From positions 1 through 64,000 of the forward strand of contig JAGFNK010000239.1 of the NCBI GenBank assembly GCA_025769875.1: a DNA stretch of 64,000 nucleotides, given 5' to 3'. Positions within the stretch are counted from its first letter, which is position 1. Every line of letters begins with the position of its first letter. The notes below the pieces were generated by a model, which worked only from the letters and a program-made list of their open reading frames with translations, did not search any database and was not told where the DNA came from. Shown piece by piece: positions 1 to 64,000 of the stretch. Origin of the DNA: Russula earlei (taxonomy: Eukaryota; Basidiomycota; Agaricomycetes; Russulales; Russulaceae). Both the position numbers and the translations under genes were made by a program.

Positions 1-3000
1 ATGTCACCGGACTAATCACCTCCGTGATTTCAAAGGGCCCATATCATTTTGGGCGTAGTTTCACTGTAGGATGTGTCGTTTTTAGGTTGGTGCTGTCGAG
101 CCATACCCTTTCTCCTTTCTGATAAGGTTGGAAACTACTTCTTCGCTTCCACATTAGGGAAGCGATCTTCATCGCTTCTTGTGCCTGTGATCTCGCTTCC
201 TGGATCCAGACTTTCCAATTGTCTATTCTTGGTATCTTGCTTCCCTGATTTGGCTGGTGTGCTTTGGGCGTAAAGCCCATCCATAAGAAGAAAGGGGATT
301 CTCTGGTTGTCTCTGAAACGTTAGAATTCATCGTGTATTGCACCAGAGGCAGCCAATCCACCCAATCATCTTGTTGGTGGTTGCAAAAGATTCTTAGCGA
401 TGTTTCCATCGTCTGATTTGTTCTTTCTGATTGTCCATCTGTCTGGGGATGGTAGGCAGTGCTGATATTCTGTTTGATATGCAGCTGGTCGCATAGTTCC
501 CTAATGAACTTGGAACTTATTAGTTTATCTCGATCAGATATGATCTTGCTTGGTACTCCCACAAATGGGAATATTCTGTCCTTGTAGAGCTGTGCTAGCT
601 CTTCTGCGTCCATTTCTTCTTTGCATGGAAGCAAGATGACGCCTTTAGTACAATCATGGTCAGTGACAATCAATATACTGTCGTATCCTTTCAACTTCGG
701 CAATTTGACCACAAAGTCCATGCTGACAGTCGAGAAGGGAGTAGCCCCTTCTTCCAGTGGAATGGGATACAAGGGAGGTTGATTTGGAGTGAGTGTTTGA
801 CTTGTTACTTTGGCAAATTGCGCATCCTTCCACATATCGATCGACAAAGCATCTTATGGTGGGCCACCAGTAGTATCGCATCATTCCCAGTAATGTTTTA
901 ACTTTTCCTGGGTGTCCTGCTGTGGGACTGTCATGATACTGTTCCAGTAATGTCCTGTGGGTTCCTTCGTCGCCTGTAACCACCAAGGCTTCATTCTTCC
1001 ACCATAAGTTATGTCGCTTCTCCAGTCAGTGTCTCTGTACCCAATCAAGTAACTTTAATCGGTGTCTTTCTTCCCCTTGTTGGTTCTTTATTTGTTCTTC
1101 CAATGCAGCAGTGTGCATTACTCGAATAAAAAGATGGTCAGGTAGCGTGACCACTTCTTCTTTATCCCCTTGTCCATCGTCAAGGTCCGGTCTCCTTGAC
1201 AGGGCATCTGCTTTATTCCTTGCCCCTGCCTGATGTTTCAATTCTAAGTTGAAGTCTGCCAAGAAGGTAATGTATCTTGCCACTCGACCATTTATTCACT
1301 GAGGGTGTCGGTAATGCAACAGGTTTGCATGGTCTGTATAAACCACCACCTTATGCTTTGCTCCCATGAGTAGGTGTCGCCAGTGTTTCAAGGCTCGCAC
1401 CATGGCTAAGAACTCTTTGTCCCATATGTCATAGTTCTTTTCTGCTTGTTTCAAGGCTGCTGAGAAGCAACCTATTGGCCTCCTCTTTCCTTGTTCGTCC
1501 TTCTGGAATAATACTGCTCCAATGGCATAATTGGACAGCGTCTACTTCCAGTTCAAAGGGTCACTCCTCATCAGGATGGAGCAGGATAGGGTCAGAAGAT
1601 ACTATCTGGATAAGTCGTTCCAGAGCATCTTTACATTCTTGGGTCCATTCAAATGGCACCCCTTTCTTTGTCAAGGCAATAATGGGTCGAGCGATCTGAC
1701 TGAATCCTCGAATGAAAGCCCTATTGTAACTGAGGACTCCCATGACTTTGTGCACTTTGTGTATGTCTTTGATTTCCCGAGGCCAGTCCAGTGATTCCTC
1801 AGACTTTGGAGGCCTCAATCTTCATCTTCACTTCGTCTATGTCCCATCCTAGCATGGTTAGTTTTCGCACCATGAACTGGCACTTCTGGGGTTTCAGGAA
1901 GTATGACTTCTTCTGCATCAGCATGAGTAGTTCGTTGACACATTGCTCATGGATTTCTAGTTGTTCAGGACTGTCCCCTGTGGCAATTCCAAAGTCATCC
2001 AAGTAGTTGACCGTGTATTCTGCCCATCGGTCCAGCCAGTCACCGAAGTCTCTTCTCATCAGCCTAGTAAAGAAGGCTGGTGCGTTCTTGAGCCCAAAAT
2101 ACATGACGTTGGGCAGGTAGGTTCCATATGGCATCTTGAAGGCTGCCTTCCAGCGATCTCCTTCTGCGAGTTGCACATTATTGTATCCCCATCGTATATC
2201 GAATTTGGAGAAGACCTTTTTCCCTCAGAGTCTTTCCACCTCTTGTTCCAGATGTGGTAAAGGTTCATTGTCTCGTCTGGTCCACTGATTTAGTCGTCGA
2301 TAGTCTACAATGATCCTCTTCTCCTTGCTGTCCTTCTTGCCAATGAAGAACACTGGAGATGTGTAGCTGGATGGACCTGGAGTGATGTATCGCTTCTCTA
2401 CTTCATCAGCTAGGAATTTCTTGAGGTATTCTTGCTCATCTCGTGTTAGGGGGTACACTTTGCAATTTAGTTCCTTTGGTGCATCAGGTAACAGCTCTAT
2501 CTGCATGTCTGGTTCCCTTGAGGGTGGGAACCTCTGGGACTTCTCTTCTGAGAAGACATCTGCAAAGCGGTGGAATTGCTTTGGAGCATTGGCAAGGGGA
2601 TCTTCTCCTTCCTGTGGTTTAATCGACTGCTGGGCCCACCTCTGAGCAATAGTCGTCTTTTGTAGGTAAATGGCTTCCCCTTTCTTCAATTGTCGGTTTT
2701 CATCTCTTGCTCGCTTTTGGAGTTTTGCGACATAGAGATCCAGGTACTTGTATCGAGCAGTCTCAATCTGTACCGTTCCTTCCATCAGCTGTCCTTTCTT
2801 CCAGTTGATGGTGGGGTCGAATTCATATAGGAAGGGATATCCCAGGATGACCCAATCCGTTCCTAAATCTGTGAGATAGAACCTTTGCAAGCTCCCCTTC
2901 TCCTTATATCGAACGCGAAGCCAGCAGTAATGGGTGAGTTCCCCTTGCTTATTCTGGGTTCCGTTGATGTTTCGTACTACCATGGGTTCATGTAGTTCTT

Positions 3001-3205
3001 GTTTCCCAATCTTCAGTCTTTTCCAAGCTGAGTGATCGATGAAGTTCTCTGTTGCTCCACTGTCCAGTAGAGCAGATTCCTCGGCCGTTGTGTGTGCAGT
3101 GATGAAGGTGAACGGAATATTCATAGCATTCAGTCTTCTAATGTACACTTGCAACACACTATTCTTCCTAAGCCAGGCCATCGACTTAGGTGTTCCTAAA
3201 AACCC
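1..3205 (-). pseudogene. pol: pol (PR-RT-RNaseH-integrase) of minus-strand gypsy relic
   Basis: Protease motif DSGATENFID lies near 3060. RT fingers (VDYRRLNQW) are near 2290 and the catalytic YLDD near 2010. RNase H with its tether domain follows at about 1820-1030. Integrase has an HHCC zinc domain (HDSPTAGHPG to CAIC) near 950-820 and a core with all three acidic residues (MDFV, SDRD, QSERTN). Stops are TGA at 2225-2227, 1561-1563, 1296-1298, 1026-1028 and 44-46, each at a likely arginine codon, and reading frames shift near 1803 and 800. Pol is in the -1 frame relative to gag. It reads off the window, so any C-terminal chromodomain is not visible. Confidence 0.88.
3196..3205 (-). promoter_or_regulatory. 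putative -1 frameshift site at gag stop
   Basis: On the minus strand gag ends GGT TTT TAG. The pol frame is -1 and reads GGG TTT TTA across the same bases. A five-T run allows the Phe tRNA to re-pair after slipping one base back. The plus-strand chromovirus has the same arrangement at 30433-30441. Function is inferred from position and shared design only. Confidence 0.55.
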
Positions 3206-5013
3206 TGTTCCATCAGTTCTTCCAACAAGTCCTCCTTCTGTTTGGTGGACATCTTCTTTATGGATGCCGAGGAGGAGCTCTTGTTATAGGTAGGAGGAGG
3301 AGATGTAGATCATCCGGAGACAGTGCTTTCATTTCCACTGTCCCCTGAGTCGTCCTCCTTCTCTGTTTCCAGAGCTTGAGCTTTCCCTTTGTCCCTTGAG
3401 TTACTTGATTTCTTCTTGACTCTGTCCTTGTCAGGACAGTTCTGACTGATATGTCCTGCTTTCTTGCAGATGAAGCATTTCCCTTCTGCTAGCAGTTTCT
3501 TCTTTTCCTCTGTCAGAGGAGGACGTCGCTTGGTCCTTGCTGCATCAGTGGATACTGAGTCCACTTCCATTGCATTTGGATCTCTTTGGTTTCGCCTTTT
3601 CCCAACCTGTAGGGATTTCATGCGATTTTCCCTGGTGGTCAACGATCCACCTCCAGATCCAATATTGGCTTTCATGAGCTGGTCCCTGGCCTGTTCTTCC
3701 CTAGCAGCATTGATCCATGCTCATAGATCATTGATGGCAGGTATATCTCTGACTGGTCGATTGTAGATTCGTCGCACCAACCAGGTGATTAGGCCAGCCT
3801 TGTAGGCTTCTACGGCTCCTGGTGAATTCTGGTCCCATCCTGCTTTACTGAGCAGAACAAGGAATTTGCTGGTATAGTCATCCAGCGATGCTGCTTTAGA
3901 CATGGACAATTGTTGTAGCTCCATGAAAGCATCTTCAGGCTCTGTGGTGTCTTTGAATTCTCTGAAGAAGTCATCCACAAATTTGGTCCAAAAGAGCATG
4001 TCAGTTGGATCTAGCTGCACTGGTGCATAAGGAGATGGTGGGTCCCCATTTCTTTTTGCTTCTACCAGGTTCGTTTGATTGACCACCCATTCATGTACTT
4101 TCTCTCCTTTGATGTAGGTGAGAGCTAGGGCTACTCGCTTCATTGGAATAGTCATGGTCGGGTTGTCGCTGTTGAGCAGATTCCATAGATTGAAATCCTG
4201 GACAAAGTACTTCGTCTTTTTCCTGTCTCCTTTAAAGACTTCAGGAGGGTCTCCTTTTAGAGATCCGTTGCCCCCATGGGGGCCTGGTGCCGGCTGAGGT
4301 GCCAGATTCGCCCCTGGTCCTACAGGAGGTGCTGCCGGTGGTCCCCCTGCTGGAGGGCCTCCTCCAGGTGGGCCTCCTCCTGGTACTGGTGGGCCTCCGG
4401 GTCCGAAGGGGACTCCTCCACCTCCAGGTGGTCCTCCTGCTCCAGGTGGACCACCTCCAGGGTTTACTACAATGGTGGGCCCTGCTCTTCCACCTGCTGT
4501 CTGGGTGGCAATGGTGGCTGTCTGCGTTGCTGCAATGGTAGCCATTTCGACTGATTCTTCTGGCTCTTCAACGATTGTTGGTTCAATGGGCGAGACGTGT
4601 ACTGTCTGCTCTAGTCTTTCAGCTAGCTCCAATACTTCTGGTGCTTCTGCTTTCTGATCTGTAGTTGGAGGGTCCGACTGTTCTGTTTCTCCACTTGATG
4701 ACTTTTGTATCAATGGAGCTGGGTCGTCTACTACTGGGCCTCTGGGTTCCCAATGAGTAGTATAAGGATCTGTCTTGGTTCCTAGACCTAGGACCTTATA
4801 TTCGTCGATGTCTTCGTCCTCTCCTGCATAGGGACGTCCTTTGTGGTAATCAACAAAGTACCACTGATCGTTGATGTATTCACAAGGAAGGTAGCTTCCT
4901 TTGTATCGGACCTCGTATCTGTTAGGCCCTTCCTGGTCTGCCCAACACCAGATGGCAGTTCCTTTGATTCCTGAGGGTAGATTCGTCCCTCTCTCTAGCT
5001 TTGAACCAACCAA
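3196..5013 (-). pseudogene. gag: gag of minus-strand gypsy relic
   Basis: Structural polyprotein that would form the retrotransposon particle. An acidic N-terminal part is followed by a Gly/Pro-rich linker (about 4270-4480), a retrotransposon gag core (about 3760-4250) and a CCHC zinc knuckle (CFICKKAGHISQNC, near 3430-3475). Two TGA codons interrupt the frame at 3721-3723 and 3310-3312; both sit where arginine is expected. The frame ends with TAG at 3196-3198, immediately after TTT. The upstream start is uncertain: the frame opens after a TAA and has no ATG near 5013. It is clearly decayed and not expected to make a full product. Confidence 0.85.
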
Positions 5014-5375
5014 ATTTGGTTCCTTGCTTTGATTTCTGGTTGAACTTTACACGTATGCTATGTTCTCCTTCGATTTCCAGTTTGTCCACTCGCCACTGCC
5101 TTTCCTAGGGAGTCGGGACTTGTCTGCCCTCTTACCACTGTCTATGCCAATGACAGTAGGGGTCTTTACAGAAGTATGCGTGTGTCCAACCGTGCTGCTC
5201 GTCGAGAGTCACATAGTACACCTTCTTCTTGTCGTGGAGAGGTCTGTATAGATTCTCCCCCTTGACTACTTCAGCGTAGGTTGCTGACCGTATGATGACT
5301 AGATCCTAGTCTTTAGGCTTCCTGCCTATTTCTGGTTCGCTTTCACAGCGATGTCTGTGATAGAAGCTCGACTTA

Positions 5376-5963
5376 TGTTAAGGCTCCAAAGTGCCTTAAA
5401 TAAGATCAATGGTCGCGTCTATAAACGCGTCCTACCAATGCAGATATGCTTGAGTCAAGCAAGCAGTACTTGTGGAGGGGAAGGAGTGTTAGATCCTTCT
5501 AGAGTATGACAACAAGATGAGAGGGGCTCTGCAGACGGGGTAGGAGTCAACTGTTTGGGATTGGCAAACTAAGTCGAGCTTAAGGCTCAACTGTTTCTAC
5601 TGGAGGCTTTATATAGCCCTACAGGGATAAGGTTCATACTACTGTAGTACTGGTTGGTGCTATAGAAGCAAAAGGCAGCTCATAGAAGCGAGGTTGCTTC
5701 TATGTAAACGATCTCGGTGCTGGAAGCATTAAGTGCTTCCCCAATCAAGGAATCGACGTACGTGATGGTACAGGAACATCTGGGACAGAAACAATGCTAC
5801 TCATTGCTTCTTCAGTACATCTTCTGAAAGATACGATCAATGCGCTCCAAAAGTGATATCAAGGAACATAAATGATCAAGATCTGACGCACGCATAATGC
5901 AAACCGTGCAGTCCATAGTTCAGGTGTTCCGGCATCTTCCGGACCCCAAACCACTTGGTAACA
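5376..5963 (-). repeat. LTR, family 1 (588 bp), 5' LTR of gypsy relic
   Basis: Begins TGTTAC and ends TAACA on the minus strand, with a TATA-like tatataaagcc inside. The same 588 bp unit recurs as solo copies at 18126-18713 and (opposite strand, 68 bp deletion) at 16018-16537. It is attached directly to gag leader sequence, so here it is the 5' LTR. Confidence 0.9.
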
Positions 5964-6981
5964 TCATGGTGCATGATGCACCAGAGTTGACTATCCAGCA
6001 ATACTGACTGGGCTGTATAGTGTGTGCTCGGAGAGCGAACGTGACATTTGGGTAGGAAGATGGGTCTGTGGCAATTGCGCTGAAGAGTTGAATGTCATCG
6101 CTGGTTGTCTCAGCAACTGCAACCTTTGCAGACGAGGAGGTTGCCACAGCAGTGGAGGCAGGTGTGGCTGCCTTTGCTTGCTCCTTCTTCAATTTTTGGC
6201 ATTCCTTTATGTCGTGGCCAGGGATATTGCAGTGAGTACAATGTTTAGTTTTATCCTTTTGCTTATTTTTTCCCTTTGCTTTCTTAGTGGCTTTGGCAAA
6301 GAATGCGGTGGCGCTTGTTCCAGAAGTGTTCATGTGGTTGTTGCTCTTCGTTGATGATTTGGGATTTGATGAAATCAGTGGAGATTTCGGAGACTTTAGT
6401 GGTGCAAAGGATGGTTTTAAGAGTGGCCATGGAGTCCAGGAGTGTTTGAAGGAGGATGTATGTGAGGAGCTTGTCCTCAATTGGGAAACCGAGTGTGGCA
6501 AGCGTTCACAAGCAGTGGAACAGTCTGTTGAGTTGGGGTTCAATGGGTTTGTCCTCAGACAGTGTGCCTCAGAATAACTCCTCTATGAGGTGAGTGATGC
6601 TTTGTTCACCAGTGCCTTCATAGCAGGCTGACAGCTTGTCCCAGCATTCTTTGGCTGTTTTGGCATCAAGGATGGAGTTCAGGGGCTCATTTTTTAGCAT
6701 TAGGCATATTTGAGTGTGTGCCTCATGGTCTTGGTAAAGCCAGTCTTTGGAGCCAGTGGGGTCGCTGCTTGGGTTGGGTTTGGTGTAGGTCCCATCGATA
6801 CTGTCCAGAGTTCTCGAGTTCTGAGAACTGTTCAGATGCGGAACTTCCAGAACTGTAACTCAGTCCCTTCATCATCAAGGAAATGCATGTCATAGTGGCG
6901 TGAGTTGGCCTTTGAGGTAGTTTTCATGGCTCCTGCAGAAGGGGCATTTCCACTGTTTGGTGGGGATGTACTGGTACTCAT
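5964..6981 (-). pseudogene. Ty1/copia gag-protease relic
   Basis: Starts with ATG at 6981-6979 (MSTSTSPPNSGNAPSAG), resembling the N-terminus of agaricomycete copia gag (UBN2-type) proteins, including a DLDDEGTELQFWKF-like block. Several stops and frame changes follow between about 6830 and 6550. A CCHC knuckle (CTHCNIPGHDIKEC) lies near 6210-6250 and a protease active-site-like WIVNSGAS near 5990. The frame is cut at 5963 by the family 1 LTR, so the gypsy element inserted into this older copia element. Protease, integrase and RT downstream are not in the window. Confidence 0.8.
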
Positions 6982-7019
6982 TTGCTATGATGTTTTGTTC
7001 TTAGTTCTGGGTGTATTTA

Positions 7020-7847
7020 TGTTATGAACCAAGGCCAAGCCCTGGCCGAGGATTGTCCTATTTTACTCAAGAAAGACCTCTCTCACTTTGCATTGCCGAC
7101 TCCCTTCCATTTTCTGGGCTATCCCTCCTGTGGTACAAGATATTGCTATTGCAAAGGCACTATAACACGACCAGGCACCCGTTTCCTAATCGGGTAATCA
7201 TCGCGTGGCAGCCACATGGCCACCCAGCCACGAAGGACCTGAAACAGCGGCACAAACTCTTAGAAACTGTTGCATAAATCATCTGATGTCATCAAGGCTC
7301 CAATGACATCATGGCTGACTGAGCGACTCCACAGTGACCTCATAGGCTCACTAAGCGCCCCACAGTGACATCATAATGATGTCATCGCTCCACAATGATC
7401 AGTAATGCGCTCAGTAAGCCTGAAATTGACACAAGCAAGTTTATGCCTCTGTAGTCCTATTGGATGGTACCAAAGAGTCTAGAATAGTCCCAGTGCTTTG
7501 TAATCGACCCTGTACACTGTATATAAGCCCCAATGAAACATGGCAGTCGTCAGACTGTCCATTTGTGATACTCTCATACTCCTGGGTACTCCCCTGCGAC
7601 CGCTCAGTTTAAAGACTTCCCTCGCCTCCAAGGTACTCTTCAACGACCGCCTTGTCTAAAAGCCCCTCGCTGCACTGGCCTCCAGTCTTTGCCTCTGCCT
7701 CTTGCAACACTTACCAGTCCCCATCTGGTACCTCCTCGTCGTTTGGCTTGTCCTCCTGTTCAACGCCGCCTTCGCCGCGTATCATCTGTTCTGACCCTTG
7801 CCCACCTGCTCCTGAGTCCTTAGTGATCAGCAGTACGTGTCTTGACA
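7020..7847 (+). repeat. solo LTR, family 2 (chromovirus LTR)
   Basis: 828 bp copy starting TGTTATGAACC and ending CTTGACA, the same family as the LTRs of the element at 25555-36067. Flanking five bases are ATTTA and GTTTA, a possible target duplication with one difference. Its R-U5 part matches the 5' LTR subtype at 25555 rather than the 3' LTR subtype. Confidence 0.88.
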
Positions 7848-8229
7848 GTTTAGATGTTGACTTGTTTTGTCTAGAGACACTCAGGTCTCATAATCTGTAG
7901 CGAATGCTCAGTCTTATTGTAGAAGACTATATTAAGGAGTGTTCTAACCTGTAGCAAATGCTAAAGGAGTAATTAGTTATGTGTGTGAAGTAAATGAGTG
8001 TGTGACTGACCTCAGTTTTATTGTAGAAGACTGAGGGATGAGAAAATTCCGTAAAACGAACTATATACATTTCCACTTGTCTGTCACACGCCATGTGAGC
8101 ACATGACTGACTTGTCACGCTGTGGCTGGCCACAACTCCAACAACATCAGCAACAGTTGAAACTGTTGACGATGTGGATATGACAGATGCTCAGGAGAAC
8201 ATATATTTCAAGGGTATACTTTTTCCAAT
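7848..8229. other. unassigned spacer
   Basis: AT-rich spacer between a solo LTR and a hAT relic. It holds two imperfect copies of a motif around attgtagaagact (near 7915 and 8022) but no recognisable gene. The first 14 bases match the bases right of 36067 except for C/T and A/G changes. Confidence 0.5.
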
Positions 8230-9890
8230 AATGGTGGACATCTGTGTAAACTCAAGTGCTTGTTGATTTAGGGAAGAAGAAAAGTGTGACCCTTGGCAAT
8301 CCACAAATGATTGATGCCGACAGCCTACTCATTGATGTGGATGTTCAGTTGGTCAATGACAATGTGACTATGTGTGAAGATAAGCGACAAGATGTCGATC
8401 ATTTCTTTCATCTCACCATTGTCAAACATGTGAATGGGAAGTCTAAAACGTTTCATGCATGCAAACTTTGCCCATGAGTTCTTGCATTTAATTCTGTCAC
8501 ATATATTGATGTGAGATGTATAGGGGCAACAAGAGCCTTGTTGACAAAGTCACAACATTACAATGCCATCTTGAAGCAGGTCATGCAGTATGTCACTTTC
8601 TTTTGCAACCTTTCTTAAATTTCTTAATTCTCATGTATTTAGGGCAAATATTGCAACTGGGCAAACAGTGCCAACTTCGTGTTTAAGCTTCCTGGGGACA
8701 TCAAAAGGCAGAAGGCAGGAGCAGAAGAAGCAACAAGCACACTGGAACATGACCTTAGAGAGAAGCCTCGTTCAGTGTTACACCATTTTCCTTTTACATT
8801 TACTTCTTACCTTTCATTATGGACTGCTTGCCTTCGTACGTCCCTTTACTTACTGGTCTTGTGATTTCTTACATCTTGTGATCCCTTCTGTGCTATCATG
8901 TGATCCATACATGTCCAGGTAACACTGCATTGCTGTTACTTTCCCTTTGTTTGGTTCTCCTTCCATTTATATTCACTTCTTGGTTTTGACTGTGCAATGC
9001 TGTGCACTTACTGTGCAGCACAGTTACTTGGTTCTGACTCATTCGTGGCCTCATTCCTATGACTCCTACTTATTATGACTCCTACTATACTAGTAGCACA
9101 GTCAAAGTGCAGCTATTGCTGCGCTTCTCCTGTATATATAAGCTCAGTACTTTGTGACCAAAGCCCTAAGCTTGGTCTCTTGTAGAATCCAACCCACTTC
9201 ACTCCTAATCCTCAAACCACATCCACCTCTCCATTTCATCAACTCTTCACACACACCAACTACCATCTACTCTACCTATCCCTTCCTTCCCTAAGAGTCT
9301 CTCTTCACTCCCCTGAGAAGAGCTCTCCTCCTTTAAGACCTACCTTCCTCTACTCTCTCTGTGTTGTTCAAGGTCCCCGACAGGCTTGAACACATATAGC
9401 TAGTGGAACCAGCCCTAGTCTATCCCATTACAAACTTACCCTAGCTTCTCAACGGACTGAGTTGTACTAGGAAGGGTCTATTGGCCATAACCTGTTTAGC
9501 ATAAAACACTTCGACCGCTGCAGGGATCCTTACTCTTTATACACGGGAACCGGCCCTGTTTCTTGAACACATCTCTACTATCAACTTGTCTTTGTGCTTG
9601 AGAACTGACATGGCTAGTTACCATGACATTCAGAGTGGGTTATCCCTTACTCAGACAAGCTGTTCTGCCATGCAGCAATAGAGTGGCTTGTGGCAACAGA
9701 TCAGGTATGGAATTCATTTTTCTGGTTTGATAATCTTTCCTCCTAGCCAATCCACACCCTTGAACATCCTAAGTTCGAGGAGATGATAGATGTTGCTTCT
9801 TGTGCAACAAATGTGGTGAAGATCCCAGGACAGAGAGCAACCCATGCAAAAATAATGTGCATGTTCAAGAACCACCTTACTGTCATGAAC
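8230..9890 (+). pseudogene. hAT transposase relic (BED finger region)
   Basis: N-terminal part of a hAT-type transposase. First exon (about 8240-8588) carries a BED-type zinc finger: CKLC near 8450 and HLEAGH near 8575. A 53 nt intron (8589-8641) leads to an exon reading NWANSANFVFKLPGD. The solo LTR at 8776-9628 interrupts this exon. Coding resumes after the LTR with PYSDKLFCHAAIEWL, then an intron (9705-9746) and HPKFEEMIDVASCATN. Homology stops near 9890 at a segment shared with 43728-43850. A TGA after CKLCP and the insertion make it non-functional. Assignment rests on the BED finger and on the typical PYSDKLF block that precedes the catalytic domain. Confidence 0.75.
8776..9628 (+). repeat. 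solo LTR, family 3, with TTCAG target duplication
   Basis: 853 bp, starts TGTTACACC and ends CATGACA. TTCAG occurs immediately on both sides (8771-8775, 9629-9633). A TATA-like tgtatatataag lies near 9130. It splits a hAT transposase exon. Confidence 0.93.
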
Positions 9891-10048
9891 CATTTCCCAG
9901 AGGGGGCCCTTGAAGGACCCTTCCTTAATAGAGGAAACCCAGCCTCTATGGTGCCACCCTGTTCGCATGGACAAAAGGGGTGAGCAGAGATGTCCACAAT
10001 ATTGTTGGATATACAATCTGTCATATAGATTAACCACTTCACTGTACC
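9891..10048. repeat. segment shared in inverse orientation with 43728-43850
   Basis: About 110 bp around 9895-10005 reappears reverse-complemented at 43728-43850 with few differences. Both read a short open frame including HPFCPCEQGGTIEAGF. No family recognised. Confidence 0.6.
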
Positions 10049-10901
10049 TGTCACAGTAACTAGCTGTGTCAGTTTGCAAGCGTAAAGGCAAGTCAATAGT
10101 TGAGATGTATTCAAGAAATGGGCTGGTTCCCATGTATAAAGAGTAAGGATCCCTGCAGCAGTCGAAGTGTTTTATGCTAAACAGGTTATGGCCAATAGAC
10201 CCTTCCTAGTACAACTTGGTCCGTTGAGAAGCTAGGGTAAGTTTGTAATGGGATAGACTAGGGCTGGTTCCACTAGTTATATGCGTTCAAGTCTGTCAGG
10301 GACCTTGAACAACGCAGAGAGAGGAAGGTATGTCTTAAAGGAGGAGAACTCTTCTCAGTAGAGTGAAGAGAGACTCTTAGGAGAGGAAAGGAGAGGCAAA
10401 GAGTAGATGGTGGATGGTGTGTGTGTGTGAAGAGTTGATGAAATGGAGAGGTGGATGTGGTTTGAGGATTAGGAGCGAAGTGGGTTGGATTCTACAAGAG
10501 ACCAAGCTTAGGGCTTTGGTCACAAAGTACTGAGCTTATATATACAGGAGAAGCGCAGCAATAGCTGCACTTTGACTGTGCTACTAGTATAGTAGGAGTC
10601 ATAATAAGTAGGAGTCATAGGAATGAGGCCACGAATGAGTCAGAACCAAGTAACTGTGCTGCACAGTAAGTGCACAGCATTGCACAGTCAAAACCAAGAA
10701 GTGAATATAAATGGAAGGAGAACCAAACAAAGGGAAAGTAACAGCAATCCAGTGTTACCTGGACGTGTATGGATCACATGATAACACAGAAGGGATCACA
10801 AGATGTAAGAGATCACAAGACCAGTAAGTAAAGGGACATACAAAAGCAAGCAGTCCATAGCGAAAGGTAAGAAGTAAACATAAAAGGAAAATGGTGTAAC
10901 A
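10049..10901 (-). repeat. LTR, family 3, probable 3' LTR
   Basis: Minus-strand copy, 853 bp. Flanks GTACC and TCACC do not match. The bases just right of it read, on the minus strand, as a purine-rich tract (GATGGGGGGTGA) directly before the LTR, as expected for a 3' LTR of an element whose body lies to the right. Confidence 0.82.
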
Positions 10902-11755
10902 TCACCCCCCATCAAGGCCCTTAGAAGTGAGAACAATGATGATAAGGCTGACCTACTTTCCTCCAAGGCTGGTCTGACTTCGCAGATCATACCCTTTTTG
11001 TTTGATAATCTCCTCTGATGGGATAGTTTGGTCAAATGTGCCCCAGTTCACTGTAATGAAAGCAGGATTTTCTGGAGTGACAGGAGGAGATTGGCGGGAG
11101 TCTGGGAGAGTTGGATGAGAAGGATGAGCCTGGGAGTCAGAAGGAGTCAGCAGAGGAAGACAAATCGAGTCGCATAAGTTCCTGTAGGCAACTACCATCT
11201 TCTTCATCTGAACTGTCTTGCCACCTGAGGTTGAGGGTAACCTGATTGAGAGTATTGGCAGGGGCAAGGGTTTGTCTGACTTCTTTAAGGTGGCCTTGAT
11301 GTTCGAGTATTTGGGCAAAGAGGAGGCATATGGTTTGTCTCCTTTTGAGGATCTCTGTTGTCCTGTACCTGTATGACTTGACTCCTGCTGTGAGGGAGGG
11401 GTCATTGTCATCCTCAATGGCCCTATTGACAAAGTTCATGTAAGGCTGGTCAGCGAGGAGCATGTCCCATTGCTCCTCATTGGGGACTGGGATGGGCAAA
11501 GCAGCGGGGATTGGTGTGAATACTCAAGAGAAGATGGGGGCTCCCTTGCCAAGGGTAGCGTGGATGAGGGGTTCCGGTCAAGTGTCCAACTCAACAAGAA
11601 ACCAGTTTGCCCTGTACATGGTTCCTCCAGGGTACTCAGGGACTGCGAAGTCAATGAGGGGGTAGTCAGAGGAGGGGATCCAGTCAGGGCTGGGTTGTGG
11701 AAGGTGAGGGGTGTCAAAGAATTTGGTGGCCTTGAATTGTTCGGCAAGGGAGAAT
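10902..11755 (-). other. internal 3' region of family 3 LTR element
   Basis: Minus-strand reading frames overlap in two or three frames (11747-11436, 11499-11137, 11432-10953). They could be one degraded protein ending NWGTFDQTIPSEEIIKQKG just before the purine tract. No retroviral motif is visible, so this may be a non-autonomous element. It is cut at 11756 by another LTR. Confidence 0.45.
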
Positions 11756-12945
11756 TGTTACAGCATCATGGCTGTAAGAGCATTAGCTCAAGGTTCAATG
11801 GGGCCAAGTCCCTATGACTTGGTTCAAGGAGTTCAGTGGGGCCGGCTCAAAGAGACCGGGTCAGAGGTTTAGTGTCTCAAGGCTGAGTCAGACAATGGCT
11901 CAGTCCACAGACAGAGTCGATCTTCTGGTTTCACAGAAGAGGAGGACGATGATAGAGCAAGAGGGGAGTAAGGGGAACACAAGGGTTCCTCCTTGGGTGT
12001 TGATGTCAAGCAAGGTGAAAGCCAGCACAAGCAAGTTGTGATTGAGAGAGGGTACAGGGCAAAGGGATGCGAAAGGAAATGGGACAAAGCTAAGCTTGGG
12101 GCATTCCCCAGCTTCTACAGGCACTTAAATACTGTATCTATTGAGGCTGTACAGTACCATACGTAGAACAATAGATAAAGGTGAACCAATAGCAAAAGGA
12201 ACTCAAACAATAGGTGAAACACAATAGGTGAAACAATAAGGGACCATCTGTTACGGCATTGTGGCCATAAGAGCATTAGCTCAAGGTTCAATGGGGCGAA
12301 GTCCCTGTGACTTGGTTTGAGGGTTCAATGGGGGCCGGCTCAGAGAGACCAGATCAGAGGTTTAGCATCTCAAGGTTGAGTCAGACAATGACTCAGTCCG
12401 CAGACAGAGTTGATCTCCTGGTTTCACAGAAGAGGAGGACAATGAGAGAGAGACAGAGGAAGAGGAACACAAGGGTTCCTTGAGGTGTGCTGAGGTCAAG
12501 CAAAGTGTAGGCCAGCACAAGCAAGTTGTGATTGAGAGAGTACAGGGCAAGGGATGTGACAGGAAATGGGACAAAGCTAAGCTTGGGGCATTCCCCAGCT
12601 TCTACAGGTGCTTAAATACTGTATGTAGCAAGGCTGTACAGTACTATATGCGGAACAATAGGTAAAAGGTGAGCAAATAGCAAAAGTAACTCAACAATAG
12701 GTGAAACACAATAGGATCATCAGCATCAAGGGATGAAATGGTAACCAAGGGGACAAGGGTGACAGAGGGGAACAATAATGGAAGAGATTTAGGGACGAAC
12801 CGACAAGGGGGTAGATCACAACACCATCAGCATCAAGGGATAAAACGGTAACCAAGGGGATGAGGGTGATGGAGGAGAACAATAGTAAAGGTAAACAATA
12901 ACAAAAGAGTTTAGCGATGAACCAAGAAGGGGGTAATTCATGACA
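11756..12945 (-). repeat. LTR, family 4, interrupted by a second copy
   Basis: Outer copy consists of 11756-12248 plus 12829-12945, beginning TGTCATGAATT and ending GTAACA on the minus strand. A purine-rich AAGGGGGCATGA lies just upstream (12946 onward), marking it as the 3' LTR of the element body at 12946-13773. Confidence 0.82.
12249..12823 (-). repeat. solo LTR, family 4, nested in the same family
   Basis: 575 bp copy flanked by CCATC on both sides (12244-12248, 12824-12828), inserted into the LTR at 11756-12945 in the same orientation. A third copy of the family sits at 46880-47486. Confidence 0.93.
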
Positions 12946-13773
12946 TCATGCCCCCTTCATGCTTAGTTCTCCAAACTAATTGGTCTTGGGGCCCGACTCA
13001 TGGAGTTCATTGCCTTCAACTTCTGGCCACACGCTCTGGGGTCCCATTGCTCTAGGGCAGAAACCTCTATAACTCCAGTGAGTCCTTCTGAGGATACAAT
13101 CTACTTGACCGCTGCAGTTGGTGTGAGGTTTATTGCAATCCTTGTTCTAGTGCCCTCTGGTGTTACAGTGTTGGCAAACATGTTGTTGTTTTTGGAGTTG
13201 ATGATGTTGTGCCTTAGTCATATGTGCAGGAGTAAGAGGGGTGTTTGGGGTGCTAGCGTCATTGGAGAACATTTGGGGGAAGTGGGAGGGTGACCCCATG
13301 GGGGCATCATTTTGGGATTGGTCGACAACATGAGGTAGGTATTCGAGGGGAGGGGTCAAAGAGAGAAGAGGATGAGTGGGCAGTGGAGGAGAGGGGGGGG
13401 CAGATGGCTCTTTCGACTTCTCAATTCTGTCGTAGCTTCCCACAAGTGAGTAGTACAGTCCAGTGCCACAAGTGAGGCCTCCATTGTTCATCATGTTGTC
13501 GAGTTGGTGGCGGACTCGGACAGAGGTATTGTTGGCCTGAAGACGACTGTGGATGGTGGTGGTCTCTTTAGTATGGGATTGGATTTCATGGAGTCGATTG
13601 GCAAGCTGCCCTTGAAGGACACAGAGGGCCCCTTGAATAGAGGCACGCTTGCCTTCTCAAACTTTCAAGTGGAACAAGCTAGTGCGGAGACGGTAGATGT
13701 CGGCAAGGGCACCAGGGTCATGGAGGTTCTCGAGCGCCTGGGCGATATCGAAGTGGAAGGGATGGTCCTCAAT
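12946..13773 (-). pseudogene. gag-like ORF with zinc knuckle, LTR element
   Basis: Reading on the minus strand from about 13772: EDHPFHFDIAQALENL, then a TGA, then a Gln/Asn-rich helical stretch, a Pro-rich linker and a knuckle-like CQHCNTRGH-NKDC (TAG at the position between H and N). The frame ends about 50 bp before the LTR, leaving no room for protease, RT or integrase. This suggests a gag-only, non-autonomous LTR retrotransposon. Its N-terminus is lost at 13776, where the 340 bp inverted arm starts. Confidence 0.6.
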
Positions 13774-14250
13774 TATTGCCATTTTCAGCGCACTTGGCGG
13801 AGCTTGAATTCCACCCAAATCAGCGCAGAAACCCCCTCAAACATGCAGGATAAATATCTCCCTCAAAACAGCTTCAATTCATATGAAATTTATTGTCCCT
13901 GAATTGCCTGAATGAGGGCTAGGCAGCACCATTGTTTTCATGAGATTTGAGTGAGAATTGGTGGAGCTGGACTCAAGCCACCTCCACATGTGTATTAGAT
14001 GAATTACAACTCAAAATCATGGTCTATATCTATTATTTTTCCCTCATGATGTACCCATGGGCTGTCTTGAGGCAGCCCCATAGTGGTTTTGACTCAAGTG
14101 TTGTGGTGTGCAACATTATTTCCAGTGCAATTGGAGTCGCGGCCAGCCACTCATCACCCCTCTCGCCTCTCGATTCTGACCATCCTTCTTGTTTTTCACA
14201 GACAGAGAGGAGTGGGTTGCAAAGAGGGGTCCTATTCTGAACTCTTTCTA

Positions 14251-15264
14251 CTACAGAGTAGCTAGGGTGTTTTTATATACAGGAGTTGTCTCCATTGCAG
14301 GTGGTGGCAGCAGGCATGGACGAGGAGTGAAGGCGTAGGCGGTGAGCGTGAGTTCATAGATAGAGATGTAGGTGGCGAGGACTTGAGAAAGAGGATGCGT
14401 GGGGCAGCTTGCGCGGGGGTGGGATCTGTCATCTTGCGGCAGCGGTGGCGGGGTCGTCTCCACTGCAGGTGTTGGCAGCAGATGTGGGCGAGAGCGCGCG
14501 AATGGATGGGGAGGCAATGTGGGAGGCGGCGTGCGGTGTGCTGTTGGCATCGGCGACTGCTTCTCCTGCAGCGGTGGCGGCGGCTTCTGCTCCTGTTGTG
14601 GCGTGTCATGGCTAAGTTCGTGGCCGAGGCCTTCTTGGTCTTCTGGGGTGGTGCTGGTGGCGAGGGGTTGCGATGGTGCAGCGGTGCTAGTGTCGCGCAA
14701 AACTACTAAAGCAGCGGCTGTGACTGAGAAGACTGAGGCTGAGACTGAGAAGGTGGCGGCGGACTGAGCTGGTGTGACGGTGGAGGCGGACGGGGCGGAG
14801 GCGACGACTGAGGGCAATGCAGGGGCGATGGCGGCTGTGGCTGACAAGGGCGTGGCGGTGGTGGCTTGTGAGATGGTGGTGGAGGCGGTGGCGTGTGGCG
14901 CTAAGACGTCGGTGGCTGAGGCTGAGGCTACGGCGGCGGCTGATGAGACTAAGGCGGCTGGCAAGGCTAAGAGCGCGGTGGTGGCAGTTGACTGATCTGA
15001 AGCTGGGGTGACAGAGACAGCTGGCAAAACTAGGGGCGCGGTGGTGGCGGCTGAGACTGAGAAGGCTGAGGCTGAGGGCAGGGTGGAGACAGCGGCGGCT
15101 GGCAATGCTGGTGCTATGACGGACTGGGCTGAACTGATGAGTACGGGCGAGGCTAAGACGGAGACTGATGCGAAGTCAGCAGCTGGCACAACTGAGGCTA
15201 CTGTGGTGACAGACAAGGCGATGGACGAGACAGTGCGTAAAGAGTCATGTGGCTTATTCATCAA
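14251..15264 (-). other. Ala/Ser/Thr/Pro-rich low-complexity reading frame
   Basis: 337-codon frame rich in Ala, Ser, Thr and Val, with a Pro-rich C-terminal half. The DNA is a degenerate repeat around gctgagactgag, which keeps several frames open on both strands, so length alone is weak support. A block reading QEGLGHELSH is shared with the stretch at 23450-24100. It is probably transposon-associated. I assign no function. Confidence 0.35.
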
Positions 15265-15374
15265 CCGTCCACCTGTCCACTCCTACTCCAGGATGACGAC
15301 AGGGCGTTCTTCCCTTCCCAGAGCTGCTCACCATACCTTGCTCTACCCCTCCATTTCAACCCCCTAATCCCTCA

Positions 15375-15720
15375 TGGGCTCGAAGCAATGTGCTTCAAAA
15401 CGCTGGCCTGCACTGACACGTACTACTGGCCAAAGGAAGGCTGCCCGAAAAAAAACTGGTGGAAATGAAAGTGACAGCTCAGGCACTCCCACTCGACCAA
15501 AGCGATCACAACCATGAGCTCAGGCTTCCAAGACATCCCTTCCTGCTATTGATGAGGATGGGGAGGAAGAGTCCTGTGCCTATGTAAATGCAGAAGCCTG
15601 GGAACTCACTACAGCACAAACGCACGGACCACAAGACATGCAAAATTGTCACAAAGGTGCACGGCCTCAATGTTGACTCACCCATACAGCTATATGGCTG
15701 GCCGCGAATCACTTACAAGA
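15375..15720 (+). other. short Lys/Ser-rich frame, transposon cargo fragment
   Basis: Forward frame from ATG at 15375: a basic Ser/Thr-rich head (TPTRPKRSQ), one TGA, then an acidic IDEDGEEESCAY block. It looks like the N-terminal tail of a transposon-borne protein, but no domain is visible. The stretch 15720-16017 is Ser/Pro/His-rich without a gene I can name. Confidence 0.3.
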
Positions 15721-16017
15721 GTACATATGTGCGTATTCCTTTCGTGCCATCTCCTCTTCATCCTCACATCATCATCATCGTCGCCGCCAGCACGCCACCC
15801 TCGCCCCCATCAACCGCCGCATGCCCTCGCCCTCAATGCCCCTGCCTTCACCATGCACTGACGAGTCCCAACACACAGCCGAAGAGCCCCGTACCACGCC
15901 GCCGTCTTCATTGCCATCGGACAGTGTTGCTACTGTACATTTCAGTATGCTTTTCTCCCCTTTTTTACTAGACTCTCATTTTGTTAGTCAGAGATCTGCA
16001 CGCCACCTATGTGTCCA

Positions 16018-16537
16018 TGTTACTGAGTGGTTTGGGGTCCGGAAGATGCCGGAACACTTGAACTATGGACTGCACTGTTTCCATTATGCAAGATGTACTG
16101 AAGAAGCAATGAGTAGCATTGCTTCTGTCCCAGATGTTCCTGTACCGCCACGTACGTCGATTCCTTGATTGGGGAAGCACTTAATGCTTCCAGCACCGAG
16201 ATCATTTACATAGAAGCAACCTCGCTTCTATGAGCCGCCTTTTGCTTCTATAGCACCAACCAGTACTACAGTAGCATGAACCTTATTCCTGTAGGGCTAT
16301 ATAAAGCCTCCAGTAGAAACAGTTGGGCCTTAAGCTCAACTTAGTTTGCCAATCCCAAACAGTTGACTCCTACCCCGTCTGCAGAGCCCCTCTCATCTTG
16401 TTGTCATACTCTAGAAGGATCTAACACTCCTTCCCCTCCACGAGTATTGCTTGCTTGACTCAAGCATATCTGCATTGGTAGGACACGTTTATAGACGCGA
16501 CCATTGATCTTATTTAAGGCACTTTGGAGCCTTAACA
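16018..16537 (+). repeat. solo LTR, family 1, GTCCA duplication, 68 bp deletion
   Basis: Reverse orientation relative to 5376-5963. It starts TGTTAC, ends TTAACA, and GTCCA flanks both sides (16013-16017, 16538-16542). About 68 bp present in the 588 bp copies are missing after position about 16090. Confidence 0.93.
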
Positions 16538-17573
16538 GTCCATTTCCCAGCCTGCCGCCATCTTCCCTCTCCCTTTCTACTTCCATTCCCCCTCGCTCCT
16601 CTCCCTCGCATCTGCCATCCAAGTTCTCCAATCGTCCCACCCACAATCGCGTTTGGCAGCACCATCAGCGCCCAAGCGACCACCCACCAGCACTCTCCCT
16701 ATCCCCCCTCCAGCCTCTCCTTTGCATCGTCTCCCCCTCCTCGCGTCGCGACTCAACCACACCCCTTGTCACCACACCTGGCCTTGGCCATCCTTCACAA
16801 ATCACCACATGCCACTACCACAGCCGCTGGAGACCACGACTCAATACCTCGTGTCGTCCAGCTTTGGTCCCCTCCTCACGTCTAGATTTCCTTTCATATG
16901 ACTGTCTTTTGTGCTTTTCCTGTCCCTTAGCCTTAGTTCTAACCTGTATCTGCTACCATGTTGAATAAAGTTGCCCTGTTGTTCCCTTATCACCTGTGTG
17001 AACCTGAGTGCAGTCGAATGAACAAACACGTTCTCACGTTCCTGCTAGGTGCTCCTCCTCTTTGGAGCTTCAGTCTTATGAAGTCATTCTGCATTCTTGG
17101 ACACACTTCACTGCCCCATGGGCTCAGGTGTGCACTTCCTGGGGGGGCTCCTTCCCGGCACATGACCATGCTACTGTCACACGATATGAGGGAAACGACA
17201 GTTGCACACCACAACGCTTGAGTCAAAAACATTATGGGGCTGCCTCAAGACAGCCAATGGGTACAACATGAGGGAAAAATAATAGATATAGACCTGTGAT
17301 TTTGAGTTGTAATTCATCTAATACACATGTGGAGGTGGCTTGAGTCCAGCTCCACCAATTCTCACTCAAATCTCATGAAAACAATGGGGCTGCCTAGCCC
17401 TCATTCAGGCGATTCAGGGACAATAAGTGTTATGTGAATTGAAGGTGTTTTGAGGGAGATATTCGCCCCGCACGTTTGAGAGGGTTTTCTGCGCCAATTT
17501 GGTGGAATTCAAACTCCACCAAGTGCGCTGAAAATGGCAATAACGAATTCCCTAGCAACCTTCCAGACTATGA

Positions 17574-18721
17574 GGCCCATTTTACCAACCGAGAATTCTT
17601 GAATCTTGAACTTGAACTTGGATTTCGGGATTTTCTGGGAGTGACAGGAATGACAGGTGTGATGTAAGTGACATAATAAACTAATATGAGTCCATTTCAA
17701 ATATGAGTTATTTTCCTGGTGTGATTTGCTGGGTTTACATGTGATATGTAAAATATTTTTTCTAACCCTTCCTTCCACTCCTTCCAAGTGGGGTATTGCA
17801 AGCATGTCATTAAGGCAGAATATGTGTCACCAATGTGTGGGTGCACATCTTTGTGCAAATTTTGTATGTGCAGCTCTGGTGAAAATGGGGCTGCAAGCAC
17901 CCAGATGTTGAGCTCGAGTTGGACTGCTCGACACCAAGTTTGATGCTGACACATCATGTGTAACCCCATATATGTGAATATGCAAATGACAACAAAAAAA
18001 ATTGCATATTAATTTATTATATACATCATATCACTTACATCACTCCTGTCACTCCTGTCACTCCCGGAAAATCCTGAAATCCAAGTTCAAGTTCAAGATT
18101 CAAGAATTCTTGGTTGGTAAAAGGGTGTTAAGGCTCCAAAGTGCCTTAAATAAGATCAATGGTCACATCTATAAACACGTCCTACCAATGCAGATATGCT
18201 TGAGTCAAGCAAGCAGTACTCATGGAGGGGAAGGAGTGTTAGATCCTTCTAGAGTATGACAACAAGATGAGAGGGGCTCTGCAGACGGGGTAGGAGTCAA
18301 CTGTTTGGGATTGGCAAACTAAGTTGAGCTTAAGGCTCAACTGTTTCTACTGGAGGCTTTATATAGCCCTACAGGGATAAGGTTCATACTACTGTAGTAC
18401 TGGTTGGTGCTATAGAAGCAAAAGGCAGCTCATAGAAGCGAGGTTGCTTCTATGTAAACGATCTCGGTGCTGGAAGCATTAAGTGCTTCCCCAATCAAGG
18501 AATCAACATACGTGACGGTACAGGAACATCTGGGACAGAAACAATGCTACTCATTGCTTCTTCAGTACATCTTCTGAAAGATACGATCAACGCGCTCCAA
18601 AAGTGATATCAAGGAACATAAATGATCAAGATCTGACGCACGCATAATGCAAACTGTGCAGTCCATAGTTCAGGTGTTCCGGCATCTTCCGGACCCCAAA
18701 CCACTTGGTAACAAAGGGGCC
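17574..18721. mobile_element. MITE, Harbinger-like, TGA target duplication
   Basis: Terminal inverted repeats of about 100 bp (GGCCCATTTTACCAACC at the left; reverse complement GGCCCCTTTTACCAACC at the right). TGA flanks both ends (17571-17573, 18722-18724). Removing it restores the gypsy RT frame (FQTMMDDIF), which confirms the boundaries. Without the LTR inserted in its right arm it is about 555 bp and has no coding capacity. A 3 bp duplication and GGCCC end fit PIF/Harbinger MITEs, though TGA is not the usual TWA. Confidence 0.82.
18126..18713 (-). repeat. solo LTR, family 1, AAGGG duplication
   Basis: 588 bp, TGTTA to TAACA, flanked by AAGGG at 18121-18125 and 18714-18718. It is inserted in the right terminal repeat of the MITE. 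Confidence 0.95.
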
Positions 18722-20404
18722 TGATGGACGATATTTTTCAAGAAGAACTCACACAATGATGGCTTAAAATCTACATGGACAATATCATCATTGCCACAGA
18801 AAACGATGAGATAATACACACACAAAAGGTCAACCACATTCTGTCGAAATTGAGACAACACGACCTCTACCTTAAGCCTGAAAAATGCCAGTTCCACAAA
18901 AACAAAGTTGAATACCTTGGCGTGATCATAGGAGAAGGAAAAATAACAACCATGGACTCAGTCAAAATCAAAGGGATCAAAGATTGGCCTACTCCTACTA
19001 CGTTGAAAGAAGTTAGAAGCTTCCTAGGATTCTGCAACTTCTACCACAGTTTTATACCAAACTTTTCCATTAAAGCCAGACCATTAAATGATTTGACAAA
19101 AAAGAACAAACAATGGGATTGGACGACAAAAGAAGAACAGGTGTTTCAAATCTTAAAAGAAACCTGCATATCCTACCCAGTACTTCGCACCCCAAATTGG
19201 ACAAAACAATTTATTCTAGACACTGATGCATCAGGATTCGCTGTCGGAGCAGTCATATCCCAAGAATACGAACATGGTCTACACCCAATAGCATACTACT
19301 CTAGGATGTTACTAGATGCAGAAAGAAATTACAACAGCGCACAACAAAGAACTAGCAGCAGTAATCTTCGGACTAAAGAGTGGATGACCATTTTTCCTAG
19401 GAGCTGACAAACCAGTCAGAATAAGAAGAGACCACAAAAACCTCACTTATTTCAAAGAACCACAAAAATTAACAGGACGACAAGCCAGATGGATGCAATA
19501 TATGCAAGATTTTAACATCACCATGGAACACGTCCCTGGACACACACACACAATCGCCAACACACTTTCTTGTCGCAAAGACCTTAACAAGGGGGTAGAA
19601 GAACAAAAAACTACACTATTACCACCCAAAATCTTTCGTGTGAAAAACCTACCTACCAGATAAACCTGATGAACAATGAGAAATCTTGAGACAGTTTCAT
19701 GACACCCCCTTCGCAGGACACCCAGGAATAGCTAACACCTGGGACTTAGTCAAACAACATTACAAAGGACCTAGACTACAACAATTTGTAGAACAATATG
19801 TCAAAGGTTGTGCCAAATGTCAAGAATCCAAGACCAACATACCCAGAAAGAAAGCCACAACCTCCCCACTTGACACACACATTGAACAAGGCCCCTTTCA
19901 ATATGTATCGATGAATCTCATCACTGACCTACCTAAATCAGAAGGATTCGACAGCGTTCTTACCATTGTCAACCAAGGATGTTCCAAAGCAACGAAATTC
20001 ATCCCATGCAACAAGACGATTGATGGAACAGGCATCGCACACGAGTATTTGAAACACCTTGTGCCCTGGTTTGGCATCCCTAAAAGAATCATCTCCAACA
20101 GAGACCCTTGATTCGCATCAAACTTCTCTAGAGCCATATGTAAGAATCTAGGCATCAAACAAACATGTCCACTGTGTTCCATCCCCAAACTGATGGACAA
20201 ACAGAAAGAATGAATGCATGGCTAGAACAATACCTAAGACCCTGGACCACGACCCATCCTCATTCCTGGGCAAAAATGCTCCCCTTGGCAGAATACATGC
20301 ATAACTCATAGAAACATGAAACATCACGAAGATCACCGCACGAACTCCTCATGGGATTCAAACCCCAAATTAACATTACTGTCGTTTTCACGTGACCTTG
20401 CACT

Positions 20405-21035
20405 TGCCATTTTTGGATGTCATTTCAAGTGTGAAATTAAAACTGCTATATCTCAACAGTTTCTCAACAGATTGCCTTAAAAGTTTGCCAGTAGAGCCTT
20501 ATATACTATATCTAGGTGCAGCGAAAATATGGGAGTCTAATATTCAGTTCTTGAGATGTTGATTTTTGGGTGCTGACATTAGTGCAAAACTTTGAACTGC
20601 CATATCTCAACTGTTTCTGAATTGATTGATTTGGAACTTTGACAGTGGGATCTCATGTACTGTATCTAGGTGCAGCCCAAGAGTTGGGGTCTAATTCTTT
20701 GTTCTTGAAGTTTCAATTTTTGGGTGCCATCTGAGTGTGAAATTTTGAACTGCCATATCTCAACCATTTCTCAATGGATTGCCTTGAAACTTGGACAGTG
20801 GGATCTCATGTAATGTGTCTAGGTGCAGCCAAAGAGTTGGTGTCTAATTATCAGTTCTTGAAGTTTCAATTTTTGGGTGCCCATCTGCATGTGATTTTTC
20901 GAACTGTCATATCTCAACCATTTCTCAATGGATTGCCTTGAAACTTGGACAGTAGAACCTCATGTACTGTATCCAGAGGCAGCCAAATAATTGGTTTCAC
21001 TCGTTGAATTTTCACGTTTTGGGGTGCTGACCCCA
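20405..21035 (+). repeat. tandem repeat, 154 bp unit, four copies
   Basis: A unit containing aactgccatatctcaac recurs at 20441, 20595, 20748 and 20902 (spacing 153-154 bp). Each unit also carries ggatctcatgta and aggtgcagcc blocks. Similarity rises toward the right copies. No coding potential seen. Confidence 0.9.
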
Positions 21036-22011
21036 AGCATGATAAAATTACATTATCCTTACAGCTGAGCACATGATATGATACAACTATTTATGATGTA
21101 GCGCACGAGAAGGGCACATTCATGGGACCGGACAAGGACTGATGGAAGAGCAATAAGACAAAATCGAAACGATGATGCGAGGCGTGCATTGAGGCAGCAA
21201 TTGCGATCACACGTGAATGGGCAAATAGTGGGCTGCAAGCCCTCACATATGGTGGCAGCAAACAATGGCAAACAATGGAGGGATGGCTCGGTAGGCTGGA
21301 GTGACGCAGTGAGTGACAGTGTGATGCTTGGGCACCTTTCAGTGTTTGTCATGCAAGATGTGGCATTCACGCGCGCACTACCTTTGTCACCTACCCGACC
21401 TGCAGAAAAATGTGCTCATTTATCATTAGAGGGATCAGGACAGCTCTGTCATATGTGGTGCATCAACCATACCTGATATCAGGACATTGTTGTTGACCCT
21501 TGGATATGAAAGCTTGCCCCTTTCACCTGGGCATTCAATTACATGACTCTGAAGGTGGAAATCATTATTCCCTTCTGGTCTGACCGCGGCCAGCTGTCTG
21601 TCACATTCTCTATCGAGGGACGACGGGACCACAAGCAGTGGCATACAAGTCTCAACCTGTTGGCAGCCGGATGCATGCGAAGGAGCAGAGGGGTCTGGAG
21701 GAAGGATGGGATTCAGGGAGACATACCTTTGTCATTCCTGTCTACCTTTCATTTTGTTCTCCCACACAGTGCATCATACTATCGTATGTGTGTGGTCTCA
21801 AGCAAGACATGAAACTTGCACATCATGGGTTCCCTCCTCTGCAGCAAGTTCAGATGCGTGCTGACGGGCATGTGCAAGCAGGCATCTCACATAAAGAATA
21901 AAGAGTGGATCTTCGCTGACAAGATCTCTGGCATGCAGTGATTGAGGACTCACATTGGCTCCTCGTGCCACCACTTGTCATGGCCCTGTGTCCACGGAAC
22001 TTCGTTCCCCG
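21036..22011. other. no recognisable gene
   Basis: Short open frames only (for example 21543-21812 forward). A possible degraded coding stretch reads PFTWAFNYMTLKVEII near 21520, but I recognise no family. Confidence 0.4.
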
Positions 22012-22895
22012 TGTGTCACAGTAACTAGCTGTGTCAGTTCACAAGTGGAAAACAAGTCAATGATAGAGAGGTGTTCAAGAAATGGGCTGGTTCCCGTGTA
22101 TAATGAGTAAGGATCCCTGCAGCAGTCAAAGTGTTTTATGCTAAACAGGTTATGGCCAATAGACCCTTCCTAGTATGACTCGGTCCATTGAGAAGCTAGG
22201 GTAAGTTTATAATGGGATAGACTAGGGCTGGTTCCACTAGCTATATGCGTTCAAGTCCGTCGGGGACCTTGAACAACGCAGAGAGAGTAGAGGAAGGTAG
22301 GTCTTAAAGGAGGAGAGCTCTTCTCAGGGGAGTGAAGAGAGACTCTTAGGGAAGGAAGGGAAAGGCGAAGAGTAGATGGTGGATGGTGTGTTGAGAGTTG
22401 ATGAAATGGAGAGGTGGTTGTGGTTTAAGGTTTAAGAGTGAAGTGGGTTGCAGGAGAATATGTTGGACAAGAGTAGGTTGGATTCTACAAGAGACCAAGC
22501 TTAGGGCTTTGGTCACAAAGTACTGAGCTTATATATACAGGAGAAGCGCAGCAATAGCTGCACTTTGACTGTGCTACTAGTATAGTAGGAGTCATAATAA
22601 GTAGGAGTCATAGAAATGAGGCCACGAATGAGTCAGAACCAAGTAACTGTGCTGCACAGTAAGGTGCACAGCATTGCACAGTCGAAGCTAAGAAGTGAAT
22701 ATAAATGGAAAGAGAACCAAACAAAGGGAAAGTAACAGCAATCCAGTGTTACCTGGACGTGTATGGATCACATGATAACACAGAAGGGATCACAAGACAT
22801 AAGAGATCATGAGACTAGTAAGTAAATGGATGTACGAAAGCAAGCAGTCCATAGCAAAAGGTAAGAGGTAAACGTAAAAGGAAAATGGTGTAACA
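22012..22895 (-). repeat. solo LTR, family 3
   Basis: 884 bp minus-strand copy, longer than 8776-9628 because of an extra block near 22450-22480. Flanks CCGTG and CCATG differ by one transition, so it is probably a solo LTR with a decayed target duplication. Confidence 0.88.
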
Positions 22896-23449
22896 CCATG
22901 TGCCTAAGAACAAGGACATGCTCAACTGTGCAGGCAGCCCTTCAGTGCCAAATTGACTGCTTTGGTTGCAATAGTCTTCCCACTGTGACGCCCTTGTTTG
23001 GCCGTCCACTCTGTCATGTTTTCTGGCTTCTCTGCAGGGGCGAATCGTGACCGTATCAACGACTGCCAGAGCCGCGTCGTCCTTACGGCACCAAGCACGC
23101 ACACACAAGGAGGGCAGTGACCGCTTGCCATGCCAGAGGAAGGTAGATAGAGACAGAATCAGCCTTTCTTGATGCCGAGAGATTTCAGTACATTGGCAAC
23201 ACTAGAAACGTCATGTGGCAATTCAGCATAGGGACCTCTCGACCTTTGTTGGGCTCATCGGCTTTGTAAATGATAGCAGTCTGGGATAGATGAGCCATCT
23301 GACATGGAGATACCTGGAAATGGCTCTGATCAATCATAATCTATGGCAGTATGGACCTTGTTGGGATGTTTGAATGCCTAACGGTCAACACAGTTGTATG
23401 ACACAGTCAGACCCACGGGGATGAGGTGACATGAGGGGTGGCGTGGGGT
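22896..23449. other. no recognisable gene
   Basis: Mixed-composition spacer between the solo LTR and the low-complexity stretch. No motif, repeat or domain identified. Confidence 0.4.
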
Positions 23450-24100
23450 GTATTACTTGTGTCAGCAGCATCTCAGGCACTGGCGGTGTGGAGGCAGGTT
23501 TGTGCTCCTCCTGAAGTGGCAAGTGACTGAGCTCATGTCCGGGGCCTTCTTGGACAACGTGTGTTGCATGAGACTAAAATGACAGACAGGGTTGAGACCA
23601 AAATGGTGGCAGCAGACGAGCTGAGGTAACGGCTGCGAGCAAGACTGAAGCTGTGGAAGAAGCCAGACGAAGCTGACTTTGTAGGGGCTGGTTGGACTGA
23701 AGTAATGGTGGCTAGAGGAGATGAGGAGGAGACTGAGACTGCGGCAACTGGGATTGAGACAACTGGGGCAGATAAGGCCGGCAAGGCAGCACATGTGGCC
23801 AACAGAATGGCCAACAGAATTGAAACAACTAGAGACAGGCATAGTGTTGGTGACGTAGACAGCCGGTGATGCTGAAATGATGGCGGCAGGCAATATGAAG
23901 ACTCAGCTGGATGAAGCAGGTGCCGAATGGACGAGAGGCGGTAGTGGGCAGAACCGGGGATGTGATGGTGACGACTTGGCAAGGCAAAGAATGGAGCAGC
24001 TGACGATAAGGATACAGGCAGGTGCGACAGATGCAGGGTTGATGGTGGATGGATGATGGACAAGGCTGAGTGAGACAGCATGATGGGAAAGGTCAGAGAT
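23450..24100 (-). other. Ala/Ser/Thr-rich low-complexity stretch, second copy
   Basis: Minus-strand frames (23893-23462, 24081-23533) resemble the frame at 14251-15264 and share the QEG-GHELSH block near 23540. It is more decayed. It lies head to head with the Tc1/mariner transposase at 24157, so it may be part of the same element. Confidence 0.35.
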
Positions 24101-24156
24101 AGAGATGTCCATTTTGGTCACAGCATACCCAAAGAGGGAAAACACCTATCACCGCC

Positions 24157-25240
24157 ATGGCTCAAGGCAAAGCAATCTCAGAAGAAGTGCAATGGATCAT
24201 CATTTGTCTCAGTACATCCATGTCAGCGGAGGATATCTCCATGTATACAGATGTAAGTGTGTGAAAAGTTGAAGGGATCCTCGCCAACTTCAAGCACACT
24301 GGTGGTGTCAAACTTCCCTGCCAAGCGAAACCTCTACTCCATTGGTCACTTTGTGACTATGATGTCGAGGTATGTGGCACAAAAAATGTACTAGCACATT
24401 TTTTTATTGAAATTGGACACATACAGAACCTGTTGACAACTCTGAATAGCCCGCCAGATCTCTATCTCGATGAGTTGCATATGGAAATGTTAGAGACATG
24501 TGGGGTGTCAGTATCAGTGTCAATGATATGGAGGACACTTGTCAAGGCTGGCTATAGCTTGAAGAAGGTACGCACTTTTCCTTATGTACATTTCAAGCTT
24601 CTGATACACAATGGATAGCTCTCACGCACTGCACTTGAGCGTTGTGAAGAAAAGCGAGCTGCATTTGCTGCACGTATCAGAACCTAGCATCCAAATCAGA
24701 TTATCTTTGTGGATGAGAGTTCTGTTGATCACCAAACAACATACCATGGACGAGCATGGGCTATTCGTGGCAGGAAAGCCACGCACAAGGCATTTTTCTG
24801 TCGAGGATGACGGTGAGTGACATGCCATCCATAACGCCATGTAACTCATGATTTTCATGTGCCAGATATTCTGTCCTTCCTGCGTTATCTCTCAATGATG
24901 GTATTATACACTGTGACATTGTTGAAGGCTCTTTCAACAATGAGCTTTTCTGCACATTCATCAATCGCCTCTTGGATCATATGCAGCCATTTCCGGCCCC
25001 CAATTCAGTCATTGTTATGGACAATTGTCAAATTCACAAGGACCCTGCCATTTTAGAGCTTTTTGAATCTTGGTAAATTCTATTCACATCTATTGACAAG
25101 CATTGACACTCCTGTTCATATTTAGGGGCATGCGTGTCGAATTTCTGCCACCCTATTCCCCTGATTATAACCCAATTGAGCTGGCATTTTTTGCAATGAA
25201 GTACCTGTTCTCACATGACACAGCATGGCAAGTACCAAGC
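24157..25240 (+). pseudogene. Tc1/mariner (DD34E) transposase with four introns
   Basis: DDE transposase that would cut and paste a TA-targeting element. Exons 24157-24369, 24427-24567, 24619-24812, 24866-25072 and 25126 to about 25240 are separated by 51-57 nt GT-AG introns whose removal keeps the frame. An N-terminal helix-turn-helix region is followed by the catalytic core: first Asp in IIFVDESS, second in VIVMDNCQ, Glu in DYNPIEL, with 34 residues between the last two. Three stops occur: TGA in exon 1 (SV*KVEG), TAG before HPNQIIF and TGA at the end of exon 3. All are one C-to-T change from Arg or Gln codons. The C-terminus fades before the LTR at 25555. Confidence 0.88.
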
Positions 25241-25554
25241 GGCATCACTGCCCCAAGTTTCTTCCCTTCCCCTGTCTCCCGTCTCCACAGTCTCCGACCG
25301 TCCTCTATTTTCATATCTTTTTCTTTGTGTGGTCAGTCCTTTTTTTTTTCTCTCTCAGCTGCTTTCTGACCCATGAACATGCTTTAGGCCCCATTCTGTG
25401 GGTGTAGATACTTGCTTCCAAGTCTCTATTTCGCTTATGCCTGACCATTTCTCTTGCACCTCAACTTTCCAAACCATCACCACCTCCCCCTCCGACGGAT
25501 GCCAAGGAAGATGAGTCAACTGCACCTGCGGCTCAAAACAAGGCAAGCCTTGCT

Positions 25555-26384
25555 TGTTACGAACCAAGGCCAAGTCCTGGCCAAGGATTGTCCTATTTTA
25601 CTCAAGAAAGACCTCTCTCACTTTGCATTGCCGACTCCCTTCCATTTTCTGGGCTATCCCTCCTGTGGTACAAGATATTGCTATTGCAAAGGCACTCTAA
25701 CACGACCAGGCACCGGTTTCCTAATCGGGTAATCATCGCGTGGCAGCCACATGGCCACCCAGCCACCATGGACCCGAAACAGCGGCACAAACTCTTAGAA
25801 ACTGTTGCATAAATCATCTGACGTCATCAAGGCTCCAATGACATCATGGCTGACTGAGCGACTCCACAGTGACCTCATAGGCTCACTAAGCGCCCCACAG
25901 TGACATCATAATGATGTCATCGCTCCACAATGATCAGTAATGCGCTCAGTAAGCCTGAAACTTGGCATAAGCAAGTTTATGCCTCTGTAGTCCTATTGGA
26001 TGGTACCAAAGAGTCTAGAATAGTCCCAGTGCTTTGTAATCGACCCTGTACACTGTATATAAGCCCCAATGAAGCATGGCAGTCGTCAGACTGTCCATTT
26101 GTGATACTCTCATACTCCTGGGTACTCCCCTGCGACCGCTCAGTTTAAAGACTTCCCTCGCCTCCAAGGTACTCTTCAACGACCGCCTTGTCTAAAGTCC
26201 CCTTCGCTGCACTGGCCTCCAGCCTTCGCCTCTGCCTCTTGCAACACCTACCAGTCCCCATCTGGTACCTCCTCGTCGTTTGGCTCGTCCTCTTGTTCAA
26301 CGCCGCCTTCGCCGCGTATCATCTGTTCCGACCCTTGCCCACCTGCTCCTGAGTCCTTAGTGATCAGCAGTACGTGTCTTGACA
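25555..26384 (+). repeat. 5' LTR of chromovirus, family 2
   Basis: 830 bp from TGTTACGAACC to CTTGACA. U3 nearly equals that of the 3' LTR, but the last 280 bp match the solo copy at 7020-7847 instead. Sequence right after it (tcTGGACAGTCTC) may be the primer-binding site; I cannot name the tRNA. Confidence 0.93.
26056..26063 (+). promoter_or_regulatory. TATA box of the 5' LTR
   Basis: tatataag in a conserved context (gtacactgtatataagcc) found in every family 2 LTR copy. The last ATG upstream of gag lies at 26076-26078, about 20 bp after it, so transcription probably starts downstream of that ATG. Confidence 0.65.
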
Positions 26385-26430
26385 TCTGGACAGTCTCTCA
26401 TCATTCTTGTATTGACCAGCCAACGCTCAA

Positions 26431-27355
26431 GTGTCTACTCCCAACTCCCCCACTCTTGTCAATACCTCCCTGCGTCTCCCTTCTCCTCTCCAGCCCACTC
26501 CACGCACCGCTCTTCGCATCCTCACTGAAGACGTCGACCCGGTCGACACATCCTCACCCCTCAGCCTCTTGTACTCCCCAACGGCTCCCCCATCGTCTCC
26601 TACCACTGTCCAGCCTATCCCAGACAACTTTGTCCCTGTCGGCACTCCCCCTCCAGCGCAGAACGAGCAACAGCAAGCGGACCGTCCTCCCTTACCTGAA
26701 GGCTTCCTCGACCGTCCCCCCTGCACAGTATTTCGCTTCCATCCGCACCAGTACTTCGTCCTCCCTACCACCAATCGTCGCCAGGAGCAGTGGCGTCCCC
26801 TCCACGACTTGAATCATCAAGACTACCTTGGACGCATCCCTACCTCAGACCAGTTAGCTCGTCGCGCATTCACAGACACCTTCACTACCGCCTTTCGTGC
26901 ACGCATCGTCCACACTTTTGCGGTAGAACCCTCCAACACTGCCCTTGCCACCCAGTACAATCTCACCCCCTTCGGCATCTGCTCCAACGTCGGGATATAC
27001 GCCCCGGACGCTGACTTTCCCCTCGGACGCATCGCATACATTTTTAACACCTCGTTATTTAGGAAACTACTTACCTTGCCTGCTATTTACCGCCCTGCTT
27101 ACGAGGGCTCGTTTTGCTTATCTATCGTACACGACTTCTTGGACGGACGTCTCGCTTTCGCATACGGCTACTTACACTTCGAGGAGAACAGTAACCTGCG
27201 TGTCCCTACGTCACTATTCGACTTATACAGTCGACACCATCCGCTTTAACCCCCAGCTACTTCGCTTTTGCTTTACGCCTCGTATTCCCCTTAACCCTCT
27301 CGAAATAATTGAGAGGTACCAGCTCGAAACCATAGATCTTGCGCACGGTTCTTAA
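26431..27355 (+). CDS. leader ORF 1, methionine-free, unknown function
   Basis: Open from the start of the internal region (shown from a GTG at 26431) to 27249, then continuing after a +1 change near 27230 to TAA at 27353-27355. The N-terminal third is Pro/Ser/Thr-rich. The rest looks globular, with aromatic-rich segments (FRFHPHQYFVL, FGICSNVGIYAPD). It contains no methionine, and no ATG occurs in any forward frame here, so any product would need a non-AUG start. I recognise no domain. Two AATAAAG motifs lie just after it (about 27384 and 27396), so a short separate transcript is also possible. Codon-like texture is visible but selection was not tested. Confidence 0.5.
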
Positions 27356-27424
27356 AAAGTAAGAACCACCCTTGTAACGCTTCAATAAAGATCGAATAAA
27401 GATCCTTTTCTTGTTTTAACTAAA

Positions 27425-28294
27425 GTGCCACGAGAATACGCCTTAGAAGAAGTCGAAGAAGAAGACGCTATTACTCGACACATCTTAAACTTAAATCATT
27501 ATCGAACTTGGACCTCCGTCGCATTCCCTGTCACCACTTTAACCAACTTACACGACGTACCAGGAGTTGAACCACCTCACGAAGATTTCCCCCATCTTAT
27601 TGTTAAAGAGTTCCTTGAAGTCTTGCCTTTTGGACAACTCTTAAGCCACGACGAACACGCACTATATCTTGAAACCCTTAGTCGACTTCTACCTCCAGCA
27701 CGACAACAACTATTATATTGGCACCTTGCTCAAGCAAAGAACATCCAAGGACAACCAGTTGACTACCAATCCTTACGCGCCAGTGAATTAAACCTCTGGA
27801 CCAGAGTCATTCAACCACGCCACCACATTATTATCCACTCCTTGAGAACAGGATACCGCTTGTTCTACTTAGGTTGGACATACATCAGCTACTATCGTCT
27901 CACTGTCCAGTTCTACCACCTACGCCTCAACAGAATACAAAGGGAAAACCAATCTTACGTCCAACTTGCGGTTGTACCAGGAATACACAACACCTTCGAT
28001 TGGGAAACTAACTCGTGGTTGTACGACGCAGACTATAATCAACCTTGGGCAATTACCAGCCCAGACGCCTCATATACTGGTCCCCCTGCATACTATTCTG
28101 TCCCAGCAATCCTAGAAGCCTCAAGTCTCGCCCCTCGACCCCTCACACCAATTCAGACCACTGTCCCAACTAGCCAAGAACGTTGGTCTGCCAGCACAGA
28201 AAATACTGAGTCAAATCCGTGGACAGCAAGGTGTAACTGCAAAACAGAGTACTTGCACGTGCAACTTTCGACCAGACACACCTCCTACTCCTGA
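27425..28294 (+). CDS. leader ORF 2, methionine-free, unknown function
   Basis: 289 codons shown from a GTG at 27425; the frame is open back to a TAA near 27386. Acidic start (EEVEEEDAI), then a helical, Tyr/His/Leu-rich body (LLPPARQQLLYWHLAQ, YISYYRLTVQFYHLRL), and a Pro-rich tail. No methionine anywhere. A plausible 66 nt intron (GTAAGA at 27359 to AAAG at 27424) could join it to ORF 1, but a TAA precedes the donor. The frame overlaps an alternative open frame over about 28140-28290 that runs into ORF 3, so the two may be one protein read through a +1 shift. No known domain. Confidence 0.5.
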   Translation: MPREYALEEVEEEDAITRHILNLNHYRTWTSVAFPVTTLTNLHDVPGVEPPHEDFPHLIVKEFLEVLPFGQLLSHDEHALYLETLSRLLPPARQQLLYWHLAQAKNIQGQPVDYQSLRASELNLWTRVIQPRHHIIIHSLRTGYRLFYLGWTYISYYRLTVQFYHLRLNRIQRENQSYVQLAVVPGIHNTFDWETNSWLYDADYNQPWAITSPDASYTGPPAYYSVPAILEASSLAPRPLTPIQTTVPTSQERWSASTENTESNPWTARCNCKTEYLHVQLSTRHTSYS

Positions 28295-28304
28295 CGGAAT
28301 TACC

Positions 28305-28928
28305 TTGTGGACGCCAGGCGATTACCATCCTCCCCATTCGATAAATCTGGCTCCTCGACACAGGAGACGCGCGTCATCCCAACGACCCCCTGAGAGAGAA
28401 ACAGTTCCCAACGCAAGAGGATTTCTTGTTGAAAGACCATTACCTCCTACCCCTCCTGACGCCTACGTACCCTTGTTTACCAATCGTATTCCTACCCCTG
28501 TCATACCTATCCAACCCTTTTCATCACCCCTTGTTGAATCCCCTGATAGTGCCGATCTTAGGAATACTGATTTACACTGTTATCTACCAGAACAATCCTT
28601 CTTAGCATTAAACCTACCTACACGTTCAAGGAGAGAGTTAATTGAATTCAAGAATTATTGTACCCAAGCTTGGCATCAACGACTGACACACTTTATAGTC
28701 TATAAGCACCCCACCAAGGAAATAAGTGACTTTGCCATCTCTCCAGCAGAATTTGAAGGATATCTGTGGAAAACCCGAGTAGTTCTAACACAAAGCAGCA
28801 TTACTGAAGAATACTCCCGAATCCAATTAAGAAAACATCAAGGAAGACCCGATACCATTCGACTAAAGCCAGCCTACACCATTGCATATCCTTGGAACAA
28901 CGGTCATTGGACTATAACAGTCGTCTAG
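28305..28928 (+). CDS. leader ORF 3, methionine-free, conserved in a relic
   Basis: Shown from a TTG at 28305 but open in frame from at least 28140 (CNFRPDTPPTPDG upstream). It ends with TAG at 28926-28928, 4 nt before the gag ATG. Pro/Arg-rich start, then a segment LHCYLPEQSFLALNLP and a basic/aromatic C-terminal half. No methionine. A relic at 37214-37005 on the minus strand encodes nearly the same 69-residue segment, and the DNA differences are mainly at third codon positions. That pattern supports a real protein under selection. Function is unknown; placement before gag suggests a particle or accessory role, but this is inference. Confidence 0.6.
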   Translation: MWTPGDYHPPHSINLAPRHRRRASSQRPPERETVPNARGFLVERPLPPTPPDAYVPLFTNRIPTPVIPIQPFSSPLVESPDSADLRNTDLHCYLPEQSFLALNLPTRSRRELIEFKNYCTQAWHQRLTHFIVYKHPTKEISDFAISPAEFEGYLWKTRVVLTQSSITEEYSRIQLRKHQGRPDTIRLKPAYTIAYPWNNGHWTITVV

Positions 28929-28932
28929 ATCT

Positions 28933-30441
28933 ATGAGCACTAGGAGGGACATCACTGACGAAGAAGAAAATCTAATCCCACTCCTATTTGAAAACCTCAG
29001 TTACGACACCCAAGATCACTGTTATCGAGGAAAATTTGCAGGCACACCTATTATCAACCACGGAAATCTTTCTGACACTTGGTTATACGAAGACGATAAC
29101 GACGAAGTTACCACCGAACAACTTAAAGCGGCAGCCCCAGGAGCAGAAAACGTTCAAGACTTCAACCCCTATAACTACACAGGCCTCTTCCTAGACAGAC
29201 CAGTCAAGTGGAGCCGTTCTAGAAGACATTGGGTTTACTATAACAATCGAGAAGTCGATTTCTCAGCCAGAACACCTCAAGAAGTTACCGCTATCCTAGG
29301 AACTGCTCAGAGCACTCGAAGCACCACTCCAGGACCTTCTACTCGGCGTAATACCCAACAACCTACTCCTCATACAACTAGCAACGTACCACAAGCAGTC
29401 CCTCGAACGCTCACTCCAACTAGAATCCAACTACAAGGTTCAGCCCCACCTATTGTTACAGCTACAACAACTCAGAATCCCACCATGTCAAGCAATCCAC
29501 GCCTTGTCGGAACAGCACCAGAACCCTTTGACGGAAAGGCTGATAATGCAGAAGCCTTTTGGGCAGCTCTGGCCAATTATTACTACATCAATGGCGACTC
29601 CTTTACAGATGAAAGCAAGAAAGTTGCCGCTGCACTAACCCACTTTAAAGTAGGAACACCCGCCGGAGCGTGGGCTAGAGAACAAACCACCAAGGCTATG
29701 GCTCGTACCGTAGCAGACTATGGGTCATGGGACGACTTCAAGAAAGCCTTTGCCGATCACTTTATCCCTGCAGAAGCAGAGTTGGCCTCCGCTAATACCA
29801 TGCACACCTATTATCAAGGAAAACTACCATTTAACGAATGGTATCAGAAATGGTCACACCACGCGTCACGAGCTACCACCGATGAAAGAACAAAGATGTA
29901 CGCATTTAGGAAGAACATTAACCCGGCCTTACATCAGAAAATATTGGGAATCACACCGACACCAACTACGCTTGCAGCCCTTGTCAAAGCAGCAAGAGAA
30001 TTCGACAACCTTTTCCACCTATACAACTCCACTGCTTTTCGAGGAGGACGCTCTGTGCGTGCCCGAGGATTGAACACTCAAGGATCAGACAACCCATTGG
30101 AAATTAACTTGTACCAAGGAGAGCCCAATGAACGACCCTGGGAATCCAGAAGTGAAAGGAAACCCCTCACAGATGCAGAGAAAGAATTTCGACGCAAGAA
30201 CAATCTCTGTTATTATTGTGGAAAGAAGAATCATATGGCAAATCAATGCAGAGCAAAGAAAGCAGCTCAAGGACGCCAACGACAAGGTTCTCGCCCCCAA
30301 ACAGTCAGAGCTACAACCATCCAAGATGAAAACATTGAACCTGCGCAAGAAGAACCCGTTCCTGTTGCTTCACTAACGACTTGGAGAGAGACACTTGCAG
30401 ACTCGATCCTCCGCCCAAGATCTGCTCCTATGGATTTTTAA
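28933..30441 (+). CDS. gag: gag polyprotein of chromovirus
   Basis: 502-residue capsid/nucleocapsid precursor that packages the element RNA. ATG at 28933 is the first ATG of the predicted transcript. Residues 1-120 form an acidic/aromatic N-terminal region (YDTQDHCYRGKF), residues 130-185 a Ser/Thr/Pro linker. A retrotransposon gag domain spans about 195-375 (PFDGKADNAEAFWAAL, WDDFKKAFADHF). A CCHC knuckle (CYYCGKKNHMANQC) is at 426-439. The frame stops with TAA at 30439-30441 after TTT and overlaps pol, which is in the -1 frame. A decayed relative of its N-terminus lies at 36720-36587. Confidence 0.95.
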   Translation: MSTRRDITDEEENLIPLLFENLSYDTQDHCYRGKFAGTPIINHGNLSDTWLYEDDNDEVTTEQLKAAAPGAENVQDFNPYNYTGLFLDRPVKWSRSRRHWVYYNNREVDFSARTPQEVTAILGTAQSTRSTTPGPSTRRNTQQPTPHTTSNVPQAVPRTLTPTRIQLQGSAPPIVTATTTQNPTMSSNPRLVGTAPEPFDGKADNAEAFWAALANYYYINGDSFTDESKKVAAALTHFKVGTPAGAWAREQTTKAMARTVADYGSWDDFKKAFADHFIPAEAELASANTMHTYYQGKLPFNEWYQKWSHHASRATTDERTKMYAFRKNINPALHQKILGITPTPTTLAALVKAAREFDNLFHLYNSTAFRGGRSVRARGLNTQGSDNPLEINLYQGEPNERPWESRSERKPLTDAEKEFRRKNNLCYYCGKKNHMANQCRAKKAAQGRQRQGSRPQTVRATTIQDENIEPAQEEPVPVASLTTWRETLADSILRPRSAPMDF

Positions 30442-33400
30442 TTGGACCCCCTTCTGCACCGAGGAGGGATGCGGTCCAAATCAGTACGATACAAAGAGAA
30501 ATCAATTACCCCAAAGTTTTTACCAAGAATATTCGCTCCCCTTCCATTGCCTTGAAAGTTACCTTAGTAGGGAAGACAAGCGGCAAAGAAATCGGTGCAA
30601 GAGCCCTGCTCGACAGTGGAGCAGAAGGAATGATAATCCATGAACGATTTGCACAAAGACACCACCTGCACCTTCGAACTATGATCAAACCCTTGCCAGC
30701 ACAAAATGTAGACGGAACACAAAATGCCAATGGACTAATACGCTTTAGCACCATCCAAAGACTTCGCATTCAAGCGCACACAGGCGCCACTCATGATGAA
30801 CAAGCAGAATTCCTTGTCACTAACATTGGAGATCACGACATTATCTTAGGAACCGATTGGCTACGACACCACAACCCAGATATTGATTGGGCAAATGATA
30901 CAATCACACTGAGGAACTGCCCCCGAACTTGCCTTACCACACACCCAAGCATAACCATTGCATCTGCATCTGGAACGCGGAATTACCAAATACAAGCACT
31001 TACTTTCCCTGAAGAAGAAGAACCCGAGTTTACGGACATTGCTGCACTAATCTTCCCAGATACTGAAGGACCATTGAACCCATGTGTTGACGAACAAATC
31101 CACGATGCGTTTAGCCCAATAACAATCAACATAAGAGCCAAATCAACCACAGCTACCAAGTTAGCCAGTGCGGAAACACCCCCTAAGACATTAGACGAAC
31201 TTATCCCCGCCCAATTCTTGAAATGGCGAAAGGTTTTCGATGAACAAGCTTCTCAACGCCTTCCTGCTCACCAACCATGGGACCATGCAATCAATCTAAA
31301 ACCAGGGATCGCCCGACGTGATTCTGGCATTTATCGACTTACTCCCAAGGAACTACAAGCCCTAAAAGAATACTTAGACGAACATTTGAAGAGAGGCACA
31401 ATCCGACCATCAAAAGCAGCTATTGCCAGCCCATTCTTCTTTGTAGAAAAGAAAGGAGGAAATCTACGACCAGTGCAAGACTACAGAGCCCTGAATACAG
31501 CAACTGTCAAAGACGCGTATCCACTACCCTTGATTCCTGAATTAATTGACAAACTCCAAGGAGCCCAATACTTTACCAAGTTTGACGTACGATGGGGATA
31601 CAACAATATTCGCCTCAGAGAGGGCGATGAACACCTCGCAGCATTCAAGACACCATTAGGACTCTTCGAACCATTGATAATGACATTTGGTCTCTGCAAC
31701 GCCCCAGCCACTTTCCAACGCTTTATGAACACCATCCTAGCAAAATACATCGCCACTGAACGAGTGGTTGTTTATCTAGATGATATACTAATCATGGCGC
31801 AAACCTTGAACGAACTAGACGACTGGACACATAAGGTCCTAAAAACACTCCAAGACCACGACTTATACTTGAAACCAGAGAAATGTGCTTTCCGACAAAC
31901 CTCTATTAGTTACCTAGGCATCAATATCTCCCAAGGACGAATATCCATGGACCAAGACAAGTTAATAGGCATTACAAAGTGGCCTACTCCGACCAATGTT
32001 ACGGAAGTACAAGCATTTCTAGGATTCTGCAACTTCTATCGACGATTTATCCACCAATACTCTCGAATAGCACGGCCCTTGTTTAACTTAACAAAGAAAG
32101 AAAACCCCTTCAAATGGGAAGACGATGAAGAACAAGCATTTCAGAAGCTAATCCAAGCATTCACAACGGCCCCAATCCTCATGTTACCTAACCACACGAA
32201 ACCCTTTCGACTCATCTGCGATGCAAGTGACTTTGCAGTCGGTGCAATCTTGGAACAACCCGATGAATTTAACAGATATCACCCAGTAGCCTATTTCTCG
32301 AAATCCTTGGACCCCGCACAACGAAATTACATGATCTATGATAAAGAACTCCTTGCTATCGTCTTGTCCCTCTGGCACTTCCGACACTACCTTGAAGGCG
32401 CTACACACCCCATTGATCTATGGACAGACCACAATAACTTGACATACTTCATGACAAAACAGAAACTCACGAGACGACAAGCCCGATGGGCACTCCTCCT
32501 CAGCAATTTCGACTTCACCATCACCCACCACCCAGGAACTATGAACAAAGCAGACGGTCTGTCCAGGCGGCCAGACTTTAAAGAGGGGATACAAAACGAA
32601 AATGATGGAAAGGTGCTCCTAGATGACAAATTTTTTAAAATTAGAGCAACACGCACCTCTGCTACAGAACCAATCGGCGACCAGGAACTTCGACAACAAC
32701 TACGATCTAGCAAAGACTATGACCCAGAAGTATCTAACGCGTTAGCAATCATTATAAAGAATGGACCAAGGCGACTATCCAAAGGCTTACAGGACTGGAA
32801 CCTTGAAGATGGACTAATACTATTCAAAGGAAAAGTCTATATCCCAAACAACGACACCCTAAGAAAGAAAATTCTAAAACTACACCACGACTCCCTTGCC
32901 ACTGGGCATCCTGGCCAATGGAAAACTTATGAACTGATCAGCCGAAACTATTGGTGGCCAGGAATGCTAACTTATGTCAAAAGTTATGTAGACGGTTGCG
33001 CAATTTGCCAAAGTACAAAGAACCGTCCAAAGACAGAAACACCCCTTGTACCGATTACACCAGCTGGAGAAGTATGGAAAAGCATTACTATGGACTTTAT
33101 CACGGACCTACCGATTTCACAAGGCTTCGACAGCCTCCTAGTCGTGGTAGATCGATTCAGTAAAGCGATAATCATTACCCCTTGCCACAAGACAATCACA
33201 GCAGACGAAACAGCGACACTAATCATGAACAATGTCTGGAGAAGAATAGGGCTCCCAACACAAATAATATCGGACAGAGGCCCTCAATTCGCAGCAAAAG
33301 TCACTCAAGAACTATGGAAAAAGTTAAATGTCAAAGTATCACTAAGCACAGCATATCACCCACAGACAGACGGAGAAACAGAACGAGTTAACCAAGAACT

Positions 33401-34157
33401 AGAACAATACCTACGAATATTTTGCAACCATCAAGCAGACAATTGGGCAGAACTAATTCCCTTTATGGAATTCGCACATAATGCCAGACAACACAGTGCT
33501 ACGAACAAACCCCCATTTGAAGTCTGGTATGGCTTTAACCCAACATTTGCTCCGCCCCTTGCCTTTACATCAAAGTTCCCTTCAATCCAAGAAAGACTAT
33601 CAAGACTAAACCAACTCAGAGAAGAAGTAGCTGCCTCCCTGAACCGAGCAACAGAAATCATGAAGCAATCAGGACCTCAAACCTCCACATTTCGTTTTAA
33701 AGAAGGGGATCAAGTATGGCTGGAAGCCACGAATCTACGAACGACTCACCCAAAAGCAAAACTAGCCCCTCGACGCTATGGGCCATTCAAAGTCACCACT
33801 GCCTATCCAGTAAACGTTCGCCTCGAACTACCAAAGTCTTGGAAGATACACCCAGTTTTTCACCACTCCCTGATTAAACCTTACAAAGAAACCATTGCCC
33901 ATGGTCCTAACTTTTCAAACCCGCCACCAATATTAGTCGAAGGTGAAGAACAATATGAAGTAGAGCAGATCCTAAACTCTCGGCTCTCCCCAAACCGCAA
34001 AGGAATCCAATACCTAGTTAAATGGAAAGGGTATACGGTCGCAGAAAATACTTGGGAACCAGCATCTAACCTATCAAAAGCGCAATTACTTGTTAAAGAC
34101 TTCCATCGGAAATATCCGAAGGCGCTTAAGACAATTCCCACCAGGAGTAACCCCTAA
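30381..34157 (+). CDS. pol: pol polyprotein (PR-RT-RNaseH-IN-chromodomain)
   Basis: The frame is open from 30339 and is reached from gag by a -1 shift; numbering here counts from 30381. Aspartic protease active site DSG is at 78-80. RT has FFVEKKGGNLRPVQDYRALN near 352 and YLDD at 465-468. RNase H starts near 613 (CDASDFAVGA). Integrase zinc domain HH..CC is at about 835-880. Its core has Asp 905, Asp 965 and Glu 1001, a DD35E spacing. A C-terminal chromodomain (about 1192-1250; YEVEQILNSR, YLVKWKGY, NTWEPASN) would direct insertion to chromatin marks. No stop or missing catalytic residue is seen, so the enzyme set may be active. Confidence 0.96.
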   Translation: MERDTCRLDPPPKICSYGFLIGPPSAPRRDAVQISTIQREINYPKVFTKNIRSPSIALKVTLVGKTSGKEIGARALLDSGAEGMIIHERFAQRHHLHLRTMIKPLPAQNVDGTQNANGLIRFSTIQRLRIQAHTGATHDEQAEFLVTNIGDHDIILGTDWLRHHNPDIDWANDTITLRNCPRTCLTTHPSITIASASGTRNYQIQALTFPEEEEPEFTDIAALIFPDTEGPLNPCVDEQIHDAFSPITINIRAKSTTATKLASAETPPKTLDELIPAQFLKWRKVFDEQASQRLPAHQPWDHAINLKPGIARRDSGIYRLTPKELQALKEYLDEHLKRGTIRPSKAAIASPFFFVEKKGGNLRPVQDYRALNTATVKDAYPLPLIPELIDKLQGAQYFTKFDVRWGYNNIRLREGDEHLAAFKTPLGLFEPLIMTFGLCNAPATFQRFMNTILAKYIATERVVVYLDDILIMAQTLNELDDWTHKVLKTLQDHDLYLKPEKCAFRQTSISYLGINISQGRISMDQDKLIGITKWPTPTNVTEVQAFLGFCNFYRRFIHQYSRIARPLFNLTKKENPFKWEDDEEQAFQKLIQAFTTAPILMLPNHTKPFRLICDASDFAVGAILEQPDEFNRYHPVAYFSKSLDPAQRNYMIYDKELLAIVLSLWHFRHYLEGATHPIDLWTDHNNLTYFMTKQKLTRRQARWALLLSNFDFTITHHPGTMNKADGLSRRPDFKEGIQNENDGKVLLDDKFFKIRATRTSATEPIGDQELRQQLRSSKDYDPEVSNALAIIIKNGPRRLSKGLQDWNLEDGLILFKGKVYIPNNDTLRKKILKLHHDSLATGHPGQWKTYELISRNYWWPGMLTYVKSYVDGCAICQSTKNRPKTETPLVPITPAGEVWKSITMDFITDLPISQGFDSLLVVVDRFSKAIIITPCHKTITADETATLIMNNVWRRIGLPTQIISDRGPQFAAKVTQELWKKLNVKVSLSTAYHPQTDGETERVNQELEQYLRIFCNHQADNWAELIPFMEFAHNARQHSATNKPPFEVWYGFNPTFAPPLAFTSKFPSIQERLSRLNQLREEVAASLNRATEIMKQSGPQTSTFRFKEGDQVWLEATNLRTTHPKAKLAPRRYGPFKVTTAYPVNVRLELPKSWKIHPVFHHSLIKPYKETIAHGPNFSNPPPILVEGEEQYEVEQILNSRLSPNRKGIQYLVKWKGYTVAENTWEPASNLSKAQLLVKDFHRKYPKALKTIPTRSNP
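30433..30441 (+). promoter_or_regulatory. putative -1 frameshift site at gag stop
   Basis: Gag reads GAT TTT TAA. Slipping one base back gives TTT TTA in the pol frame. Five T residues make re-pairing of the Phe tRNA perfect. The same design is at 3196-3205 on the other strand. Confidence 0.6.
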
Positions 34158-34390
34158 ACCAACAACTCTCATCATGACCTCTGTCGATGATTACCTTTAT
34201 CCTTGTTACCAACATACTTTTCAGAGAACTCCTGCGATCACATGCACTCAATCGACCACAGCTATCCCCAAAGCAATCCATAGGACAAGGGAGAACTCCT
34301 CACGAACCAACAGACTTCGACTCTTCATATGCAAACTACTTCACCTTCCAAAGAAACAAATTCCTACTGTTGCAGGAGCAACAAGTCTAT

Positions 34391-34404
34391 AAAGAGGGGA
34401 TGAA
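34391..34404 (+). other. polypurine tract
   Basis: AAAGAGGGGATGAA immediately before the 3' LTR start, the expected primer for plus-strand synthesis. Confidence 0.75.
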
Positions 34405-36067
34405 TGTTACGAACCAAGGCCAAGTCCTGGCCAAGGATTGTGTCAAGACACGTACTGCTGATCCGTGTGGACTCAGGAGCAGGTGGGCAAGGGTCGGAAC
34501 AGATGGTACGCGGCGTAGGCAGCGTTGAACAAGAGGACGAGCCAAATGACTAAGATGTACCAGATGGGGACTGGTACGTGTAACTGGAGGCAAAGGCGAA
34601 GGTTAGAAGCCAGTGCAACGAAGGGGCTTTAAACAAGGCGGTCGTAGAAGAGTACCTTGGAAGCGAGGGGAGTCTTTAAACTGAGCGGTCGCAGGGGAGT
34701 ACCCAGGAAGATGAGAGTATCACAAATGGACAGTCTGACGACTGCCATGCTTCATTGGGGCTTATATACAGTGTACAGGGTCGATTACAAAGCACTGGGA
34801 CTATTCTAGACTCTTTGGTACCATCCAGTAGGACTACAGAGGCATAAACTTGCTTATGCCAAGTTTCAGGCTTACTGAGCGCATTACTGATCATTGTGGA
34901 GCGATGACATCATTATGATGTCACTGTGGGGCGCTTAGCGAGCCTATGAGGTCACTGTGGAGTCGCTCAGTCAGCCATGATGTCATTGGAGCCTTGATGA
35001 CGTCAGATGATTTATGCAACAGTTTCTAAGAGTTTGTGCCGCTGTTTCGGGTCCATGGTGGCTGGGTGGCCATGTGGCTGCCACGCGATGATTACCCGAT
35101 TAGGAAACCGGTGCCTGGTCGTGTTAGAGTGCTTTTGCAATAGGGATATCTTGTACCACAGGAGGGATAGCCCAGAAAATGGAAGGGAGTCGGCAATGCA
35201 AAGTGAGAGAGGTCTTTCTTGAGTAAAATAGGACAATCCTTGGCCAGGACTTGGCCTTGGTTCGTAACAGATTGTCCTATTTTACTCAAGAAAGACCTCT
35301 CTCACTTTGCATTGCCGACTCCCTTCTATTTTCTGGGCTATCCCTCCTGTGGTACAAGATATTCCTATTGCAAAAGCACTCTAACACGACCAGGCACCGG
35401 TTTCCTAATCGGGTAATCATCGCGTGGCAGCCACATGGCCACCCAGCCACCATGGACCCGAAACAGCGGCACAAACTCTTAGAAACTGTTGCATAAATCA
35501 TCTGACGTCATCAAGGCTCCAATGACATCATGGCTGACTGAGCGACTCCACAGTGACCTCATAGGCTCGCTAAGCGCCCCACAGTGACATCATAATGATG
35601 TCATCGCTCCACAATGATCAGTAATGCGCTCAGTAAGCCTGAAACTTGGCATAAGCAAGTTTATGCCTCTGTAGTCCTATTGGATGGTACCAAAGAGTCT
35701 AGAATAGTCCCAGTGCTTTGTAATCGACCCTGTACACTGTATATAAGCCCCAATGAAGCATGGCAGTCGTCAGACTGTCCATTTGTGATACTCTCATCTT
35801 CCTGGGTACTCCCCTGCGACCGCTCAGTTTAAAGACTCCCCTCGCTTCCAAGGTACTCTTCTACGACCGCCTTGTTTAAAGCCCCTTCGTTGCACTGGCT
35901 TCTAACCTTCGCCTTTGCCTCCAGTTACACGTACCAGTCCCCATCTGGTACATCTTAGTCATTTGACTCGTCCTCTTGTTCAACGCTGCCTACGCCGCGT
36001 ACCATCTGTTCCGACCCTTGCCCACCTGCTCCTGAGTCCACACGGATCAGCAGTACGTGTCTTGACA
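34405..36067 (+). repeat. 3' LTR of chromovirus, split by a reversed LTR
   Basis: First 36 bp at 34405-34440, remainder 35275-36067 (829 bp in total). Its R-U5 end (ccacacggatcagcag) matches the nested copy rather than the 5' LTR. Confidence 0.93.
34441..35269 (-). repeat. solo LTR, family 2, GATTG duplication
   Basis: 829 bp reversed copy inserted 36 bp into the 3' LTR. GATTG flanks both sides (34436-34440, 35270-35274). Together with the host LTR it forms a near-perfect inverted repeat of about 800 bp centred on 35270. Confidence 0.96.
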
Positions 36068-36091
36068 GCTTAGACATTAACAAGGGGGTGA

Positions 36092-36586
36092 TGTCACAAG
36101 TACCGGCTCATCAGACCGGACAGGCAACTGGACAAGCCTACCCAGACAGGCCTCATGATTCCCACGCGTTCTCATGACTCATTCGCCTTGCATGTACCAC
36201 CACCTTCCAGCATGTCCCAGTCTCGACCATCTCGTTGTTACCTCATGTCTACTATTTGATATAGGACAATACTGTCTATATAAACCTGTCAGTAAGAGAG
36301 AACAAGCCCTAAGCTTGTTCTCCTGTGAAATATCACTGGACTTCGAACTTCAGGACTTGTAGGCTTGCAAGACATCAAGCATATCGTCTGAAATCTTCTC
36401 TGCTCATAAGCCTTCTCAAACGCGAAGACTTATTTGTAGTTTCCCTTCTCTGCAGAACATATTTGCCTTGGCAATATTGTCTCCGAGATCCCCGAAACTC
36501 GTGTAGACTTAGTGTCTTGCTCGACTCACTGTGTTCATCTCGCGCATGAACCGATTTGTCAACAACACCACCCCCAGTCGGTGACA
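36092..36586 (+). repeat. LTR, family 5 (495 bp)
   Basis: Starts TGTCACAAG and ends CGGTGACA. It is preceded by a purine tract (caagggggtga, 36081-36091). TATA-like tctatataaacc near 36275. Flanks GGTGA and ATGAT do not match, so it is probably the 3' LTR of an element whose body was to the left and is now replaced by the chromovirus. Confidence 0.72.
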
Positions 36587-37224
36587 ATGATTGTCTTCAT
36601 ATAACCAGGGTTCTGCAAGATTTCTGTGATTGATGATAGATGCTCTGTCAAACTTTCCTCAGTAACAATGATCTTGGGTGTCATAGTTTAGGCTTTTGAA
36701 TACTAGTGGAACTTGATCTTCTTCTTGTTCAGTAAGATTTCTTCTAGTACTCATAGGCTTAGACAATGGTTATAGTCCAATGGCCATTGTTCCAGGGATA
36801 TGCTATAATGTAGGCTGGTCTCAGTCAAATAGTATCTGGTCTTCCTTGATGTTTTCTTAAATGGATTCAGGAGTATTCTTTGGTGATACTGCTTTGCACT
36901 AGAACTACTCAGGTTTTCCACTGATATCCTTCAAATTCTGCTGGAGAGATGGCAAAGTCATTTATTTCTTTGATGGGGTGTTGATAAACAACAAAGTGCA
37001 TAAGTCATTGATGCCAAGCCTGGGTACAGTAACTTCTGAATCCAAGTAGTTCTCTTTTTGAACACATAGGTAAATTTAGAGCTAAGAAAGATTGTTCTGG
37101 TAAGTAGCAATGTAAATCAGTATTCATAATATCAATACTATCAGGGGACTCAACAAGAGGTGATGCAAAGGGTTGGGGAGGTATGACAGGTGTAGGAATG
37201 CAATTGGTAAACAAAGGTATGTAG
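36587..37224 (-). pseudogene. relic related to the chromovirus: leader ORF 3 and gag start
   Basis: Minus strand. 37214-37005 encodes a segment matching leader ORF 3 (LHCYLPEQSFLALNLP). Further down, a gag start at about 36743 reads MSTRRNLTEQEEDQ and YDTQDHCY-GKF, where a TGA stands at the arginine codon of the intact gag. The spacing and order match 28440-29100, so leader ORF 3 belongs to the family and is not a chance passenger. Leader ORFs 1 and 2 are absent: the LTR relic joins directly at 37225. Truncated at 36586 by a family 5 LTR. Confidence 0.8.
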
Positions 37225-37507
37225 TGTCAGGACTCACTGTTGAACAATCCAGTTCAAGAGCTAGTTAAGAGTTTGGAGATGAGTTGACTAAGTTCTAGGA
37301 CAAAGTTGGCAAATAGCATGGTCCAAACAAGTAACAAGTACCAGAGGTGAACTGGTACTGGTTGTGAGAGATGATCACAGAAGGAGAGAGCCAGAGTGTA
37401 CTAGATAAGGCAGTCCTAAAGGAGCACCTTTGGTAGTGGAGTGCCACAAATCAAATGGACAGTCTGAAGACTGTCCACTACTTTATTGAGCACTTATATA
37501 TAGTGCT
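37225..37507 (-). repeat. LTR relic of the chromovirus relative
   Basis: Ends GAGTCCTGACA on the minus strand at 37225, with a TATA-like tatatataag near 37495. The same LTR type forms the palindrome at 42563-43290. U3 beyond 37507 is lost or diverged. Confidence 0.6.
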
Positions 37508-39665
37508 TCAAAGTCCAGTCAAGTCCAGTTTTTCCCATGATTTTGGTGTGACTGTGACCGTGACTGGCTGCTGGTTTGCCCAATCCTCAAAAAACCAGAC
37601 CAGACTGCACATGACCAGTTACATGCGGTCATTTGCAGTCGATTGACCAGTTCAGACCAGTCCCAACCAAAACTGGAGGATGACTGGTTGAAACCAGTTC
37701 TTGACCCAGGAACAGCCACACTCGCCTTGCCTTTCCCTTGCATCATCATTGCCACCATGCTGCCACTTCCCTCTCTCTCATGTTGCCACCACTTTCCACC
37801 ACCACCCTCATTGCATGCACTGTAAGGTGGGTTCCCACTGGCTTGGGAATCATGCAGTGCACTACTTTCATGTGCTCCCTCCCTCCATGCATGCTGGGCA
37901 AATGCTGACACACAAATCCATGATGACACAACTGAGCTTCCCATGTGCACAAAATTTGTGTGTTAAGTTGTACTTTTTTTTTTCTCTCTCATCTGGCCAA
38001 TCCCTAGACTTGAGACCCTGATGGCACGCAACCTGTCTTGTCCCACAAGCGCAACTTTCATGCCTTGAGCCATGTGCATTTTCTTTTTCTCTTTCTTTCA
38101 TTTTCACATCTTTCTGATTCATTCCACTTTGCAGGCTGCATTTTCATTCATACCACACCCACCCACTCGTGTGCCACAGCCTATGTTTGCCATCACCACC
38201 ATGCCTCCTCCCTCACCTCATCTCACTCCATCACCACCTCTGCCTGGCATGCACACACAACGTGTCTTTTCCCACATGCATGATTTTCACACATTGAGCC
38301 ATGTGCATTTTTTTCTTTCTTTCTTTCATTTTTATGGCTTTCTGATTCATTCCACTTTGCAGGCTGTTTTCACATGCTCATGTTCATTCCACAGCACCCA
38401 CCCACTCGTGCGCCACAGCCCATCACTACCATGCCTCTTCCCTCACCTTGTCTCACCTTGTCTCCACCTCTGCCTTGAACACACACACAGAACATCTAGG
38501 TATAGGAAGAGGTTCACACTATGACAGGTTATGACCAGTCATCTGGTCTGGTCTAAGGTGAATCATGGCTGGTCACGGAATCAGGTGCGGGACCACAACG
38601 GACAAAGCAACGTGATGCTCCATTCCTTCCATCCTTCACTACCAACTGCACGCTCATGCTACCACCTCGCACCTGATGTTAAGACCTCGACTGCATCGCC
38701 CACCCCTCACCACTGACCACATGCCCACGCCACACCCCAGCTCACGTGATGTGTTTGCATCTCAAGCCTTTCACCCACTGAAGCCCATCATGTTCATCAT
38801 GTTGCCGCCATCAATTGGCATTGCCACCATGTTCTGCACACGTTCAAGACATGCCCTCTCTCATTCAGCCTTCTTTGTGGCCTTCTTCTCTGTGCGCATG
38901 GCCAGCTCCTTGTCTTGGATTTCAGCAAGCCACTTGTCAAAGTCAACCACTTTTGCTTGAGACACTTCCTTAGTCTGCACATGGAGGGAGGCGATTTCAG
39001 CACAGACCTGCTTGAGGGTAGACCATTCCAACCACATTGTCTGTCTGAGTGCACACAGATCTGTTCATGTCATTCATTCCTCACCACACCCTCAACTGCC
39101 TCACCCAGTCCCGATCCTCTGATTCCCTTTCACCATTCCATTTCCTTTATTATCTTCTACTCTTTGTACTTCCCTCATGTATATAAAAACCCTTAGCTTC
39201 TCTGTGGTAAAGAGAGAGAAGAATAAGATCCCCTTTCCTTTGACATCTGCCTCTGCTTGAATGAAGAACTTCAAACAACCAAGTGTGTGATACCAGCTCC
39301 TCTCTCCCCTTGCTCCCACCTCTGGTTCCTCAGTTGATGTCCACTTAATGGTCCAACAACCCTGCTCTTTCACATTTGTGCATCTCCAGACACACCACAC
39401 TGGTGGTCTAGAGCTTGCCTAAAGCTGTGACCACAGTCCTCAAACCCATGAAATCTTGACAGAAATCCCAGGCACACCAGGCACACCAGTCTTAACCAGT
39501 CTTGACCAGTCTTGACCAGTTTTTATCTTGCTTGAAAGTTGATGTGACTGTGACTGGACATTCTACAATCCGGTTTGACCTTGACTGAAAGTTCATTCAT
39601 GATCAGTCAGGTCAGGTTCAGTCAAGCAGTTTTTTGCAGTCAATGTGACCTGACCTGAAAGCACT
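37508..39665. repeat. region with clustered CCAGTC/GACTGG motifs at both ends
   Basis: Dense short motifs of the type gaccagtc, gactgtgac and ggtcaggt occupy 37508-37720, 38520-38560 and 39450-39665. They suggest subterminal binding sites of a non-autonomous DNA element of about 2.1 kb. No clean terminal inverted repeat or target duplication was found. A minus-strand stretch at about 39040-38810 reads a coiled-coil-like segment (VVDFDKWLAEIQDKELAM) with a TGA. Confidence 0.35.
38068..38470 (+). repeat. two-copy direct repeat, 228 bp spacing
   Basis: gagccatgtgcattt recurs at 38068 and 38296, followed in both copies by a pyrimidine-rich run, ctgattcattccactttgcag, and a His/Pro-codon-rich tail. 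Confidence 0.8.
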
Positions 39666-40905
39666 AAACACATGATGGGACATATGTCCCATGCACTGAT
39701 GCCAGATGTGGAGTGGTAATACACCTGATTGCATGTGGAGATAAGAAATCAATGTAGAATAGATTGTGCTCCAGGTATCCTTGTGTGATCTTCCAATCTT
39801 TGATGTAGATTTGATACCCCTTTTGAGTAAATGTGATGTGTCACCCCTTCCAGAGCAGTGCACTGACTGAGAAGTAATACATGTCGGCCTCCAGAACATG
39901 CATAACATCTGTGAGGGTCAATTGAATATCTCCATTTCCTCTGGGCAGTAGGATGGACACTGATCCAGTCTCAATCTGCTTGATGATTGCATGACCTCCA
40001 AGATTGACTGACTTGGAGGCCAGAGTGTAGGTGACGAAGTTGGTCCAGAGCAGACTAATATGATGGGTTGCTCCAGAATCAATCATCCAGCAGGATCTAG
40101 CTGCTGTGTAAAGGGAAATTTGAATCTCATTTTCATCATCTGAGACCTCCATAATAGTAGTGCTAGTCTCTACTATGTACATGTTGACCTTTCTGTTAGT
40201 TCCTGCACTGGTCTCCAACTCTTTCTTTGCCTTCTCCTTCTCCTCCTTTTTCTTTTTTCTGCACTCCAGAGACTTGTGTCCAAGTTTCTGACAATAATAG
40301 CATTTTATTTTGGGCTTGTCTTTGTCCTTTTTGACTGGAGCGACTTTGTTAAGAGATGCAGAGGAACCAGCCTGGCAACTTTCCTCATTGAGGATCCAAT
40401 CTTGGATCATCTGGGGATTAAGATCAGCAGGATTGCCACCAGCTAAGATAGTTTGCGCTAGACCCAAGTAAGCTTCAGGTAAAGCTTGGAGAACAATAAG
40501 ACTGTAGAGGCCATCGGGAAAGATGTATTTGTTGTTTTGGAGATTGATTCCTGCATCATTTAATTTCTGTAGCTGTGGGATCATTGGACTTGTGTCATCC
40601 AAGGATGTGGCAGAGAGTGCAGTCCATGTGTTGAACACAGACATAGATCTGATGCCACTGCTGATGCATTTGAGTTCATCCCACTTGAGTTTGCAAGTAC
40701 TGAATTTGGAATCACTTATCTGGACTAGTATGTCTGGCTGAATATAAAGATCAAAGATGCCTTCTGGTGCCAGTTCTTCAGCATCCCAGTTGGCATTGCC
40801 AGAAGGTTTGGTGTCAGTTAAGTGACGATTGAAGCCATTCATTTTCATGATAGCTTCAAAGTGCTTCAACCAAAGTAGCCAATTAGCTGCACCCAAGATC
40901 TCCAT
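39618..40905 (-). pseudogene. Ty1/copia gag-protease relic
   Basis: Minus-strand frame 40905-39841 of 354 residues. The gag part (NWLLWLKHFEAIMKMNG to LQALPEAYLGLAQTIL) is typical of copia gag. A CCHC knuckle (CYYCQKLGHKSLEC) is near 40300-40260 and a protease site (WMIDSGATHHIS) near 40090-40050. The frame ends at 39841; a GAG-pre-integrase-like stretch follows in another frame to 39618. Integrase and RT are missing. A solo LTR sits 13 bp upstream of the ATG in the same orientation. Confidence 0.85.
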
Positions 40906-40918
40906 TGAGATCCCAGCA

Positions 40919-41800
40919 TGTCACGGTAACTAGCCGTGTCAGTTCACAAGCGGAAAACAAGTCAATGATAGAGAGGTGTTCAAGAAACAGGCTGGTTCCC
41001 GTGTATAATGAGTAAGGATCCCTGCAGCGGTCGAAGTGTTTTATGCTAAACAGGTTATGGCCAATAGACCCTTCCTAGTACGACTCAGTCCATTGAGAAG
41101 CTAGGGTAAGTTTGTAATGGGATAGACTAGGGCTGGTTCCACTAGCTATATGCATTCAAGTCCATCGGGGACCTTGAACAATGCAGAGAGAGTAGAGGAA
41201 GGTAGGTCTTAAAGGAGGAGAGCTCTTCTCAGGGGAGTGAAGAGAGACTCTTAGGGAAGGAAGGGAAAGGCGAAGAGTAGATGGTGGATGGTGTGTTGAG
41301 AGTTGATGAAATGGAGAGGTGTTTGTGGTTTAAGTTTGTGAGAGTGAAGTGGGTTGTAGGAGAATATGTTGGACAAGAGTTGGTTGGATTCTACAAGAGA
41401 CCAAGCTTAGGGCTTTGGTCACAAAGTACTGAGCTTATATATACAGGAGAAGTGCAGCAATAGCTGCGCTTTGACTGTGCTACTAGTATAGTAGGAGTCA
41501 TAATAAGTAGGAGTCATAGGAATGAGGCCATGAATGAGTCAGAACCAAGTAACTGTGCTGCACAGTAGGTGCGCAGCATTGCACAGTGGAAACTAAGAAG
41601 TGAATATAAATGAAAGAGAACCAAACAAAGGGAAAGTAACAGCAATCCAGTGTTACCTGGACGTGTATGGATCACATGATAACACAGAAGGGATCACAAG
41701 ATGTAAGAGATCATGAGACTAGTAAGTAAAGGGACGTATGAAAGCAAGCAGTCCATAGCAAAAAGGTAAGAGGTAAACGTAAAAGGAAAATGGTGTAACA
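40919..41800 (-). repeat. solo LTR, family 3, CAGCA duplication
   Basis: 882 bp minus-strand copy flanked by CAGCA at 40914-40918 and 41801-41805. The matching flanks show an insertion next to the copia gag, not the element's own LTR. Confidence 0.95.
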
Positions 41801-42562
41801 CAGCAGGTTGTATAAAGATAGGGGGGAGTGTCATTTGAAAATGTTAGGTAATAGGGTGAATTGCTGATTCAGACCAGCAGAGCAATTATAGCCAGATCAA
41901 TTAGAGATCAAATCAGTATCTTTGATGTGTGATGTAACTGCACGCACATCAATCCTTTGGCTCCAGGGACCAAGGGAGTAAGATGTCGTCTGATAACAGA
42001 GGTTTGTGGGGAAGGGAGGTGTTATAGGAATAAACATGTGTGGTGATCTCTGTGGACTTTAGATACAGGCAGGGTGCATAACCTGTTGAAGATGCGCAGT
42101 GTGTGTGATTAGATAGCAGCAGATGATAAGATCGCAGGCAGATCTATCAGACAATAGTTCAGTTTAGTTGATACAAAACTGATATTAACTATGTACCTAT
42201 CAGACAATAGCTACAACGTGTTATCAGTACAGAGCAATAAGATATCATAGACTAAGTACTCACTTCAGTTTAGTTGATACAAAACTGAAGTGATCTACGT
42301 GCTTTGTGGCATTCTTAAGTACCTCAGACTGCCACTAAGTGCAGTGCAGCTAACTACCATTATGGATCACTAAGTATGTCCAAGGATCAGTGGTAACTAG
42401 CTACCAATTGTCCAAAATCATCTAATCAATGTCTCTAATGCATACTGCAGCATATGAGCTGAAGCTGGTAATGCCCAGTCCAGGTGATCCAACATGTCAA
42501 CGCATCAGAGTTGTGATTGCATCACAATGCACCTGGGGCTCAGGCCAGTGCTGATCTCAACA
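41801..42562. other. no recognisable gene
   Basis: AT-rich spacer. A motif gtttagttgatacaaaactga occurs twice (near 42162 and 42268). No coding signal. Confidence 0.45.
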
Positions 42563-43290
42563 TTCTTACTCAGCAGCTTACTGAGCATGACTGAGCATGC
42601 TCAGTAAGCGTCCTCCAACTTCTTACTCATCCATCAATTGTGCTTGATAACAAGGTTATGACTTGTTCCCTATTTAGCAGTTCTCTTGTAGTATATAAGC
42701 ACTCAATAAAGTAGTGGACAGTCTTCAGACTGTCCATTTGAATTGCAGCACTCTATAACCAGGGGTACTCCTTTAGGACCACCCTATCTAGCATGTCCTG
42801 GCTCTCTCCCTTCATGATCATCTCTCACAGCTGATACCAGTTCCTCTCTGGTATCTGTTACTCGTTTGGACTATCCTCATCGCTGTCAAGACTCACTGTT
42901 GAACTATCCAGTTCAAGAGTGAGGGATAAGCTCGAAGATGAGTCAATAGATGTCCAAGATGGCATGGGCTAGAAGTAAAGTCCAAAGCAGCACCAAATAC
43001 CAGAGTGGTATGGTTACTGGTAGAGTCAAGCAGGTACACAGGGAAGAGGCCAGAATGGTCACAAGGGGATGGTCCTTAAAGGAGTATCCCAGGGATAGAG
43101 AGTGCTGTAAACAAATGGACAGTCTGAAGACTGTCCACTATCTTATTGAGCGCTTATATACTACAAGAGAACTGTCAAAATAGGGAACAAGTCATAACCT
43201 TGTTATCAAGCACAATAGATGGATGAGTAAGAAGTTGGAGTATGCTTACTGAGCATGCTCAGTCACACTCAGTAAGCTGCTGAGTAAGAA
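42563..43290. repeat. imperfect palindrome of two head-joined LTR copies
   Basis: Left arm about 42563-42883 (plus) and right arm 42884-43290 (minus) are inverted copies of the LTR type seen at 37225-37507. The right copy starts at its terminal TGTCAAG at 42884; the left copy lacks its last bases. Each arm has TATA-like sequence and ggacagtc-cagactgtcc. Confidence 0.8.
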
Positions 43291-43429
43291 GGCTTCTATT
43301 GATGAGTAAGAGCCTTTACTATCCACATGTTCACTGCTTTAGTGCATGTGCCAAGCACCTGATTCATTTGCTGTTAATTAGTTTAGGGCTGGTTATTTGA
43401 GGACTTGTAGCTTGGTTCAGGGAATAGTG

Positions 43430-43665
43430 TTGCCTATAAGGTTCCTTATATAGTTCTATTAGGGTCCTTAAAGTTGACCCTAATACTTCTATTAAGGTCC
43501 TTAGTATTGCTTTATAGATTGTTCTATAGTTATTAGAGTTAGTCTAATAATGTGTTGTAGGGTCTTTAGTATTGTGTTAGTGCCTATTGTAGAGCACTTA
43601 GAGTCGTCCTAAAGGGCCCTTAGGGAGGCTATAATACTGTCCTTTATTGCTAAAAGGGTTGCCAT
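43430..43665. repeat. degenerate short repeats (ttagggtcctta type)
   Basis: Repeated variants of attagggtcctta, taatactg and ctattag. No coding signal. The stretch 43669-43908 includes the segment shared with 9895-10005. Confidence 0.55.
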
Positions 43666-43909
43666 TAAGTGGGGCTTGCTGTATGTCAATTGTGCCAAGA
43701 ATCACTTGCACAACAATGCGTGCGTGATATTGTGGACACCTCTACTCACCCCTTTTGTCCATGTGAACAGGGTGGCACCATAGAGGCTGGGTTTCCTCTC
43801 ATAAGGAAGGGTCCTTCAAGGGCCCTCTCCAGGAACTGGTTCATGACATTTGCCAACTTTGTCTTGGAACTCAGTCAACTTGTCTCCAAGCTTCTCCCTC
43901 ACTCTTGAA

Positions 43910-44984
43910 CTGAATTGTTCAACAGTGAGTCATGACATCAAGTTCCCCACCTTTTCATCATATTGCTCTTGCCTGTTGTCAACTCCCTTTCAATCCCACT
44001 CTCACCCCTTTTGTCATCATCTCTCAAGCATTGTCCTTGCCCCTGCCATGTGCCTACACACAGACTCAGATGATGCATTCACATCATCATCACTGCTTGA
44101 CCTGAGGCCTAGCTGCCCATAGCATCTTGCCCATTCATCATCACTGCTCTGTCCTGCACTCGCAGAGCCTTAGTTGAAGGAGTAGGATCCCTGTAGTTTG
44201 TAGTATTTACTGGGCATTTCAAATGAAAAGGAGGTCAACTTTTGCCTCTGTGTTATACATTCTTGTCTGCCTGTGTGAACTATTCCTTCAAGAACACACA
44301 CACTCTCTCTCTTTCATGTGCACGTTGCATTTCCAGGGTGCAACCTTGCTCTCCCCTGCTCCCTTCCCCTGCTACCCACCCTTGGATCAAGTCACACGAA
44401 CTCAGCATGCCCTGGATAGGCTTGCTACATGTGTGCAACACCAATGCATTTTTTATTTTCTACCCCTTTTCTTTCTTTTCTGCAAACACCAACAACACTA
44501 CCGGCACCACAGTTGAGACACCCAAGGGCCACAATGATTGGGTCTTCACTCAATAGCCATGAAAAATCCTGCAACCACAAACTCATGGTGTGCCAGTTCT
44601 GTCCCACAGCGAGGGTGAGCAAGCCTCTCACTCACCTGCTCATGCACTCTTACTCATCTGATCCAATTTTATCAATTTTACCATTTTAGGAAAGTCAGTG
44701 TGGAGAATGTCTAGGCAGCCAAACACATTGGCAAGCCTGGTACATGCAGAAGATTTGTAAGAATATCCTTTTATGGAAATGTAATGTGAGTTTGGGGGGA
44801 GAGGAAGGACACTTCAATCACTTTTTCTCCTTCGCACACAATGTTGGGTTCACATAGGTCCCCATGAACCAACCAATCCTTGTGGAATGATGCCATGAGC
44901 ATCCATAGGTCACCAAATCACTTGTCACGGTGGGTCACAATGTTTGGTGATCGATCGAGTATGGCAACAGGGACTGGCCAGCTT
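43910..44984. other. no recognisable gene
   Basis: Pyrimidine-rich, short open frames only, no domain or repeat recognised. Confidence 0.4.
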
Positions 44985-45438
44985 GTTAATGCTAAGGCTC
45001 CAATTGTTCCATCTATATAACCGTCTTATACAGTTAATACCATATATGTTTACGTTTATGTATAGGGTCAAGTCTCCAAGGTTGTGTACACAGTAGGTAT
45101 ACAGTATGTAGATGGTTAAACAGTTTTTATATCATATGACAATCTACAAATGTAACAGCCTAAAGTTAATAGCTTAAATCTAATACTGAGCATACTCTTT
45201 TTTTCTTGATATACGGCTTGAGCATCTCAGTGACCCATGTCTAACCAGCACAGCTGAGACAACCCTGACCCAAAAAACATCATACCCAATGACAAAAAGC
45301 AAAAGCAGAATGCAACCAATCATGCTCAGGGTCTTGATTCTTATATTAAAATTGTTGAAGCTACGACAAAACCCCACCAAGGTCAAGGTTAGTGTTGAAT
45401 TCAGGGATCCAGCATAGATTCTTACTGTCTTGAATGCA

Positions 45439-48400
45439 GAACCACATCCTAGTCTAAAAGTCAACATACCAAAAGATGCTTCCAAGCCTGATGGCAATGC
45501 TACCAAGAATGGTGCCTTGCTATCTGCAAGTGAGCTCCATGCACGTGGCCATTTTGTCAATTCTCCATCAGACACTGCACCCATCCTTGGTGTCAAGACC
45601 AAGGATATCAATGATGAGCCAAAGGACAAATCATACCGACCACCAAAACATAGCAATGCACTGGATTATGAGGCACCAGAATATATATACACTAGTGATG
45701 GGGAAGAGGTTACTAGTGAGACTGAGTTTGGCCATGAACTGGTAGGTGGAGACAAAAAAACTTCAAGGACTGGTGATCTATTCTAATGCCTATTAGCAAG
45801 AGAAAAGGGAAGAGAAACGAAAGCACAAGGCTAATAACCAACCAAAAGGACGGCCACCAAACAAGAAAGTTCCAGCAAACAAGACAGCACACAGTACACC
45901 ACAGGAAGAGCTTGTTGATATAATTTCTGGTGACGAGTCAGATGGGAGAAATGTGTTGAGGAGTGTGGAACCAAGAGAAGAGCAAAGATCTGCACGCTGT
46001 GGTCCTGGAAACACAAGCATGCAACACTTTCATGATCCTATCACTATAATGGAGAGGTCAGGCCAAAAGCATTGGGAATTTCAGTGTCGCTTCTGTGTTT
46101 GGTATGTCAGAAACTGTATAGAGAGCAAACAGGGATGCTTACCACCAGTCAAACAGTACATGCACCTTCCCAAGGACTGTCAATGGTGTGGATATAACTT
46201 TTGATATGGAACCGAAGCTGCCAAAACTACAAAATCTTGCTGGGCATGTAACAGAATGTAAAGGAGCAAAAGATGACAAAAAAAACGATGAACTGACTAG
46301 TGAGGAACAAATTCACATAAAACATAGTGCGGAGATGATGGAGGCTTACTTGAAGGAGGGCGAGCTGAATCCAGAAGTCATTGCCACATATAAAGGGTTT
46401 CTTCGCATCTTTTCGACCTGGATCTTTGACAAGAGTCTTCCATGGACTACTGGAGAAGCACCAACTCTTCAGATGTTATTCAAATATCTCAAAATAACAT
46501 ATCAGCTGCCCTCAGATACAACAGTCTGTAACCAGCTAGTGTACATCTTTGAGGAGCTTCATGGAAAAGTTGTTCATGAATTTGCGGTGGGTATTTCTTT
46601 CCAGAAAGGCTCTATTTCTCATTCTCCGAGTCCTTCTAGGCAGTCAAATCCAAGATTGCCTATGCAACTGATACATGGACTACACCACAGATGGTGTATA
46701 CATTTGCATCTTCAGTCAGGTGTTTCATCAACGATGACTGGGAAATCATCAAGCATGTGATCGATTTCAAGGCTCTTGAGGATAAAGAGCACGAAGGGTT
46801 GTATGGCAGTAAGGCGTTTGTCGATGGCGCATGCAACATTGGTAGTCTTGATAAGATAAGTCTGACATATGTCTCTTGTTGTTGTGATTTACCCCCTTAT
46901 CGGTTCGTCCATAATTCCTTTCATCATTGTTTCTTTTATTATCTCCGTCTCCGTGGTTTCCATTTTATCCCTTGATGGTGATCCCTCATTGCGTTTCATC
47001 TATTGTGTTTCACTCATTATGTTTCATCTATTGTTGAGCTACTTTTGCTATTTGATCTGCCTTTACTTATTGTTCTGCTTATAGTACTGTACAGCCTCGC
47101 TACATACAGTATTTAAGCGCCTGTAAAAGCTGGGGAATGCCCCAAGCTTAGCTTTGTCCCATTTCCTGTCGCATCCCTTGCCCTGTACTCTCTCAAATCA
47201 CAACTTGTTTGTGCTGGCCTATACTCTGCTTGACCTAAGCACACCTCAGGGAACCCTTGTGTTCCTTTTCCTCCTCTGCCTCTCTCTCATCACCCTCCTC
47301 TTCTGTGAAACCAGAAGATCGACTCTGTCTGCGGGCTGAGTCATCGTCTGACTAAAGCCTTGAGACGCTAAACCTCTGAACCGGTCTCCTTGAGCCGGCC
47401 CCCATTGAACCCTTGAAACCAAGTCACAGGGACTTGGCCCCCACTGAACCTTGAGCTAACGCTCTAACGGCCGCGACGCCGTTACACTAGTCATGGCAGC
47501 GGCTTACCTTGATCCGCACTGCATCAGCATCTCTACTGACAATGCCTCTGTCAATGATGTTATCATTTCAACTGTCGCTCGCATTCTTTTGGCTAAATAT
47601 GGGATACCTCAGTCACCCAACTTACACATTCGCTGTGTTTGCCACGTTGTCAATCTTGTGGTTCAAGCCATACTTGCTGCACTTGGAGAAACAGACAATC
47701 CTGATGAAGTTGATCATTATACTCTCAATAAGGAACAGCCATTACATCTTGACATTGACACTGACCCTGATCAGATTGAGTTGGACAGTGAAGAATTTCA
47801 GGATGAGGTGGAGGATGACGAAGACAACATCACACTGGAGGAAGAAGAGAAGGTGAAGGCTACAAAGAGTCCACTATCGAAGGTATGTGCCTCAACATTA
47901 TCATATTTCAGCATACTAATGTCTATGTTAGCTACACTATGTCACGAACAAAATTGTTTCGTCACCCCAGCGGTGGAAGAAATTTCGGCAATGTGCAGGC
48001 TCAGTCTATCACAAAAGGAACAAGGAGAACAAGGACAGGCGAGAGGCCTTTGCAGTCATCTGAGATGTTTGCACATGTTGGAATTACACACATGCAATGA
48101 TTCGTCGAGCTGAGCTCCTACATGAAGTCAGTCTTAACCAAACTGTGTGCGTCCATGACATCTGATATTTTCCTTTTGCAGGCTATCGATGACTGGGTAT
48201 TCAAGACCCCTGGTCTGCGGACACTATTGTTGGATGACAACGAATGGAAGACTTTGGGAGAAATGGCTGACATTCTAGAGGTATGGTCTACAACATCATC
48301 ATTATGTCTTTCCCTAATCATATTTACTGCAGCAACAGCTGTTCACAGAGGTGACCCTACAGATGTCGCACAGCCAGGTCCCCACAATTCCGTTTGTATT

Positions 48401-49308
48401 ACCACTTTATCAGAAGATGGAAAAGCACCTTGAGGCTGTCTCGATTTCCTGGAAGCACTCATTCAAGATACAGCAAGCTGCTGAACAGGGCCTTGTGAAG
48501 CTTAGGAAGTACTCTATCCCCACAAAACTGCACCACTCTTATATCCTTGGGACTGGTTAGTGTCATCCTCTCAACCTGAAGCACAAATATCACATTTTCA
48601 CAGTTGTACATCCATGTTTGCGGAGCCACTGGTTTGCAGCCACTGCAGATCTGGATGATGTCACCGCACAAGAGGAAGCTGTCAGAACCACCGAGGATGT
48701 TTTCAAATATATTGCTGAGACTTACCTTGAGACGCCAACATCAATCGCTCTGCCTGTTGTCCCCAGACCAGTTGCGAAACCTGTAGTGAAGATGCCATCA
48801 TTTCTTGCCAGTGCATGCTCTTTTCAGCAACCAACCACTGCAGCTACAACAATACCAATATTGAAGCACACTCCACGTGAAGAACTGGCTGATGAATTGA
48901 CCAGGTATTTTAACTTTGAAGTGGCCCCAATTGAGAGGGAAGAAGGGGAGGGGGATGAGCCATCGGCTCAAGAGGTTTTGTTGAATCCACTCCTGTGGTG
49001 GAAGGTGAGTACTTCGTTTACGCTTTAACACCTATATCTTTCTGATGATCTGCATTCAGATCCATGCGAGCAAATTCCCTATCATTGCATGGATGGCTCG
49101 TGATTATCTTGCTATTCCTGCAACTAGTGTCTCCATCGAGCGAGTCTTCTCAAAGTCCCGACACATTTGCAACAATCTATGCAGCTCTTTGAAGGAGAAG
49201 ACGGTCACGATGGCACTACTGACAAAGGTTTGGATATGGAGTGGGCTGTTTGAGATGATGCCACCGAAGACACTGTGCCGAAAACATGGTGACAACAGAT
49301 CAAAAAAT
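45439..49308 (+). pseudogene. hAT transposase, multi-exon, split by solo LTR
   Basis: hAT-superfamily transposase. The start is unclear (no ATG near 45430). An acidic N-terminus is followed by an intron (about 45741-45796), a basic stretch and a BED-type finger (CRFC near 46090, HVTEC near 46240). The catalytic part runs through ATDTWTTPQMVYTF (46670-46710), is cut by the LTR at 46880-47486, and resumes with STDNASVNDVI and RCVCHVVNLVVQ. An acidic loop and several further exons follow. The C-terminal dimerisation region (NPLLWWK, then ASKFPIIAWMARDYLAIPATSVS to RHICNN) is at 48985-49180. The gene ends near 49308. Most of the protein is readable, so inactivation is mainly by the LTR and small lesions. 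Confidence 0.85.
46880..47486 (+). repeat. solo LTR, family 4
   Basis: 607 bp, TGTTGTGATTT to CCGTTACA, opposite strand to the copies at 11756-12945. Flanks CTTGT and CTAGT differ at one base. Confidence 0.88.
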
Positions 49309-49741
49309 TAGTAGTAGCACTTCAACTGTGTATATACCATTTATTAAACCTATATAGATGGTTATGCTGTTTATGCAACCATTTATGTATACTTGGCCTT
49401 CAGCAAGTAAACGTATACTAAACGGTTGGAGCATTAGTCAACACGAAGACAGCACACATTTGTAAGAATCTGAGTGAGAAAAGTGATCAAGGACCCCAGA
49501 GACACTATTTTTTTTCACTGTTGTACCAATTCTTGAAGCAGAAATCACATCATGGTTATATCGACACTCAGTGTCAAACCCATGCCAAAGAGAAACCAGC
49601 ACAATGCATGAACAGAAACAACAAATGTACTGAGACCAACATGACCAACCATTTATTAAAAAATCTAAATAAATGTACTTTTGCAGAGGACTGGAACGAG
49701 GACACGAGGCAAGTGACAAGGCAGCGATCAGGGATTGCGTG

Positions 49742-52320
49742 CATCAGGAAAAACCTCCCGTGCTAGCGAGAGTAATGCAAAGTAAGTCAAAGATAATGCA
49801 TGATAAGGAGTAATAAGTGCCAAATAAGTGTCAGTAGACAGCCGATCAATTGGGGGATGGGGCAGATAAGTGTCAATAACATCAATAACTGTCAGAAGCC
49901 TGGTGAGTAATGCCTGATCAATCTGGGGGGTCAGGCAGATGTACTTCTTTGGTAACAAAATTGAACTATCAGTAGTGAGTAACCAATGCTAAGTGCAATA
50001 GTGCGCACTAACGTGCAATAATACCATGTTGGAACTAGCAATACATAAATAACTTTCAATAGTCTCGCAATAACTGTCATTACTATGCAAATTGCAGGTA
50101 GCTAAGCCTATTTGCAAAAGGATTGATATAGAATGTGTGGCAATGCTCCAGAATGGTAAAGGGAGATGCTGATCACCCCAGCTCTGCCAATTTGGCTGTG
50201 CAGCCAACCTATACCCCACTTGCGAAGAAGGCACGAAAATCCAGTGTGCCGCAGAAGTCCAGTGTGTCACATGGTATCATAGATGTTGCATGTGTTGACT
50301 TGGACACAAAGGTCTTGGATATCAAGGAGGGAATGATGATTGTGGGGGCATTGCCATGCCCATGCCAAGGAGGTTGGAGCAAAGTGCGTGCATATGCTGA
50401 CAAATAAGGTTTTTCACCAAACAAACAAACCACTGATGGTTCATTTTTTTTCTCCCCAGTGTCCGCTTTCTTTTTCTCCCCAGTGTCCGCTTTCTATGGT
50501 GATAGTGGTGGTGCACATGCCCATCATCTTGTAACCGAACCTGTCGAAACTGAAACCACTGGTGACAATAGCAACCCAGAGTCAGAGACTGACTGGCTTG
50601 AGGACCTGGAGTCCACCCAGCAACCATCCACGAAACGTTCTGAGGCAATGGTAATTGAGGTACATCTGCGACATCATTTTATCTCTTCTAAAACTCAAAG
50701 CTGTTCATGTCATGGTCAGCTTCAGTTGCCCCTCCTGGGCCTTCTGCCTCAGATGGTGCACCACCCAGCAGCCAAACTTGGACAACTGACGACGTTCCAT
50801 CTTCTCAAGATTGTCAAAGCAGCGCTACTGCTTTGGCTTCTGAATTTCGCTGGCCCGCTGACACCGATCTCATACGTACTCCAGATTCAAACGAGGTAAC
50901 ACTGTCTAAGTGACGCCCACTAATTCGCCTCGTCCTTCAAGATGCAGTGGATAGTGTTCAAGCCAGTTTGCTCATTGATCACACATTCCCTGATGCCCCT
51001 ACTGTTCTCACAGTGATAAAGGCTGCTCTTTTATCAGCTGCTTCTTCCCATCCCAGTTCCTCATTCATCCATCAGTGCCTCCAGTCCAATCACAAATACG
51101 TGACTAAAATTATCCCTGTGGTAAGTTCCTCAACCAGAGAGATGGCGTTACTGATGGAATCAACAGCCGCATGGTCATGTCCCCCTTTTCCGACGTGAAG
51201 CCAAAGAACGCTACACTACCATCATCTCAGCTGAGTTGTCGGCCATCCCATCAAAGGCATCAATCATTGCCATTGTTGAGAAGCAGTTAACAGATTACAA
51301 CTATACATTTCCAACCAGCAAAAGTGTAAGTGGACTTATTCTTATTTGATACCATCTAATGTGTGGTTAGGTTTCATCAAACTTTGGTCTCATAATGTGC
51401 TCACGTCCCTATCGGAATATGCAGATCATCAATGTGATTCACGATTTGTATTTTGCTGGAGGTGTTAACTCGTTTGTGAGTAAATTTGGACACCGCTTTC
51501 CAACACATCAAGACACCCTTGGGGTGACGACATGTGAAGTGCCAATACCAATGGTCGCATTGGTAGCTACAGCGGTAAGTCTAGTTTAGTCTTGTCTTCG
51601 AAATTTGTTCTAACTATATATGTAGCTCTATGCTGCCCTGCATGAGTGGCGTACCGGTGTCCACCAGGCCACGGACTTTTCAGCCAATGCATACCTTGAT
51701 GTCTATCGTGGCCATATTGGCACATTCAACCATATCCAGGAGCATCATGGCAATGCATTCCACACAATGATGGCAGATATTTTTACAAAAGCCCAGTGAG
51801 CAATAAAATCATGCTATACTTTGTTTAACTAATCTACCTTCGCAGCAGCACTTCAGTGTTGAGAACCTTGGTGCCAATTGCTGGACTCAACCTTGAAGAA
51901 CTCAACAATTGAGCAAGCTCACACCGTCCTTGGTCCCTCAAACCAATGGTGACATTATACCCGCTCATATTGTTCTCTTGGACAAATTATCATTCTCGTA
52001 CATCTACACTTAATTTTAGTTTAGCATTGTAAAATGCCTACATTAGTATTCCTGTCATAGTGGAGCTGAATGGACTGCGAAGTTATTGTGCTATTATCAG
52101 CGCTTATTATCAATCATGTTGTGAACTATCCAATCCAAAATTATAGAACAAGAACCATGAATTATCATAATAGCAAAATTATTATCCATAATGACGATAA
52201 TGGTCCATAAAATTATTGGGGGTAAACTGGCGACGATAATTTCAGTTTTTGATAAATGACACTAGCGAGGGATAATAAGTGCTAATTATCTCTCGCCAGC
52301 ACGGGAGGTTTTTCCTGATG
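49742..52320. mobile_element. TIR element carrying a DUF6532 gene
   Basis: Ends CATCAGGAAAAACCTCCCG at the left and its reverse complement at the right, then a subterminal GCGAGAG. The empty site is visible in the right arm near 57740. The same terminal CATCAGGAAAAA bounds 53551-56357. No transposase inside. Flanks do not give a clear duplication (CGTG / TGTG is possible). Confidence 0.68.
50150..51912 (+). CDS. DUF6532-domain protein, multi-exon
   Basis: Approximate exons: 50150-50330, 50470-50659, 50707-50895, 50941-51120, 51165-51325, 51425-51573, 51627-51797 and 51850-51912, with short GT-AG introns between. The N-terminal part is Ser/Pro/Asp-rich and probably disordered. The C-terminal part shows the pattern I associate with DUF6532 in agaricomycetes: VIHDLYFAGGVNSFV, then PMVALVATALYAALHEWRTG, then YLDVYRGHIGTF. 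Function of this domain is unknown; such genes are numerous and often lie in transposon-rich DNA. Start codon and first introns are uncertain. It is the only frame of note inside the element at 49742-52320. Confidence 0.6.
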
Positions 52321-52489
52321 TGTGAGGAAAAGCCACGAGATGTTTGGGCTGCGAATTCTCACATACAGCTGTGGAAGTAGGTGGCGATCAAGGAGTGGCG
52401 AGGTGGAAAGGTAGGATGAACAATGAATGAGAAAGAGGAAGCATACTACAAAAGAAGCGGACGACACCACAACACAATGACACCTGCAC

Positions 52490-53425
52490 GCACATGATTC
52501 CGTGGTCAGCATGTTGATGATGCGCGCGACGACCTCGCTGAACACCTCCATCATGCCCATGGCTGTCTTGGCGGACGCCTCGACGAAGAGGCATCCCGAG
52601 CACGCCGTGAACCCCGTGCCTCCCGCTGTGGGCACCTGTCTTTTGGAGTATTCTTGTTGGCAGAGAAGGATGTTTGGGGTAGTGAGGTCGGGATTGGATG
52701 GAGATGTTTTGTTGTTCAATTTTGTTGTTCAATTGTATTTACCTAGTCCAGCTTGTTACTGACAACGACCTTGACGACTTCTGGCAGGACATAGTTCTCG
52801 AACTCCTCCAGCCAGAGTGGGAGCGCCTCAAACACCTCGCAACTCGACACATTGTACACTGACGTATATAATATGATATGAGCGTGCATGCGAAAGGAGA
52901 CGAAATGAGAACATGGAGGAGGATCCATACCGAGGATGATGCCTTGTGCGGCACGGTAGTACAATGCTGTGATAGTGCGGAAGCGTTCTTGGCCTGCAGT
53001 ATTCTACAGCACGTCCCGCGACATTCAGCGTCTCTCTCCTTCCTTACACACACAGGCACGCACGCACCGATATACTCATCTTGACCATTCACCCATGGAC
53101 CTCCATTTTATGCACCTAAACGCGAGCGGAGTGCCACATCGACCCGTGGAAGCAAAACAGCAACAACAGCGACAAACGACGTCATTGTCAAGAAATCGAA
53201 AGAGAATGGGACTGACAGAAGGGGGGGGGGGGGGGTGGGGAGAGAAGGCAGAAAAAGGCATGTGCCACCTCACCCAAAAGTTGATGCCAATCATCGCGCT
53301 GGCCTTGTCCTCAGGCAGCCACTGCTTATCAGAGAAATGGAGCTTTAGGCTGCTCTTCCCCACGGATGAGTTTCCGATGAGGAGCAGCGTGATGTTGATG
53401 AGCTCTTGCGACTGCACCTGCGAGT
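52490..53425 (-). pseudogene. Rab GTPase (Rab18-like) fragment
   Basis: Small GTPase that would act in vesicle traffic. Exons on the minus strand: 53417 to about 53285 with the P-loop (GNSSVGKSS), about 53125-53060 (VHKMEVHG, then TGA at an expected Arg), about 53015-52925 (NTAGQERF, Asp of the usual DTAGQE changed to Asn), about 52868-52745 (EVFEALPLWLEE, SNKLD in place of NKxD context) and about 52665-52490 (CLFVEASAKTAMG). The C-terminal prenylation end is missing where the inverted arm begins. Stops and changed switch residue make it a pseudogene. Confidence 0.85.
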
Positions 53426-54119
53426 GTGAGCGTGCTTGTGGTGTCGTGCCAACGCATGCGTTTGTGTGTTGTGTAGTCGTGTGCCGTGCGAGGGCCGGCT
53501 GTCATCGGTCAGTCAGACACGGGTTGGTGGCGATTTCGTGGGGCTTGTAGCATCAGGAAAAAACGAAAATGCTATGTAGCGCTATATAGCTACCATACCG
53601 TCTGTAGCAACTTTACAACCATCAAGATTTCATGCCTACATAGCAACCACCAAACTCTATATAGCCGCCACCAGGGTTATATAGAGCACCATTGACTACA
53701 TTTCTTCCACCAATGCTACATAAATCATACAATGTTATATCAACAACATAAATGTACATTTCTTCCCATCATCAACCATACCTATGTAGCCAACCACATG
53801 CTTATGTTCTACTGATTGCAACATTGTTATGATAAACAACTCAGGCACTTAAATTCACACAAATGTCAGGAAACAATATATATTTCACATATCAACGCTA
53901 ACTAATTTTTTGAACTACAGTCGGATACTCGCCTCCGCGGCGCTGTTCCGGCTCTCGCGCGCGGCACTTCTTGGGACTGCGCCCGTAGCCGTTGTCGTCA
54001 TTTGCGTATGCGTTCTAAGCGGCGTCTCGTCGTCGCTCCATATGTCCATTTCTCCCCCCGAGCACTTGACGAAAGGCCGGAGAGTATGAGAGAGTGCACA
54101 AAAACGAAAAGGAATAACG

Positions 54120-54258
54120 CACCTGTTCACTGTTCATCGGCCTGTGCCCGGGAGCGAGGGCCACCTTCTCTCGTTTCTTGGACTTGGACAGTGGTGTCGG
54201 TGGCTTTGTCGCGGTAAGAGGAGGCATCAAGGACGATGCAGAAGACGGCACCAGGGTA
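54120..54258 (-). other. possible cytochrome b5-like exon fragment
   Basis: A short minus-strand segment reads KSKKREKVALAPGHRPM after a Ser/Pro-rich linker. This resembles the KKxKxxLxPGHSPLDW block near the start of fungal cytochrome b5-domain proteins. No other part of such a protein is visible. Confidence 0.3.
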
Positions 54259-55189
54259 CAGGTGAGTCGAGACGTGAACGTGTGTTCAACGTTTTGAAGC
54301 CGCGCGAAGCCTGTGCAAAGGAAAGCAGAGGGGAGTGACAAAAAAACGAAAAGCGAAGGAAAGGGTAACGCACAGAATGCGTAAGACACTCATTGAAGAC
54401 GCCGAGCATGGTTGTACTTGTCACTGTGACAGTGAGATTGCGCAAGTAAAAGGAAACCCGAAACGCACATTGGCGAGACCTAGGGAAAGGGTCGCACTTT
54501 CGTTTTCTGTGATGTGCCCATCCCCTGAAATACCATTTCCTGCGTGCGGGAGCTCGCTTTCGGTTCAAGCGTACTTTACCTTCAAGCAACGCGTGTTTTC
54601 CCCCGCGCGCGATTTTAGTTAAGTTGTTTGTGTGCGTTTTTTTTCTTTCACTTAAATACAAGTCCTCTCATATGTCGTTGTCGTCCCCATCGTCACCACT
54701 GCAGTGACACAGAAGAAGGGAGTGAGAAGGCAGCTTGAAGGCCAACAAGAGGCTGTTTAGTAGGAAGGAGAGGGGAGATGATGAGAGAGTGCGTGAAAAC
54801 GAAACAAAAAACGCACCCGCGGAAACAACATGGCGCGGGAAAACTCGAAAACTCGAATGACTTGGGTAATAGCCGGTGAAAACTTGATGAAACTGGCAGC
54901 TTGAGAGTCTTGAACTGGGACCATGGGGAAGGAAGAGTGGGCAGGAGAGGGGAAAGAGGGGAAGAATGACGGCAAAAGAAAATGAACGCGATTAGTAAAA
55001 ACGAAGAGGCCGTCGTCAAAAAAGGTTTGAAGTTGACGAGTTGCACATGTTGGCCTTTTTTACCTTGTGCCTTGCCATCACATATCTCAACATCCCATTG
55101 CATACTCACATAGACAGCAAGCAGCATTTTTGACCACTCTCACTTGCATGTTCCCCATGTGCTCTCTCCCCTCTCCTCTCCTTTGCACT

Positions 55190-55860
55190 GTAAGGTGAGT
55201 TGCGGGCTTGGACGTGGATCACGGCGGACTGGCCAACGCTGACCAAGCGTCACCCACACCCACCGCGAGAGACAAGTCAACAAGTCAACAGCCGAACGCC
55301 CGACACGCGCGCCCCACAACTCCCACTCTCCCACCACCACGTCACACACGCAAGCACACCACGCCCTCCGCCTCTCGCCTCCGATGCACACACTCGCTCC
55401 TCCGCCTCCGACGTCGCTACCACCCACGCGCACCCGTACGCATACCCCCACGCTCACCCCCACGCGCACGCTCGCTCGCCCGCACGCCCGCCACTGCCTC
55501 ATCAGGCAGAAGTCCTCAATGCTCGAGACCTGGCCGACCACCCCTTCACGGCATTTCGGCCACGCCGACTAGTGCCCACTCGTTGCTACAGCCCCCTTTA
55601 CTATACCCTTCCAAAGCCTAGCTTCGTTACACCTGTCGCCTCAATGCCGCGATCACACGCGTCCATACCCATTTATCTCAGAATACATTTCCCTCTCTTT
55701 AGCTACCCTCATTCTAGGATACCATTTAGTCTAGCTCCAGTCCTAATGTACATAAAAACCAGCCTTCGTCTCTAGGACGAAGGCAAGAAAGGAAGGAAAT
55801 AGAAAGAAAGAAAGAAAGAAAGCAAGAAACCCTTTTACCCCCACTTCGACCGACTCGCGC
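55190..55860. repeat. GC-rich Pro/His/Thr-coding stretch and GAAA microsatellite
   Basis: 55200-55600 is low complexity with several open frames. gaaa repeats fill about 55795-55830. A 14-base or longer G run is at about 53221-53236. Confidence 0.6.
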
Positions 55861-56999
55861 GCGCGGCCGCCTCCCATCAGGAGAGGAGAGGCGAGAAAGA
55901 AAAACAGTGTCATCAGGGGAGAAGGAGAGGGGGAGGATGGGAAAGGGGAGAGTGGGTTGGGGAGGAGAGGAGAGGACAATATGCAGCGTAGCATGGCCAA
56001 TCAGTAAGGCTCGATAGTGCAATATAATTATAATAACCAATAGTCTCCATAGAGCAATGTAATGAACAATTGTCTCCATAGTGCAATGTAATAAACTGAT
56101 TGTCTCCATAGTGCAATGTAGTAAACTGATCATCTCCATAGACAACCAGAATTTCAGTCATCCTACATAGTGATATGTAGACTTGGTTTCATCTACTGTG
56201 CCTACATAAATATAGTCATAAACTACTGGAACTACATTGAGCAATATAGACTTACTATGATGCTATAGAGCACTACATAGTATGTTGTTGTGCTATGGTG
56301 TCTATGGTGTCTACAGAATTAAGTGGTGTCTACGGACCGGACCGGTTTTTCCTGATGTAGAGTTTGTGGTCACCATACACTTGCACACATGTTGAGATGA
56401 GCGTGGGGTATTTACGTTGGGTGTTGGGAGATGGAGTGGTGGCATGTGTTGTGTATTGGACCAGTGAGTCAGCACATTCAAATGGAGATGCCATTGTAGA
56501 GGGCCGCGGTGGTAGGTAGAGGTGGGACTCACGGCCACCACGGGATCCAAGGGGGCTTAGTCGCACTCTCAGTCATGCGGCTTGCATTCCGGTGGGTACG
56601 GTATAGTGGCCACGCACTAAGCAGCTGCATGTCCAACAGAACTAAAAGTGGCTAGCTGCTCCAAACCGAACTGAGAGCCATGTTTCCCTTATTGGAATAC
56701 AATCCAAAGACAGGTATACCAGTACATACTACATCTATTTGTGCGTCTGTACAGTTGATCCCTCCATATTGCGTGCAGGCATGGCTTGGTATCGTTGGCA
56801 TCAAGCATTATCTGCCTTCGCTTCATTCACTTGATTATAGCAATTATGATGCCCAAGAAACAGGAACATAACTACAGAGGATGAAAACTCCCACTCTTCC
56901 TCAATCTGTACTGGGCCTGAAAAGAGGGTGAGGTCTGTAAAGATTGCTTTCTAAATTATGTATGCGAAAGCCTGAAGCATGTCGTCCTCCGGTTCATCC

Positions 57000-57690
57000 T
57001 TGTCAGGCTCACCTGGCTCAGGTTCTGGGTATGGCTCAGGGACCTTCTCAGGCTGGTATATGTCTGGGACATTGAAACCCTGCGAAAAAAGAAAACGTAA
57101 AATGTAATTCGGGCGTCACATAATGGATGGTCCAGGCTGGCAGGTAACTCATGTTCATGTTGGATACCTCCTCACGGGGTACGGTTCACGACTTCGGCGT
57201 CCCCTCCCAGGCCCTTCTCCGCAAAGCCTAACCACAACTCACAGAAATTCTTGCCACCTGTCAGGATGCGGTCGGATTCGATGATCGCACTGCGGGCTTT
57301 GAAGAAACCCGGACGACATGGCTGAATTTTCATGGCGTTGAGCACAAGCTGCACGATTGGGCACAAGTAGTGCTCGCACACCTGACAGAGATTCAGGCTC
57401 GTCGCGATAAAAGTCAGTCGCCGAAGGAGATTGTGCCATCTTTTGAGGGGAGCGGGTAGGAAAAGCGACTCGGTGAAGCTGTGCTTTGCAATCGGCTGCT
57501 GAGCAACGACCCAAAGCATCTCTGCTGCCCAGACCTTGATGTACGTAAGGTGTGTCCATCCAGCTGGCCACGGAATCACTCGCGTGCAGGTGTCATTGTG
57601 TTGCGTCGTCCGCTTTCTTTCGTAGTATGTTTCCTCTTTCTTGTTCATTGTTTGTCCTACCTTGCCACCTCGCCACTCCTTGATTGCCAC
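57000..57690 (-). pseudogene. fungalysin (M36 metallopeptidase) C-terminal fragment
   Basis: Secreted zinc peptidase of fungi, here only the C-terminal part. Minus-strand segments: WAAEMLWVVAQQPIAKHSF (near 57530-57480), then a shift to another frame for DFYRDEPESL, then VQLVLNAMKIQPCRPGFFKARSAIIE (57360-57270) and NFCELWLGFAEKGLGGDAEV (57260-57190). A Pro/Glu/Asp-rich tail (VPEPYPEPEPGEPDKDEPED) follows near 57050-56985. The HExxH zinc site lies upstream in the family and is absent. At least two frameshifts. Confidence 0.8.
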
Positions 57691-57999
57691 CTACTTCCAC
57701 AGCTGTATGCGAGAGCTCGCAGCCCAAACATCTCATGGCTTTTCCTTGCACGCGATCCCTGATCGCTGCCTTGTCACTCACCTCGTGTCCTCATGCCAGT
57801 CCTCTGCAAGAGTACATTTATTTAAATTTTTTAATAAAATGGTAATGTTGGTCTCAGTACATTTGTTGTTTCTGTTCATGCATTATGCTGGGTTCTCTTT
57901 GGCATGGGTTTGACACCTGAGTGTCAATATAACCATGATGTGATTTCCACTTTAAGAATTGCATCAGCAAAATGACATCCACCAGAGTAACTGGGGTTA

Positions 58000-58027
58000 C
58001 TGGGATCACTAGTTCTAGTGATCCCAG
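58000..58027. other. perfect 13 bp hairpin
   Basis: ctgggatcactag, two T, then its exact reverse complement. Could form a hairpin or be a binding site; no neighbouring gene explains it. Confidence 0.7.
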
Positions 58028-58623
58028 CAAATCTAGGATGGATCCTAGGGCTTCTATGACCACAAGTCATTCTATGAATTGAACCTGTCTCTATAAATGA
58101 TAAGACTGATTCAAGTATTTCTATGCTCTGCCAGACAGTCATATGAGAAAGTCAATATATTCATTTAATAACAACATTACATCCATAGCTAAACAGTATT
58201 GAAGAGATGTGCAGGAAAGGGATGAACGGCGCACCGCATGTTGTGCCTTTCAAGAGTACAGGGAAACAGACAAAAAGAAGAGGAAAAGAAATGAGGAAAA
58301 GATGCACACTCACATACAGGCACAGTTATTGCTGTTGTCGTGGCACTGGTAAAGTAATTGCTCACCCCTCCACTCCTGCTTGCGCGGCACCAAGGCGTTT
58401 GCGTTCCTTGTTTCTCAATGACATCGGAGAGTGTCCCCTCCTGCCTCACCTTCTGGCACGCGCGACTTCTGCGCGCTAAGCTTCGCACATGTGTTTTTCA
58501 TTTCATTAACTTGTACCGTCTTGGCGACGTGTATGTCAGAGAGTAAGGTAAGATGTCAGATGGGCAAGAATCGAATCAAACCAAGAACATGGAACACTAC
58601 GCTTCAGGAGGCGAAGAGTGATC

Positions 58624-59351
58624 TCAGATCAACTTTTCGCTTGCATTCACGTATTTGGCTACTGTTTCCCGAGTGAACCTGGTGACAAGTCAATAATGAT
58701 ATGGGCGTGGTACATTCATCAGCAAGGTGATGGTGATGAGCTTACTTGATGTTCCTGCCCTTAACATGCATGTCGGGCTCGCGAATAGCGAATGGGTTGA
58801 CATCATGAGATGAGGCTGAAGATTGCCAACTTGAATGCTGTGATTGACAAAAACGGTGTGTCGTTCCGTCGGAGCGCACAGCATAAAGGACGTCCTTTAT
58901 CGCCACGTTTTGTGAGAGACGCCAGTAGTCCTTGGCGATGGCTGGCGCTGCCAAGTTCTCCCTGTTCACGCATGCGCAAGCGCAAGTTAGTACAAAGAGT
59001 CATGGCACGTGACCACCGCTTCACGTACCACGCCCTGCTCAAGTTCCCCACTCGCGCGCGTATATGTCACCACGGCCTCCTCTTCGAGGTAGCCAACGAA
59101 ACGGTGGCAGGTGCTTGGAGAGACGATATACGACAGGACTCGTGAGAGAGTGGGCGTGAGGGCTTGAGATTATATAAACAGCAGCGAAAGACAAAAATGT
59201 TGTAGAAAATGCCTTGGGTGGCGAGAACAAGCGCGCAGAGAGGAATAACTGGATTTCGTAAGGTCAGGAAGGTCCTGCGAAGGCTTCGTGCCAACACTGG
59301 GGGTAAATGTGTGCAGAAGAAGGCGGCCACGAACATCAGACGCATGCGCTC
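58624..59351 (-). pseudogene. aox: alternative oxidase, C-terminal part
   Basis: Mitochondrial ubiquinol oxidase of the cyanide-resistant pathway. Minus-strand exons carry ENERMRLM at the array edge, RNPVIPLCALVLATQGIFYN (59250-59190), [19 protein letters not shown] (59125-59040), an intron with branch motif TACTAAC, then PAIAKDYWRL, DVLYAVRSDGTTHRF and VNPFAIREPDMHVKG. A last exon FTRETVAKYV ends with TGA at 58624-58626. Iron-ligand positions are altered (ENERMR for ENERMH, SDGTTH for SDExxH) and an extra T shifts the frame after THRF. The N-terminal half is replaced by the tandem array. Inactive. Confidence 0.85.
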
Positions 59352-62300
59352 GTTCTCATCGCGCTTTGTACCGCACTGAAGGAGAATCCGTCGACCTGGC
59401 GCACCAACCTCTGATCGGACACCAGCTACGCTCTGCGACGTGCCAAAGGCTTCCGTCGCAGGCCAATGGGCAGTGAGGGTGGTCCCTCAACAGCGTCCCA
59501 CGCATATGTGTCACAGAGATGGCCTCCGAGAGAAAGGGAATGGTCCTCTTAATCTTGAGGTCGAAAGAGTCAGCATGGCAGCGCCTTCACGAGGCTCCCA
59601 GAGAGATGGAATACCACCACCTAATTACGACCGATTACGGAGCTTATCCATCTCCCAGGTCTACAGAGTCTATCGCGAAAATGATACCAGGGGGTTCGGC
59701 ACCAGCTACGCTCTGCGACGTGCCAAAGGCTTCCATCGCAGGCCAATGGGCAGTGAAGGTGGTCCCTCAACAGCGTCCCACGCATATGTGTCACAGAGAT
59801 GGCCTCCGAGAGAAAGGGAATGGTCCTCTTGATCTTGAGGTCGAAAGAGTCAGCATGGCATCGCCTTCACGAGGCTCCCAGAGAGATGGAATACCACCAC
59901 CTAATTACGACCGATTACGGAGCTTATCCATCTCCCAGGTCTACAGAGTCTTTCGCGAAAATGATACCAAGGGGGGTTCGGCACCAGCTACGCTCTGCGA
60001 CGTGCCAAAGGCTTCCGTCGCAGGCCAATGGGCAGTGAGGGTGGTCCCTCAACAGCGTCCCACGCATATGTGTCACAGAGATGGCCGCCGAGAGAAAGGG
60101 AATGGTCCTCTTGATCTTGAGGCATCGAGAGAGTCGGCATGGCATCGCCTTCACGAGGCTCCCAGGGAGATGGTGGGCATTCCATCTAATTACGACCGAT
60201 TACAGAGCTTATCCATCTCCTAGGTCTACTGGGTCTTTCGCGAAAACGATACCAAGGGGGTTCGGCACCGGCTACGCTCTGCGACATACCAAAGGCTTCC
60301 GTCACAGGCTACGAAGGGCAGGCACAGATGGCATAACATCAGCTGCACTGCACATCGCGCTTTTGTACCGCACGGAAGGAGAATCCGTCGACCTGGCGCA
60401 CCAACCTCTGATCGGACACCAGCTACGCTCTGCGACGTGCCAAAGGCTTCCATCGCAGGCCAATGGGCAGTGAGGGTGGTCCCTCAACAGCGTCCCACGC
60501 ATATGTGTCACAGAGATGGCCGCCGAGAGAAAGGGAATGGTCCTCTTGATCTTGAGGCATCGAGAGAGTCGGCATGGCATCGCCTTCACGAGGCTCCCAG
60601 GGAGATGGTGGGCATTCCATCTAATTACGACCGATTACAGAGCTTATCCATCTCCTAGGTCTACTGGGTCTTTCGCGAAAACGATACCAAGGGGGTTCGG
60701 CACCGGCTACGCTCTGCGACATGCCAAAGGCTTCCGTCGCAGGCTACGAAGGGCAGGCACAGATGGCATAACATCAGCTGCACTGCAAATCGCGCTTTTG
60801 TACCGCACGGAAGGAGAATCCGTCGACCTGGCGCACCAACCTCTGATCGGACACCAGCTACGCTCTGCGACGTGCCTAAAGGCTTCCATCGCAGGCCAAT
60901 GGGCAGTGAGGGTGGTCCCTCAACAGCGTCCCACGCATATGTGTCACAGAGATGGCCGCCGAGAGAAAGGGAATGGTCCTCTTGATCTTGAGGTCGAAAG
61001 AGTCAGCATGGCATCGCCTTCACGAGGCTCCCAGAGAGATGGAATACCACCACCTAATTACGACCGATTACGGAGCTTATCCATCTCCCAGGTCTACAGA
61101 GTCTTTCGCGAAAATGATACCAAGGGGGTTCGGCACCAGCTACGCTCTGCGACGTGCCAAAGGCTTCCGTCGCAGGCCAATGGGCAGTGAGGTGGTCCCT
61201 CAACAGCGTCCCACGCATATGTGTCACAGAGATGGCCGCCGAGAGAAAGGGAATGGTCCTCTTGATCTTGAGGCATCGAGAGAGTCGGCATGGCATCGCC
61301 TTCACGAGGCTCCCAGGGAGATGGTGGGCATTCCATCTAATTACGACCGATTACAGAGCTTATCCATCTCCTAGGTCTACTGGGTCTTTCGCGAAAACGA
61401 TACCAAGGGGGTTCGGCACCGGCTACGCTCTGCGACATACCAAAGGCTTCCGTCACAGGCTACGAAGGGCAGGCACAGATGGCATAACATCAGCTGCACT
61501 GCACATCGCGCTTTTGTACCGCACGGAAGGAGAATCCGTCGACCTGGCGCACCAACCTCTGATCCGACACCAGCTACGCTCTGCGACGTGCCAAAGGCTT
61601 CCGTCGCAGGCCAATGGGCAGTAAGGGTGGTCCCTCAACAGCGTCCCACGCATATGTGTCACAGAGATGGCCGCCGAGAGAAAGGGAATGGTCCTCTTGA
61701 TCTTGAGGCATCGAGAGAGTCGGCATGGCATCGCCTTCACGAGGCTCCCAGGGAGATGGTGGGCATTCATCTAATTACAACCGATTACAGAGCTTATCCA
61801 TCTCCTAGGTCTACTGGGTCTTTCGCGAAAACGATACCAAGGGGGTTCGGCACCGGCTATGCTCTGCGACATACCAAAGGCTTCCGTCACAGGCTACGAA
61901 GGGCAGGCACAGATGGCATAACATCAGCTGCACTGCACATCGCGCTTTGTACCGCACGGAAGGAGAATCCGTCGACCTGGCGCACCAACCTCTGATCGGA
62001 CACCAGCTACGCTCTGCGACGTGCCAAAGGCTTCCATCGCAGGCCAATGGGCAGTGAGGGTGGTCCCTCAACAGCGTCCCACGCATATGTGTCACAGAGA
62101 TGGCCGCCGAGAGAAAGGGAATGGTCCTCTTGATCTTGAGGCATCGAGAGAGTCGGCATGGCATCGCCTTCACGAGGCTCCCAGGGAGATGGTGGGCATT
62201 CCATCTAATTACGACCGATTACAGAGCTTATCCATCTCCTAGGTCTACTGGGTCTTTCGCGAAAACGATACCAAGGGGGTTCGGCACCGGCTACGCTCTG

Positions 62301-64000
62301 CGACATACCAAAGGCTTCCGTCACAGGCTACGAAGGGCAGGCACAGATGGCATAACATCAGCTGCACTGCACATCGCGCTTTTGTACCGCACGGAAGGAG
62401 AATCCGTCGACCTGGCGCACCAACCTCTGATCCGACACCAGCTACGCTCTGCGACGTGCCAAAGGCTTCCGTCGCAGGCCAATGGGCAGTAAGGGTGGTC
62501 CCTCAACAGCGTCCCACGCATATGTGTCACAGAGATGGCTGCCGAGAGAAAGGGAATGGTCCTCTTGATCTTGAGGCATCGAGAGAGTCGGCATGGCATC
62601 GCCTTCACGAGGCTCCCAGGGAGATGGTGGGCATTCCATCTAATTACGACCGATTACAGAGCTTATCCATCTCCTAGGTCTACTGGGTCTTTCGCGAAAA
62701 TGATACCAAGGGGGTTCGGCACCGGCTACGCTCTGCGACATGCCAAAGGCTTCCGTCGCAGGCTACGAAGGGCAGGCACAGATGGCATAACATCAGCTGC
62801 ACTGCAAATCGCGCTTTTGTACCGCACGGAAGGAGAATCCGTCGACCTGGCGCACCAACCTCTGATCGGACACCAGCTACGCTCTGCGACGTGCCTAAAG
62901 GCTTCCGTCGCAGGCCAATGGGCAGTGAGGGTGGTCCCTCAACAGCGTCCCACGCATATGTGTCACAGAGATGGCCGCCGAGAGAAAGGGAATGGTCCTC
63001 TTGATCTTGAGGTCGAAAGAGTCAGCATGGCATCGCCTTCACGAGGCTCCCAGAGAGATGGAATACCACCACCTAATTACGACCGATTACGGAGCTTATC
63101 CATCTCCCAGGTCTACAGAGTCTTTCGCGAAAATGATACCAAGGGGGTTCGGCACCAGCTACGCTCTGCGACGTGCCAAAGGCTTCCGTCGCAGGCCAAT
63201 GGGCAGTGAGGTGGTCCCTCAACAGCGTCCCACGCATATGTGTCACAGAGATGGCCGCCGAGAGAAAGGGAATGGTCCTCTTGATCTTGAGGCATCGAGA
63301 GAGTCGGCATGGCATCGCCTTCACGAGGCTCCCAGGGAGATGGTGGGCATTCCATCTAATTACGACCGATTACAGAGCTTATCCATCTCCTAGGTCTACT
63401 GGGTCTTTCGCGAAAACGATACCAAGGGGGTTCGGCACCGGCTACGCTCTGCGACATACCAAAGGCTTCCGTCACAGGCTACGAAGGGCAGGCACAGATG
63501 GCATAACATCAGCTGCACTGCACATCGCGCTTTTGTACCGCACGGAAGGAGAATCCGTCGACCTGGCGCACCAACCTCTGATCCGACACCAGCTACGCTC
63601 TGCGACGTGCCAAAGGCTTCCGTCGCAGGCCAATGGGCAGTAAGGGTGGTCCCTCAACAGCGTCCCACGCATATGTGTCACAGAGATGGCCGCCGAGAGA
63701 AAGGGAATGGTCCTCTTGATCTTGAGGCATCGAGAGAGTCGGCATGGCATCGCCTTCACGAGGCTCCCAGGGAGATGGTGGGCATTCCATCTAATTACGA
63801 CCGATTACAGAGCTTATCCATCTCCTAGGTCTACTGGGTCTTTCGCGAAAACGATACCAAGGGGGTTCGGCACCGGCTACGCTCTGCGACATGCCAAAGG
63901 CTTCTGTCGCAGGCTACGAAGGGCAGGCACAGATGGCATAACATCAGCTGCACTGCACATCGCGCTTTTGTACCGCACGGAAGGAGAATCCGTCGACCTG
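59352..64000. repeat. tandem array, 284 and 151 bp modules, 2019 bp higher-order unit
   Basis: Module P (about 280-284 bp) starts at accagctacgctctgcg; module Q (about 151 bp) starts at accggctacgctctgcg and contains ggcataacatcagctgc. Starts are at about 59421, 59701, 59983, 60267 (Q), 60418, 60702 (Q), 60853, 61135, 61418 (Q), 61568, 61851 (Q), 62003, 62287 (Q), 62437, 62721 (Q), 62872, 63154, 63437 (Q), 63587, 63871 (Q). Segments from 60516 repeat at +2019 almost exactly. Open frames on both strands are a by-product of the repeat. The array leaves the window on the right. Confidence 0.95.

Follow-up and report, generated by a model that had tools for sequence, protein, structure and literature searches.

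A chromovirus of Russula earlei with an AUG-free accessory-gene leader and two putative introns that would assemble its start codons

How a single retroelement RNA can act as genome, as gag-pol message and as message for accessory genes is a long-standing question. In rice tungro bacilliform virus (RTBV), the first ORF starts at AUU, ribosomes scan ∼900 nt across long AUG-free ORFs to a downstream ORF, and P4 is made from a spliced RNA in which a leader uORF has been joined to ORF IV (PMC5902531). BARE1, a copia-type element of barley, has separate pools of spliced and unspliced RNA (PMC3735527). Ogre, a plant Ty3/gypsy element, carries a 550-codon ORF of unknown function between LTR and gag, and Diaspora has an 873-bp LTR–gag gap with no extended ORF; the source for both (PMC1142308) stated in 2005 that the Diaspora gap far exceeded those of every characterised retroelement except one and that no LTR retroelement was yet reported to have an intron ahead of gag.

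Here we describe a Ty3/gypsy chromovirus in a 64-kb window of R. earlei DNA (the window being the whole stretch analysed). The best explanation of its organisation, and in our judgement a likely one, is a self-priming element whose leader carries accessory genes and two introns that would make start codons for them. As in Tf1/sushi-type elements, the predicted RNA 5′ end complements a site beside the 5′ LTR and the integrase bears a chromodomain, whereas a block of leader genes with split AUGs would set the present element apart; Tf1 has a single ORF. Like RTBV and the badnaviruses (Caulimoviridae), it would combine AUG-free ORFs preceding the main one with a spliced message; unlike in RTBV, the AUG itself would be assembled at the junction, twice, the stretch without AUG has three times the length, and the whole lies in an integrating LTR element. 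In BARE1, splicing favours Gag, whereas here it would turn on accessory genes before gag. The unusually long LTR–gag gap recalls Ogre and Diaspora, yet here the gap holds three ORFs and two predicted introns. Among the open-access titles and abstracts surveyed, none described an LTR retrotransposon with an AUG-free coding leader or with a start codon put together by splicing.

The element lies at positions 25555–36070 of the window (contig C239 of a 66.6-Mb genome), and all features below are on the plus strand. The genome yields 82 matches to DUF6535, a family typical of mushroom-forming basidiomycetes, whereas none of 14 control genomes gives any. Its 5′ LTR, delimited by repeat comparison, is 830 bp long (25555–26384) and differs from the plus-strand 3′ LTR by ∼4%. 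Domain searches of the open frames gag (28933–30441) and pol (30339–34157), the latter overlapping gag in the −1 frame, identify a Ty3/gypsy chromovirus. Pol contains protease, RT, RNase H, integrase and chromodomain, its matches to RVT_1 (369–530), RNase H (593–724), rve (916–1008) and Chromo (1206–1258) all lying above cut-off; RT and RNase H precede integrase and the chromodomain is C-terminal, which is the chromovirus layout. In Gag, the capsid model Retrotrans_gag scored 24.5 bits against a cut-off of 24.1, and the two zinc-knuckle models fell slightly below theirs (20.6 versus 20.8, and 23.1 versus 27). Membership of the Caulimoviridae, which are non-integrating and have neither LTRs nor integrase, is ruled out by the LTRs and the integrase domain, and membership of the BARE/copia group, in which integrase comes before RT, by the position of RT ahead of rve. 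An earlier note on this DNA had called the element intact; however, the window leader carries small indels relative to other copies and the window copy is without intact leader genes, full-length leader frames being seen instead in another copy, L013.

A TATA-like box (TATATAAG, 26056–26063) stands upstream of AGACTGTCCA (26088–26097), which over its 10 bases is the exact complement of TGGACAGTCT (26387–26396), just behind the 5′ LTR. Judged by this complementarity, the arrangement is Tf1-type self-priming, with AGACTGTCCA as the predicted self-primer and TGGACAGTCT as the putative primer-binding site (PBS), and the position of the PBS complement suggests that the RNA 5′ end is at 26088. The identical 10-base primer/PBS pair occurs in a second family, represented by copy L077. 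Transcription from 26088 would exclude the ATGs at 26069 and 26076, leaving the whole RNA leader free of AUG.

It had been claimed that no ATG occurs from 26079 to 28932, and this is confirmed: the 2,854 nt of plus strand contain none in any frame, where first-order Markov sampling (2,000 samples) gives an expectation of 22.8 ± 4.6 with a minimum of 9, and where CAT occurs 48 times. The ATG-to-ATG gap, 26076–28933, amounts to 2,857 nt, the runner-up in the 64-kb window to 552 nt. Twelve ATGs fall within the 533 nt upstream of 26088, and the 3,713 nt of pol have 62 ATGs against 61 CATs. The depletion affects one strand only and matches the extent of the predicted transcript leader. ATGs in the leaders of other copies had been proposed as evidence against a maintained AUG-free leader. 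They are present, at 1–14 per copy, in 21 of 32 near-complete leaders, the remaining 11 (the window copy counted) having none, yet most of them look like products of later CpG decay: when 11 ATG-bearing copies were inspected individually, a single CpG-decay step separated 175 of their 225 ATGs from the window letters. Against a clean account of decay, copies L028, L024 and L009 have 7, 7 and 5 leader ATGs despite little loss of CpG in gag, and the rank correlation between leader ATGs and gag CpG loss is only 0.48.

The leader is occupied by three long frames, which we term A, B1 and B2. Stop to stop, they measure 277 aa (26416–27249), 301 aa (27389–28294) and 270 aa (28116–28928) in the window, and, as the earlier note had it, none of them contains a Met. 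In L013 all three are open, over 312, 317 and 210 aa, and 317 aa is a common open length of the middle frame among copies. Pairwise comparison of the window with diverged copies gave dN/dS values of 0.126–0.245 for A (5 copies), 0.067–0.154 for B1 and 0.122–0.251 for B2 (8 copies each), alongside 0.155–0.273 for the start of gag (8 copies), whereas the same leader and gag stretches read in the other two frames gave 0.58–2.25. With ratios far below 1, not near it, in all three frames, A, B1 and B2 are protein-coding genes under purifying selection, and the coding interpretation of the leader first put forward from the window alone stands. These ratios also contradict a plain untranslated leader that is ATG-poor by chance or composition. 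Diaspora has such a leader (PMC1142308); nothing in the present element speaks for one, and the ATG deficit, the Met-free homologues of B1 and the desert of the second family tell against it together with dN/dS, leaving it a negligible chance.

Synonymous shuffling detected depletion of out-of-frame ATGs within B1 (0 of 2,000) and B2 (P 0.0015), with a non-significant result for A alone (P 0.07). Codon usage in B1 correlates with that of gag and pol at 0.69 and 0.67, the corresponding values for A being 0.10 and 0.08. A protein search with B1 retrieved P0002 at 29% identity, and a search with the B1 alignment (A1) retrieved 26 outside homologues; these contain 5 internal Met in 7,593 residues, with none at all in 22 of the 26. 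In 12 B1 representatives sharing less than 50% identity, including two from the Russula genome, there is one in 3,728. All seven jgi-sourced homologues start with V, which is what a gene caller confronted with AG|TG would be expected to produce. Three ena/ncbi entries start with MCD at a point where relatives read LCD internally, which suggests that a Met at position 1 can stand for a converted alternative start. The predicted structure of B1 is partly confident (pLDDT ≥90 for 148 of 304 residues), and a structure search with this model returned no credible relatives. Towards its C-terminus B1 has a Cys-rich CxC...CxC stretch followed by a strongly conserved RPDTPPTP...LW.PG tail. Gene callers that rely on AUG would overlook the families of A, B1 and B2, B1 with its 26 outside relatives among them. 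Met-free frames can be genuine genes even though the DNA does not spell out their start codon.

The same organisation is found in the second family, whose representative L077 (C521) is 35% identical to the first in B1, 41% in A and 48% in B2. Its 3,001 nt contain a single ATG, which precedes the TATA box of this copy. From the primer at position 74 to the end of the piece, which stops short of the gag ATG and so leaves the 3′ end of the desert beyond it, there is no ATG in 2,928 nt against 21.7 expected. The three Met-free frames follow in the order seen in the window, with B2 in the −1 frame of B1.

Splicing appears to supply the AUGs of A and B1. Removal of predicted intron 1 (62 nt, 26370–26431, CAGCA|GTACGT...CAAG|TGTC) would join A26369 to TG26432 and so create the AUG of ORF A, which behind this start occupies 26432–27249 (272 aa in the window, 307 aa in L013). 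Removal of predicted intron 2 (67 nt, 27359–27425, AAAAA|GTAAGA...TAAAG|TGCC) would likewise join A27358 to TG27426 and create the AUG of B1 (27426–28294; 289 aa in the window, 305 aa in L013). Both introns are predicted from splice signals, whose position and conservation are demonstrated by comparison of the two families. For intron 1, A|GT is present in 37 of 37 covered rows and AG|TG in 35 of 35, and in both families A|GT donors lie 53–67 nt upstream of the AG|TG acceptors that open A and B1. We scanned for introns of 45–130 nt with GTRNG donors and HAG acceptors. In L013 the scan returned only two junction AUGs at any ORF length, and these open A and B1; the window gave the A and B1 junctions again at a cut-off of 80 aa, and L077 gave them plus one 50-aa frame. 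No junction AUG opening at least 250 aa was found in gag-pol, and Markov samples of the leader had a mean of 0.49 junction AUGs, with 0 of 300 opening 250 codons. The junction contexts, AGC-AUG-U and AAA-AUG-C in the window and AAC-AUG-U and GAA-AUG-C in L077, share a purine at −3. As a counterpoint, the acceptors of the first family end in AAG, whereas the commoner endings are CAG or TAG.

The earlier note had accounted for the Met-free frames by non-AUG starts. On this account, translation of unspliced RNA would begin at GUG 26431, GUG 27425 and CUG 28347, the rest of the ribosomes scanning on to gag much as in RTBV, where AUG-free ORFs are crossed by leaky scanning (PMC5902531). The three codons are indeed conserved in frame, GTG 26431 in 35 of 35 covered rows, GTG 27425 in 45 of 47 (both exceptions are copies that lack intron 2) and CTG 28347 in 53 of 54. 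However, each of the two GUGs sits exactly on an AG|TG acceptor for which both families provide a fitting A|GT donor, copies lacking intron 2 exist, and the leader shows no depletion of near-cognate codons in good context, so that nothing singles out these GUGs as starts. We consider non-AUG initiation across the leader improbable; junction AUGs fit A and B1 better, and for B2 it may still apply.

The copies without intron 2 provide a possible footprint of splicing. L011 lacks exactly 27359–27425 and reads TTCTTAAAAATGCC, and L071, one A shorter than L011, likewise lacks the intron. A search with the L011 junction, in which 40 of 331 candidates were scored, found at least four sites aligned straight across it, on C95 (L011), C839, C465 and C1152 (L071), with 89–100% identity to the query; a 16-base junction pattern occurs on C95, on C465 and, with one mismatch, on C337. 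Four sites that lack precisely intron 2 are what would be expected from spliced RNA, and reverse transcription of such RNA would be the simplest cause of the loss. The nearest relatives of L011 (the window copy, 99.66%) and of L071 (L017, 97.44%) both have the intron. Leader copies do carry other deletions, L014 for example being without ∼140 bp elsewhere, but that ordinary deletion produced the intron-2-less copies is very unlikely given identical GT...AG boundaries at four aligned sites, the placement of L011 and L071 on different branches of the copy tree (whose branch support was unexamined) and a junction that recreates ATG exactly where a conserved ORF begins. Behind that junction ATG, B1 is broken after 112 codons in L011 and after 195 in L071. 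For intron 1, a genome search for the junction, allowing up to one mismatch, gave no match; the missing footprint is expected from loss of the PBS and is equally what no splicing would give. The corresponding search for the second family was swamped by an unrelated repeat.

In the splicing-based mechanism that we favour, unspliced RNA would present no AUG before gag, so that scanning ribosomes would reach gag, and the same RNA would be the genome. The two short introns would act as start-codon switches, each with an exon ending in A and an acceptor AG standing before TG. With intron 1 removed, ORF A would become the first AUG frame; because this intron spans the LTR end and holds the PBS, its removal would yield a dedicated mRNA, the RNA having lost the site and being able to serve only as message. 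An RNA that had lost intron 2 but retained intron 1 would offer B1 as its first AUG frame. B2 would probably be expressed either from its conserved CUG at 28347 or through frameshifting out of B1. We infer that intron 1 is spliced, that the junction AUGs are used, that the switches are regulated (perhaps through the hairpin at donor 2) and that spliced mRNA and unspliced genomic RNA have separate roles. If true, two AUG-completing introns in an AUG-stripped RNA would be an unusually clean and directly testable answer to the question of how one RNA fills three roles. On balance we lean towards a still broader view, in which an old fungal LTR lineage would have a retrovirus-like programme comprising ∼3 kb purged of AUG, two start-assembling introns, one of them PBS-deleting, and a third protein made by CUG initiation or frameshifting.

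A hairpin (GGTTCTTA/TAAGAACC, 27347–27367) surrounds the intron-2 donor in both families, one outer pair being G–C in the window and A–U in L077. Compared with shuffled sequences, the folding of the donor-2 segment gave a modest z of −1.95 in the window and a non-significant −0.67 in L077, and the sequence near donor 1 was not stabler than its shuffles (z 0.80). Were the hairpin to slow splicing, more RNA would stay unspliced.

For B2, none of the introns tried produced a splice-made AUG. The candidate start is CUG 28347, from which B2 would run to 28928, its frame in the window being open from 28116. The codon has a purine (A) at −3 and G at +4 (AATCTGG), an equivalent site exists in L077, and homology between the families in B2 starts at this conserved CTG; CTGs in such good context are not rare in the leader, with 3 in the window and 8 in L077. 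B2 could otherwise be made as a B1–B2 fusion by −1 ribosomal frameshifting. In both families B2 reads in the −1 frame where it overlaps the end of B1, as pol does where it overlaps gag, and this would suit such a fusion, but inspection by eye of the B1/B2 overlap revealed no canonical slippery heptamer, and the start of B2 homology at a CTG in favourable context points away from it; we regard frameshifting as a tentative possibility and CUG 28347 as the candidate start. The B2 stop lies 4 nt ahead of the gag ATG. This first gag AUG, at 28933, has a weak context (TCTATGA), and 552 nt further on an in-frame AUG at 29485 has a strong one (ACCATGT); both may serve as starts.

The first AUG of gag, at position 28933, lies in a weak context, and no further ATG occurs in gag before position 29485, where an AUG that is in frame and 184 codons past the first has a near-ideal context (CCACCATG). 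From the sequence, it is possible that two forms of Gag, one longer and one shorter, would be made from the AUGs at 28933 and 29485, respectively.

Two AATAAA words lie at 27384–27401, within predicted intron 2 of the leader. They are also present in most diverged copies of the element's own family that were aligned, and are absent from L077, the copy representing the second family. Decay in old leader copies (L067, L062 and L029 among others) is found mainly at CpG sites, as C→T and G→A changes, a pattern resembling that of DNA methylation or a RIP-like process.

Repeat comparison placed two LTRs behind pol, an inverted copy at 34441–35269 and, adjoining it, a forward copy at 35270–36070 that is without its first 31 bp and shares 95.8% identity with the 5′ LTR. 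Together they form a head-to-head pair, a 1.6-kb palindrome (34441–36070), which may have originated by nested insertion, by rearrangement or as an assembly artefact. The same comparison identified an additional LTR of this family at 7020–7847, which matches the 5′ LTR at 97% identity; no internal region was noticed close by. A fragment of a related element's B2–gag junction, where leader frame B2 meets gag, lies on the minus strand at 36590–37232 (81% identical).

A tandem-repeat block with overlapping units, whose copies are 90–99% alike, occupies 59357–64000 and reaches the end of the window. Elsewhere, TAGTTCTTGAAATGTC, encountered in the splice-junction search for the second family, occurs at 149 places in the genome searched (G000), frequently in inverted pairs ∼3.5 kb apart, and perhaps marks the termini of a DNA transposon that has no relation to the chromovirus.
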